From Owenia fusiformis (lineage: Eukaryota; Annelida; Polychaeta; Sabellida; Oweniidae): a stretch of 64,000 bases of DNA. The translations under genes were made by a program, and so were the position numbers. This document shows positions 1 through 64,000 of this stretch, piece by piece (position 1 is the stretch's first letter; each line of letters begins with the position of its first letter). The notes below the pieces were generated by a model. The model was not told where the DNA came from and did no database searches. It saw nothing but the letters and a program-made list of their open reading frames with translations. The stretch is from the NCBI GenBank assembly GCA_903813345.2, contig CAIIXF020000007.1, forward strand, positions 21,749,564 through 21,813,563, written 5' to 3'.

Positions 1-445
1 TGGGCCCATTATGCTACAAAATGCTCCAGAATTTTTGTTTTTGGTCGAAATGAGATTTGATATTTGGAAATAGTATGTAGTTCCAATACACCGCTGGAAA
101 GCTGAAAGGGTCAGCATTGATTAAGAATCTGACCTCCATTTGAAATTTAAATGAATGTAAAATGAGATATTAACCCTTTCAAACCCAAGGGGTCATTTAA
201 TTTTATGAAAATCAATTTCAAAATGAATACCCTTATGACCAAAATGGATTATTCTTAGGTTTACAATTACTAGATATTCAATTAAATGTCAAATTATACT
301 TTGGAAAATATTTAAAAGTTTGAACCCAGATAGGTTGAGACGGGGGTCATTAAGTGCAGATACCCCATAATGCTCCAAAATGCGTCAGAATTTTTGTTTT
401 CGGTAGAAATGAGATTTGATATTTGAAAATAATATGTAATTCTGG
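1..445. repeat. Diverged direct repeat at left edge
   Basis: About 90 bases at the window start (containing atgctccagaatttttgttt and gagatttgatatttg) recur at about 360-445 with small changes, giving a period near 355 bases. No coding potential is convincing here. It probably continues off the left edge as a dispersed or satellite-like repeat. Confidence 0.6.
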
Positions 446-598
446 AAAAATACATTTTCCAACCAACCACCCTCCCACCCTCATATAAACTAAGTAGGGA
501 AGCAAAAGTCACACGACTTCAGTCACGGAGAGTGACACAAAAATATCCTTTATGCAGTTGAAGTACAATCTCCTGTATGAAAAATCAATGAATTTTGC

Positions 599-3500
599 TC
601 AAGTATTCATAAAAAAGATGGCACCAATGTTATGGGTATTAAACAATACTGTAGGTAATACATGTATAAGAGCAATGGTTTGATCATCTTCGGACATCTT
701 CGTGATATCATACTGTACTTTTGAAAAATATGTTTTCAGAATACAGTTAGGGTGGATTCAATTTTACTGATCGAGTGATGACACTTTAAATGTGTTTTCA
801 GCATTTTGCTACCTTATTTATAACAACAAATCAGTACTCGTTTTGGTTAAAAGGCACAACATTACTAACGTCAAACCTTGGGATAAAAGTTCCAAAAAGA
901 AGCTGCTAAAATGATTCCAAGGTTCAACATGTTTCACATAATAGAATGAACTGTAGTTCACGTTAAAGAATGTACAGTTGTAACCCAGGAGGATTGGCTC
1001 CCAGGGACGCAACTCGATATTTGACCTTGACCTTGATCGATATCAACATTAAAAATGTCCTTAACGTCATTATTTTCAGACAAAATAACTGACTAAAAAT
1101 TCATGATCAGCAATCCAAAAGATTTGAAATAATACTAATCAAGACTTTTGTGTTTTGAAACTTTTTCTTCAGAAATATTAATAAGACCGAAACTTGCGGT
1201 TCAAATTCAGAAGCGTAATCATGACATCTTTCAAGATTGGATTCGTTGTTGGAAAATATCGAAATTGCATTCTGAGAGCCAATCCTACCCACATTATAAC
1301 AATATTGATCTATGCTTACTTTCAAATTAGGTCTAAGGAGAAAATAATGCCCTCGGGGCTATCGGCCATTGGTCATTATTTCACCTAATACACAAGATTC
1401 ATGAAAAACTGAATAAACTACACTACACTACACACTACACACTTACATTGTTCATTAATGTCAAACCAGTGAGACCTTCTGTCAGGATTTCTCTCGTTTT
1501 CTGCGGAACCAAAAAGCCACCACTTAAGTAAACTGCCTTGACGTCATTTAATCTGGTTTCGCTACTGATTAATTGGGTAATTTCTTCACAGGTCATTCTC
1601 AGGATGGCTACTGCAATATCTTCCCGTTTGAAATCATCTATAAAGTTACAGAACAGAAATAAAATGTTTATTTAAAGTGTACAGACTCATCAAACGTTAA
1701 ATGTGTCCATATTCGAGAGTTCAAAACCGAAGTCACTACATTATCTTCCTCAGATCTTTTTAACTTTGGGTATCTGAATAAACTACAAAATTTATAATAC
1801 TTCACCGCAATATTTAAATGTATGTAATTGAATTAAGGTATGCTTTCCCATTACGTTCAAGAAAATGCCTAATCATCTGACCTATCCCTTAGCCTCATCT
1901 TACCTGGAGATTTCCACAATGCATTTCCCAGAGTGTATATAACTGCGTCATCTGGGATTGCGGAATACATATTTTCTTCCCGATTTTCGATGTCTTTCCC
2001 GAGTGTGTCAACTGCTGAAGCATCGCCTCTTGATAGCATTTCTGATATATCATCAAAATTCTAGCAACATCAAAAGTGCATTAGTTCAAGCTTTTATCTT
2101 CAATATCATTGACATGAAATAAAAATACACGTAATTGACGTAATTACACGTTAGACATATTAGGAAGTACATCCTAGCGTTATATAAACAATCAATTGTA
2201 ATATAATGTCTTGTAAAATGCTTGTGGAATGATATTATCGACTCTCAATCGAAATAAACAGTTACACCTTTGTATCTTGCACGTACCTTGGCACCTGTCG
2301 TAAGAGATACTAGAGATATAAATGATCTGCCTCCACGGTTCAAACCATTTATCATGGAATTGGACCCATCCGCATTGGCCTATAACATAACAATTAAGCT
2401 GTCAGAAACTAGATCATATCGTTCAACTCTCACGCTTAAGTTGGTACGTACCCTGTGAACATTAATGAAATAAACACGAGCACACCCGTCTCGAATTCGC
2501 AACCTCGTGGTTACGGCGCCCAATATAGACTAACCAAGAGGGAATTGAGACAAAGAGATAATACAAATACACCAGTAACCTTTAGAATCCCCACACCAGA
2601 GCCAATATTGACTAACATGTATGGATATTCAGCTTTTTGTTTTGCTTCGTCGGAATGCTGCTCAACGTTATTTATTTCATCAGGTATTGTGTCAGAGACA
2701 TCTTCAATTGTCTGGTTGATCTCACTGTTGGCATCGTCTTTGTCGTTATTGTTTTCTTGAGTTTCAGCTTTGGTCTAAAATTGATTGTGAGTTACTTAGT
2801 GACAATGAAGAAAAATACACATCAATCACAGAAGTCAAATAAAAAGTTTTCGTATGTTTGCATGGTTTTTAATCAATGGTTGTAACCATGACTATCATGT
2901 TGTAATATGACTATAGCTATATGAAGGATCGTTTCAAGTTCATAGAAAGTTCTTGTAACACAATTTAAGCATGTGGATAGTCAAACTGCAAATTTAGAAC
3001 ATTCACTAAAAACTGTAAACGTAGATGACAGAGACGCTGAAATTACTTTGAAATCAATGGAGGTAAAAAACTCTTGGTAATCCTGCATGGCTTTGTGTGC
3101 TCGGCCTATAGCCTCACTACTCTTTGCCTCTATGTATCGTTCTTTCGGTAGGTTGTCACGAATCGCATTCACGTACTTGACGCATGCATCGAATTCGGAG
3201 TGTATGGTCAGATCTCTGCAATGAAAACAAAGTAAGGAACATAAGATATAAATGTGCAACTTTTATGTATGATAATTTCACAAATACACAGGTGACAATT
3301 TGTACGCACATGGGATGTCATTTGAGACATACAACAATACGACCTCTTTAAATTATTACTAATACTAATACAAGTACAAACCTTATACCGAGAATTTTAA
3401 TGATATCATCTTTATATTTATAGATAGTGATACCCGTTGCAGCCATTGTATACGTGTCCCAAGGAAAGTGGATATTGTCCAAAATCTCAGAACGTAACTT

Positions 3501-4324
3501 TTTCATGTTTTCCAGAACACCCTTTGGTGATAGCGTAAGAATCTTTATAATGACTTCTTTTTCTGATGTTTCGCTTGAATAGTAGGCACATTTGAGAAGG
3601 GATCCTCCTGGAACGAAATATCCGCCAAACGATTATTCATTGACTTATATGACTTCATCAATTTGCATATACAGGTTCAGGTTTGGCAAAAAACGTTAAT
3701 TTCTTAATATATTTTACTTTTTATAAAGAATGGACGTCAATATTATTTTCGCCAATGTACAGCATATCATATATGGCTGTAGAATTATACAACCAAAATG
3801 ACATAATCATGTCTAAAATGATACTTAAATTAGCTTCAACTTCCTTATTTGTCCCATGATACTTTATTTAATACACTTTTTTCCTCTCGGAATAACTTAA
3901 GAATATATCACAGAACTCATTCTACTTGTCTCTCTGACGGACAGTATAAGATACTGTAAGATTGTTGCTTCAAATATCATGCTTAGCACAGTACTGTATA
4001 CGAATGAAATATGGACATCAAAGGTGCCTCTATACTTCATGGACACATAATGTTCAAATAATTTCATTATGCATGCCATATTTAATAGACCATATTGTGC
4101 ATACTTCCCTCAAAATTATTAAATTTTAGTAATAGCCAACATACAGGTCACCTGAACCATTGGGCGTTAACAATACATTGGTCCTTGGCATTGGTATTGT
4201 GAGCTTATTTTATCTATTTCTTTGAGCTGAGAATTTAAAGGAACTTACCCATATCGAGAGAAATTCCAGCATCTTCCTTCAGGAGTTCTCTTGGAATCGA
4301 CACGTTACTTATATTTTGGAACAT
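599..4324 (-). CDS. Pantothenate-kinase-like protein, copy A (8 exons, 406 aa)
   Basis: Coding exons in transcript order: 4324-4249, 3607-3382, 3215-3047, 2774-2580, 2379-2287, 2060-1904, 1637-1447 and probably 712-599; the total is 1221 bases, in frame. The protein matches the eukaryotic PANK/fumble family along its length: LDMGGSLLKCAYY corresponds to the N-terminal phosphate loop (DIGGTLVKLVYF in human PANKs), MAATGITIYKYKDD to CATGGGAYKFEED, YPYMLVNIGSGVGILKV to PMLLVNMGSGVSIL, RGGRSFISLVSLTTG to GGGTFLGLCCLLTG, then a GNALWK segment and AVYLSGGF near the C-terminus. Family members phosphorylate pantothenate in the first step of CoA synthesis. The region between the phosphate loop and MAATG is short, so the usual catalytic-Glu segment cannot be aligned and activity is doubtful. 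Exon 4 adds an acidic low-complexity insert before YPYMLV. The last exon is the weakest part: its NIGAIFF resembles the family end GYFGAVGAL, but its 5' border is uncertain. Start ATG at 4324 aligns with copy B. Confidence 0.82.
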
Positions 4325-5771
4325 CTTAAGGCAGAACCATGCCAAGGATTCTTCTTCAGCTCTGTGTCCAAAATTCCAATTGTCCTTGATCTTTGTATTT
4401 ATTATTTATTATTGCCCGTGTTCATTAGATATTAACTATTTCTGATGTAAATTATTAACAGAACATAAAACTTCGAATCTTTTCTATGACGATAAACGTT
4501 AAGTGTTATGTTTTAAACAGCTTCTTGTATCGTTTGACGAATATCCATCTTTGATAGGGAGCTTTGACAGGAGTTTTATCTTTGCATGGTAATTTTATCC
4601 ACATTGTAGCAATTTTATTATTGCATTCATGTGAAATATATTTATTGTTTAATTAGTCTCCAGATTGATAATCTATTGCTTTTGCCTGTATTTTTTATTC
4701 TTGGCACGTTTTCTCAGTGACTAGAAGACTTGGGGTAAAGTTATTCACATGGTCAGATAAGGTATGTGTGTTTCTGGAAAATTAGGTCAAACTTTTATCA
4801 AAGATCAAAACCTAGGTCAAATTTACAAATTGTCAATTATCTTTATTATGGTTAACTATTTTTCTCAATTTTTTCATCGTGTAGATCGGAAAAGGTGCTT
4901 TTAATGAATCAATCCAAATTGATAACTTTTAAGAGTTTTGGGTTTGACTCCCAAAGAAGGGAATTTCAGAAAGTTCCAAATCTACCGTAATTGGTGTGAA
5001 TTTGAAAATCGGAATCTGAAATCGGAATTTAAACCCGATATTTGGTTTACCTTTTATGACATTTTAAAGTAAAAAAGCTTAAATTTTCAAAATCTAGGTT
5101 TAAACAAAATAAAAGGACCTTAAAAATCAGTTAACTCAAAAGTTTGAGTGCTCAAGGTCACGATTTAAATCAAGGTCATTTTTCCTAATTTTCGCAATTC
5201 CAACACCACTTTTCAATATTTTGCTTTTCGGTAAGAATAGAACATTTACATTTTCGTTATCATTTCTCAGCAATATCACATGTCAAAATCATTTTTAAAT
5301 AAATTAACTTGAATCTGGAGTCTTGAATTGAACATTGTTCAAATTCACCAATCTAGTCACAGGTTCTTTTTGTCATAATATCGTGGATACAAAGTCAGCA
5401 TGTGTCTGTTTTTGCGCCAAGACTAATTTTATTTTCAGAGCAGAAATTTACATCACGTGACACGATTGTCAAAGACACATCAAAAGGAATCATTTTGGCG
5501 CAAAATACGATTTTGTCACAATTAAAAATAAAACCCTTGTCTCAAATATGAGTTGTTCACTCTTATAGATTGAGCCAATTGTTGCACGTTTTTGCTATTT
5601 TTTATCAAATTTGCAAAAGGTATACCAGTTGAGTGAGTGGATCAATCAGAGCTAAATCGCTTGTGAAAGCATGTAAGTTATATTAATTAGAATACCACAG
5701 CAACGTATTGTGTTTGAGAATTTTGGCTTTTTAACTGTGTTAGGAATGTTGTGAAATTTTAGTTATCGATA
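4325..5771. other. Intergenic, upstream of kinase copy A
   Basis: AT-rich sequence holding the presumed promoter and 5' UTR of copy A. Short ORFs on both strands look like chance. No TATA box or other regulatory site could be supported. Confidence 0.5.
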
Positions 5772-6768
5772 TACAGGGCGTATCAAAAAAACGCAACAAG
5801 TAGTTATCTCGTAAAATCACAAAACTAGTGATGACTCCATCAATTTCATTTAATGTACCATAAAGCTATGTCTCTCCTATTTGCAATGATATGTCATTCA
5901 TTCATGTGTGGTAATGGTTGGGTGAGAAATCCTTCCATTTGCACAGTGGGTCAAAATCGGCTCTGCACCAAGTTTTAGATATTGAAAAAATCAGTGCAAG
6001 GGCTAAGTGCCAATGGAAGTTCCCCTGACTTGAATTGTTGTGACTTTTTCTTTTGGAGCTATCTCAGGAGCATCTGTGCTCACAATTGCTCCACCAGATA
6101 TTGCAAAACCTCGAGAAAGATTTGCCCATGGGCTGCTTTTCTTTACTTTAACCCACAGATGATTCAGGGCTGAACCATGCATGAGGTGGACAGATGAGCA
6201 CATTTTTATGTGCAAGGAAGTGGTGGCAATTTGGAGGGGTATAGGACGTATTCTTGCAAGAGTATGAGTATGAACACTTTACTGTCTATGCCATACCTGT
6301 CACACCTTCTTCCAATAGCCCCTATGCCCCTTGTACTGACTTTTGCAATGTTTTAAACTTGGGTCCGAGCTGAATTCTACCCCACTTTGCAAAATTAATG
6401 ATTATTCGGCCAGAGATGACTCCCTGTGAATAAATGATATTCCATTGCAAAGAGGAGTAATTTGGCTTTTTGGTACATTGAATTAAAAGGATTCAGTCAG
6501 CATTGGTTTTATGTTTCTGTCCAATATTGCACCGGGCTCCGTACACTGACCTTTTCAATGTTTATAACTTGGCCCAAAGCTAATTTTGGCCCACTTTGCA
6601 AATGGAATGATTACTCGCCCAACCATGACCAAATATCAATGAATGATATACCATTGTAAAGAAGAGACACATGGCTTCATGGTGCGTTGAATGAAATCAA
6701 TGCTGTTATCACTGGTTTTGTGCTTTTTTAAGATAACAATTTGTTGCGTTTTTTTTATACGCACTGTA
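5772..6768. mobile_element. Foldback DNA element with TACAGGG ends
   Basis: It begins tacagggcgtatcaaaaaaa and ends with the reverse complement pattern (ttttttttatacgcactgta). The arms remain complementary for roughly 250 bases or more, for example aacgcaacaagtagttatct on the left against agataacaatttgttgcgtt on the right. TA lies at both borders, as expected of Tc1/mariner-type insertion. No transposase ORF, so it is non-autonomous. The right arm also contains a roughly 200-base direct duplication (about 6332-6515 and 6540-6722). Confidence 0.8.
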
Positions 6769-7515
6769 AGGTCTTACACATGCATTTCAATCAACCCTTA
6801 TCACACCCAATTCTCAACACGTCGTACAGACCGTACTGGCCGACGTGCTTATTTGATTATTTCAACGTTTTAGCGGAATATGAGCTTTTCTTCCTAATAT
6901 AAACATCCCCCATGCTAAGCAAAGATGCGAACTGAAAAGAAATAAACTTAGGTGCCAGTATTTATTGTTTTAATAACTTGTTTCCATTGTTATATATTTT
7001 CTAGCAAATTTGTGATGTCACAGAGTGGAAACTGATGTGACCATAGAAAGTCTATGACACGGGTAAATTATGAAAAACAATACAAACAGAAGAGATTTGA
7101 TTAGAGCAATAAGGAAGAAGATAGTTGCCCTGGTTCTTCATTCTTTCTGTTGCCATGGCAACCATAACTTCAACCAATCCTATCACTTTGATCTGCAACT
7201 TAATATCAAATCAATGTTTAACGATAAACTTAAAGTTAAATCAAAGTTTAAATTAAAGTTAAATGAGATTTACCAACACAAAGTAGATAAAATAAAAGTC
7301 AAAGTTCATCTCAGTCATGACAAATTATACCATTTTGACCTTTAAGAATAAAAGTGTCTATTTGATAATACCTGTATAGTAGTTCTTTATATAATCCACT
7401 TTCGTTTGTACGTTTGTGCTATTTCGTCCTAATTAATTAAATCTAACAAAAGTGGAATTATTGACAGAGAATCATAAGTTATCAATCAAACTCCTTGATT
7501 CTCGTTATTAACGCG
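6769..7515. other. Intergenic, nothing recognised
   Basis: AT-rich non-coding DNA. A run at about 7190-7330 is built of degenerate aaagttaaatc-like words and gives a short chance ORF of 91 codons. Confidence 0.5.
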
Positions 7516-7936
7516 GATGCGAGTAGGTAGTTGCCAGTTTCACCACCAGGTGGCTCGTTCGGGTTAGATAGCATGGCGGGTATAGAAGAAAGTTCCCTTT
7601 AACTTAAATTACATCTGTTTTTGTGGTTCAATTTTCATATAACCCTTTAATGTATCTAATAGTTATGCAAATTAAAATATGTCCAGAAAAAGAAAATGTT
7701 ATCTGTCCAATACAAGAAAAGATATTTCACTTTTGTGATTTTGTAACATGGGGTCTATGGGGAATCAACCCGAACAAGAAGTCACATTTTCAAAAAAATT
7801 AAATTTTCAAAGTTGATAAACAACTTTCGAAACCATATTTTTAGGTGTACTTTTACATGTAGATTTCAAATATGACATCACTTTGACTGACTTTGAATAT
7901 TTAATGACGTAAATCAAGATTATTTCTACTCGCATC
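7516..7936. mobile_element. GATGCGAGTAGG-ended element, copy 1 (intact)
   Basis: Starts gatgcgagtaggtagttgcc and ends ttatttctactcgcatc, so the ends form a terminal inverted repeat of about 12 bases (gatgcgagtagg against gatgcgagtaga). No ORF of note. Related copies lie at 23891-24461 (reverse orientation, both ends present) and from 33933 (left end only). Confidence 0.75.
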
Positions 7937-8617
7937 TAGTCTATTGTGACAAATGTAGAATTCTAAATTGGCCTGTAAAAATCTATCTAATTTTGACGAA
8001 TCAATTGCGTCTATCCCACATCATTTGAGACTGAATGAAAATTTCAGGAGTTGTAGTATCTACAACTATTTTGATGTTATGAGTATCGGCTGTCATTTTT
8101 TCCATTTTTCTTCTTTATCGTAATGACTTGAGTATGAATATAATGTCCCTTGGTGTTCTGATCCTGGATTGTGATATTGGTTCTCGATTGGAGGGGGAAG
8201 GGGAGTTAGACATTTTTTCTTTTCACGTCAGATTATGAGTCTTATTACAGGTTTAGAGTTTCTTTTTCTTGCTAGGCTTCTTTACATTTCTTTGTCCTTT
8301 CCCTTTGGCATTTGTATTTACTAAAGATATTTGTTAGTATTTGTACATACGCCATAATGCCGAAATATCTGTATTTCACGATGCGTCACTCACGTCTCAA
8401 GCCAGTCAGAATGTAATATATCCTCCAAAGGGTATTATAGTATATGTACTGCTTCCATGATATTTGTTCCTCTTCTCTTTTAAACTATGTATAGCGCTTC
8501 TTTAATGAACTTGCGTACATAAAAATCATGAAAACCTTCACCATATTGATGAATAATAACTGGATGGAAAACATTCACTTAGTATAACAAACGCCCAATG
8601 TAGGCTTTACAATACAT
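7937..8617. other. Intergenic and 3' flank of kinase copy B
   Basis: AT-rich, no supported gene. The right end adjoins the poly(A) signal of kinase copy B. Confidence 0.5.
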
Positions 8618-8623
8618 TTTATT
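8618..8623 (-). other. Poly(A) signal AATAAA for kinase copy B
   Basis: Plus strand reads tttatt, so the minus strand reads AATAAA, about 115 bases past the copy B stop codon at 8738. Confidence 0.6.
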
Positions 8624-8737
8624 TAACATTGTATTTTGATAATGAACATAGTGGTTCCTTTTGAATAAGCACAAATTGCAATGCAATGCGAATTACAATT
8701 CAATTGAAGAAAAATTGCTCAAAATGTCATGGATCTA

Positions 8738-11700
8738 TCATACACACAATAAGCATCCAAATGCCCCAAGATGGCTCCCGTTTTGGATAAACTTGAATTC
8801 CGTCTTAATCTGGAAAAGAGTGAAAAATTGGTTAGCTATTCGCAAATAGTTATCTCAATATCAAGAGGCTTGATACCGTAAGAAGTAAAGGAACAAATAA
8901 TTGTATGATAGTTGAATATATTCCTGTCTCACCCGTTTCTTTGTAGAAGTGAACACTATTGCCTTCGTGAAAAAGCTCTTAATTGTAGGCTGGTTTACAA
9001 ATCCCCCTGTCAAATATACAGTCTTAACAGCATGTGTAGTTGCAGCATTTATGATTGTACCAACAAGATCATCTACTAATGGTTTTAACACTGCGACAGC
9101 AAGATCCTCTCTTCTGAAGTCATCTAAAGCAGCATGATCACAACGCCAATTAATTATATACAGTGTGCCGCATGATTTTTTTATTTTTACACTCACGATT
9201 CACCATTTAACCATTATCGATATCTTTATAAGTTTGCAGGATCATCAGGACATCAGAGATTAATTAATATTTATATGACAAGATGTACAGTATATGTAAA
9301 TATTGATGAATACTTCGAAGTGGAACTTTTGGAATATTGTGGAATATTCAACAAGTTATTGTTCAGATAATATGTATGAAAGATGTACCAACATACCCGA
9401 TGTCTTCCACATGGCGTTTCCAAATGCATAAGCTGTAGCATTGTCTGGAATAACCGAGTACATATCTCCCCCTTGGTGAATGTTTCCACTGATCTTCTTT
9501 AAATCAACACCCAATGTGTCGACCTGTTTGTGATCCCCTTTCTCCAACATGTCAGAAACATCTTCGAAGCTCTAAATGATAGCATACCAAAAGAGAAGTT
9601 GAAGAACTATTAGTTAGAAAAACTATTAGTTAGAAGCACTAGTATACCCCTTTCATTAGGTTGAAGTGCGTTTATGTTTAAATCTTAATACTCTTCAGCA
9701 ATGACATCAGGTCGGAATTTCTGGTTTTTATGAATATGTTAAATCATCAACCGTCAATAAGAAGTACTAGACTTGTAATATTTATAAATGATAATAAGCA
9801 ATTTTACTTTAGCCCCGGTGATGAGGGAGATCAATGAGATGAACTGTCTACCTCCGCGGGGTACGCCATCAACTATACTGTAACTACCACTGGACCCAAC
9901 CTGCATTTTGATGGAAAGAAACAAAGATCAAATCTTCATCATGGTCTCCTTTACCTTTTGTTAAAGTACATTGATGTGATTGTAATTTAAACAATTCAGA
10001 AAATCTAACCAATTCTTCAATCCTTTTAAACTAATAAAGTGTATTCTAGAAACACATCTAAGTAACAATAAAAATTCTGATACGAGCGTTTCAGGTTTAA
10101 GGGTTCCTTATCCTAATTTTCATATTTTCATGGAATAACATTTACTTTTATGATAGAGGTTGCAGACCCTAATGACACTAATAAATAGGGGGCGTTTGTA
10201 TTTCCCTGCCCCTGGTTGTTTCCATTAATTGCAGTAGGCGCATGCATGTTATTCTCGGCATCAACAGTACGGTGCTTCTCCTCTCTTTGGCGATTAGTAT
10301 CAATGTTTGTGTTATTGTTGTCCACATGGTCAGTAAGAGGTATTTTGCTTTGAATTGTATTTTCCTTGTGGTTAGCTGTATTGTGTTCCAGGTCATCATT
10401 ATTTCTGTTAATGGTGTCGGAGGATATTTTCTTTTCTTTCATCATCTAAATGATTAAAAACAATTTAAAATAATTAAAATCATTGTGATTTGAAACCACA
10501 AATAGCTTTTCATTTGGTATCACCAACTTTGCTGTACGGTTAGGCCACAATTTTTTTTACCTCCATATTATAGCCCAATATAGACAAAATTCCAGTTAGC
10601 AAAATAAGCAGGCTATTATTTTAGATCTCTCTGAATTCAACCATCTTGCTGCCACCTGAAATGTCTGCATGTACATACCTTACTCATTATCAATTGGTAA
10701 TCCCGTAAGCTTTTGTAAGCTGCCGCAACGATGTCTTTGTCCATTTCTTCAACGTATCGCTCAGGTGACAGCTGATCGCGGAATATATTTAGGCCTTTCA
10801 CACAAATGTCAAACTCAGACCTTGGTATCATATCGCTGAAATCATAAGGAACATATAACGTCTTATAAAAACAATGATATAGATAAAAAGCTTGAATTAC
10901 AGACAGAATGCAACAAATCATCTTTTTGAAAAATTTTAGCTGTGGAACGTATGGAGATAAGAACTCACCGGATCCCGAGAATATCAATGATTTCGGTTTT
11001 GAACTTGTAACTAGCAAATCCAGTAGCGTTCATAGTATATGTGTCCCACTTGTATGGTATGCCATCCATAATTATACGAATTTTCCGAATACTCTCCAGA
11101 ACATCTTGGGATGGGAGTGTAATGCATGTGACATCTACTTTTTCATCCGGGTCGCTTGATGACGTGAACTGGTAGTAAGCACATTTAATACACGATCCAC
11201 CTGGAAATCAAAAAAACATCTATCACCTGTAATGTATTAAATAAAATGGTACATCTGAGATCTGTGTATTTAGACAGCAATTCCTTGTTTTGAATATATT
11301 CAGGAATTTCAAAAAGTTAATTTAAAGTCGTAAAAATTTCCAATGTTAAAATTAAAAAAAACGGTTTATACCTTCTTTAAATAATCAAAATATTAATTCA
11401 ATATTTGATTCATAATACAAGGACTTTTATTTTTAGGATTAAACAATATATTGCAATAAAAGAGAGTGACGAGCCAAGTGCTTTATCCGGACCACTGTAT
11501 TCAACTTACTTGAATAAATGGCATGTTAATTTATGATATACTTTCATAGATACCTGTATTCAAACCAAACCATATGATTCCTAAAGTCCTAACTGATTCT
11601 ATTTTAATACATGAATGTCATTGTTGCACGAGACAATGAAGTTTTGGTTTTTAAATGAAATACAGCGTTCTATAAAATTATAACTCAATTCCCGGAGGTC

Positions 11701-12083
11701 AGAGTAGGCGGCTCGATGAAAGATATAGTAAGAGTAATAGATTTTCGGCATTTATATATATAACTGTGGCATTTGACAAAATATACCCTACATGCGAGTC
11801 TAGTTATAAACCGAAGACAAAGCTCTCTATAAGAAGCGAAGTCGAACGAATGCAAAAGGAAGATAAACTATCAAACCACGTATTTAGGGCTTGTATAAAA
11901 CACCCTAATGAATTACAATTCTGCTCCCAATTTTGTGTCCGCTATATCTTTCATCATACACCTCATACTACGTTTTTATAATTATAATATAACAAAAGTT
12001 TTTGTACCTAAGTCGATGGCTATCCCTGCTTCGTCTTTCAGCAAACATTTTGGTATCTTCATGGATTTTGCATTTTCAGACAT
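8738..12083 (-). CDS. Pantothenate-kinase-like protein, copy B (8 exons, 431 aa)
   Basis: Exons in transcript order: 12083-12008, 11200-10969, 10835-10679, 10445-10146, 9900-9808, 9571-9397, 9123-8933, 8809-8738; 1296 bases, in frame. It shares exon borders and intron phases with copy A, so the two are a tandem duplication. Family landmarks are IDLGGSCIKCAYY (phosphate loop), MNATGFASYKFK, PYLLVSLGSATSIIKV, PRGGRQFISLISLITGA, AYAFGNAMWK, AVKTVYLTGGF and the C-terminal NGSHLGAFGCLL, which matches the human PANK end HEGYFGAVGALL. Exon 4 holds a hydrophilic Asn/Asp/Lys-rich insert of about 80 residues just before PYLLV, longer than in copy A and different in sequence. As in copy A, the stretch that carries the catalytic Glu in active PANKs is shortened, so it may be a pseudokinase or a kinase of altered substrate. 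Start at 12083 gives MSENAKSM; an in-frame Met lies further upstream, so the start is not certain. Confidence 0.87.
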
Positions 12084-14508
12084 GGCTCCTTCACTGAATG
12101 TAACCTCAGTCAAAGTGCATGCTATAACTGGGTTCCTAGAATATAAAGTTCCATTCAAATAATGTTTGTTTTGCCGACATGGCATCACCTCATAAATCCA
12201 AATTTATTGCTTAGTGAAGAAAAGAATTGTTAGGCCCGCATGACCATGACCGACTTTTTTCAAACCAACAACTGCATCCATAAAATTTTATACTAAAAAT
12301 TTTCTGAAAGCTTATCAATTTGTGCAAGTATTTAGCAGCTTTTATTTTCATCTGTAAACCTAAATAAAATTTACTTTATAATGCTAAGATCAACGGGCAC
12401 AGGAAATAAGTAAATAAACAAAACTTGTTTTGTAAAAGTGTTTCTAAACTATATTTATGTTGACTTAGACTATTTTTGGAGTGAATATAGAGAACATGCA
12501 CATAATTTTGATAGTTTTTATGTCGAAGCACAACAGGCGGTATCAGAAAAACGTAAAACACGCCATATGGTATATGTCATGACATTTTTGAAATGTATTT
12601 TTAGAAATTAAATAATTAAAACATATCATACAAAGATTCAGTTTGAAATAAAATCAAATACACTTACCGATAAATTCCAAGTCCTTAAAGGGTTATATGT
12701 TGACAGTCCAACGTTTTGTTTTGATATAAGGTCTAGTCTAGTCCCATTCACAAACGCCCTTTGCCAGATAAAAATCTGTAGTATGTCACCTTAACCCAGA
12801 TTTAACATTTTGCAGATAATGATCTAAATTTTGAAGGTTTTTACGATCGATTTATTATATCTTAATTAATTTAGGTTCTTAAAATTGATCGATAAAAACC
12901 GTAAAATATCAAACTGCAAATAAAAAATCTTTCATTATTCTGTAATTATGTACTAAAGTTATCAATTCACTATTTATTTTAGTTGTTATTCATAAGATAT
13001 TCTGATGAAAGAGATAAACCGTTTATTGACATCAAATTTAATTCAAGATTAATCCGCTATTCATTCCAAATAGATAAGGTCCACTTTTAATCCGAGTTAT
13101 GTGAATCAGCTATTAATCAGCTAACATTCTTCGACTGAGATTTTGTGACTTTTTCCAGACCCCCTGTATGCAGTTAGTGCCCCTCCCATCAAATGTCCAT
13201 TCATTTAACTTCTAGCTCTCCTTAATAAAAATTCAATCGTAAAATGGAAAACAAACAATTTGATTGAAAGAAAACACTGGTTGATATTTCGTTTCACAAA
13301 ATCGTGGAGAGTTTATCTGGCGAGGTTGTGTTTATTTACTAAAGATTGCCTTCTTAAGTAGTCCTACTTACAATGGAAACTATATAGCTACTTCTTTAAG
13401 AATAATCTCGATGCATATGTCCAAAAATATTTTGTGGTAGCAAAACCAATTTTGATTTCACTTTTAAGCTGTATAAACAAATCTTGGACCCCAAACTATG
13501 TTTATTTGCAAAGTTTGACCTAAAATAAGTATTAGCCTGTCGTAATTTATTTTTCTCAAGGTGAAACGACAAAAATAATTTGATACATAAGAACATTCAA
13601 CACTTAATCATCATTATAGATAAACCGTTACAAAACAACTTTTATTACGGGTGTATGTAAATATTATATTGGAGATTATCAAAGTTGTTGACTCTTGACG
13701 TAGAGCTTTTGATTTTACTTATAAAACATGTGCCTGGAGCAGGGATCAAAAAACGTTATAAAACAATTTTTAAAGAGTAGGTCACGAAAGACGTCATATT
13801 CTTGTTTGTAAGTAGGGATCTTTGAGATAATACTCGAAACAGTATACTCGTATAACAATTTCTTAATTTGATAATCGCATAATCAGCAAATACAAAATAA
13901 TTAATCGGCTTATTTATTTGAGTGTTTTATGGGAATCAACTAACTGAATTATTAGCAGGAAACTTTATGACGTGAAGACCCATGGAAGGGTATGAAATGT
14001 TGTACACTTGCATTTCTTAATATAAGCCAAATCAAAATCAATGCTTGGTTTAGGTTTTAAGCACTGAGCACAATACTTAGTTTGTAAAATGTATCACTCT
14101 TGGTCGATTGTTCGATCCTTCCTTTATAAAACGTTGTGGAGAGCTATGTGTTCGTCGGGCAAATGACAAATGACGTTTTAACACAAGCACATGGTGCTGT
14201 ACAGTAGATATTGCTAAGACGAATGCATGTTGTTTTGTTTTTATAATGTTGCTTGTTGTACCTTTCATACGCCCTAATTGTCTAACAAGCATAGTTAAAT
14301 CACCAGTCATCGCAAATTAAATTAGAACGATTTCACTCTAATTGTCAAAAGGTTACTTATCATCAACATTAAATTTTATATTATTATCCCTGAAGCAAAT
14401 TAGGAGTTGTCATAACTAAATTGTTACATTTCAGATCAGAATGATCATTTGTTAAAAGTATTAAAATTAAACTACGAGGAATAACGTCTGCATTGGACAA
14501 AATAAAAT
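12084..14508. other. Intergenic between divergent genes
   Basis: Lies between the start of kinase copy B (minus) and the start of the PAN-module gene (plus), so both promoters probably fall here. AT-rich; several ORFs of 60-77 codons show no family resemblance. No promoter element could be supported. Confidence 0.5.
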
Positions 14509-17500
14509 ATGGAATTCAAACTGATTTGTACTTTTTTATTGATTTGGATTAATGATGGCATTATAGGTAAGAATATTAATTCAGTTGTACACCGTCAAAT
14601 AAAACAGAGAAACATTTTTGTACGATGTATTGTATATTTTATATTACTTTAGAATTTGATATGGTTATTTTATTGCAATGTTATTACACAAACTTTGATC
14701 TTAGTAGCAATACACCATTGGGTTGACCTTAATAAAAACGCACAAAATTGCTAGTACTTCATGAAATCGTCGCTTGATATGTGATTTTTAAGCTTTGACA
14801 CTTTTAAGACTTTTTTACGAGATTGCCGTTTCATTCTTTTCTAATATCTTTTTGTGGCCTCTTACGAAATAAGTTGAAAGGTTAAGGTCACTTTTATTAA
14901 GATCATTTTATTTTACTCAGGTTGTAGGGTCTTGAAATTAATGTGAGATCTTTTATAATCTTTATCATTTCAATAACAAAACTGTTTTGGAAAAGAAAAT
15001 CTTGTGAACTAAATCGAGACTGATTTCCAACATATGGAACATGTAGCGAGCTATTTCTATTACCAATGCTCGTATTTAATTACTTGAAACGTTCGTTGTA
15101 ATGCTGTAATTGTGGCAGTTTAATTGGGCCTGGAGTCATATTTGTATTATAGGTATCATAATAACTTTTATTACCATCAATTTTGATTGTTTTTGCTAAT
15201 ATGTTAATTTATGAGTATTGGTGCTAGGGATATACAATATATTCAGGTTCATATTTAGATGCAACGTTTAAACTGTTAGTTTTGAATATTACTAAAATCA
15301 TATAAATCTTCTAACTTCAAGTCAATTGTGAAATCAAACCATCATCACCTTTTATAGTGAAATGGAACCATTTGACAACTCTAATTATTCCAAATTTCCC
15401 ATAGACACCTAATGGTACGTTCACACCAACGGCGCTTTGATGGCGCTTTAAAGCGGCTTGTAAAGCGGCACCAAAGCGTAACAAAGCTTGATTAAAGCGT
15501 CGGGATCGTAATAGGTCGTAGAAAAGTTCGGAGTAAAGCGGGATATTCGGCAAGAGCGCCAAAAAATGTTAAACTGTTTAAAAATTTTGGGCGCTCTGTT
15601 ACGAATTGATTGAAGCGCCGAGAGCGTATCAAAGCTTAACAAACCGTAACAAAGCTCAACAAAGCTTGACTCAAAGCGTAGGAAAGCTTAACACAGCTTG
15701 GTTCAAAGCGGGGACCCCAGTCTATTCACGGTCTGTTACCACTTGACACGCTTCGTTAAGATATCTCAAGATTTGCTACGATCTGGCATGAAGATCTGAC
15801 ACGAGGTCAGACGCTTTCATCAATATCTGACACTCTTTGTTACACTTTCCTGAGGGACTCTCAAGCTTTCCAACGAATTGAGACGCTTTAATCAAGGATT
15901 GAAACGCTTTGCTAGGCTTTGTTACGCTTGAAAGTTTTCACACGCTATATCACGCCGTGCGACAAACGTCATGTCTTCTTCAGATAGGTCATGCTCTGGT
16001 CCATCTGGAATTTCTGGATCTCGTTGTTCTGCCATCGTGTTCTCGAGTCAAAGATGCAATGGTTTTATGGATCTACTGCATCTTTATGTAGTCATTGGAT
16101 CAAAAGCGGCATGAAATCGGCGATCTCGACATTTTCCAATGCGTGACAGAGCTTAACAGAGCGTAACAATGCACAACAGAGTTTTGCAATCGTATCAGAG
16201 CCTGATTTAAAGCGTCATAATCGCATCAAAGCGTAATAATGCTTATCAAAGCTTTTCAAAGCGTGATTTTAAGCGTAACAAAGCCTGATCAAAGCGGGAT
16301 CAAAGCGTGAGGAACCTTTTAGAGCTATGTTAAGCTTTCCTACGCTTTGGATCAAGTTTTCTGAGCTTTGTTACGGTTTGTTAAGCTTTGATACGCTCTC
16401 GGCGCTTAATCGATTCGTAACAGAGCGCCCAAAATGTTTTAAGAGTTTAAAATTTTTTGGCGCTCTTGCCGAATATCCCGTTTTACTCTGAGCTTTTCTA
16501 CGACCTATTACGACCCCGACGCTTTAATCAAACTTTGTTACGCTTTGGTGCCGCTTTACAAGCCGCTTTAAAGCGCCATCAAAGCGCCGTTGGTATGAAG
16601 AAAAATGACAAAAATGACGGCGCTTTGCTCGCCGATTTAAAGCGTGGCATTCGCCGTTGGTGTGAACGTACCTTAACCAAAACGTTTACTTTCCACATAC
16701 TATATTCTGCTGGTGTAATGTGTATATTACAGGATGTCCCGAGATAAAGACATACATTAATTCAAAGCAGCCTGGTGGTGTTGCCTTCAAACAATCTGCA
16801 TTCACCCAACTGAAATGCCAACAACTCTGTTTGGATTACGGCCCTTGTCAGGCCGCTGATTTCCACAAACAAACTAAAGAATGTCTCCTCCATATAGGAA
16901 CAACTGCAACCAGCCAAGAAAGCAATACTTGCTGCACACATTATAAGAAAATACCATGTAAAACAACTACGCCCCTTGTAACCCCAGACTGGAGCGCCAT
17001 TGGGTCCCAACATAGAATGAGAACTCATAGTATGCTTGATACTATATCAAGAATAAATGCTGATATTTCAGACGTTCAATTCATGAATCAAAGTTCTACA
17101 GAACCTGCTGTGTCTGACACTACAGTACAATATAATTTGACTCCTATGAGAACGACTGTTTCGAAAAGTCAAAGTGTTTTTGAAGAGGAGGTCACAACTG
17201 AGGCCATGACCATGCAATCGTCCCCGGCTACACCATTTCACACTACACATCCAGATAGGAGAACAACGCCGTTATCACCCATGGATAAGGATGAAGTAAA
17301 AATTACAGCAGATAGTGATAAAATTCAAGATAGTGAAAAAGTTCGGTTGAAGTTTGAAGAATCTGATGAAGATGTAATGCTATCAAGTGAAGATGATAAT
17401 GATGAATTAGATGGATTTCAAAATGGGCCTGAAGTTACTGATGTGAGCAAAGAAGGAACAATGGGGGAAAACTTAGAGGAAAGTCAAGGTAATACTACAA

Positions 17501-20500
17501 ATGACGGACTGGACAATGAGGAAGATCTAAAAGACGAGTCAGATGAAGAAACATTATCAGAAGAAGATGTCGAAGGAGAGAATACTAATTCAAATACAAG
17601 TGCTGGTGAGAATGAGGATGACTTTACATTTGATAAAGATATAGATGCAGATGACGCTGGTAATGTTGAAAAGGAGACTGGCTTAAAGATCACTACAGAT
17701 TTAGGTACCAGTACGTTTAAAAGTGAAGATGACATGTCATTTGATACAGCTATAGATGTGGACAACACCGGTGATATGTCCAAAGAAGCTAACACGGATG
17801 ACATCAAAATACCAAAAGAGAACGATGTAGCTATACCAAACATGGTACACTGCTATACAATGATTCAAAATGCTTCACAGCAGGGTGGTGATATATATGA
17901 AGGACACAATGAGGATGACTGTCTTGAGTTGTGCACAGATTCAGTAAACTGTGTCGCAGTTGATTTTAATAGACATTTTAATTCATGTTGGATTCATTCT
18001 TACACTAATGAAACTTCCCACGAAAAAGACGAACCTTGTTGCAATCATTTTAAGAAAGACAGCTGTGGCGACGATTCATGGTATAACCTTAATGATACAG
18101 AGAGTTACAAAATTGACTACATATCGAATAACAACACTGCAGATCCTGAAATGCACATTGAAGGTGAGACTTGTTGCTTCGTGTATCGTATTTTATCCTA
18201 TTCATTTCAATTCACAAATCGCACTTTATCGTATGATCTGTAAAATGAAGCCCTCTAATTGATCAGTTTTAGCAATACGGAAAATATTGGCACGGAGGAG
18301 ACAATCTCAGTAGCAATACAGAGAATAAAGAATATTTCCCAGGGAGTATCTCCAAAGTAAAAACGATAAAAATGTTATAGAATGATTTGAAGTGCAATAC
18401 AGGATATATTACATGCTCTCGATATTCTGTATTGTTCGTCTCGTGCCAATACAGAATTTCTCGAGCAGAATATACCCTGTATTGCACTTCCAATCATTCA
18501 ATAACTTATAGGCAAATATCTTAATTGCATTTAAATACCTATTTTCTCACATGAGTATGAGTTGTTATATCATTGTTGCAGTTGGATGTCTCCGTATCTA
18601 CCTAAACTCCAGTAAGATGGGTGGCGTCACTTATTCTGATCAGACGGCAGAGTCTTGTCAGGAGTTGTGCTTCAAGGGGGGTAACTGTGCCTCTGTAGAC
18701 TATGATCACGTGCACAAGTCATGCTGGATGCATCTAGAGGGAGAAGAAAAGAAATTACAGCGCAATCAATCGTGTTGTACTCATTATGAAAAGGATGTGT
18801 GCAACGGTTGGTCATTTTGTATTTGTAAAGATTTACAGATGGTAAATAGATTCCGAAAATGTTCCTGTTAGAAAAGTTAATGTTGAGCGATGATAAGTAA
18901 TTTTTACTAATTACTGCCCAAACTGAACTCTTTTCACATTTTCCAGTTGGAAGATTTTCAAAACAATATGACATTGTAATCATAATAACTTCATAAGCAT
19001 GACATAATGTAATAAAACCTTAAAGAACTAAAACCTTTACATATACATGATGTTGTCTGATGATGTTGCAGTTGATTTTCTTCTGAAGAATACCACAGAT
19101 AACTGTAGCGACAGTCTGACATTGTTCAAGCTTACACACGGTGTCAACCAACTTGGAGGTCGACTTGAAAAGGGTAAGTAAACATTGATTTGGAGCACGT
19201 TTCCAAATTGGCTGACCATCCTCCTATCACAGAGCTTCAAGATCCAGAATGTCTTCTTTCTATATTACCCGCTGGGGGAAAGAAGGAGGTACAGATTCTG
19301 GATACCCGTTTAGGAAGATGCTTGCTGACAGGAATTGTCTCTTTTCACATATAAAACGCATTATCAGAGCGCTGTTGACTATTTTGCCTGCATTTGATAT
19401 GTAGATTCTATTTCTAAATGCAGAATGTTACTAGATATAGTTGTCTGACTTGGCATAATTATATAGCATGTTTTGTCATGTTAGAAAGGCGTTTGTTGCA
19501 CGCCATCTTTTACATTTTTGTGATATTCATTTATTTGTTTTCTTTGTGTCGACTCCTATGTTTCTAATCAGTGTTTACCGTCAAGAAGTCATTACCATAA
19601 TCTCTTTTTTTGTGCATTTCTGGAGATGGATTTGTTGATAGAGAGGTTACACACATTTGATTTGGGAGAACGTGAACCTAAATTGTGCTATTTTTCACGG
19701 TTTCACGTACACATTCTTCAAAAAGTGCTCTCCCGAATTCTCTAATATTCAATAGATACGGAAATTGGCGCCCCAAACCCAAATTAACAAGAAATATGCG
19801 CCTAACTTGCTCGTGTCATTGTAAGTTCAAATTGGTCCTTTTATTCAACTGGGACGTAAGACCAGTTATTTGATAATTCACCTATAATTTAGATTTTGAG
19901 AAAAAGTTAAAGCAAATACAGTTTGTCGTTCACGAAAGGTATTCATTTTTGGTCGATTGGTTTAGCAACGAATGTTGTTACCTGTATAGATTGTAAGAGT
20001 GTCCAAACTGTAGGTTTAGGAATGGAAAATGTAATTTATACTGAAATCAACGGCGATAAGACTTTGTCGAAAAATATCTTCATTAAAATTGCGTTTTCAT
20101 CTCAAAAAACGTACGCATCTCATGATCTGATGAAAGATAATCTATATTTTACACTGAATCCTCTTAGGTACATACACAGAAGAGACGTGCAGGGATTTAT
20201 GTTTTGAAGATGAGGAATGTAAGGGTGTAGACTACAGTAACTGGGATAGCACATGTTGGACACATAACCACATGAATCCAGAGATGCTAAAGAAGAGCCC
20301 GTGTTGTGAACACTATGAGAAGATGAAGGTTTGCCAAGGTGAGCACAGAATGCGAGTGATGAAAGAATGGCTAGGGGAACTAGAAAGGAAGATGATGTGA
20401 GAGAAAAATAGAGAATATTGTTCAATTAGAAGACACGGTTCAAGTATAATATATAGATAAGCTCTTGCTATGCGAACTACAAGAACATGATTGTTTACCG

Positions 20501-22710
20501 GGGTTTACATCGCAAGTGGTAATAAAAGAGAGGTGAGAAAAATTGAGAGATGGGAAGGGGAAGTTCCATCCCGAGTGTATTAAATATATGATGATTCTCA
20601 AGGTGTAAATAGTGTGAGTTTGTAATGCTGGAGGGACTACTCGAAGCCCGGATGCAAATAAATGCATCGTGTGTTCACGTCTATTTGTCAGTCATTATAT
20701 CTTTGAAATGAATCATAATTGACTTCTTTCTAGGCGAATGTTACTTTAAAACGAAATCCCATAAGAAGATTGGAGGTGACGTCTACAGAGTCCTCGATGA
20801 AGCAGGCTGTAAGTCGTTGTGCTCAGGCAACCAAAACTGCACTGGATATACGTTTGAGAAGGCAGGCGCCTTATGTACAATTCATGACTCATCAGGGCAA
20901 GCGGACCAACTCGTACACGACGATTGCTGTGACTTTTTCAATCGGACTCAATGTTTTCGTAAGTCATTCAATGTTAGTAATATCATAAAAGCCATGCTCC
21001 AATTTGTCTAGGGGAGATTTATTTGTAACTGACAGCTGTGTTGCATCAAGTGTCTCTCCTCTTTGTTATCGACATTGTTCTCAATACCATTCTGTGTATG
21101 TGCAGAATGTAAGTAAGTTAAAAGGTAATTTGAGTTTTAATCGTGGCATTCTGTTTTAAGCTTACGCCCATGGTGATATATTGACGGACCCAACCGTTCC
21201 CCCAACTGGGAGTACAACTACAGAAATCGTAATGCCAGTCTTTCCGGGTATGTATTATTTGAATGAGAGCATACGACGTTTCGCCTTTTCAGTCAGAGTT
21301 TTATAGTAAACCCTTACTGAACAAACACTTAGTTTCAATTTGTGCTTTTTAAACCTTCATCTAATTTGGCAAATTTAAACTTCGACTAAAAAACAAAACC
21401 GTGACACAATTCCATGTGAGTTAAAAGTAGAACAGGACTTTAATAGAAAATATATGTTATATCTGTTTCTTGCTTCTGATATGATTTACACATTAGTACA
21501 GATCGACATTTTATTATGTTATCTTTTAGATTTCTCAATTCCACCTCCAAACCCCGATGCGGAGGAAACACCCGATGAAAATAAAGGTATTTGCTACTTT
21601 ACTTCCATTTATTTGTTGTTAGACTGTTGAGGAAGTGCTAAGTTGTCCGAAAAACTACACCAGGTGATAGTGCTCAATTATTTATGTTGCGAATATGACA
21701 TGATATATTTTTGAACATACTTATGAGGGTGATAGTGTCCTCGATGGTGAGGGTTCAGGCTCTAAAATAGTGATTATGAAGTGTGTTATAATTTACATAA
21801 ACAATATCTACTTAATGTATGTTGGATACAGGTGGGTTTAAACTGTCAACGACATCCATCATCGTGATAGCCGTATGTGCGGGCGTCCTGGTCCTCACCT
21901 TCGTCATTCTTATCGTCATCGCTTGCGTCAAGAGGAGCAAAAGACGGGAAAGGAGCGGCCTCGTCATTTCCAAATCTAGTCCGCGAAACCCAAATGTCTG
22001 GATGAGGGATTATTCAAACAACGGTAATATTTAACTTATTATAAATCCACCTTTTACTTGGCTGAAAGAAAGAAAGAAACAAACACATAAACAAACCAAA
22101 AACAAACAAGCATATGTTATACCTTGTTAAAACGGTTTGTGGTTGACAGTAAGTGCTCCTAAAAACTGTATTAAATGATTGTTTACAAAAAAATGAATCG
22201 CGCCATCTCATTTTAGGTTTCCGTAACCCTGTATACTCTGTCAATGAGGGTGAGGTTGTTCTAGAACCCCTACCAAAGACACCACATCGTCTACCAAGAG
22301 CACACACTTCTAGCCGTCCACATAGCAGAACTAGCATACCACGTGGGTATCATACAGATATAGATCACAACCAACGCAGAGCATACAGTCCTGGACCCCA
22401 CTCAGTTAGGAGTAACACCCGTCTTATTCCTGACGACGGTAGTAGTTTCCCTGATGGCCATTCCTCAATAGCGCCATCTCTGCATAATTACGGGACAATG
22501 CAAAGTCACATTACATATGATGATGGATACCATCAATGGACAGAACCAACTTCTGTACACCTTCCCCGTACCCAAAGTGCGCCATCTATAAATGAAGGAG
22601 TTGTGTATGGTCCCAACGAAGAGGAGGTCGTTTTTGACAGAAGGGGAGTAGTATATGATAGACGACCACAACACGAACATAGACATTACAATGGTGTTTA
22701 TCCTTATTAG
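14509..22710 (+). CDS. Single-pass membrane protein with five PAN/apple-like modules (1013 aa)
   Basis: Exons: 14509-14566, 16733-18163, 18582-18806, 19072-19173, 20168-20338, 20734-20958, 21161-21247, 21530-21586, 21832-22023, 22217-22710; 3042 bases in frame, every intron phase 1. Exon 1 encodes a signal peptide (MEFKLICTFLLIWINDG). Cys-rich modules lie at residues about 20-95, 390-464, 497-571, 572-662 (split over two exons) and 663-737. Each shows a pattern like CxxLC, C, CWxH, CC and final C, often ending CCxHYxK. This resembles PAN/apple folds, which bind proteins or carbohydrates, but is not a textbook match. Residues about 96-389 are a Ser/Thr-rich then strongly acidic stalk. A Pro/Thr-rich neck (738-785) precedes one membrane helix (about 792-815) and a basic juxtamembrane stretch. 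The roughly 190-residue tail is Arg/His/Tyr-rich and contains NPVYSVNEGE. A surface receptor or adhesion protein is likely; the ligand is unknown. Confidence 0.85.
15414..16672. mobile_element. 1.26-kb element with long inverted arms, AAAGCGT-rich
   Basis: Lies in intron 1 of the PAN-module gene. It starts ggtacgttcacaccaacggc and ends gccgttggtgtgaacgtacc. The inverted arms extend over 200 bases or more, so mirrored ORFs (MALLPNIP...) appear on opposite strands in the two arms. The interior is built from degenerate words such as caaagcgtaacaaagc. GC content is much higher than the surroundings. No transposase. The right terminus is present twice (about 16590 and 16672), suggesting an internal end duplication. 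Confidence 0.85.
18374..18508. mobile_element. Small palindromic element, copy 1
   Basis: Intron 2 of the PAN-module gene. The sequence gttatagaatgatttgaagt at the left is answered by the reverse complement at the right, with a central ctcgatattctgtattg against caatacagaatttctcgag. About 135 bases and a strong hairpin. A second copy is nested at 23994-24099. Confidence 0.75.
19197..19335. repeat. Dispersed repeat, diverged copy 1
   Basis: Intron 4 of the PAN-module gene. Words such as ccatcctcctatcacagagc and gaggtacagattctg recur in modified form at 42448-42715. The element type is not recognised. Confidence 0.4.
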
Positions 22711-22776
22711 TTAAGATAACATTTGAATGTATTATTAGATGTATTATAAATTATATGTATGTGTTTGGTATGTATG

Positions 22777-22782
22777 AATAAA
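22777..22782 (+). other. Poly(A) signal AATAAA for the PAN-module gene
   Basis: AATAAA about 65 bases after the stop codon at 22710. Confidence 0.7.
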
Positions 22783-23890
22783 AACTTTTAAATGTATAGA
22801 CTTTTGTAAAGTTTAATTACAGATATGTAAACAAAAGGATGCTCAGGGGGAAAACACAAAGTATACTAAAAATTGAAAAGGAAACGCCATTAAGGGTTAC
22901 GATACGCTTCCAATATAAAAACAATTCGGTGGCTCCATTTGAGTCTACTGGATCAGTCTATTTTTATCTATGATATTCATACTTTATTGAAATCGTCTTG
23001 AAGATAAAATAATTTGTTTACAATGGGCATGTAGATCAGTCAATATGATTCCTTGTACTAATAGTCGATTTGTCACTCCTATGCATCCTAAAGGGAACCT
23101 ATTAATTGTTAAAACACGATGTTTTTTGGTTAATTTATGACGATAAGGCTTTCCTGAAGAGATTTAGCTGGGTTGGACAAAAAGTTGGTTTGGGGAAAAA
23201 ATAATATAGGCTAATTAGCGAGGTCATCATTGAAATATTGATTGTTTTCAATATCTTGAAATGTAAAAATGATAGCAGCATAATTAGTTTGTCTAAACTG
23301 AATGTGATGTTGTTAAAATGTCAAGAATAACTTATAAGATGAAGTGCATAATTGCAACTTAGTATATTTTATGATTGAAATATCGCATTTATTCAGATAT
23401 CAAGCTTGTAAGCTTTTGTTCAATGAATATTACTGACTAATTAACTAAATTAAGTTTTTTTTATTGATTTAATTTGGTTGCCAAAAATAACTAATTTCGG
23501 GGAAAATTATATATGCAAATAAGGGTAGCCATTTAAAAAGTAATAATGATAGCATCACAATTGTTGTTTTTACAAATTCAAAGGTTCAGAAAATGACACA
23601 TCGACTATAATCCAAACTGCCTTGTTTAATTTACACTCCTGTCGTAACCCTTTGAGGACTGTCAACAATAAATGATATGAAACTCCAACGATCCTATTGA
23701 ATGATTATAAAAAGAAAAACTGAATTGAGAATTAAAAGCAATATTTACAGAGAAATCAATGGGAATTATACACAAGAATGGCAATTTATAATGTTGCAAT
23801 TTGCTAAATTCTTATATGAGCTCCAAATTATTGATCAAAGCATACAAAAAAGCATTTTTCGAAGAGCAATGACAAAAGGGAATAGACAAG
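22783..23890. other. Intergenic, nothing recognised
   Basis: AT-rich sequence downstream of the PAN-module gene. An ORF of 66 codons at 23701 has biased Ile/Lys/Arg composition typical of chance ORFs in AT-rich DNA. Confidence 0.5.
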
Positions 23891-24461
23891 ATGCGAGTTG
23901 AAATAACCTTGAACTACGTCATTAGAAATTCAAAATTCAGTCAAAGTGATATCATATTTGCAATCTACATGTACAATTACATCTAAAATGTGTGTCTCGA
24001 TATTCTGTATTGGCACTCGAATTCGTCTCATCCATATACAGAATTTCTCGAGCAGAATATATCCTGTATTGCACTCCAAATCATTCATTAACTTATAATC
24101 TTGACATTGAGGTGCACAACCGCACTTTTGAGCATACACGTTTTTATATCCTTAGCAGGAGACGGGTTCACGAAAAATATCGATCATAGTATGGATATGT
24201 ATTCACATAGAATTACGTCGATGCAGAATGATGCTAAAACACAAACCGACTACTAAATTCCAATTGTTATTTCACAGAAGGTAAAAATGCACACCGCCTT
24301 ATCTTTTGTACGGGTCATCGAATTGACCGCCATATTTGAAATGAAAATATCACGAAATAAAGCTCTGCGCATGTCAAAACATATCTACTGAATACCCTGA
24401 CATGTTATTGGGCCCGAATTAGCCACCTGGTGATGAAACTGGTAACTACCTACTCGCAATC
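23891..24461. mobile_element. GATGCGAGTAGG-ended element, copy 2, reverse, with nested insert
   Basis: Starts gatgcgagttgaaataacct and ends actacctactcgcaatc. Both flanks align in reverse orientation with copy 1 (7516-7936): cagtcaaagtgatatcatat near 23940 matches that element's other end, and ccacctggtgatgaaactgg near 24425 matches the start of copy 1. The copy is about 150 bases longer than copy 1. The palindromic element at 23994-24099 accounts for most of the difference. Confidence 0.75.
23994..24099. mobile_element. Small palindromic element, copy 2 (nested)
   Basis: Shares ctcgatattctgtattg, cagaatttctcgagcagaat and the right end aaatcattcattaacttat with the copy at 18374-18508. It sits inside the GATGCGAGTAGG-ended element and its left end appears shortened. 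Confidence 0.7.
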
Positions 24462-25011
24462 GGACACAATGATTATTAAGGGTATTCTCTGGAGGTTAAA
24501 AATAAACAGCATTAATGCTTTCTCAAATATAGTTTTCTGAGATTTTAAAGGGAAACAAAGGATATTCAAATTTGAAAACAATACGTAAATATAGTATTTC
24601 TAATATAAGAGGCCAATGAATGTCCATATTGCACACAAAAAACTGGACGTGGCATTTCCTCTTTGGATCTTATGAGTTCACCCCAAAACACACGCTGAAG
24701 CATCTAACCTTTTCTTAAACTTGCAGAAACAGTTATAGTATTATTCAACATTTTGAAAAGAAAAATTGGGGTTGATTTTCATCATTATCAACTTTGTCCA
24801 GCGGACATCTTAAAATGAACTATTCCACTTTCCTTGGTAATGAGACATAATTAAGTAATTAATAATGTATCATAAAAGTATTATAACTTTATCGTTAATT
24901 AATTTTAAGGCCCCTTGATGTTTAACAACCTTAATTCAAATTTCATACACAAAAAAGTACATACGACATTCTCTCTCGTCTCTCGAATGTTATTGGAAAG
25001 AATCATTAAAG
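24462..25011. other. Intergenic, nothing recognised
   Basis: AT-rich sequence between two mobile elements; no gene or site supported. Confidence 0.5.
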
Positions 25012-25850
25012 GCCCCATGTAAAGTTTAAACCACTTTGGCTTATATTGTAGTCTTACCCAATGTTATCAAAGTGTGATATGTGAAACTTTTTTTTTAAAT
25101 TTCAAAAAGTGGTTTTTGATAGACTTTTTGTTCCAAAATTTGTGAATTTATTTAAAACCAACTTTTAGAGGTCACTCATATCTTCTAATTAGCCATAATT
25201 CATACCAATGCATAGCATTCATCCTCCCATGTTTTTTGCCGAAAAAATTAAGAAAATTGGTTCATAAATAAGCGAGAAATGAACTTATCAGTGCATGAAA
25301 ATGGTTCTGATAAAAATGCATTTCAAAATTTTAGTTCTCATAGAAACCAATGGTACAATGATATTTAAAACATAATTTATTCTTCCTTTTTACCTGGTTA
25401 GACAATCAACATTGGCTTTTTATGAAAGTCTAACATATTTAGAAAAGATTGACATCGAAAAAAAAATTTCAATTTTTTTCAAAATGTTTTTGGTACCTTA
25501 GTGACATCACTAATGTTTCAAAATATTTTTGATATGTTAAAACATTGAAGTGGCACATTAAATATGGCATTTTATTATTGAAATAGTGTGTCCTTTGTTC
25601 AACCTTTGCATTGGTGTTAAAAAGATAATCTTTTTTGTAATGCATTAAGAAATATTTGATGATTAAGAAATTTCAACTTTTTTTGAAAAATGGCGGGAAA
25701 TTTGAATATTTGAGAAATGAAATGCTCACAACTTTTTTTTCAAAAATTTTTTTTGTTCAAAAATCTCTAAAATCACTTTTTAAGTCCTGACAAATAGTAA
25801 ATGAATGATAAAAAAATATTTTCAAACTTTAGACGGGGACTTTAACAAAG
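25012..25850. mobile_element. Dispersed AT-rich element, full-length copy
   Basis: Left end taaaggccccatgtaaagtt pairs imperfectly with the reverse complement of the right end (taaagtccccgtctaaagtt), giving terminal inverted repeats of about 24 bases. No ORF. The right 200 bases recur in reverse at the window end (from 63798), and a middle segment recurs diverged and in reverse at about 38590-38935. Confidence 0.65.
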
Positions 25851-26009
25851 AAGACAGAACGTAAATGATGCCATTTAAAATGATGCCATCTATAATTGAG
25901 TGATTTGGTCAGATGTGAAACGACTATGTTCTCGATAAGTTGAGAATAACAATATGAGTTCACTCACATGTGACTCAAGAATAAACGCAAAACGGCATTT
26001 CCAAGGATT

Positions 26010-26015
26010 TTTATT
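26010..26015 (-). other. Poly(A) signal AATAAA for the fucosyltransferase-like gene
   Basis: Plus strand tttatt, minus strand AATAAA, about 110 bases past the stop codon at 26125. Confidence 0.55.
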
Positions 26016-26124
26016 TAGAAAAGACGATATGTATATTGTACAAAACGTATATTTGATAGTTATTCGATTTATCACTATAATTCCGCTTACAAGTTGAAGT
26101 ATGTTGATGTATATTGCATTGTTT

Positions 26125-27132
26125 TCATCTTTCAAGGATCGTCCAACGTGGCAGGAATACATCTTTTTCAACGAACGGTATTGAATTCCAGTGTCCATGC
26201 TTCAACCATTTTTCGTAATAAGTGGCTTGACCATTTGCTAAGTATGCACCCCACCAACCAAAAGTAGATCCGGCTGTTATGATAGAATGATTGCAGTGCG
26301 CAAGAATACTTAGATCTTGGCAGGCTGAATGGCCCTCCGAGTAAATAATGTCATATTTCGTAGAATTGATATTATTTTTACACCAAGCTATATCATCACT
26401 AACGACAACAAAAATAACATCTGTGAATGTACTCAGAAATGCAGACATAGCGCTGTTGATGTATTTCAATGTAATTCCATTGATGAGCGAACTATATTTT
26501 TTGACGAAATCAGTTCGCCTAACCTGAAGGCTAACATATGTCGAAGAACTATTTCCTTTCTTCTTGGAGCTGAGAAACTTGTTGGCAGCTATTATATGTT
26601 TTTGTCGAAAATTAAGCTCTTTTCGAACTATCTCATCAACGTGGCTGAAATACTTCCACGACTGCATATTTCCTTTCAATTTCTTAAATGTTCTACCAAT
26701 GTGAAAAGCCTTTTTCTCAAACTTCAAGTAAGCGGGACCGAAAGTCTCCTCTTCTTTGGCAAAGTAAACCTTCTGTCCGTCTGCAGTATTTTCGTCAGTG
26801 ATCCTGATGTCAAAACATTCACGAATAGGACTCCATCGTGCTAATCTAGGTGATAAACTATTTTTCTGCGCGATCCCAATTGTTGAAGCAAATTCAAAGA
26901 GCTGATTGCACAAGCGTCCATTTTGATCAAATGTCACTGGATAGTTGAAATTATCTTCCAAATATTTAAAAGTATTACGATCATATATAGCAATAGATTT
27001 GGCTAGTATATTACTTATTGTTTGATTAATTAATCCAGTTCTGTAAATCTGTGGTCGTAATGTTCTAATGTAAATTATTGATAGTCCTTCCACAAAAAGC
27101 AGAGCATAGAAAACATACATTACACGTTTCAT
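26125..27132 (-). CDS. GT11 alpha-1,2-fucosyltransferase-like protein (335 aa, intronless)
   Basis: A single uninterrupted frame encodes a type II Golgi membrane enzyme: a short cytoplasmic Met-Lys-Arg, a membrane anchor at about residues 4-22 (VMYVFYALLFVEGLSIIYI), a stem, then the catalytic domain. GT11 landmarks are NGRLCNQLFEFAS (family GRLGNQMFQYAS), VSLQVRRTDF (family VHVRRGDY) and ITAGSTFGWWGAYLA (family TFGWWAGWLA). The length is close to animal FUT1/2-type enzymes. Such enzymes transfer fucose from GDP-fucose to terminal galactose of glycans. Oddities are Gln where the HxRRxD motif usually has His, and Cys in GRLCNQ. The lack of introns among intron-rich neighbours could reflect retroposition, though many GT11 genes have a single coding exon. 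Confidence 0.92.
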   Translation of the reverse strand: MKRVMYVFYALLFVEGLSIIYIRTLRPQIYRTGLINQTISNILAKSIAIYDRNTFKYLEDNFNYPVTFDQNGRLCNQLFEFASTIGIAQKNSLSPRLARWSPIRECFDIRITDENTADGQKVYFAKEEETFGPAYLKFEKKAFHIGRTFKKLKGNMQSWKYFSHVDEIVRKELNFRQKHIIAANKFLSSKKKGNSSSTYVSLQVRRTDFVKKYSSLINGITLKYINSAMSAFLSTFTDVIFVVVSDDIAWCKNNINSTKYDIIYSEGHSACQDLSILAHCNHSIITAGSTFGWWGAYLANGQATYYEKWLKHGHWNSIPFVEKDVFLPRWTILER

Positions 27133-28654
27133 TTTACTTATATTTGTTTACACAGACCTGTAAAATTAAGTCAAATTTTCGATGATGTGTACAATTAGGG
27201 TTGCATTCTGAAAGTGAACGGTGCTAAAGTAAAATAAGTGGGCTTCGTATGATCACAATGATCGTAACAGGTTATCAGTTTGATTAGAAGTGTTTTTTCA
27301 TTTATTCATGATGTTTTTCTAATTTATAGCATTGCCTCCAGACAAATTGTAACCCAATTAAATTAACTTCAACAATCAAAATGTACCGGACGCATTATAA
27401 ATATCAGCTTTTGGTTAATATTAAGCATATGTTTAAATTTATAATTAATTAATGAACTACAGTATATCATTTTGGTTGCGAGCTTTTGAAAGCATGCGAT
27501 CAATAATTGTTTCACATCTTAATTCGTCATTGCTTCATCGACTCTTCGATGTACAAATGAAAAAAGACCAAATAATCTTTTGAATTCTCCAACTATCAGA
27601 TAGTTCGGAGGGTGGTTACTAGAATTTGAAGGGGTTGGACTTGTGATCAGTTGATGTAGTAACAATGTACTTATCTGAACTGATATGAACTTACTAAGGC
27701 CAACACAAAGTCATAGTTATGTTTAATTCGGCGCACCCATTATTTAGTTCAAAAGTTCCGTTAATTCAATACTTGGAGTGAAAGACCTCTGATTGGGAAT
27801 TTAATAAGCATTATACCGTAACTGGAAATTGCAGAATTAATTCCTTCAATCACCATCCGTATCCTCTGCCACCCACCTGTCCGCCTTGGGATTGGAACAA
27901 AAACATATATTCGTTATATGAACAGGTTCAGAGAGTTCAATGAACCGTGTGTGGTTTACTTTTCTCAAATCTGATTTTGTTTAAAAATTGTTTTGTTTTT
28001 TGGTGAAAAAATAAACATTTTGCCAAGAAAGAATTTGGTTTTGATGATAAAATTACATGTCCATGCTATGTTTTACAATAGATGAAGGGGTTATCAAATA
28101 AAAACAGATATAAGAGAAACATTAGCCTTTTATTTAGTGATAATCATATATAGTATCTAACGATATTTTGTGCTTTTGTTGATCAAAATGTGAACGTTGC
28201 ATTACATGGCAAAAAATCTATTACAGTACATTTGTTTCAGTGATATTTTCCCAAAATTGAAAGTTGCCTTTAAACTATGCCTAAACGTTGCTAATATTGA
28301 GAAAACCAATACATTTTCAAAAATTGTAATCAATGATATTGTTTGATCATAAGTTAACCAAATATTAGTTATATTGGCCTAAATTAGAGTGAGCATCCTT
28401 AAAACTTTGATTGCTTGATTATATTTTCATCCACTCCTAAACCCAAAAATTATGGAATGCAACTACATTCCTAGAGGCAGTTAATTAAAACCTATTCATT
28501 AACATTGGGATGAGTTAAGTACGTAGTGATGACCATTAGAGGTGTACTAGGTGATATCAGAGTGATATAACAAGAAGAGACAACAGTGGTTCATCCATTC
28601 GCAACATTCAACCGTGGAAGATGAGCTCTCTAACTTACCTTAGCTAAAGGGACA
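27133..28654. other. Intergenic between divergent genes
   Basis: Between the starts of the fucosyltransferase-like gene (minus) and the 603-aa membrane protein gene (plus). AT-rich; no ORF of note and no recognisable repeat. Confidence 0.5.
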
Positions 28655-31600
28655 ATGGAGAAACAAAGAATTATATTTTGGCTTATTGCTTGGTGCGCTC
28701 ATTTAAGCAGTTTTCACGTAAGAGGTAAGTACTAAATGTAATATCTGAAATTGAATCAGTCACATTACATGATATGGAATATAATCAGTTTTATTTTAAA
28801 ATATACAAGGCTGTTCTCATTTAAAAGTGTTTATTTATACTCCAAAAATGCACTTTCCGACAAAACTAAAGTTTAAGTTCAATATATTTCAATACACTCC
28901 TCTCCAAAAGTTTGAAAACCCATATTCTTTAGTTTGTTAATCCAATTTAAAGTTGTTCAGTGTGTTTATGATCAGCGATATCAACGTCTGAATCTGACCT
29001 ATTGTAACTGAGAAAAAAATATTCAAATCAAACAAATAAAAAGGTTTTAATACACTATCCCATGGGAAGGAGAGGTTTTGGAGGGTTGCATACTATACAA
29101 TGTCATACTATTTAAACCCAAGCGAGAAAGAAACGTACTATTTTAAACTCACAATTTGTTTATGACATTGTTTTTTCGAATTCAGAGTTCATTAATTGAA
29201 ATTCCTCTCGTTTTTGCTTGAGGCCATGGTAATTAATTCAATTTTTATTATCAGGTATTGCCACTTCCTTCCTCGTCGTCTTATGTATCCATATATTATA
29301 AATAAAAAAGACTAGAGCATATATATGGTGAATCATTCACGTAAATAATGTTTACAGAGATACATTCAGATGGAAACGATTTCATATGTGTTACCGTTTA
29401 ACAAAAAAACGTAAGATTCAAATAACACTAAATGTTCAATAAACAACGTATAGTTATGATATTTACCAGACAATGGGCACTCATAGTGTAGCCATGTTCA
29501 AAATAAAAAGTTGGATGAAATGAGGGGTGAATCAAAGATATGATTGGAACTGACGACTCTCCTACGCTTGACACTATGTAGAGGTCGAGCAGTCTAGGTA
29601 CTGTAATAAAGTCTCAATACTTATTCTGCTTGATTGATACATGTTGTCTAATGACCAACAATTCAAGAATGATTATTCAAACTAAGGAGGATACGCAAAC
29701 TAAAACAGAGAGCTAAAAAGAACAACCGTCTAATAAGCGAAATCTAACAAATTAAAATAGATAAAACATGATATAAGTAAAGGAGCGAAGGAGTCGAGAA
29801 GGATAACCGCTCCTAAATAGCACATAAGATACATCCCATACTTACTACGAGATGGTTCAACTTGCCATCTCACTTTCGTGAATATGAACTTTAATCGAGT
29901 TCGAATTCGCTAATATTGAAAAGTGAAGGGATACTTATGTATGTTCCGGACTTTGGAGATCTTACATCATCATATGAAAACGTGTTTAATTCAGGAAAAA
30001 CAACTTTGAATATGCTTAACCTTTACAACTTGCTACATATCTCTACTAAAGGTTCCCATTTGACTTAAACATACAATTTTTCTCAATAATAAGCCTTGTG
30101 CCCGACTAACAGCTACGATAATCATTACTCGGTATATCTTTTTTTGTTTAATATAAGTCTGGAATTGAAAAGACTTCATTATGACACATATATATAATAT
30201 ACCATAATGACAGACCATGTAATCTTGAGTTGCCTGTGGATTTGGGCCAGGGACGGTCATCAGGAAAAAGCTTGAAGATTCGTTAAGAAATCCGTGAAAG
30301 TACGAAATTTAGTATTATTCTTTTTCAGTTACCCATGGTCTAGTTTATGAAGTCACATTCATACCTAGTAATGAAGAGTCAACGCCATCTGCCGCTGTAT
30401 CGACAACGAATGCCACTATTGAAACAAACACAAATGGCGATGGTCAATTAGGTGAGGATGATCCTAATGAAGCTAAAGATTGCATTGAAACAAAACAATG
30501 ATTTCTTGAGTTTGTATGAGTTCACAATATCTACAGGGTGGGCCAATAAAAATTGGAACATTTTTCTTTTTATTAAATTTTCTTTGTTATTGCAGTTCAG
30601 TTCCCAAAAGTTCAGATAATGGTAAAATGATAAGTTGTCAAAATGTTAAAGATTCAAATATGTGAGTATGATTATTTTTTGCTTGTCATGGTGATGATCT
30701 GTATACTGTGTGCATCAGGAAAAATTTCCAAAGTTTTCTCTGCTTGAGACATCATTGCTCAAAATACAGTATCTCATACCATTCAATATATGCCCTTCAA
30801 ATGGTCTCAACACAATTTCCATTAATTAAAACATATGTAGTTATCTCGAGGAGAAGCTAGACATGTCTCCCTTGGATAATATAGCTTAACTGACCTCAGC
30901 TTTTTTCAAAATTGGCGCAATATGTCTCAAACCTATCATTTAAACCATGCGTAACTGTCAAATACAGCTCAGACTGATTGTTCAGGTGGGTGGAGGACAT
31001 GTTCAGTAATTAAATGTTGAGCTTGTGTATTCATATTTGTACAAGCTGTTGACAATGAATTGTTTTTCAATTTCCTTTAGTATTGAAGATACACATGACT
31101 AGCAAAAATGTTACAATTGATGGAAAATGTTCCATTTTTTTTACTCAACGCAAGGTTTCCTGGACATTTCCTTCGCCCACCTGAACAATCAGTCTTAGCT
31201 GTATTTGACAGTCATACATGGCTTAAATCACAGTTTTTAGAGACAAATTGTGCCAATTTTGAAAAAAAGCTGAGGCCAGTTAAGCTATATTATTCAAGGG
31301 AGACATGCCTTGCTTCCCTTAGAGATAACTACATATGTTTTAATTGATGGAAATTGTGTTGAGACCATCTGAAGGGTGCATATTGCAGGGTATGAAAGAT
31401 ACTGTATTTTTAGCATTGATGTCTCAAGCAGAGAAAATTTGGAGATTTTTCATACACACAGAATACAGATCATGACCATTACAAGCCAAAAATAACCATA
31501 CATACATATTTCTATCTTTAACATTTTCACAAATAATCATTTTACCATAATCTGAATTTTCATGGATTGAACTGCAAAAATAAAGACAATTGAATAAACA

Positions 31601-33400
31601 GAAAAATGTTTCAATTTTTATTGGCCCACACTGTGTATATAACTACTATATAAGGGGTGGTTGAGGTCAAATATGAACATTATGCATTAAGTATTACGAT
31701 TTTAGAAAAAATGGTGCAGAGCTTTTGAATCAATTAATCAATCGATCAATCAAAATAATTTACTTAAAATAACCAGAAAAGGTACACGTCTTTACATGGA
31801 ACATACATATTACGCAACCATCGTCTCTATTACAGCCCCCGTGTTGGTTGCAGCTATAGTTGGTGGATGTATGGTATTGCTTATGATCCTTGCTGTACTG
31901 GCCGTCTGTATCTTCTACAGAGTCAGAGAATGTAAGGACGAAAGAGACCTTGACGATGACGAGTCTAACCCTAATCTACTTGATGTTCAACGCACAGGTT
32001 CAATTTCAAGATCAGGAAAAGAAAGTCTTAATTCACCCAGTTTTGTGACAGAGTCAACGTTAATCAATGATAGAGCCTCGCATATGTATGATGTACCTGA
32101 TGTAAGTCTTGATTTAGATAAGAACGAATTGGGAAATGGACCTATTGTTACAGTAAGTGAGTATGTTGATACAGTTTGTCCGAATGTAGATGAAGCTGTA
32201 AAGCTGGATGATCAAAAGGACAATCTGAGTAGTTTTTCATTGGGAGGAATTAGTTTAACATCAGACGAACTTGACATTGATCTTTATTCATCAAATGGTA
32301 CGGTTGAGCTCACCGGGCTACCACGTTCGAAGGTTTACACAGGGGTGGATAATGTTGGTTTCGTTGACGACGATGTACACTATGCTGTAGCGGACACAAA
32401 GCGAAACTTGGGAGATTCTGACAACGAAATTCTAAATGGTGGAGTTTCCAAATCGGTTGAAAATGGTCGCGTCACTGATAGCGAAGTGCAATATGTTACA
32501 GCGGACACTAAGCAATATGTGGAAGACCCAACTAATGAGATGTCAAACGACAGTATGGTTAAAGGGGTTGCCAATAGTGCTGTTAACAATCACGAAATCC
32601 TATATGCGGTAGCAGACATGAAACACCTCGTGGAAGATCCCAGTCATGAAATTTCAAATGAGGGAGTGCCCATAGGGGTTCATAATAGTCGCGTCACTGC
32701 AGGCGAAATCCATTATGATACAGCGGACACTAAGCTGTATGAGGAGAGCCCCGCTTATGGATTGTCAAACGATAGAATGATTATAGGGGCTGATGATAAT
32801 GTTGTCAAAGATCATGAAATCCCTTATGCAGTAGCAGACACGAAGGAACGCGTGGATGACCCGAGCGATGGAATGTCAAATGATAGAATGTCCATCTCGA
32901 CCCAAGAGTGTTTGGACGATTTCGACAGAATACTCAGCAACCATTCAGAATATGATACAAATGACATGCTGGGCATAGATTTAAGTAATAAAATAAGTAA
33001 ACAAGTAGTTGAGAACATTTATATTCCCATGCCTGTCAACTTAGATCAAATAAAAGACAGTATACCTGAGAAGCATGGAAACAAGTCTAACTATGGTGAT
33101 AATGCCATTCATGCATCACAACACGACAAAAGCCATTTATTTGATCAAACCGACAGCACAAAATCTACGGCATTACAAGCCACTTCAGAACAAATGAAGA
33201 CTAATGACCACAACAAGCCTAATGAAGTTAATAATGATACAGATGCAAATACTGATTACGAATCAATTCCAAAACCTTTACCAAGACGAAAACACAGTTT
33301 TAAAATGAATGTTCAAGTACCAGATAATATCCCCAACAATGACAATGCAACCACAGGTGACACGGAAACAAACTTGAATGTGAAATCAGATATAGTTTGA
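28655..33400 (+). CDS. Unrecognised single-pass membrane protein with tyrosine-repeat tail (603 aa)
   Basis: Exons 28655-28724, 30329-30451 and 31782-33400; 1812 bases in frame, both introns phase 1. Exon 1 is a signal peptide (MEKQRIIFWLIAWCAHLSSF). The extracellular part is only about 45 residues, Ser/Thr/Asn-rich with possible N-glycosylation (NATIET). A hydrophobic helix at about residues 75-105 is followed by a cytoplasmic tail of almost 500 residues, acidic and probably disordered. The tail contains five tandem 37-residue repeats with tyrosines at 265, 302, 339, 376 and 413 in the context E/D-[IV]-x-Y-x-x-A-D-[TM]-K. It ends with a Pro/basic motif (YESIPKPLPRRK). The large tail, tiny ectodomain and repeated Tyr motifs suggest a signalling or scaffold adaptor whose tyrosines could be phosphorylated. 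I recognise no family. The exon 3 acceptor (aaccagaaaag) has a weak pyrimidine tract. Confidence 0.8.
30532..31637. mobile_element. 1.1-kb foldback element with TACAGGG ends
   Basis: Intron 2 of the 603-aa protein gene. It starts tacagggtgggccaataaaa and ends ttttattggcccacactgtgta. The right half is a near reverse complement of the left half over arms of about 450-500 bases (for example ttgttcaggtgggtgg near 30980 against cccacctgaacaatc near 31178). TA borders suggest Tc1/mariner-type mobility. The 79-codon ORF inside is a by-product. Confidence 0.85.
32366..32893 (+). repeat. Five coding repeats of 111 bases (37 aa)
   Basis: The tyrosine motif starts at 32378, 32489, 32600, 32711 and 32822, exactly 111 bases apart each time. 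Unit cores are HYAVADTK, QYVTADTK, LYAVADMK, HYDTADTK and PYAVADTK; the last unit is shortened. Spacing is exact while residues between cores have diverged, so the array is not recent. Confidence 0.92.
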
Positions 33401-33438
33401 TTCGATTTATTTTCTGTTATGTTGTGTGTCAAGATGTT

Positions 33439-33444
33439 AATAAA
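33439..33444 (+). other. Poly(A) signal AATAAA for the 603-aa protein gene
   Basis: AATAAA about 40 bases after the stop codon at 33400. Confidence 0.7.
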
Positions 33445-33932
33445 GAGTACAATTTTATTTTGTTAATACTTGCTTTATCAATAACAAATGAACCCTATCC
33501 AGAGTGCCATCCAATACACATATGTGTAATAATACACATTTGAAATCTATAATTGCTAATTTTTCAAAAACAGCTGTACTTTTGGCGGAAGTGTGGGTAC
33601 TAGGTGAAGAAGTACCGTAAAGAAGTATGGGTTGGTGAATTTTATTTGTGTTATTGTCTTTCCAAAATACCAAGTATACAAACGGTTGATTTTTTGTTCA
33701 ATTGTGTAAATCTCCCATTCCTAAGAGATTCACCGAAGCATTTACTAAACGTGATATTTAAGGTAGAATTATAGTTATGGCACACAAAAGGTAACATTCT
33801 ATATTATATTATCTGCCAAAATAATACCAAATTATGGTAATAGAATACTGAATGAACCTAATCCTTCAATAGTATGTTTGTTACCAAAGATTACAATTTT
33901 GTTCGAAAAAGGCGTCCAATTTGAATTACTCA

Positions 33933-34070
33933 GATGCGAGTAGGAAGTTACCAGTTTCGCCACCAGGTGGCTAATTCGGGGGAAATAACATGGCAGGGTA
34001 TTACAAAGTTCCCTTAAACTTGAATATTCATCAGATTTAGGGGTTCACTTTTCATATTACACTTAAGACA
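33933..34070. mobile_element. GATGCGAGTAGG-ended element, copy 3 (left end only)
   Basis: Starts gatgcgagtaggaagttacc and follows copy 1 through ccaccaggtggctaattcgg and the agttccctt stretch, then similarity fades near 34070. No matching right end was found. Confidence 0.65.
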
Positions 34071-34092
34071 TAAGCATCTACAATGTGAACCA

Positions 34093-34405
34093 AAGTAGGA
34101 GGGAAATTAGCTCAACAGAATTTGGACAGTCATATGTTGGATTTTGGCTATTTTCTGAGGATTTAAACAGGTGCATATGTTAGAAGGGGTTGAAAATCAA
34201 GAAAACATTTCAGAAAAACATGTGGGTGGGTTGTTTGCATCTACCCTGTCTCAAAGTCAAAATTACTTTATCATCTCTAGAAGTGCTTTTCCTGGAGGTA
34301 ATGCATTGATCTAACATATGCACCTGTTTCAATACTCAAAGAATAACCAAAAATCAAACATATGACTATTCGAAATCTGTTGCACTTATTTCCCCCCTCC
34401 TTTAA
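34093..34405. mobile_element. Inverted-repeat element, about 310 bases
   Basis: The left arm (from agtaggagggaaattagctc through aacaggtgcatatgttag) is answered in reverse by ctaacatatgcacctgtttc through the ttcccccctcctttaactact region. Arms of about 95 bases, diverged, surround a spacer of about 110-130 bases. Confidence 0.65.
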
Positions 34406-35253
34406 CTACTGGTATTCAAAATGACATTTTTTATGAAGAATAGTGTGCATTTTGAATTTGGCAGCCATTTTGTAATTTTCTTCAATAGCACAGCTCTTGT
34501 GTTGACGAAAGAAAACAAAGAAATTAAGAAAGAAATGGGCAGTTTAAACAAGATTAGCAGCATATGAAGGTATCAGTAAAATATTTATAATACACTTCAT
34601 AAGTTTGTCAACTAGAAGTTATATTATCATTTGGATCATATATAAAAAATATCCCAATTTAGAATCAATTTGAATTTTTTGACTAATTATTAAGATAGCC
34701 AAAGGCGATTCATTTATTTTTCTGTATTTCAAATAAAGATATCGTGATATGTTTTGAGGGATTTTCAGAAAACCACAAATAAAATTAACCTATTTTTATT
34801 CTTCGGTAATATATTTAAGATTCAAACGATTTGAATTATTTCTAAAACCTAATATTCTGACACTACATTTGCAATTGTGCATATAGAATTGTTATGAATT
34901 CATAATAATTTTGTTAGGGTTTTAACACGCCTTGACACTGTGTGCTCTAAGAGGTGTAAAGGCGTGTCAAGAGTTGGAGTCATTGCGTCCGAAGTGGTGT
35001 CAAAACTAGGAACGCAGATACACCCGGCGTGTCAAGAGCTGTACCTAGTGCCAAGACCTGGAATTCCATTTATTTTTCACGCAGTGTAAACTATCATATT
35101 GTCAACAAATTAATCTGATTTGTCAAAAAATACATATTTTCATATTTCATTCTTGAAGAAGCCTCTTCGATGTCGTATTTGTTTGCCATTCATAGTTCAA
35201 ATGTACTTTAATTCCTTTAATCCCAAGATTGTTTGAGTGATTATGTGGTAAAT

Positions 35254-35343
35254 GATGAGTTGACAAGGGGTTGAATTGTTCTTGGGATGAGTTTCTAGGG
35301 GTTGAAATGTCTATGGATGAGTTGTCTAGGGGTTGACTTGTCC
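35254..35343. repeat. 31-base minisatellite, three units
   Basis: Unit of the form ggatgagttgtctaggggtt plus a variable end, three copies, about 190 bases upstream of the sulfotransferase start codon. Confidence 0.7.
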
Positions 35344-35533
35344 GGTTACCAAAAGTTCGATGTCAGAATGCCTCATTTTGCACAACACATCTTTGTTACA
35401 TGATCTGATTATCTCAAGTGATTGAAAACAACGTCAGAATGCACTAAAAATAAGTTCAAGACAATCAGAGATTTTAAGATCCGTCTTCTTGTATCTATCT
35501 GCAGTGTACAAATGGTATACTGACTGCAACACT

Positions 35534-38500
35534 ATGGCAGAAATGAACCACGCCTTCGGCGGAATGTTTGATGATTTCTTTGCTGTTAAAGGAAACCCTA
35601 CATTTATCAAGGACGACCTGGGGGTACCGATCCCCGTGCACAAGGTAGATGGATACATTTACCCACAGTTCATAACACCAGCAGTTCACGAAAATATGAA
35701 AAGTCTGGAAACAAGGCCCGATGATGTATGGTTCTTCTCATATCCCAGATCAGGTATGACATTTTAAATAATCCCTGTCATAAATCAGCAATAATTTAGT
35801 CTTAAAGCCAACAAAAAGATCCAAAAAGCAACCCCATTGCCCTGTCTTAGAACCCCTATTCTTACTCTTGAAAATGTCATCATGGGGATTGTATACAAAA
35901 TCATCGTTATAAGAAGTGTATCGAGTCTCAACAAGTAGAATCATGTTGGAGAGTATTGGGGAAATCTATTTTCAATACTAGTAAGAACTAAGGCATTTTG
36001 AAAATTGTTGTTAGCTCTGTCTTATTTTAGCAAATCCCATTGAATATTTTAAAGAATACCTTGTCATTTTGAACAGCACATGAAAGAAATAATTAAGAAA
36101 AAGTCGAATAGTATTGTTTCCTTTTGCGAAATCTTAACCCAAGCACATCATCAGCATGTTAAATCTGTCCAAGGTCAAACGTTAGTAGCCATTTCTTCTT
36201 GAGCAGACTCCTTTTAGTGCCAAGACACCAGCATATAAAATTTGAACCACATCCGTCAAGTAGTATTTGAGTTATCGAAGACTACATGGAGACCATTTTG
36301 AATTGAATGGTCGGGCCATCTTGAACATTACTTCATATCAGAGTTTCTCTAAATACCCTAAGGTGTCAGCATTTGTGAACCAAATCCGTATTTGATTATC
36401 AAAGACTATTTTGAAATTCCGCAGTTATCTTGAATTTTTTTACTTGAGCAAAATTCAATTGTCCTTAGACACCAGCCTGTAAAATCTGAACCAAATCAGT
36501 CCACTGGTATTTAAGTTATTAAAGATTACATTTTTATAAAATGGTAGCCATTTTGAAATTCAGCGGCCATCTTTCAAAAGCTTCTCGAGCAGAATTGAAA
36601 CCCATATTGAAAATTACTTCTCAATCAGAGGTCTTAAACCCATGAAGCAGAAGACTCTAACATTTGAATCAAATCCGTCAACCGGTATTTGACTTATCAC
36701 ACAAACTGAGGGACGGACGACTTCTTTATATCCCTACGAACTTCGTTCGATGAGATAATCATTACTGTATTGCTATTTCTATCATTGCGTTCACCTAGGT
36801 CAACATTGGACTTGGAATATTGTGTACAGGCTGACCCACGACCTACAAGAGGCTCCAAAGGGTATGGAGGAGTTCTGTGTGCCGGAGTTAGTGCCACTAG
36901 ATGTCATAAGTGCAATACCTTCTCCAAGAATCATGAGAACCCACCAGCTACCAAATACTATTCCAAAGACAGTATGGGAGTAAGCAAGGATGGGAACTTT
37001 TGAAAATAAACATGTCAATGTGTTTGATGTGCCCTTTTAAATATAAGAACATGTTTGAGACCTCTCATTTTACATGGGAATTACTAAGTCAAAAATGAAG
37101 AGATCGCCAACTTCATAAAGATTCAGTTACCCCCCCCCCCTGTCACACCAAACTAGTTCTTGCCCGTTCTTGCCAGTCCTACGAAAACGTCGTAAAACGG
37201 GTTCAATCTGGCTGAGGTCGGGAAATATGTCTAAAATAATGAGCTACTTCGTTCGTAAACAGTGTTCAATACGTCCATCTCATTCGCAGTTCGTTCAGGT
37301 CGCACCACGTCGGTGTGCAACGTCGTATAACGCGTCCCTTAGTCTAGAAGGTCATCATGACCTGATTACAGGACGGTATGGTCGCCATCGAATTTTAAAT
37401 CGATTCAAAATTCTAAAATCACCTTCCCGTCTGAGAACGTTCATGAAGTTCGTAAATAGACCTTAGAAAGTTGCAACTACGTTCATTCCGTTCGCACACA
37501 GTTTAAAACTAGTTTTGAAGAACGCAGTGGCAACTTGTTTGGTGTGATAGCTATATTTTTGCTAACTCGTTCATAAGCAGTCTTAAATACGTTCTTAATC
37601 AGTTTAAACCCGTTTGCAATTAGTTCTACCTCGTTCTCAATACTTCCTCAGAACGTCCCTAGTAGGATTGAAGTACGACGGTTCCGTTCTTAGTACGTCC
37701 AGCTCGTCGTAAGTACGTTGTCACTCGTTCTAATTGTAGAAGGTATCGACCACGAGAGCATTTTGAGCATGTTCTAAGTTCTAGAGGACCTACCCGTTCG
37801 AGTACGCTCGATGAAGTTTGTAAATAGACCCCAAACGGTTCTAAGTACGTCCAGTTCGTTCGTACACAGTTGAAGCCCGTTTTCAAGGACGTAGTGAAAA
37901 CTAGTTTGGTGTGATAGTTGGGTTAGCGAAAGTCATAACTTAAACGATATGGTAGTGATGACCCTATTGTTCCATTTCATTTTCGCAGAATTGAAATGCA
38001 ATTGTATTTTTTATTCTTATTGTAAGGGTTTAATAAACAATGTATATTCAATTTGGTTTTATATTTTAGTAAGAAGTGTAAAGCTATCAACATTGTTCGT
38101 CACCCAAAAGATGCGGCATATAGTTTATTCAAACTCCAATCGGCACTACTATACCATGGTTGCAATGGGACATGGGAGGGATATCTGCCCCTGTGGCTGA
38201 AAGGAGAAGGTAAAAGAGTATGCCTTTATTGGCCAATTCTGAACAGACCCAATGTCTTTATAATTCAGTAGTTTTTATGATAGGGCTATTGACATGTGTA
38301 CGTAAAACAATTGCTATCACCTGTACGTCAGGGAATAACCAAATACATGAAATAACATTATGTTGTAGTACCATGGAATGATTGGTTTAGACATGTGAAA
38401 GAATATAAAAAACTAGGAGAAAAAGTTGACATATTGTTCCTTACCTTTGAAGACATAAAGAAAGTGAGTGAAAAAATCTATAGTGATTTACTTAATCACA

Positions 38501-41489
38501 CACAATGTACTTCATTAAACAATGATTATTCGGGTAAAATGAAACAAACTTTGGATTCTCAATTTTAATTAATAAGTTTAGTCCAGGTGTCGAATTTGAA
38601 GAACTTTTGTTTTGCCCCAATATTCAAATTTGTCGCCATTTTTCAAATAATAGTTGACAATTTTTAATCACCAAATATTCCACTAGACAGTGCAAAATAC
38701 ATAAACTTTTCCACCCGTGCAAATATTAAAGACAAATAATAAACTTTCAGTAATAAGATTTCATATCTAATGTGCCACTTCAATGTTTTAGCATATCAGA
38801 AATATTTTGCAACCTAAGTGACCTCATCGTGACATCATTCAGGTGGCAAAAAATGTTTTCTATGTTAATCTTTTCTAAATATGCTAAAAAATAAACCAAT
38901 GTTCATTGTATAACAGGTTAAAAGGAAGAATATAAACATGTTAAGCATTTTCCGACGAATAAGACTAACCCCAACGGATGTATGTAAAAGTTCAGAAACG
39001 CATCCGAACGAACACCACCAACGATGCGTACAGCCACGTACATATACTAGTGGGAACGAATTTGACTCAGGTTTTTATTCGCCATTATACGCAAGTTGAC
39101 TTTTGGGGGTTTTCGCTCATACGTGAGGGGGCCTTAATGACACATATAAAAACGGTCACCAGTTTGTATTTTGGGGAAAATTATTAGAAGACAATGTATC
39201 ATGCTTCAGAGTATTGACATATAACTATGAAATGTCCATAGAAACAGTTCTACTACTTTGGGACAAAAACAAAATACTGATACAAAAATGGCCGCCATCT
39301 TTCTAAAGGGTCTCCTCCTTGAACAAGTTGTAGCGATCACGAGTTATCACATATATATAAAATAAGAACATCGCTCTCTTACCTTTAAAGATGTCCTATG
39401 TAGGTTGAAGTTCAATTCTGAATGTATAATGCACAGGTCTAATTTTGCTTTCTGCATTACAATCATTACATTTTAAGGATACACTTGGTACAATAAAGAA
39501 GATAGCTGAGTATTTGGGAGTAAGTTGGAGTGAAGATGATTACAAGAGAATCGTGGATGAAACACACATTGATGCGATGCTAACTCGCAATAAAGAATGG
39601 AATGCCTATTCAAAAGACGGACAGGATGCGATGTTTAGAAAAGGTTTGGTATTACGCGCTCTTCTGCCCAGTCTTGCTTCTTGACCCTGGACGCCCCCCT
39701 TTTTAACAACAAGGGTGTCAGGCCCGTAGCCAGAATTTTCCAAGGGGGGTTCACTTTTCCGAAATATTCTAGGGGGGGGGTCACTTTGTCGGCCAAAAGT
39801 CACTCAAAAAATAGTCAGAATGGTGAAAAACTGCATGATTTTGAAAGAAATTTTGGCCAGTGCCACCCCCCCCCCCCTGGCTACGGGCCTGCGTGTTGTG
39901 TTGGTGAAGTAGACGGGGGGAAGGTCCACAGTCTTGAGGCAAGACTATCTTTTACCTTATTAATGGTATATTTATGTTAATAAATTGATCTTAATATAAG
40001 GAGGGAAACAAGTATACTTAACTCATTTGCCATATTGAATTATACAGGGTGGTCCAAAAAAAGTGAACCCCTGCAACGGGCCATATTTCCCTTATTACTT
40101 GCAGGAATCATTTTATATTTTCACATGTTGTAGAGGACGGTCTAAAATTTATGTTGGCACCATACATTTTCAATAACCGCGATTCTTCAACCCTTCAACA
40201 CCCTTCCCTGACATTTTTTAAGCTGCAGTCTTTAAGAACTAATATTTTCTCACTTTGTTCAATCTTGAATCCTGCACATTATGGCTTAAATCTAGCTACA
40301 TGCCTTTGTTAGTTACAAAGTTCTTGTGATCCAAAGAAATGTTCTAAGCTTCGATAGGCGATAACATTTCCCAGTGAAATCGCGAACATACCCCTATATG
40401 ATCTTGAAATGTCAATATCTTCATAAATCATGGATGGACCGATTCTAATTAAATATGGCTCAAAACATTGAATATTAGATTTTCTTTTAAGTTTTTAAAG
40501 ATAATTGATGAAGGGCTTCTCAGATTCCTTGTCACAGGGGGCAACTTCCTTCCACAATTAAGAGGCCCTCCTCTAACTGTTGATGTAGGTATAAAATACC
40601 TTTGAACTGTTGAACGTTTAAAACTGCTTCAAAATGATCAATGAAAGTGTGAAATGTGTTTTCTGCGTAAATAGTTTCCCTTTTGTCATATGGTAGGGGT
40701 TTTAAACTTGTATCTCTAACTGAAAGCTGTTTAAGATCATCCAATGTGTTTCAACAATTCCCATGAATCACATTGGTAAAATTTTGCACAATATCTAATT
40801 TTCAGGCATGTTTGCTAAACTCTTGTAATTTCTTAAAAATTTAAGACTGAGATTAAATTATGGCATCAACCAAAATTTTAGACCTTTCTCTACAACATGT
40901 GATAATTTGAGTCTATTCATGCAAGTATTAAGAAAAATATAGCCTGTTGCAGGGGTTCACTTTTTTGGACCACCCTGTATACATCCAACAGACGTGAAAT
41001 GACAGAATATGAACTTTTCATACGTCGCAGTCACTGCGATACATTGATGAATGACCACTCAGGAAAGATCATGAAACAGAATATTTTTCTTTAGGCCTAC
41101 TTTTTTATATTTTACAACAATTCATTTTTTGCTCCATCATTTAGGGTATGCAACTGTGTACCCTCGCGTATGCCTGGTTACGCACCTGCCTTTAGACAGA
41201 ATGTAGGCAATAAAATATGATACATCCTTTAATTCTGCGACACGATCACGATATAAAGAATTTTAAAAATATTCATGTACATTCAGATTGTAGTACATTA
41301 ACATTGAATATAAAAGTCATGCACAAAATGTGGCCAGTGATAGATTATTCTAGACAATTTTACCATTTTGTAATTTCAGGGAAATTTGGTACATGGAAAG
41401 AACACTTCACTGTGGCACAGAATGAGCTGTTCAATAAAGTTTACAAGGAACGGATGGAAGGAATGCCATTCGTTTATGATGACTGTTAA
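35534..41489 (+). CDS. Cytosolic sulfotransferase, SULT family (6 exons, 299 aa)
   Basis: Exons 35534-35753, 36799-36971, 38074-38209, 38369-38463, 39478-39643, 41380-41489; 900 bases, in frame, near the usual SULT length of about 295. These soluble enzymes transfer sulfate from PAPS to small hydroxyl or amine acceptors. Visible landmarks: 5'-phosphosulfate loop FSYPRSGQHWTW (residues about 68-79; usual YPKSGTTW), catalytic His in MRTHQLP, 3'-phosphate motif IVRHPKDAAYSLFK with Arg and Ser kept, FLTFEDIKK, and the C-terminal RKGKFGTWK loop followed by FTVAQNELF. The PAPS loop has Arg for Lys and Gln-His for Thr-Thr. The exon 3 acceptor was set by frame (aag at 38074, after tagtaag). The start Met at 35534 gives MAEMNHAF; no in-frame ATG lies closer. 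Acceptor specificity cannot be told from sequence. Confidence 0.92.
36165..36770. repeat. Degenerate dispersed/tandem repeat in sulfotransferase intron 1
   Basis: About four diverged units of 115-150 bases, each with words like tgaaccaaatccgtcaaccg, ggtatttgagttatcaaaga and ggccattttgaaattc, ending gggacggacgacttc. Non-coding. Confidence 0.65.
37141..37917. mobile_element. 0.78-kb TIR element, ends ACACCAAACTAG
   Basis: Sulfotransferase intron 2. It begins tgtcacaccaaactagttct and ends aaaactagtttggtgtgata, a terminal inverted repeat of about 18 bases. The interior is rich in cgttcgta-type words. A second right-end-like sequence (acttgtttggtgtgatag) ends at about 37550, so the unit may be two elements fused or an internal end duplication. 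A C-homopolymer (37130-37140) abuts the left end. The ORF of 98 codons inside is not convincing. Confidence 0.75.
38590..38935. repeat. Diverged fragment of the 25.0-kb element family
   Basis: Sulfotransferase intron 4. Segments such as atgtgccacttcaatgtttt and the run ending gttaaaaggaagaata match, in reverse, the part of the 25012-25850 element around 25380-25600. Ends not identified. Confidence 0.55.
39719..39892. mobile_element. Small TIR element, ends CAGGCCCGTAGCCAG
   Basis: Starts caggcccgtagccagaattt and ends ctggctacgggcctg, a 15-base terminal inverted repeat, 174 bases long. It lies 75 bases after sulfotransferase exon 5. G-run and C-run tracts flank the interior. It is the kind of short non-autonomous element seen in many animal genomes. 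Confidence 0.85.
40043..40979. mobile_element. 0.94-kb foldback element with TACAGGG ends
   Basis: Sulfotransferase intron 5. It begins tacagggtggtccaaaaaaa and ends ttttttggaccaccctgta. The arms (cccctgcaac against gttgcagggg, and onward) stay complementary over most of the element. TA borders; no transposase. Confidence 0.87.
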
Positions 41490-41757
41490 ACTATTGATGG
41501 ACTTTGTTCAACATAGACCCTTAGAGGGGCAACGAGGCCTGTAGAGAGAAAATTCAAAACTTTTACTTTCCTGAGCTATCAGGACATACCTAGTTCAAAG
41601 CTTCTATAAATATATTTTGGCCCTGGTCGATAGTTGAATCTAATTGAATCTAATCTGCACTAATTGTTGCACCTTTAAATTGCAATATTACTAGAAACTA
41701 TGAAAAACATTTGTTTTTGCACATGCTTTTGAAAGTATGAGAACTTGAGTATTTCTG

Positions 41758-41763
41758 AATAAA
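41758..41763 (+). other. Poly(A) signal AATAAA for the sulfotransferase gene
   Basis: AATAAA about 270 bases past the stop codon at 41489. Confidence 0.6.
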
Positions 41764-42447
41764 AACATCTCTTAGATATTGTGTGAATAGATACGTCAAT
41801 TTGACAATAATATCCATATTAAGAAAAGTGAATGAATTGAATACATTAAATTAAGTTAAATGTACCAATGACACTAGATCTGGTTCTGTTAATAACATGG
41901 ACATTTTTTACTTCCCTTCAAAAAGGTTATAAGATAAGCCTTCAATTTCCTCTCAATTTAGTCCCAGTTAACAATAGGCTCTGCTTGGCAGACAAAGGCA
42001 GCTTGAAGGAAGCACAATCTAAACGTTGAATTAGCAAGCATTTCAAATGGCTTTCTGTACAAAGTTAATAGTTTGGGGGGGTTAAGGTCAAATGTCACAT
42101 AATGGTTACATTTTCCTAATATAATCATTACACAATATTTTCCAAATTTTCTCTATATTTCATTCCTTTTTATTTCATAAATATATGAAAGTACAAATCA
42201 TTATTATAAATACAATTATTGTTTCTACAATGAGAAAATTTTAGATTTTCAAATTAACAACAGCATCGTTCATCAATTTGGAGAATGACCTTAATCAGAA
42301 TTTACAATAAAATGAATGGCATCCTTTACCACTAGAAGAATGCCTGGGCTTGGGGAAACAAAAATACCCCCAGGTCTGTCGAAAACATGAAATAGTAACC
42401 AATTCAAATCTTTGAGATAACTAGTAACTAGCCACCATGTTCCAAAC

Positions 42448-42715
42448 CATCCTCCGATCACAGGGCTTCGAAATCAAGAATATTTTATTTCTTTTTACCC
42501 CCTGCGATAAGCAATAAGCATTTCCTCGATTAAGAACTCGCAATCTGATTGGCTGTCGCAACACTGCAACAGAAATCATTTATAAGTCATTGCGCATAAT
42601 TAGATCATGTGATTCAGTTTAATCAGGCGCTTCCAAATTGGTTATAGCAGGGGTAAGAATGAGGTACGGATTCTGAACACTTGCTTTTGGAGTATGGTTC
42701 CAAACAGTTTGATTT
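42448..42715. repeat. Dispersed repeat, diverged copy 2
   Basis: Shares ccatcctccgatcacagggc and gaggtacggattctgaa with the segment at 19197-19335, with a longer middle here. Confidence 0.4.
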
Positions 42716-44083
42716 TATGAATAACACAGGTTTGGTCAACTGTCATTTTCTTTGCTGTTTTAATTAAATAGCAGCTACCTATTTTCTAAACTACATATAC
42801 AGTATGTACAAAGTGTATGTGTGTATATATGTACATATATGACATTCAATTTATACAAGCTTCATAAGATACCATGTTTCCAATTCTCCAATGATGGAAA
42901 ATATCATGAAATAACTAAAGATGTTTTTAAACATTTGTTAATTCAGGACTAGTAAACCAAAAATTCATAGATATAGCACCCATTCTACTTCAACTCTTTC
43001 GATTCAAGAAAAATTCCTGAATTTTAATTTGATTCCCTGTGACCCTGCCTAATTTTACTGCTATTGTAGTTTGCAATTAATTTAAATACAATACAGTTTA
43101 TGAATATTACAATTTTCTCATATTGTAATTTAACTTGTCAAAAAAATAATATTGGATTACATTTTTCAAAACCATATTCATGAAGTACAAAATAGCAGCA
43201 AAATCAACTGGTTTTACAGTGTTACAATTTCTAGGACAACACATTTGTGGAAATAAAATCTAAAATTATGCTACAACTACAACATATATTTGGCACACCA
43301 TGTGTGAAACAAAATAACTGATAAATAAAACAGACATATTCACTCTGAGGCAATGCCACAAACAATGCTAAAATTGAAACAATGCTGTATGTAATTGAAC
43401 ATTGTCCAATGACCAACTTAGCCATAATTTCTTGAAGCTGTGCTCCTGAGTGTTTCGGAGATATTGAACTTGCTGGTGGTCACTTGACCGGACTATGATC
43501 ACTACAAATGTTCATGTGGAACAAAACCAATTATTTCTAACACCAGGTGATTTGGGTATGTATGGTTGTTCTACTCACCATAGTGTGTTATGTAAAAAAG
43601 CTACTATATTGTTAAACTTTTTGGGACCACCTCACAAATCCAAAATTATATGCTTAATAAGATACAAAAGAAAATATTTACTTTTGTCAAGAATTTGTGT
43701 TTGTTTTCTTCAGTAAAGTATTTTTCACTAAGAGTTGAAAAGGAAATGTTTGTAACACATTTTCACACATTTTATCACACATGGATGTCATGCTGTCAAA
43801 TCTGAACACTTTTATTGGCCTTAATGGTGTTTACCTAGCTATTGACATTGAATTTATGAAGTGGTCCCTTCGTTAGTTGCCAGTTACAGTGATTTGTATT
43901 AATGTAATGATATATAATGCAAAGATATATGTTTACATAATAATGACTTACAAAAATGCATATGTTTGATACATGTACCTGAAAACATCAGTATCAGTCA
44001 TAAACAATGAAGTATTTACAATATGATGATATGAGTTGACATGACAGTGGCTACAAACTTTAAAATGTGACTATTATTTAACC

Positions 44084-44185
44084 TGTAGTCCAGTACAATA
44101 AAATCATGTAACATGTACAGTCCAGTACAAAAATCATGTAACATGTACAGTCCAGTACAATAAAATCATGTAACACCTACAGCCC
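44084..44185. repeat. Short tandem repeat, three units
   Basis: Units of about 36-38 bases containing gtccagtacaataaaatcat and gtaacatgtaca repeat three times, the last one diverged. Confidence 0.8.
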
Positions 44186-45820
44186 ATTACAAAACCCCTA
44201 AAAACCATGACAAATTCAGCATATACTTGGATTCAACTGAACAATTCTTTTTTCTACTTTTACCTCAATCAAATTTTACAATATCAATTAAACAAAATAA
44301 ATTTTTATATGATTTCAATGATTACAAGAATCACACTGCAAAGGCACAAAATTATTGCTCGAGAACCTTCTCCAACAATGGTTCAATATTTCATTTTAAC
44401 AATCTCACTGCAAGGTTTCTGATTTTTGTCCATAACTGTCGGGAGTCATTCTAGACCATTTTATTAAATATCTTTGGCCAAAATGTGGCAATATTGGCAA
44501 TATACTGACCTTCACCTGAACCTTTAGTTTAGTTAATATAGTATGAAGTGTGTCTGATGATTTGTATTCATAAACTTGTGATGAAAAGCATGAAATCCAG
44601 AATTGAAAAAACTCTTCAGTTCTATATCATGATTGTATATTGAGAACTACATGTAGCCTACATACTGTATATTTAGTGCTTTTGAAACAATGCCATCATT
44701 GCACATATACTGTGATTTGTGTAAATATAAAGCACCATATTTGACTTCTTATCACATTTAAGATTCATGGGTCTCCTCATACAAAACATTTCTGTTCCTG
44801 TACGATACAATGGCAATTTAAACATAGTTAATTCCAATTTGGTACTTTATTTCAGCACTTAATGAATGCTGTAGGTTTTGATAAAACACTTAAGTAGAAA
44901 AAATCCCATGATCTTATTCAGTACTAAATCTCTTTGTATATTACAAGTGCAAAATGGAACCAAATATTATAAGTGCAAAATGGTACCAAAGTGCAAAATG
45001 GTACCAAATATCAGTTCCGAAACATTGTCAATTTCACTAACTGGATTAGTGTTAGTCTCATTTCCTTCTCATCACTCTATGCCAAATAATATTTCATAAA
45101 ACCTCTTCCTCAAATATTAATGACTCTCTTCATTAGATTAGGAACCAGAAGTTCCCATTGTATAGAATATTAAAGCCTTCAATCCTCACCTAGGTAAGAG
45201 ATAGCATTTGAATGGCAAGACATTTCTTGCCATTTTACACAGATTACATTAGGACTGTGTATTCGCATCAACGTCATCTGCGTGTCCTACAATGTCTGAT
45301 AAATATATCCTAGTATGTATAAAGTATCCATAGACTGAATTCGTGATGGACTTAACTAAAATATCACCATACATTTTCCATTTGGTGATCTCAAATTGAC
45401 TAATTCAAATCAGATTTACCTAAAATGAGAAACTCTTGTGTAAAATCATCTGTTTGTATGTTAAAACAAAGTGGTACAGAAAGATAATATCACAAATCAC
45501 TAATATTGATATTGATAATTCACCATTGATAAAACAAAATAAAAAATGAAGAACTTCACAATTCAGCATACAAAACCCTTTGTAAAGTCTCTCAGCTCAA
45601 ACATTACACAACTTTGTAATAATTTTTCCAATAGATAAGGAAAATAAGAACTTTCGATTGACAGTTTAAGAACTTTCAGGTGACATGTGGTATTTGAGAG
45701 TATTAGGTGAAAACACTATCTGAGTCCATAACATATGAACATACAAGCTTAAGGACATGTAAACTTATGAACATATGAGCTTCAATGTGAGGCGGATATT
45801 GGTCCCTTCTGGTTGTACTT

Positions 45821-48800
45821 CTAAGACTGTCCTCCATAGGTTGGGTTCTTGAACGTTGAAGTGGCTTGCTTGTAAATGGGATTTTCACCCTGAAAAATGG
45901 TTAAATATAACAAAATTCAATCAACTAGCTTAAAAAGATAACACAATCCATTCTATTAAGCATAATAAGAGAAACATATTAAGAAGAGAATCATTTAAAT
46001 TGTAACTAAACTGGTACATTTCATAAATAATAATTTCGAACTTACAGCATCCCATTTAGCATTCTGTTTTTCCTTTTCAAACTTGGCAAACTCTCGTCTG
46101 TCATTGATTGTTGTAAATAATTTCCATATAAGGAGAAGCGCAAGGCCTACTGCAACAATTCCACCAATTACAGCTAAGACTATAATTAATATATCAACTT
46201 CTTCGGGGCATTCTGGAAATAAACAAACATCAGATAAGTGGTCAGTATACATTTAAGTTTTTAGAGGTATATTAGAAGTATATTTACAGCCATAATAATT
46301 GTAAGCTTTGTAAATAAAGAAATGAATCTTGCTTAAAATGATGGTCTCTTTTCAACCATCACATTACATTCGAATCTTATATTTATACATGTAGATTAAT
46401 ATAAGATTAGATAGATCTAATCTAATCTAATCTTAGATTAGAGCATGTAACATTAATCATTACATAGTTTTTAGTGAACATTGAATTATGAACCCTCTTT
46501 TTCATTCTGATGTTTGACAGTATCATTCAGACTCTTGTTTTAACAGTAGGACACACATGGCTAGTTCAGGTTTCAGTCACTTCCTAACATGTTCAGTACT
46601 AGATTCTTCATATAATTCTTTCGTTGAGTAGATGGGTGATAATAGGCAATTGAAATTTCCACAAGTCTGAAATAGTTATGTGTAAAATTTAGCTAACCTT
46701 CTGCTCTACAGTACTTACTTTTAGTGTTCTGAGCAATGACATTTGGTCCATCATATTCATATGAGAAATAGAATATACAATCATCGTCATCCTTGAATTG
46801 ACAGGTGCGGTGATCAGCATCATCTACAATATAACAAAATTATAATGATCATAATGCACCAAGTGCTTGCTAATATTTATATTTATTCATTTAATTTGAT
46901 CAACATAGAGCATAATCAGAGCAAGTCACTACCCAGTTACTTTTTACATTATATCAATCACTTGACTCAATACTGGGCCATACTGGAAAAACATGGTTTA
47001 CACAGCTAAATTATCAAAGCGCCATTTTTTCAGTGAATCTTTGCAATGTTTATGGGTGCCTTCTATAAAGAATATAATTCCTGGATCATAAGTATAATGT
47101 ATTATTTACTGAGCTATGTGCATGAATTGAAATAGAAAAGACTACTAACCTGGGGCAGTTTCTTCGCCTCTTACATGTGTGCAGTTAGCATCGCACTCAT
47201 CCTGTGTCTTGTCTCCAGTGCCAAACAACTTGCACTGGACACATGCCTTATTCACTTCACATTTACCTGGGCATGTCTGAAATAAATTGTGTAAAAAATA
47301 TATATTGTAGATATCAATTGTGCAGTACACTGAGTAGTCTATGTTCCACTTCATGAGGGACAAAGATGATAAGTTATAAAGCTGTGTTTTTCTCATGTGT
47401 ATTCAACTTTATTCATCACTTTTTGTGCATAGATTAAGTAATTAAAAATCACCTTAAATCCCACTTAACAGACAAAAACTTTTTTTCAGTTCACTTTAAG
47501 AAACAAACAGAATCCATACAATGTAACCTACTTTAAATAATGGTCATATATGATAGGAATAACAATGTAAAATAAAACCATGGTCTTACTGGACAATCCT
47601 CACAGGTGACACCTCGATAGTTTTCCTTATTACATGTGCACCTGCCACATTCACACGTGCCTTTACCATTACAAATTTCCTGCAAGAACATCCATAAGAT
47701 TATTTTAAGAAACTTTAAAATACCAAGTACTATTTGGAAGGCAGTATCACATCGTTATCTATCATCCTGTTGAAGCTGGAAATATCAGAGACAAGCCGTT
47801 AACCTGTCATTTGATACAGATGAACACCAACCGCCAAACACTGACCACCAACCACTGATCTGACTGCTTGTGGTGGTGACATAAAAACGCTGTAATTTAT
47901 GAAATCATAGATGGCAGATACAAACTAAAGAAGATTCATTTTAATAATTTTTTTATTCTTATTCATAAAGTGAAAGAATTGCTTCAAATTAATATGTGTT
48001 TTTAATATTTACAATATATTTGACATACCCCATTTGAAGCTCTACACGTTTCATCACTAACTGCACATCCACAGTCTGAACCTTTGAAGCCATCATTGCA
48101 CATACATGTTCCACATTCACATCTGCCTTTCTCTTCCCCTGGAACAACATGTGTGAAAGATTAACATACTGCCCAAATATAACAGGAGACTTAGGAGAAT
48201 ATCGGAAAAACATAACTACAGCCTGTATAAAAACAACAAAAAATAATGATAAAGTTACTCAAATGGTGGTGAATGCAGAAGGTGTTGACAACTTCAAGTT
48301 ATTACTAATGAACATTGGAATTTAGCTCCATAGATGTTAATCATTATAATCATTCAAATGTAGAAACCAAATAAATATAGATGTCATTGTTTTATTGTTC
48401 CATTACTAATTGAATAGTTTACTATTTTTATTATATTTTTCTCTAGCCTATATTCTGAAATTTTCATATTCATACATGGCCAAACAGGTGCTAAAAGGAA
48501 GTTGATTATCCAGAGTAGAAATTCATAGCAACATAAATAATGAAAAATGAATAATTTCAGAAAAGTAAATCAAAAACATAAATAACATAAAAATAGAATA
48601 TATGTATATACAGTACTTGCCTCCACATAATTTTCCCTCGATGTCATAATCACATGAATAGTTATCACAATCACAGAAGTTGCCACTGTATTTCTCATTT
48701 GGCTTCAGTTTAGATCTTGGATTACAGTCACACTGGCCACAGATACATTGTCCTTTCCCCTCACACACTGAACTTGTGTTGGTTCTAGTAAACACACACG

Positions 48801-51800
48801 TTAATACAATATACAGGGTGGGCAAAAAATCAGAGTATTTTACTCAACTATACCAATTTACTGTACCGTAATTTACAAATCGTGATAAAAAATCAAGAAA
48901 AACTGAAATATATTGAATTTTATAGAGATCTACATATCTATCTTACATGAACTTTCATTGAATATTATAATAGAACTTCGTCAGTAAACAAACTAAAAAT
49001 ATTTTATCACATCTAGCAATCAATACAAAAAATATTCCAAGGTTACACCACAATTTCCATATACTTACTTCCTACATGCAGCATCATAGTCATCATTAGT
49101 AAGATCTGAACCATCACATTCACACTTCTTGCCATAGCGACCAGGGTTACAAGAACATGCGCCACACTCAAATGTACCACTAGAGTTGCAATGTACACTG
49201 TTAGGTACCTGTAATATTATAGTCATAGTTATTTTATGCATATTGTACATTATGACAAACATCTAGAAAGTTTTCTATGATTTGGGTTCAAAATCATTGA
49301 CCGCCATGATTAATCCCTTGAATACTTTGTAGCACATTGTAAAACACTGAATGTGCTTCTATAACAAAATGTTTAACTCGAACTGTTTACAGGTAGGAAC
49401 AATGAACTCTTTCGAGGATGAGTCTAGGCTATTGGAATTAAAAGGAGCAATATGCCAGAACATGATCTTGTTACCTTCATGTTGTATTCTTTAAAAAATG
49501 TTCATTGATTATTTAACTATATATTCAACTTTAAATATCTGCATTAACTTACCCCAACTCCTTCTATCTCACAGTCACATTCACACATTAGATCCAAGTC
49601 TATCTTCAACCTCTCATTAACACCCACTGGTGTAATATACAAAGACCTTTTCCATTCATTGCGATTTTTAGGACATCCATCCACATTGACGGTAACCTCA
49701 AACTCTACACTGCCACCTATCTTCAGACCCTCACATCTACTTCGAGTTCTTGTCTCGTTACTATAAAAAAAACATATATATATATAACATTTATTTGTTT
49801 GATTTCATGTAATATCATTTGTCAAGAGATTTGGATAAAAACAATTAATGATAAATCAAGTTAAACCGTATCCTTTAAAGTTTAAGTCCCTTTAATTTAA
49901 GTTCAACTTACTCAAAGCATTTTGATTTAAATGTGACAGTGACATTCTCTGCTGATTGTGTCTGAAGCTCAATACCAGAGGTGATTTTCTGCAATAAAAT
50001 AGAAACACATCAAATAACATGGTGACATAGGTGATGCATACATTTGGTAAACAAATCAATGTATTCAAAATAAACAAAAATTGGGCATACAATTTTTATG
50101 TTCTCAATTTAAAATTATATTTAACAAAGGTATTTTTTACTTACATTATAAAACATGTCGATTATATTTTACATAGGTACCTTTTTAACTTACATTATAA
50201 TTGTCTTTCACAAGATCGACAACGTTAGAAGAATCATTTGCCAATTCTCCAGCAGATGATCCCTTTATGACATCACTCAAGGATTTGTAGGTGTCAAGTA
50301 CAGTTTTAGTGACGGCAAAAATTACATTAACTTTCTTATCGTTGATCATGTTTGTAATCTGGCTCACTGAAGGATAATCCTGAAAGAGTAGAAAAAATAC
50401 TAATTGGTATCTTCATCCAAATTACACATTCTTGAAAAATAGCAGACCATCACTTTAACTCCAATGAAATGGTCAATGTTAAGATAATAGGTATGAAAAA
50501 ACATTAATAATTTCTTTAAAATATCTAATCCTTTTAACTGAGTTAAGACAGCGATCAAATCATTGTATAATGCATAGATGGACAATGGATAAATGGATTC
50601 ACTGATATATTATATCGAATAAAACTTGAGAAAACACCTACAATTTGTCGTAAATAAATAAACCAGGTCAATCAATTAATTAATAAAGTAAATAAAGTTT
50701 TTTGCAAGTTTTTTTAAAAAAAATTTTTTACATCATTGATTAAAGTCACTTACCAGCTCTAAACTTTTGTCATACTCTCCAGTGCTATCCAAGTGACATT
50801 GGCCATCATTAGGGGCAACTATACCTGCCAACTGTAAAACATGAATCCACATATATACATTACATTTTGTGGTAATCATACTTAATTTATATTGTTAAGT
50901 ATGCTTTAATTATCATTTTAGAGGTAGAAGTATTAAAGCTTTTGAAACAATCAGGTTGTATATTAAATACTTATGTATTTAGTAGTCAAATTAGGTTATA
51001 TTTTTTAGATTCTTTTAATATGTTACATAAGAACTGCTCTTTCACAAAAAAAGCTATTGTTGCTAAATATGAAGAGAAACAGAATTATGTACAATGATTA
51101 TATGTTAAAATCTCTATTAAATACATGTTATATCTAACATCACACAATTAAACATACATGTACATGCACAATAAATTGTTAGCAAAAACTGTAAAACATA
51201 TTCATGATTATTCATGGGATTTTCAAGTCACATTCCTTAACAGTTCATTAGTTTTTTCACAATTAATTCATTATTTAAGGAATAAAGACCGAGATTATAT
51301 GATTTATGACGTAATATATGACCGAAAATCTTATTCTGTCCATTGTTAAAAGACTGAAATTGCATAGCGATTGAGGTCTTTGGCAATGGCCAGAATAAAA
51401 TTTGAGGTCATATATTTGACATAAATCATAAAATCAAGGTCTTTGTTACAATTTTAATATGATAAGCAGACAAGAAACACAACTATTTGCTTTCATGAAT
51501 TTTAGCAGTCATACATACTCAAATATAGGCCACTAAATTAATTGTTCTTGCTATTGTGACGTCACGTATCATATTAGAATTCAGAATATTGTTTGTTGTT
51601 ACATTGTTAATTATTCAAGACATTCTTATGAATAAGACCATTTAGTATTTTCACAAAAACATGGTTTACAGAATACATACAACAACAAAAAACAACAACA
51701 TTTTTTTAAAAAGGGGAGACAAATATAATAAAATTTACTAAAGATGAATACTTAGGATATGTACATGCATAAACACTCAAAAAACAATTACACGTGTGTT

Positions 51801-54800
51801 TTTTCTAATTGTTAACTAACTCAAGTTGCTATAATGAAAAATGCAAAAATTTGAACCATGCTTAATTGAAATCTTTGCGCTTTATACTTTTCTGAACAAC
51901 CAACTGTGTTCACTATATGACAGGTTCCTCTACTGCGCAGTATTATATGTCCCATATACGGAATAAAATTCAAGTATTCAATTCAATGGCTCAAATCTAA
52001 AGTAAAATTGTTTCATAAAATGCCACGATATGAAAACATTGCCTCTACCATGCACTGAATTTGAACAACCTAATTCTAATGATTCAAATAAAATAGTTTG
52101 GCATTTCAAAAACACATTTCTTGAGGTAAGTTCTCAGAGCCAACTGATTTCTTTAACATACAAATAGCAAGGCAAGTGGGCCAAAATCAATTCCATTGCA
52201 CTGTACATGTAGAAAGTGAGTGACATTTTACGAAACAAGATAATGCCTATTATATGATGGTTATAACATTTCTATCCTTCTTTCTGATAATTCAATGGAA
52301 TGTGGACATATTAAATGAAAAAGTTTCATATGTTAGAGGAAATCAAACATGGTTGCCATTATAAATGAGGATGTTTTTCAGTTAGATTCAACTGTCGTTC
52401 ATAGTGTAACTATGACAATGTCATTGGGCAAAATCTACATTATTTTTGAGAAACATCCTACAGGTAAATGGGCTCCAAAAAGTATTATGCACCTACTACT
52501 CCATTGAATGTGTAAAAGTCTGTTAATTAACTAGCAAAATAATAGTTTCCAACTTTAAAAATAAGAACTCAAACATAGAGGCTTTTACATGCTAACCAAT
52601 GGGGTATTTAGGTTGCCTAACTTTTGGAGAGAGTGTATAATACAACAAACAAGATGCAATGCACACGTTCACTAAATACAATAATCTACTCTCAGACCTT
52701 TCCATCACCAGCATAGTGAAAACCTGCATCAGTAGAAAACAGCAGCATTTTTCTGGAGTTGGGTCTCCATCCAATCTTAGTCTGATGAAATATAAGATAT
52801 ACATGTTAACAAATGTTATATATCATTGTAAAGCAGGAACTTGACATTCCCAAACCATGGGAATATCATTTCCCCAATGAGAAGCCAAAATCAAGACTTT
52901 TCACAAACTTCTGCAACTTTTGCATTCATCTTATTATGAAAATTCTTGCTTTGACACTCACAATATATTTTTGTTTATTCAAATATTACCTTTCCATCTC
53001 CGGCATAATGAAACCCTGCGTCAGTTGAGAAAATAATAAGTTTTCTCGAGCTGGGACGCCAACCAATTTGAGTCTACAAGTATAGCATGCAATCTAAAAT
53101 CCCAAGTAATTGGTCTAATAACTTTTCCCTATCAGTGTCATTGTCAAGTGGTTTAAATGAATATTAGGAATCGAGAGCCATTTTTAAATACTGAAAAAAT
53201 TCTATTCCCAGTCAAAGCATTACTGAAAAAGTTTTATGTATCAAAAAATTATAGTTAACCTTAATTTAATATAAACATGTCTGAACATTCATTGTCATAG
53301 AAACTTTACAGTTAACTATTAGTATATTATCTGGTTTTGCTGAAAATCATAATGAATATAAAAATCTATTTAATCAATAATGAAAATATGTATTTGTAAA
53401 TAAATATCTATAAATGATTATTACACACTTCACACACCTAATTTTTATTTCTAAAATTAGTTATGTACCCTTTGTTTTGAATTCTCTTTATCATTACATT
53501 ATGTATAAATAGAAATGTAATCCCAATGGTAATTCAATAACAATCAAGGCATTTATTCAATGTATTGTATATTAAAATATAAAATGTAGAATACCTTCAC
53601 ATGCACATCACTGAATATATACACACATAATATTGCTATGCTTGACTCATTGTCTTACCTCACATGTGATGGTCTGCATGATGGCGTCAAAACCTCCCTC
53701 AGGGGAATCCAAGTTACCAGACACTTTAGCAGCTTTTACACGGCTCTACAAGGAAACAAGAGAAATTCTAAACTGTTTTGTCCTAGGTATTCAAAAATGC
53801 ATATAACACACACAGAGACATAAACCTGGGATAATTAACAGCATGAAATATGAAACAACTAAGAACTGTAAAACCATTACGAGTGGAATGCCCTTGGTTC
53901 CATGATAATGTTCAACTGAGGAGGTTTGATAAACATAATAAATCAATGGGTCAAATGACTGAAAAATGTTCATTTTACAAATAAAGGTGTTCAACTTGAC
54001 TGTTTTTACTGTATTAAATATCATTGAAGCAGAACATATAAATCTACCCAGCATGGCTTGATCATTATCATTTACTACCAAGATCACGATCACCTTTGAA
54101 AATAACATCAGACTGAACATTACCAATAACCCATAATAACCTGAAATAATCAAGACAATTTTAACGAAAGTTGTAATAATAACCTGAAATAATTAAAAAA
54201 ATTTAACGAAGGTTGTTCACTAGATCTAATTCTCCCTGAATGAACAAGCCTTATTTCAAAAGCTGATAAAGGCATTCAGTTCAATTTATTAAGAACTAGA
54301 TAAAGCGTGAATGACTCAGTTTAAGCTTTGATAACTTACTGTTTTGGAGTAAAATAAAAATCTCTCCCTTTTTCGACCAAACAGTAAGACACCATTTTTC
54401 ACACTAAATTTTACAACATTTGCCAAGTGGGTGATCAGTTAGGGGGTAAAATCATTTTAGGTTCTTATTAAGACTCCATTTCCCAGAACTCTGTTTAAGT
54501 TCAGAAGGGTTGGTGGTCTAGCTCATGTAAAATTTAGAGTAACACTTAATACAGGTAAATGAATTCCATATTTGCAGCCCATGATAGAGGGTCTGTGCAG
54601 TGTCACTTACTTCAAACTCTCGAGGGTCATCATCGAGTGGCAGCTGATTTTTAAAGCCATATGGGGACACACAATCCTCCCCTGCTTGACAGGGGTTTGC
54701 GAGCCTGTGAGAGGAATAGCATATTATTTTAATTAAGTTAAAACCAGGAACCCAGGTATTATCTAGCACAGCACTCAATATCATTATATTATCTAGAAGT

Positions 54801-57800
54801 TGATTTCTGGAAAGTACCCCATTTATGAGTTGTGAAAATCAAATTCATTCACAAATCTCAATCATAGGTATTTTCAAGAAATGCCCTTCATAGTAAAGAA
54901 ACAAGGCTAAAATTTAGCCATGTTTGGATTAGAGTAAAACATCAATCTAACACAAGTATAATATCATATCTATAAGCAAAGCAAGGTAGAGAGGATGGGG
55001 GTTTGTTAATTAGTGATGTGGTACATACATTAAAAGGAGAGAAACAAACTAAAATAAAACTGTGGCTTTATATATTGGGTAGGGAAGGCAAGGGGAAAAT
55101 GAGGGAACAGGTATGCAGAGTGATCTAACAAAAAGTTAAGTTAAACCTTTGAAACCTGGAGAAAAAAATAAGTTATCATCTAATAAAATACTCCAAAATA
55201 CATAACACAATTTGTGGAATTACACATTGTGTTTAATTTGGAGAAATTGGTGTTCTATATACATTAAAACAAATATTCCATTTTTCAGAACACCCTGCAT
55301 TTCCTACATACGTACATACCAAATTTTCATGGAAATCCATCTTTTAACTGAACATTCCCATTTTTTAAGGAAAGTCAGATAAAAATTCAGGAAATGCATG
55401 AAAAAGAGGCCTAGTCCATGGGTAAGGTTGTTATATTGTACATCTAGGGAAAACTTGCCTCAAACTCTTTCGGATCTGGCACAAGTGGAAGTTGATTTTT
55501 AAAGGCATATGCTGGTACACAGCCAGGGCATGGCTCTATGAGTCTACAGATGGATAACAAACAGAAGAATAACAAGAATGAAGAAAGAACTGGCATACAG
55601 TGAAAGTACTGTGCATGCATAGATCAGCTAAAATATTCATTCCAATAAAAAAATATTCACCCCCACATGCAGTTATTACAACTTGAACTTTAGAGATTTT
55701 TACAAGTAAGTATTGAAATGAAAATAGCACATGCAATTAAATTCACATGCAGAAATATAATGAAGTCCTACTTGAGTGGAACTTTGCAAAAGATGTGATT
55801 TCTAAAGTTCTACAAGAGACTATGGACTGAAAGGTCATGCAGAGAAATACAGGCTAGAATTATTTAACTGAAAATGAACTCAACGAAAAAAGAGTAATGT
55901 TGATATAATACTTGAAACTATTAAATTTATAATTATGTATAATACAACTTGTTTTCATTATAATGTCAATATAAGTCGAATAACAGTATTGAAATTAATT
56001 TCTTATAATAATGTTTTTATTAGATCAGCATAGTAGCAATTTGCTAATGCTTCACAATATCACTAATGACCAACATGATTAATTCAATATTAAAACAGTT
56101 ACAAGAGTATATAAACAGAGGAATACTAATGATAATAGAAGACTACTTATCTATAGTGATCATTCTATACAAATACATGTTATGTAAAATACCATACCTA
56201 AATGTTTTTATATTTGTAATGATATCAATTTTGAAAATATAAACTGTGGCCAAATGAATTAGTTCTTGGGCATCCTCTTGAAACTTAGCACATTGCCCAC
56301 CATAAACGCAGTAATAATTATCCATTCATAGTTTATCAAGGCTATTTGTGTTAAGTCGAGCAAAAGTAAAATGATTGCTGAAGACTTTCGCTCCAGAGAG
56401 TAAATGATTTTTCTTAATGGACATGTGTTACAGGACCATATAAGGTGCAATTAATTACTTCCTGTACTACATGACCATATATCACGCAATAACTTACTTC
56501 CTCGGCAGAGTGCTGACGTATGGCATTGCTTTCTTATCAACAAATGATCCAAACCCAATACGGAAATTGCTGGTGATGTTCTTCATTGAGTCAGCTGGAA
56601 TATAACATTAATGTAAAGATCATAATAAATATGTAAGACTTTCAAGTAAATATATAATAAATCAACTAAACAGGGATTTTAATATAGCAGACATATGCTT
56701 TATTATACACACAGTCATTAGGATTTACCATTTAGATTTTTGTAAGTTGACAAATTTTGGAAAAGCAACATGTGGAAGTGATGAATTTTATTCAATTTCA
56801 GTGATAGAGAGTTGATTGCACTACTCACTACCTCTTTCCAACTAACATACATGTGCTTTTAAGAAATCAAAACACACCATTTATATTTTCAGACAAGGGA
56901 CTGGTCATTTTCACTTACCTAATAATACTCCAAGGGCAGCTAACTTGGCCTTGTCATCTTTCATAGAGAATGACAGGTCCATAAGATAATACAAATCTAC
57001 TGGGTAGTTCTCAGCTTGCCTGAATACAGTTTTAAATGTATAAGGCTTGTCTGCAAATATAATTTTTTAATATGAGCACATTAGAGCCATGTCTAGGCTA
57101 ATAAGAATACATGAAGCATATAATGGGAAAAAATCACAGCAGCAAGTAGGCACAAACAAATGACAATGACAAGATTTACAAAAAAACTTCTAAAATGGCT
57201 GCCATGAAAAAAGATGGCCATCCAAACTTTTATCAGCTGCAGAACGTTGTCCCCTGCAACATGTATAAGAATTTGAAAAATTGTTATCCTGAAATGACAA
57301 TGACATAATTTTATCAAAAGAACCCAAAGTTAATCAAAAATTGGCACAACATATAGGGATACAGAAAATATTTCTTACTTGGTCTAAGTTTGATTTTGAT
57401 TTCCTGAGGTTGAAGCTGAACTGCATCGTCAGATCCTTCAGCATTTCTCACTTCATCGTTCTAAAAAATAACAACAGGTTAATTATCAAAACATATCTGA
57501 AGAAATATATATAGGCTTTTTCAAAACTACAAATATGACAGAGATTTCTTTCTTTTCTGATATTAATTCCTTGAATACCCAGGGCAAACGATATGTATAT
57601 CAGTCAGAGAATTTCTCACTAAAATGGCTCTCTACCTTTCGATCAATTTACACAAGTCATACATTAAAATTGGTGTATGTTCACTAATATCATCACATTT
57701 AACACCAAAGATGGTTTATGCAGTTACATTTATTAATAGTAAAATGGCAAAAAATTGGCAAAGAGTTAAAATGCTCTGGTATTGAACAGCTTAAAATAAA

Positions 57801-60051
57801 TATTGTATATAACTCATTTTGAACAGCATGTGGATTTTCTTGATGCTTCAGCAGTATTTTATTTTAAAATAAAAATATATGTGAATAAATAAAATTTGGA
57901 AACTTCAAAAATATCTACTAAAAGCTCAATAGCTTGGCTGTACACACCATTAGGTTATCACATCTAGAATTTCAATTAAAAGTACAGCATCACTGATTTG
58001 TAATAAACTGTTTATCGGGAAAGATGAATACAAGTGCTCAAGAAACCCATAAATATCACCCACCTTAACAAAACTCATGTCATGGTCTGGGTTGATTATG
58101 TTGCTATAGTCACATCCAACCTTGATCAGGTTCTCCACTTTATCACATCTTTCTTTGTTTCCTTCATCAAAATTCTGCAATACAAACACAATCAGTCAAT
58201 ATAATACAAAATAAGGTTCCAATCAGAGTTTGGATTAATGATCTGAACCAATAATTTTCATCATCATCAGTTTGACTCATAATTGAACACAACCACCACC
58301 AATTTTACAATAAAATTCGCCAACCAAAAGGCCATTCACCAATTCAGACAATTTCACTTATTGATAACATTTATGATGGATTTGATAGAATTTTCTCATT
58401 CCCCTTGATTACATGAAAATGATTGCAGACTATGGAGGAATGGAGGATCCAATCAGTACTAAAATTACAAAATCATATATTGTAGTCAGAGGGAGGAAAC
58501 GTTAGCAAATGGGTTTGAAGGTATATTATAGTCAGAAGGAGGAAATATTAGCCCATGGGATAAAGGGTATGTACTCACATCTTGCTTGCACCAACCACAC
58601 ACTCCTCCTGCTGCAACACATTCTCCACATGATGCCTTCTGGGAACAAGGGTTTACTGATAGTTCAGCTAAAGCTGCAATATATAAACATAATATAATTC
58701 TGGTATCAAACCCTGAGTTACCTTCTAGGATCAAGGGTTTACTGATAGTTCAGCTTTAGCTGCAATATATAAACATAATACAAGTCTGGTATCAAGCCCT
58801 GAGTTGCCTTCTAAGAACAAAGGTTTACTGATAGTTCAGCTATAGCTGCAATATATAAACATAAGTCTGGTATCAAGCCCTGAGTTGTCTTCTAGGAACA
58901 AGGGTTTACTGATAGTTCAGCTATAGCTGCAATATATAAACATAATATAAGTCTGGTATCAAGCCCTGAGTTGCCTTATGAGATCAGGAGTTTAATGATA
59001 ATTCAGCTATAGCTGCAATATATAAACATAATACAAGTCTGGTATCAAACCCTGAGTTGCCTTATGGGATCATGAGTTTACTGATAGTTCAGCTATAGCT
59101 GCAATATATAAACATAATATAAGTCTGGTATCAAGCCCTGAGTTGCCTTATGGGATCATGAGTTTACTGATAGTTCAGCTATAGCTGCAATATATAAACA
59201 CAATATAAGTATGGTATCAAGCCCTGAGTTGCCTTATGGGATCATGAGTTTACTGATAGTTCAGCTATAGCTGCAATATATAAACATAATATAAGTCTGG
59301 TATCAAGCGCGAGTTGCCTTCTGGGAACAAGGGTTTACAGATAGTTCAGCTATAGCGGCAATATATAAACATAATATAAGTATGGTATCAAGCGCGAGTT
59401 GCCTTCTGGGAACAAGGGTTTACAGATAGTTCAGCTATAGCTGCAATATATAAACATAATATAAGTCTGGCATCAAGCGCGAGTTGCCTTCTGGGAACAA
59501 GGGTTTACAGATAGTTCAGCTATAGCTGCAATATATAAACATAATACAAGAATGATATCAAGCCCGAGTTGCCTTCTGGGAACAAGGGTTTACTGATAGT
59601 TCAGCTATAGCTGCAATATATAAACATAATATAAGTCTGATATCAAGCCCTGAGTTGACTTATGGGAACATGAATACAAATGAAAGCATAGCTGTATATT
59701 ACAATATCCTTGTCATCTCTCTTCAACATATATTGTAGCTTTATAGTTCTATTTTAATCATACAGAGTTCAAGTCTACATATACTTATAACAGGACTCAC
59801 AACTTGTATTATCTGAGAATCATCTTCCACATCTAATGATTGATTAATTTTATATAGGCAACCATCCAGACATTTGCATATATTTTTAGTGTACTTTTTT
59901 AAACACAGTTTTCGAGGCAATCTTAATACTCATTTTGCTCTCAGAATAAATTCAGTCAAACTACATATGAAATACAGTACTTACTTTGAGCATAAATGAA
60001 AGTGACTGTAATGAGTGCATATAAGCCTATAAGGAGAATTCGGACCTTCAT
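45821..60051 (-). CDS. Integrin beta subunit with two pairs of alternative exons (about 789 aa)
   Basis: Coding exons in order (exon 1 is an inferred untranslated exon): 60051-59985, 58673-58579, 58174-58064, 57460-57379, 57050-56919, 56594-56498, [55543-55459 or 54704-54611], 53745-53659, [53073-52990 or 52781-52698], 50831-50754, 50379-50194, 49988-49912, 49760-49553, 49208-49069, 48784-48621, 48138-48029, 47679-47590, 47276-47150, 46823-46719, 46212-46046, 45889-45821. With 7B this is 2370 bases, in frame. Domains: signal peptide, PSI Cys-rich domain, beta-I domain with [21 protein letters not shown] (Asp about 143), four Cys-rich EGF-like units, beta-tail, membrane helix (about 719-744), and a tail with [22 protein letters not shown] and NPTY, the talin/kindlin-binding motifs. 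It pairs with an alpha subunit as a matrix receptor. An acceptor at 60064 just before the ATG shows an untranslated first exon further upstream. Confidence 0.96.
46396..46443. repeat. Hairpin of gattagat words
   Basis: In the intron before the integrin transmembrane exon, taatataagattagatagat faces atctaatctaatcttagatt, a self-complementary stretch of simple-sequence origin. Confidence 0.6.
48812..48840. mobile_element. Solo TACAGGGTGG terminus
   Basis: The sequence tacagggtgggcaaaaaat matches the ends of the foldback elements elsewhere in the window, but no matching opposite end was found nearby. It begins 27 bases upstream (in transcript sense) of the integrin exon 15 acceptor. Confidence 0.55.
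52698..52781 (-). CDS. Integrin alternative exon 9B (84 bases)
   Basis: Encodes [20 protein letters not shown] followed by FHYAGDGK. The acceptor is tcatcag and the donor aag|gtctga. It differs from exon 9A at about five of 28 residues (Gln/Lys, Ser/Asn, Leu/Met and two Ile/Leu). It has the same length and phase 0 at both ends, so it is an exact swap for 9A; inclusion of both would add 28 residues without a frameshift. Confidence 0.93.
52990..53073 (-). CDS. Integrin alternative exon 9A (84 bases)
   Basis: Encodes [20 protein letters not shown] followed by FHYAGDGK. The donor is aag|gtaata. It lies 208 bases upstream of 9B in transcript order. The segment corresponds to the beta-I region ending [14 protein letters not shown] in human beta-1. 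Confidence 0.93.
54611..54704 (-). CDS. Integrin alternative exon 7B (94 bases), long Cys-loop
   Basis: Encodes [20 protein letters not shown] and then [11 protein letters not shown], with the donor gaa|gtaagt. The loop between the two Cys has five residues (QAGED), similar to the six-residue CTSEQNC loop of human beta-1. This is the specificity-determining loop of the beta-I domain. Confidence 0.93.
55459..55543 (-). CDS. Integrin alternative exon 7A (85 bases), short Cys-loop, GC donor
   Basis: Encodes [20 protein letters not shown] and then VPDPKEFE. Aligned with 7B, only two residues (Pro-Gly) separate the two Cys. The donor is non-canonical, gag|gcaagt, of the GC-AG class. The acceptor is ctgtag. 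Confidence 0.9.
58482..58572. repeat. Two-unit direct repeat of about 46 bases
   Basis: gtagtcagagggaggaaacg and tagtcagaaggaggaaatat begin two adjacent similar units, directly after the PSI-exon donor in transcript order. Confidence 0.65.
58651..59675. repeat. 86-base minisatellite carrying a splice acceptor and exon start
   Basis: About twelve units with starts near 58651, 58737, 58823, 58904, 58990, 59076, 59162, 59248, 59333, 59418, 59503 and 59588. On the minus strand each unit reads tgtttatatattgcag, the 3' splice site of the integrin PSI exon, then about 40 bases of that exon. Only the unit at 58651 leads into the real exon. The unit near 59354 has lost the AG (gccgc instead of gcagc). 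Confidence 0.95.
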
Positions 60052-60063
60052 TGTGGTTTTAAT

Positions 60064-63000
60064 CTGAAAACAAAAATTCATATTCATTACTTTTGTACCA
60101 TTAGTCTCATTCCCTAGATCCTTTCTTTCTTTGTCTATCATAAAAAGTCATTTATTTGACAAGATCTAAGATCTGCGAATCCTATTCTACTTTATGAGGA
60201 TATAATGGTTTAACTTCAATGCTTTATCTGTCATTCCAAGAGATATGGAATTGACAAGAAATTAATGCCTAGCATCGATTGCAATTTAGGGGTATAAACC
60301 CCCTCTGACAGTTTGATCATCTTTTGACAAGAGTATAAATTTTGTAAATTAAAATTAAACAGGCAATGCGCCTATTTTTGAAGGAAAAGGGACAAGATAT
60401 TATTTGAGACATGTCACTCACACAGTCAATCAAATATGATAAAAAACTTTAATTTGGGATAATACTGAAGTGAAAAAAAAATTATTCGCATAGAAAACGG
60501 CATTAGAAGTTCAGAGATTGAAAAAAGTGAATTACCACTTTTCACAAAATGTATGTTTTAAATAACTCTTGGATTAAAAGATGGCGTATGCTTGAAAATC
60601 CTATCAAAAATGAATGGATAATCAATGCAAACAACAATGCCATCTTTCTATGGCATTGCTAAAAACTTGACACATATGAAATTGATGGATCAAAAATATT
60701 TTTTCATGAACTAGTGTCAAGTCTGATGTGGCCTGTTTGAGCTATTTTGGTGTCAAATGAAAGATCAGGTACTTATTCATGAGTTGAGCATACTAGTTTA
60801 AGCTACATGCCTCCTAGACCTTCCACTAGGTTCCTTGATGTTCGGGTTGGTGGAAGTCTATGAGGCCTGAGCTATGGACTGGGATAAATAAATAACAATG
60901 TAGACAACAATATTCAGTATTATGCAAATCCCCAGGATAATGCAGTTAATAACAGCTGCAAACTTCTCTATTGTAGAAACAACAGTCTATACACAGAATT
61001 TAGAAAATAATGGAACAGAAATAGTAAAATAGCTTGTACCAAGGCAAGAAAAAACCAAGAAGAACACCTAATGATAAATAGAGCTCGTAAATGAATGGAG
61101 AATAGAGAAATTGATAAGTTTTAAGGAAAGTGCACCAAACTGACAGTTCATTGTCATACAAAAAACAACAACATATGTCTCTATAAATCTTCAATTGTAG
61201 AACAATACTATCTTGTATCCAAAGCACTTGGACTTCATTTCAGTTTTATGGTTTTTCTTGCAACTGATACCCTCATAAGGAAATGGATCTCTCTCTACAA
61301 GCTTCATGAACCCTCAGATGACAGCCATAGTCTTGAGGAATGCACTACTATTGAAATAGACCCCTTGCACTGTGCTTGAGCATGCACCTCTTTTCAGAAA
61401 TTACTATCACATCTTGGAAAAAAGTAACCATCCTCCATATCTCTGTATCAATCTTAGTGGTCACTTAGAAGTATCCTTATGGTGGGTTCACATTCTCTTA
61501 TTCAAACATTCTGGTAGTGTTCCCATTATAGTGGTTTGTAAGGGCATCAAATATGTCCCAAAAATTACTAATTTTCAACAACACAGCACAAATTGATTCC
61601 TGCACTTACAAATAGCAATTTTTGTAGTCAGACAATTCCGATTATCCAAATTGTCCAATCCTAACTTCCTGATTATAATCCTTATATTTCATAATTTATA
61701 TATTTCATATGACACATTAAACTATTTACTTAGCAGATTGATTCCTTATTGCACTTAAAATAATATTGACTCTGCTCATCAAGTCTTAGAGGATATTCGG
61801 ATTATCCATAAATTCATTGTTCTGATTGGCTGTATATACAGACATGTGATGAGGTTTTGAGCATCCTAGAGCATCAAGGGTAAGGTTTTTCATGAAGAAC
61901 TATTTTACAAGATTCCTTATACCCATTTGTTTAACATTTCACACTAAATCCTCTCCCCAAGAATTTAGCTGAGTGTATCCCAAACCTAGGATCCTGGTCC
62001 CTCCAGGAGGTCCAATAACAAATATCTCTAGGAATCAATTAATAGTTTATATTAAGGATAATCTAAGTAGCCAGATATACTGATAATCCATGTACATGTA
62101 TATACTATATAATCCAGCATAAAAATGTTTAATGAAGCAGTCTTTACCATATCCTTTCATTAGAATTATTATGGTAGCCAGACGATTTGATGAAATCTTA
62201 CTCTTGTGAACCAATTTTTCCATTTCCACATTTTCCAATACATATTTTGTGCCTTCAACAGGATGCCGTCTATATGACAGCTGTCCTGCTATTATCTAGA
62301 GGGGGTAGTTGGGGGTATGTGGGGGAATTGGACCTACGCTCTGAAATTGGTCAGAATGCACCTAATGATGTAATTTTCGTAATTTTCTGGGGAGAGAACC
62401 CCCTCACTCACTCGATTCGTTTCACTTACAGTTTAAGGAAAGAATACTGATTTACAATGAAATATATTTCAAACACCCAAAGCAGTGAGATCATCTATAC
62501 ATAAGATTGAAGTTTTAACATCCTTTTCCCTTGTATAAGATGAATATATATTGTATATTTGTATGTACAAATATATGTAATCCCAATATATTTCAAATTC
62601 ACATTTTTCAGTCAGCAAATCACATATGAAATCCTAATTTGTCATATAATTCCTCCTCTAATTCCTCCTTCTGTGAATTGGCTCCTAGCAAGAAAAGTTC
62701 TTTGAGTATGTGCAAAACTTGAGAGGCCTTTGAGAAGTTATACTCATTACCACATTCCATGTACTCTGAGTATCAATGAAGCTGATGAAGCTCTCTTTTA
62801 AGAAGCAATATCAAACTCAACTTAGTCAATTTCTTCATTCTATATAGGTAAATTAATCTTTGTAAACTTAGTTATCAACTTACTCTATGTACTGCCTCGC
62901 TCTACTACTCCGTATATTGTAGAAATTCCACTAAAATTACTGAATGCTTTTAACTCCACTGAGACTCTGGCTGCTTTGTTCCTGGTGAGATTATGATTAG

Positions 63001-63797
63001 AGATTGATTCATTCAGAGTTGATGATCTGTGCTAGACTCACTGCACTCTAGTGTTCAGTTGAAGAGAAATCCATGTGTAATCCATGTGTTATGATCAGAT
63101 GTAACAGATTATATAGAACACACTCAGTCTTAGCTATAGCATCATCTTTGCTTCTGAGTCAGGGGTAAAGCACAGCACAGATAAATCTGATAAGGTCATG
63201 TTTACTAGTTAGGGATACAAAATACTAAAGTTGAAATAACCTCATACCATAGGTATATCAGAACAACTATCGTTGAAATGCAATTAACCTTTTTAGTAAA
63301 AATAAGACAAGATCGGGCTTAAATCTTCAGAAAAGCAGAACAATTTTAGCTAAAATATTTTCACAAAGAAATTGTTCCTCTATTAAAGATTCACTCAAAA
63401 ACTGTAGGGAATTCCTATGAGAGAAAGGCCACATAGAATTCAGTGAATAACAGACCTTACCTTCCTCACTACTGGCTAAGATAACAAATCATCTGAAGTG
63501 ATTCAAATATGTTTATCCACATAGAGGAAGCTAGAGGTGCTTCCCAGGTCAACAGACTTGATCAATTTCATCAACTGAAAGTTTTTCATATATTTTGACA
63601 TATCCCTCTTCAGTGATCTACATACTATTTTGTCCACACTATCCAATGTTTCCATTTTTCTTCAATAAATATTATGAAATGTCTTTTAAGTAGTATATTG
63701 TACCATCAAAAGCATGTCCCAAAATACAATTTAGCCTAATGAAAACTTCAATTTTTACCTTGGAAATCCAAAATGTACACATAAGGTTTAGATGTAG
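60064..63797. other. Integrin upstream region (5' UTR exon, first intron, promoter)
   Basis: The acceptor gttttcag at 60064 shows that transcription begins further right. The untranslated exon and promoter could not be located. The rest is AT-rich, with no gene supported. Confidence 0.5.
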
Positions 63798-64000
63798 TTT
63801 AAAGTCCCCGTCTAAAGTTTGAAAATATTTTTTTATCATTCATTTACTATTTGTCAGGACTTAAAGTGATTTTAGAGCTTTTTGAACAAAAAAAAATTTT
63901 TGAAAAAAAAGTTATGAGCATCTCATTTCTCAAATATTCAAATTTCCTGCCATTTTTCAAAAAAAGTTGAAATTTCTTAATCATCAAATATTTCTTAATG
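63798..64000. mobile_element. Partial copy of the 25.0-kb element, cut by the window edge
   Basis: From taaagtccccgtctaaagtt onwards, about 200 bases are the near reverse complement of 25640-25850. High similarity suggests a recent shared origin. Confidence 0.85.

Follow-up and report, generated by a model that had tools for sequence, protein, structure and literature searches.

Drosophila myospheroid transcripts carry either betaPS4A or betaPS4B as their fourth exon, each of 29 residues (PMC9218073). As far as the available text of that paper goes, this region is tied to ligand preference in human integrins, and regions homologous to it have been reported in Ceratitis and further insects (PMC9218073, citing a 2004 paper with the C8-C9 loop in its title). 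The same 2004 paper is cited for the C8-C9 loop in PMC2397394. From the exon size, the region and the cited title, we infer that betaPS4A/4B lie at this same C8-C9 loop. Mutually exclusive receptor exons under Rbfox control are found in FGFR2 (IIIb/IIIc) and in C. elegans egl-15 (5A/5B), where UGCAUG lies near one of the exclusive exons and upstream binding represses that exon and shifts ligand choice. Tandem exons are also present in the integrin alpha genes ITGA6 and ITGA7, whose X1/X2 exons tune laminin binding. Both genes are listed with tandem duplicated exons in PMC9741552. For the zebrafish beta1-3 paralog, the loop sequences CFPSDC and CTSEQNC are set against each other, with a predicted change in ligand and alpha association (PMC1538996, in the text available). 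The initial annotation of the DNA analysed here held that alternative exons at this loop were unknown in other animals; the insect betaPS4A/4B precedent (PMC9218073) refutes this belief and rules out novelty of the exon-pair kind. No report of such an exon pair outside insects was found in our literature search, which took in few subscription papers.

The window (the whole 64,000-nucleotide stretch of Owenia fusiformis DNA that was analysed) contains an integrin beta gene, which we assembled from 23 exons at 21 positions, with positions 7 and 9 doubled. The gene and the exons around the first doubled position are as follows.

45821..60051, minus strand: integrin beta gene over its coding span, with 21 exon positions of which 7 and 9 are doubled, from exon assembly and Pfam domains
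56498..56594, minus strand: exon 6, constitutive, ends in phase 2 and codes the first half of the specificity-determining loop
55459..55543, minus strand: exon 7A, 85 nt, with the short CPGC loop and a GC-AG donor; supported by boundaries, frame and dN/dS with 7B
54611..54704, minus strand: exon 7B, 94 nt, CQAGEDC loop, GT donor; its loop length equals that of human beta-1
53659..53745, minus strand: exon 8, 87 nt, whose NLDSPEGG segment aligns with beta-3 215-222

All four combinations of 7A or 7B with 9A or 9B gave a single open frame of 786 or 789 residues, running from a signal peptide at the start to a tail with NPIY and NPTY at the end. Two forms were searched against Pfam. The full 7B-9A form (789 aa) matched PF00362 (1e-108), PF17205, PF18372, PF23105, PF07965 and PF08725, a set of PSI, VWA, I-EGF, integrin EGF, tail and cytoplasmic domains, and the first 393 aa of the 7A-9B form matched PF00362 (VWA) and PF17205 (PSI). 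The product is an integrin beta subunit, with a VWA/I-like domain and flanking PSI, I-EGF, tail and cytoplasmic domains. No further beta locus, paralog or retrocopy was found in the genome with PF00362, PF08725 and two protein queries, in a search of limited exon-by-exon reach in which 7A was the weakest of seven matches (E 0.036) to the 7B-bearing query. As 7A was recovered only at this level, the search suggests, short of showing, that the genome has a single integrin beta gene. In the oyster, three beta genes are reported (PMC7390872, in the text available). Among the pattern matches (237 in genome_contigs and 37 in viral_contigs), no animal relative was confirmed. In searches run without a positive control, the genome matched neither the arthropod R&R cuticle family (PF00379), as would be expected if it is not an arthropod's, nor the mollusc hemocyanin family; COX1 gave no match either.

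The two copies of exon 7 were as initially annotated in their sizes, peptides and phases (85 and 94 nt, both 1 mod 3; translations of 29 and 32 letters) and in their Cys loops, a two-residue CPGC loop in 7A against a five-residue CQAGEDC loop in 7B. Their proposed homology also held, with 58% identity across 31 columns and a local score of 87, where 5000 shuffles gave 19.9 ± 4.1 and 43 at most. An AG acceptor is present at both exons, and the donors are GAG/GCAAGT for 7A (a GC-AG intron) and GAA/GTAAGT for 7B. Being adjacent and homologous, with their own splice sites and matching phases, 7A and 7B form a tandem duplicated exon pair. The GC donor of 7A is weakened as a mark of regulation by constitutive exon 15, which has an identical GC donor, and for the same reason it may be neutral. 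The frame was open across both the 6-7A-8 and the 6-7B-8 junctions. With both exons skipped (6-8), a stop comes at codon 3 past the junction codon; with both included (6-7A-7B-8), a stop falls within 7B; and a GT four bases past the 7A donor, if used, likewise disrupts the frame. The earlier claim that the frame makes the two exons exclusive, as neither or both lead to an early stop, is thus borne out, but the lock follows from exon phase alone: exon 7 is entered in phase 2 and left in phase 0, which forces any readable duplicate to be 1 mod 3. It is therefore a true consequence of the phase and no independent evidence.

We then compared the copies at the codon level. For 7A and 7B, dN was 0.27, dS 1.90 and dN/dS about 0.14 over 28 aligned codons (three 7B codons, which face a gap in 7A, were left out of the count), and 15 of the 28 base differences fell at third codon positions; for 9A and 9B, dN was 0.13 and dS 1.57. 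The dN/dS ratios are rough, since each dS is close to saturation and derives from ∼19 synonymous sites. The low dN and high dS of both pairs indicate that both duplications are old and that all four copies (7A, 7B, 9A and 9B) are retained as protein code, with purifying selection on both 7A and 7B after their duplication. In tblastn searches of the 64-kb window, 7A and 7B matched each other and had only weak matches elsewhere (7A, E 0.45; 7B, E 0.008 at best), so no credible third copy of exon 7 is present in the window. We regard it as highly probable that both 7A and 7B are used as the predicted alternatives.

In the protein, a 20-residue stretch aligned onto 20 residues of human beta-1 structures. 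With beta-3 (1jv2 chain B), the 46 query residues 8-53 were paired with the 46 residues 183-228; in beta-3 numbering the second Cys is then residue 184, exon 7 ends at 204 and the NLDSPE of exon 8 occupies 215-220. The specificity-determining loop of beta-3 comprises residues 159-188 (PMC3827234), and its small disulfide segment is described as adding to differences in ligand binding (PMC1538996), in the parts of these papers available. Set against this range, the beta-3 alignment makes exon 7 the disulfide (C8-C9) half of the specificity-determining loop together with the stretch behind it, and this is what the predicted exon choice swaps; the initial placement of 7A and 7B at this loop was therefore correct, on the alignments to human beta-1 and beta-3. 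The metal-ligand residues near exon 7, which we take to be beta-3 158, 215-220 and 251, are coded by exon 6, by exon 8 and, in each of its copies, by exon 9. Because exon 7 contains none of these residues, the metal sites should be intact whichever exon 7 is used. The 7A form scored 131.7 bits against human beta-1 and the 7B form 149.3 bits.

One exon downstream of the exon 7 pair lies the second tandem pair, which codes a 14-residue segment of the I-like domain.

52990..53073, minus strand: exon 9A, 84 nt, upstream member of the second tandem pair
52698..52781, minus strand: exon 9B, 84 nt, downstream member of the second tandem pair, with the weak donor AAG/GTCTGA
53086..53091, minus strand: single TGCATG, placed 18 nt before the 3' splice site of 9A

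At 84 nt each, 9A and 9B leave the frame unbroken when both or neither are included. With two exon pairs, the gene could specify up to four beta isoforms. The 9A/9B pair, the TGCATG cluster described below and the phase origin of the frame lock are additional to the initial annotation.

Upstream of 7A we found a cluster of TGCATG, the Rbfox-type UGCAUG motif, which was picked after a scan of six motif patterns.

55614..55841, minus strand: five TGCATG, at distances of 76, 128, 192, 208 and 298 nt before the 3' splice site of 7A

The 300 nt before 7A contain five TGCATG where dinucleotide shuffles gave a mean of 0.21, and none of 5000 shuffles reached five. Likewise, no four-letter hexamer occurred five times in any of 1000 shuffles of the 300 nt, and over 400 shuffles of the 2752-nt region from exon 6 to exon 8 the best 300-nt TGCATG count was two. 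The stretch holds no tandem array of a TGCATG unit; its sole tandem repeat is a two-copy 15-nt unit (55546-55575) without the motif. Across the 23 exons, TGCATG was present within 300 nt upstream only at 7A (five), 9A (one) and exon 15 (one, within exon 14), and within 300 nt downstream only at exon 8 (one). In the 64-kb window, nine other four-letter hexamers per strand likewise attain five copies within 300 nt, the two strands being mirror images, and several of these hexamers lie in or beside tandem repeats. UGCAUG is enriched just upstream of 7A, as is characteristic of Rbfox-repressed exons.

The same genome contains an Rbfox-type RRM gene, recovered as three RRM exon pieces at C9:4004839-4007447 that are 58-79% identical to the query; nine of the 12 matches listed in this search lay at other, weaker places. 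RBFOX1 structures were the best match of the exon with GFGFVTF (1.5e-13), and the Fox-1_C Pfam model had no match in the genome. By its RRM sequence, the genome codes an Rbfox-type protein. The GFGFVTF exon, 93 nt long, is itself closely preceded by two TGCATG, and a third overlaps its donor. A similar arrangement of sites accompanies Rbfox autoregulation in mammals, and this likeness suggests that the upstream-repression rule is in use in this animal. Rbfox control of 7A appears fairly probable, given that both exons are used as alternatives.

We propose that an Rbfox protein on the UGCAUG cluster upstream of 7A would repress 7A, so that 7B is taken, and that 7A would be taken where Rbfox is absent. 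The direction of Rbfox action, repression by upstream binding, is one that we infer by analogy. Rbfox-rich cells, which by analogy are neurons and muscle, would then make the long-loop 7B form and other cells the 7A form, while transcripts with skipping or double inclusion would be lost to nonsense-mediated decay. Through the single TGCATG at the acceptor of 9A, the second pair may be tied to the Rbfox switch; coordinated switching of 9A is weakly suggested by this one site. As in the insect betaPS4A/4B region, the exchange would be expected to alter activation, ligand preference and/or pairing with alpha subunits. Working from one genome, we lean towards this explanation as a whole, including both the alternative use of 7A and 7B and the Rbfox step. 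A wider reading, which we consider rather unlikely, is that one coordinated Rbfox switch governs both I-like-domain pairs (7A+9A versus 7B+9B) and yields up to four beta chains from an apparently single gene, replacing the beta paralogs of other animals, with the loop pair having persisted since, or arisen in parallel to, insect betaPS4A/4B. Two other means of exclusion were considered. Docking duplexes between introns had no support, as 3, 3 and 18 of 20 shuffles were equally or more stable. The introns between the copies (754 nt for 7A-7B and 208 nt for 9A-9B) are too long for steric exclusion, which by the usual rule is limited to shorter introns than these.

Among the alternatives to the proposed Rbfox switch, the strongest keeps 7A and 7B as alternatives and assigns the choice to exonic silencers, other RNA-binding proteins or RNA structure, the TGCATG cluster being incidental. 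The other clustered hexamers in the window and the confinement of the motif scan to six patterns speak for such a choice, but the TGCATG count was reached in 0 of 5000 shuffles, the cluster stands at 7A alone among 23 exons and the intron-intron duplexes were no better than shuffles; we consider this reading possible though unlikely. It is improbable, in our judgement, that only one exon is really used, most likely the beta-1-like 7B, and that 7A is a duplicate being lost. A weaker or declining exon would fit the rank of 7A as the weakest genome match, and its GC donor and the lower similarity of the 7A form to human beta-1 agree with this. However, dN/dS is about 0.14 with dS near 1.9, 7A has no stop, its Cys pair, acceptor and phase are intact, and exon 15 has the identical GC donor sequence.

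The pair could also serve mainly to set the amount of protein, through nonsense-mediated decay of skipped or double transcripts, with the loop difference secondary. Early stops do arise in both wrong combinations, but they follow from exon phase alone, and the strong protein-level constraint on 7A and 7B points to use in protein, which makes this very improbable. Hardly credible is an assembly artefact that set two alleles or gene copies in tandem: a single assembly is the basis of the analysis, but a dS near 1.9 far exceeds allelic distance, the flanking exons are single-copy and no other beta locus was found in the genome.

Our preferred reading remains that of an Rbfox-switched pair. The exon 7 copies of Owenia fusiformis are, by all sequence features considered, a real and well-formed alternative exon pair of the kind known from insects, to which a second pair and Rbfox as a strong candidate regulator are added. 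New here are the presence of the pair outside insects, 9A/9B as a second tandem pair, the clustering of TGCATG at 7A and the Rbfox-type gene in the genome. If the pair is used as predicted, a single gene sets the ligand or activation behaviour of its integrin for each cell type through the exchange of a short loop, which would be a natural counterpart to the loop-swap experiments on human integrins (cited in PMC2397394). With the pair in a non-arthropod, it becomes testable whether there was a single ancient pair or whether such pairs were invented repeatedly at this exon. The TGCATG cluster points to a particular regulator that is easily tested, and with the second pair as many as four beta chains become possible.

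Compared with the known systems, the locus is closest to betaPS4A/4B. Both have two alternative exons in the beta region of ligand preference, with one per transcript in insects, and the exon sizes are similar (29 residues each in betaPS4A/4B; 28 codons in 7A and 31 in 7B, each with one further base). In Owenia fusiformis the alternative exons span the C8-C9 disulfide loop by alignment, and the insect exons probably do so too. The Owenia fusiformis gene differs from the insect one in its second pair one exon downstream and in the Rbfox-type sites clustered at one exon (7A). With ITGA6 and ITGA7 it shares tandem exon substitution within an integrin gene, but those exons are in the beta-propeller of the alpha subunit whereas the Owenia fusiformis pair is in the beta I-like domain. 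It resembles FGFR2 and egl-15 in having UGCAUG sites by one of two exclusive exons; these belong to other receptor families, and for 7A Rbfox control is a prediction. Finally, the zebrafish beta paralogs vary the same disulfide loop by means of separate genes, whereas Owenia fusiformis would do so by alternative exons.

The integrin beta gene carries a second tandem pair of exons, 9A and 9B, one exon downstream of 7A/7B and within the same I-like domain. At 84 nt each, 9A and 9B are 82% identical, and the choice between them is not locked by frame. Two introns of the gene are of the GC-AG type, one of them following 7A, and both share the donor GAG/GCAAGT (the slash marks the exon-intron boundary). 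Further upstream, a tandem repeat was found at the PSI exon (58579-58673).

52698-52781 and 52990-53073, minus strand: exons 9B and 9A, respectively
55458, minus strand: GC-AG intron donor after exon 7A
48620, minus strand: GC-AG intron donor after exon 15
58633-59670: 86-bp tandem repeat, 12.2 copies

The repeat unit takes in the 3' splice site of the PSI exon together with approximately its first 40 nt. The intron preceding the PSI exon thus contains at least nine acceptor-like copies in an array.

Elsewhere in the window, a long single ORF (26128-27147, minus strand) is, judged by eye, a putative alpha-1,2-fucosyltransferase. Two plus-strand ORFs (16666-18240 and 18512-18868) contain repeated Cys-rich modules, by eye putative PAN/apple domains, accompanied by an acidic Ser/Thr-rich stretch.

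When the whole genome assembly was searched, using two Pfam families as well as a pair of protein queries, only one integrin beta locus turned up; the sensitivity of this search is limited. The same assembly (G000) contains an Rbfox-type gene.

G000:C9:4004700-4007700: Rbfox-type gene (locus L012)

Two TGCATG motifs lie immediately upstream of this gene's 93-nt RRM exon and a third spans the exon's donor, a placement that looks like Rbfox autoregulation.
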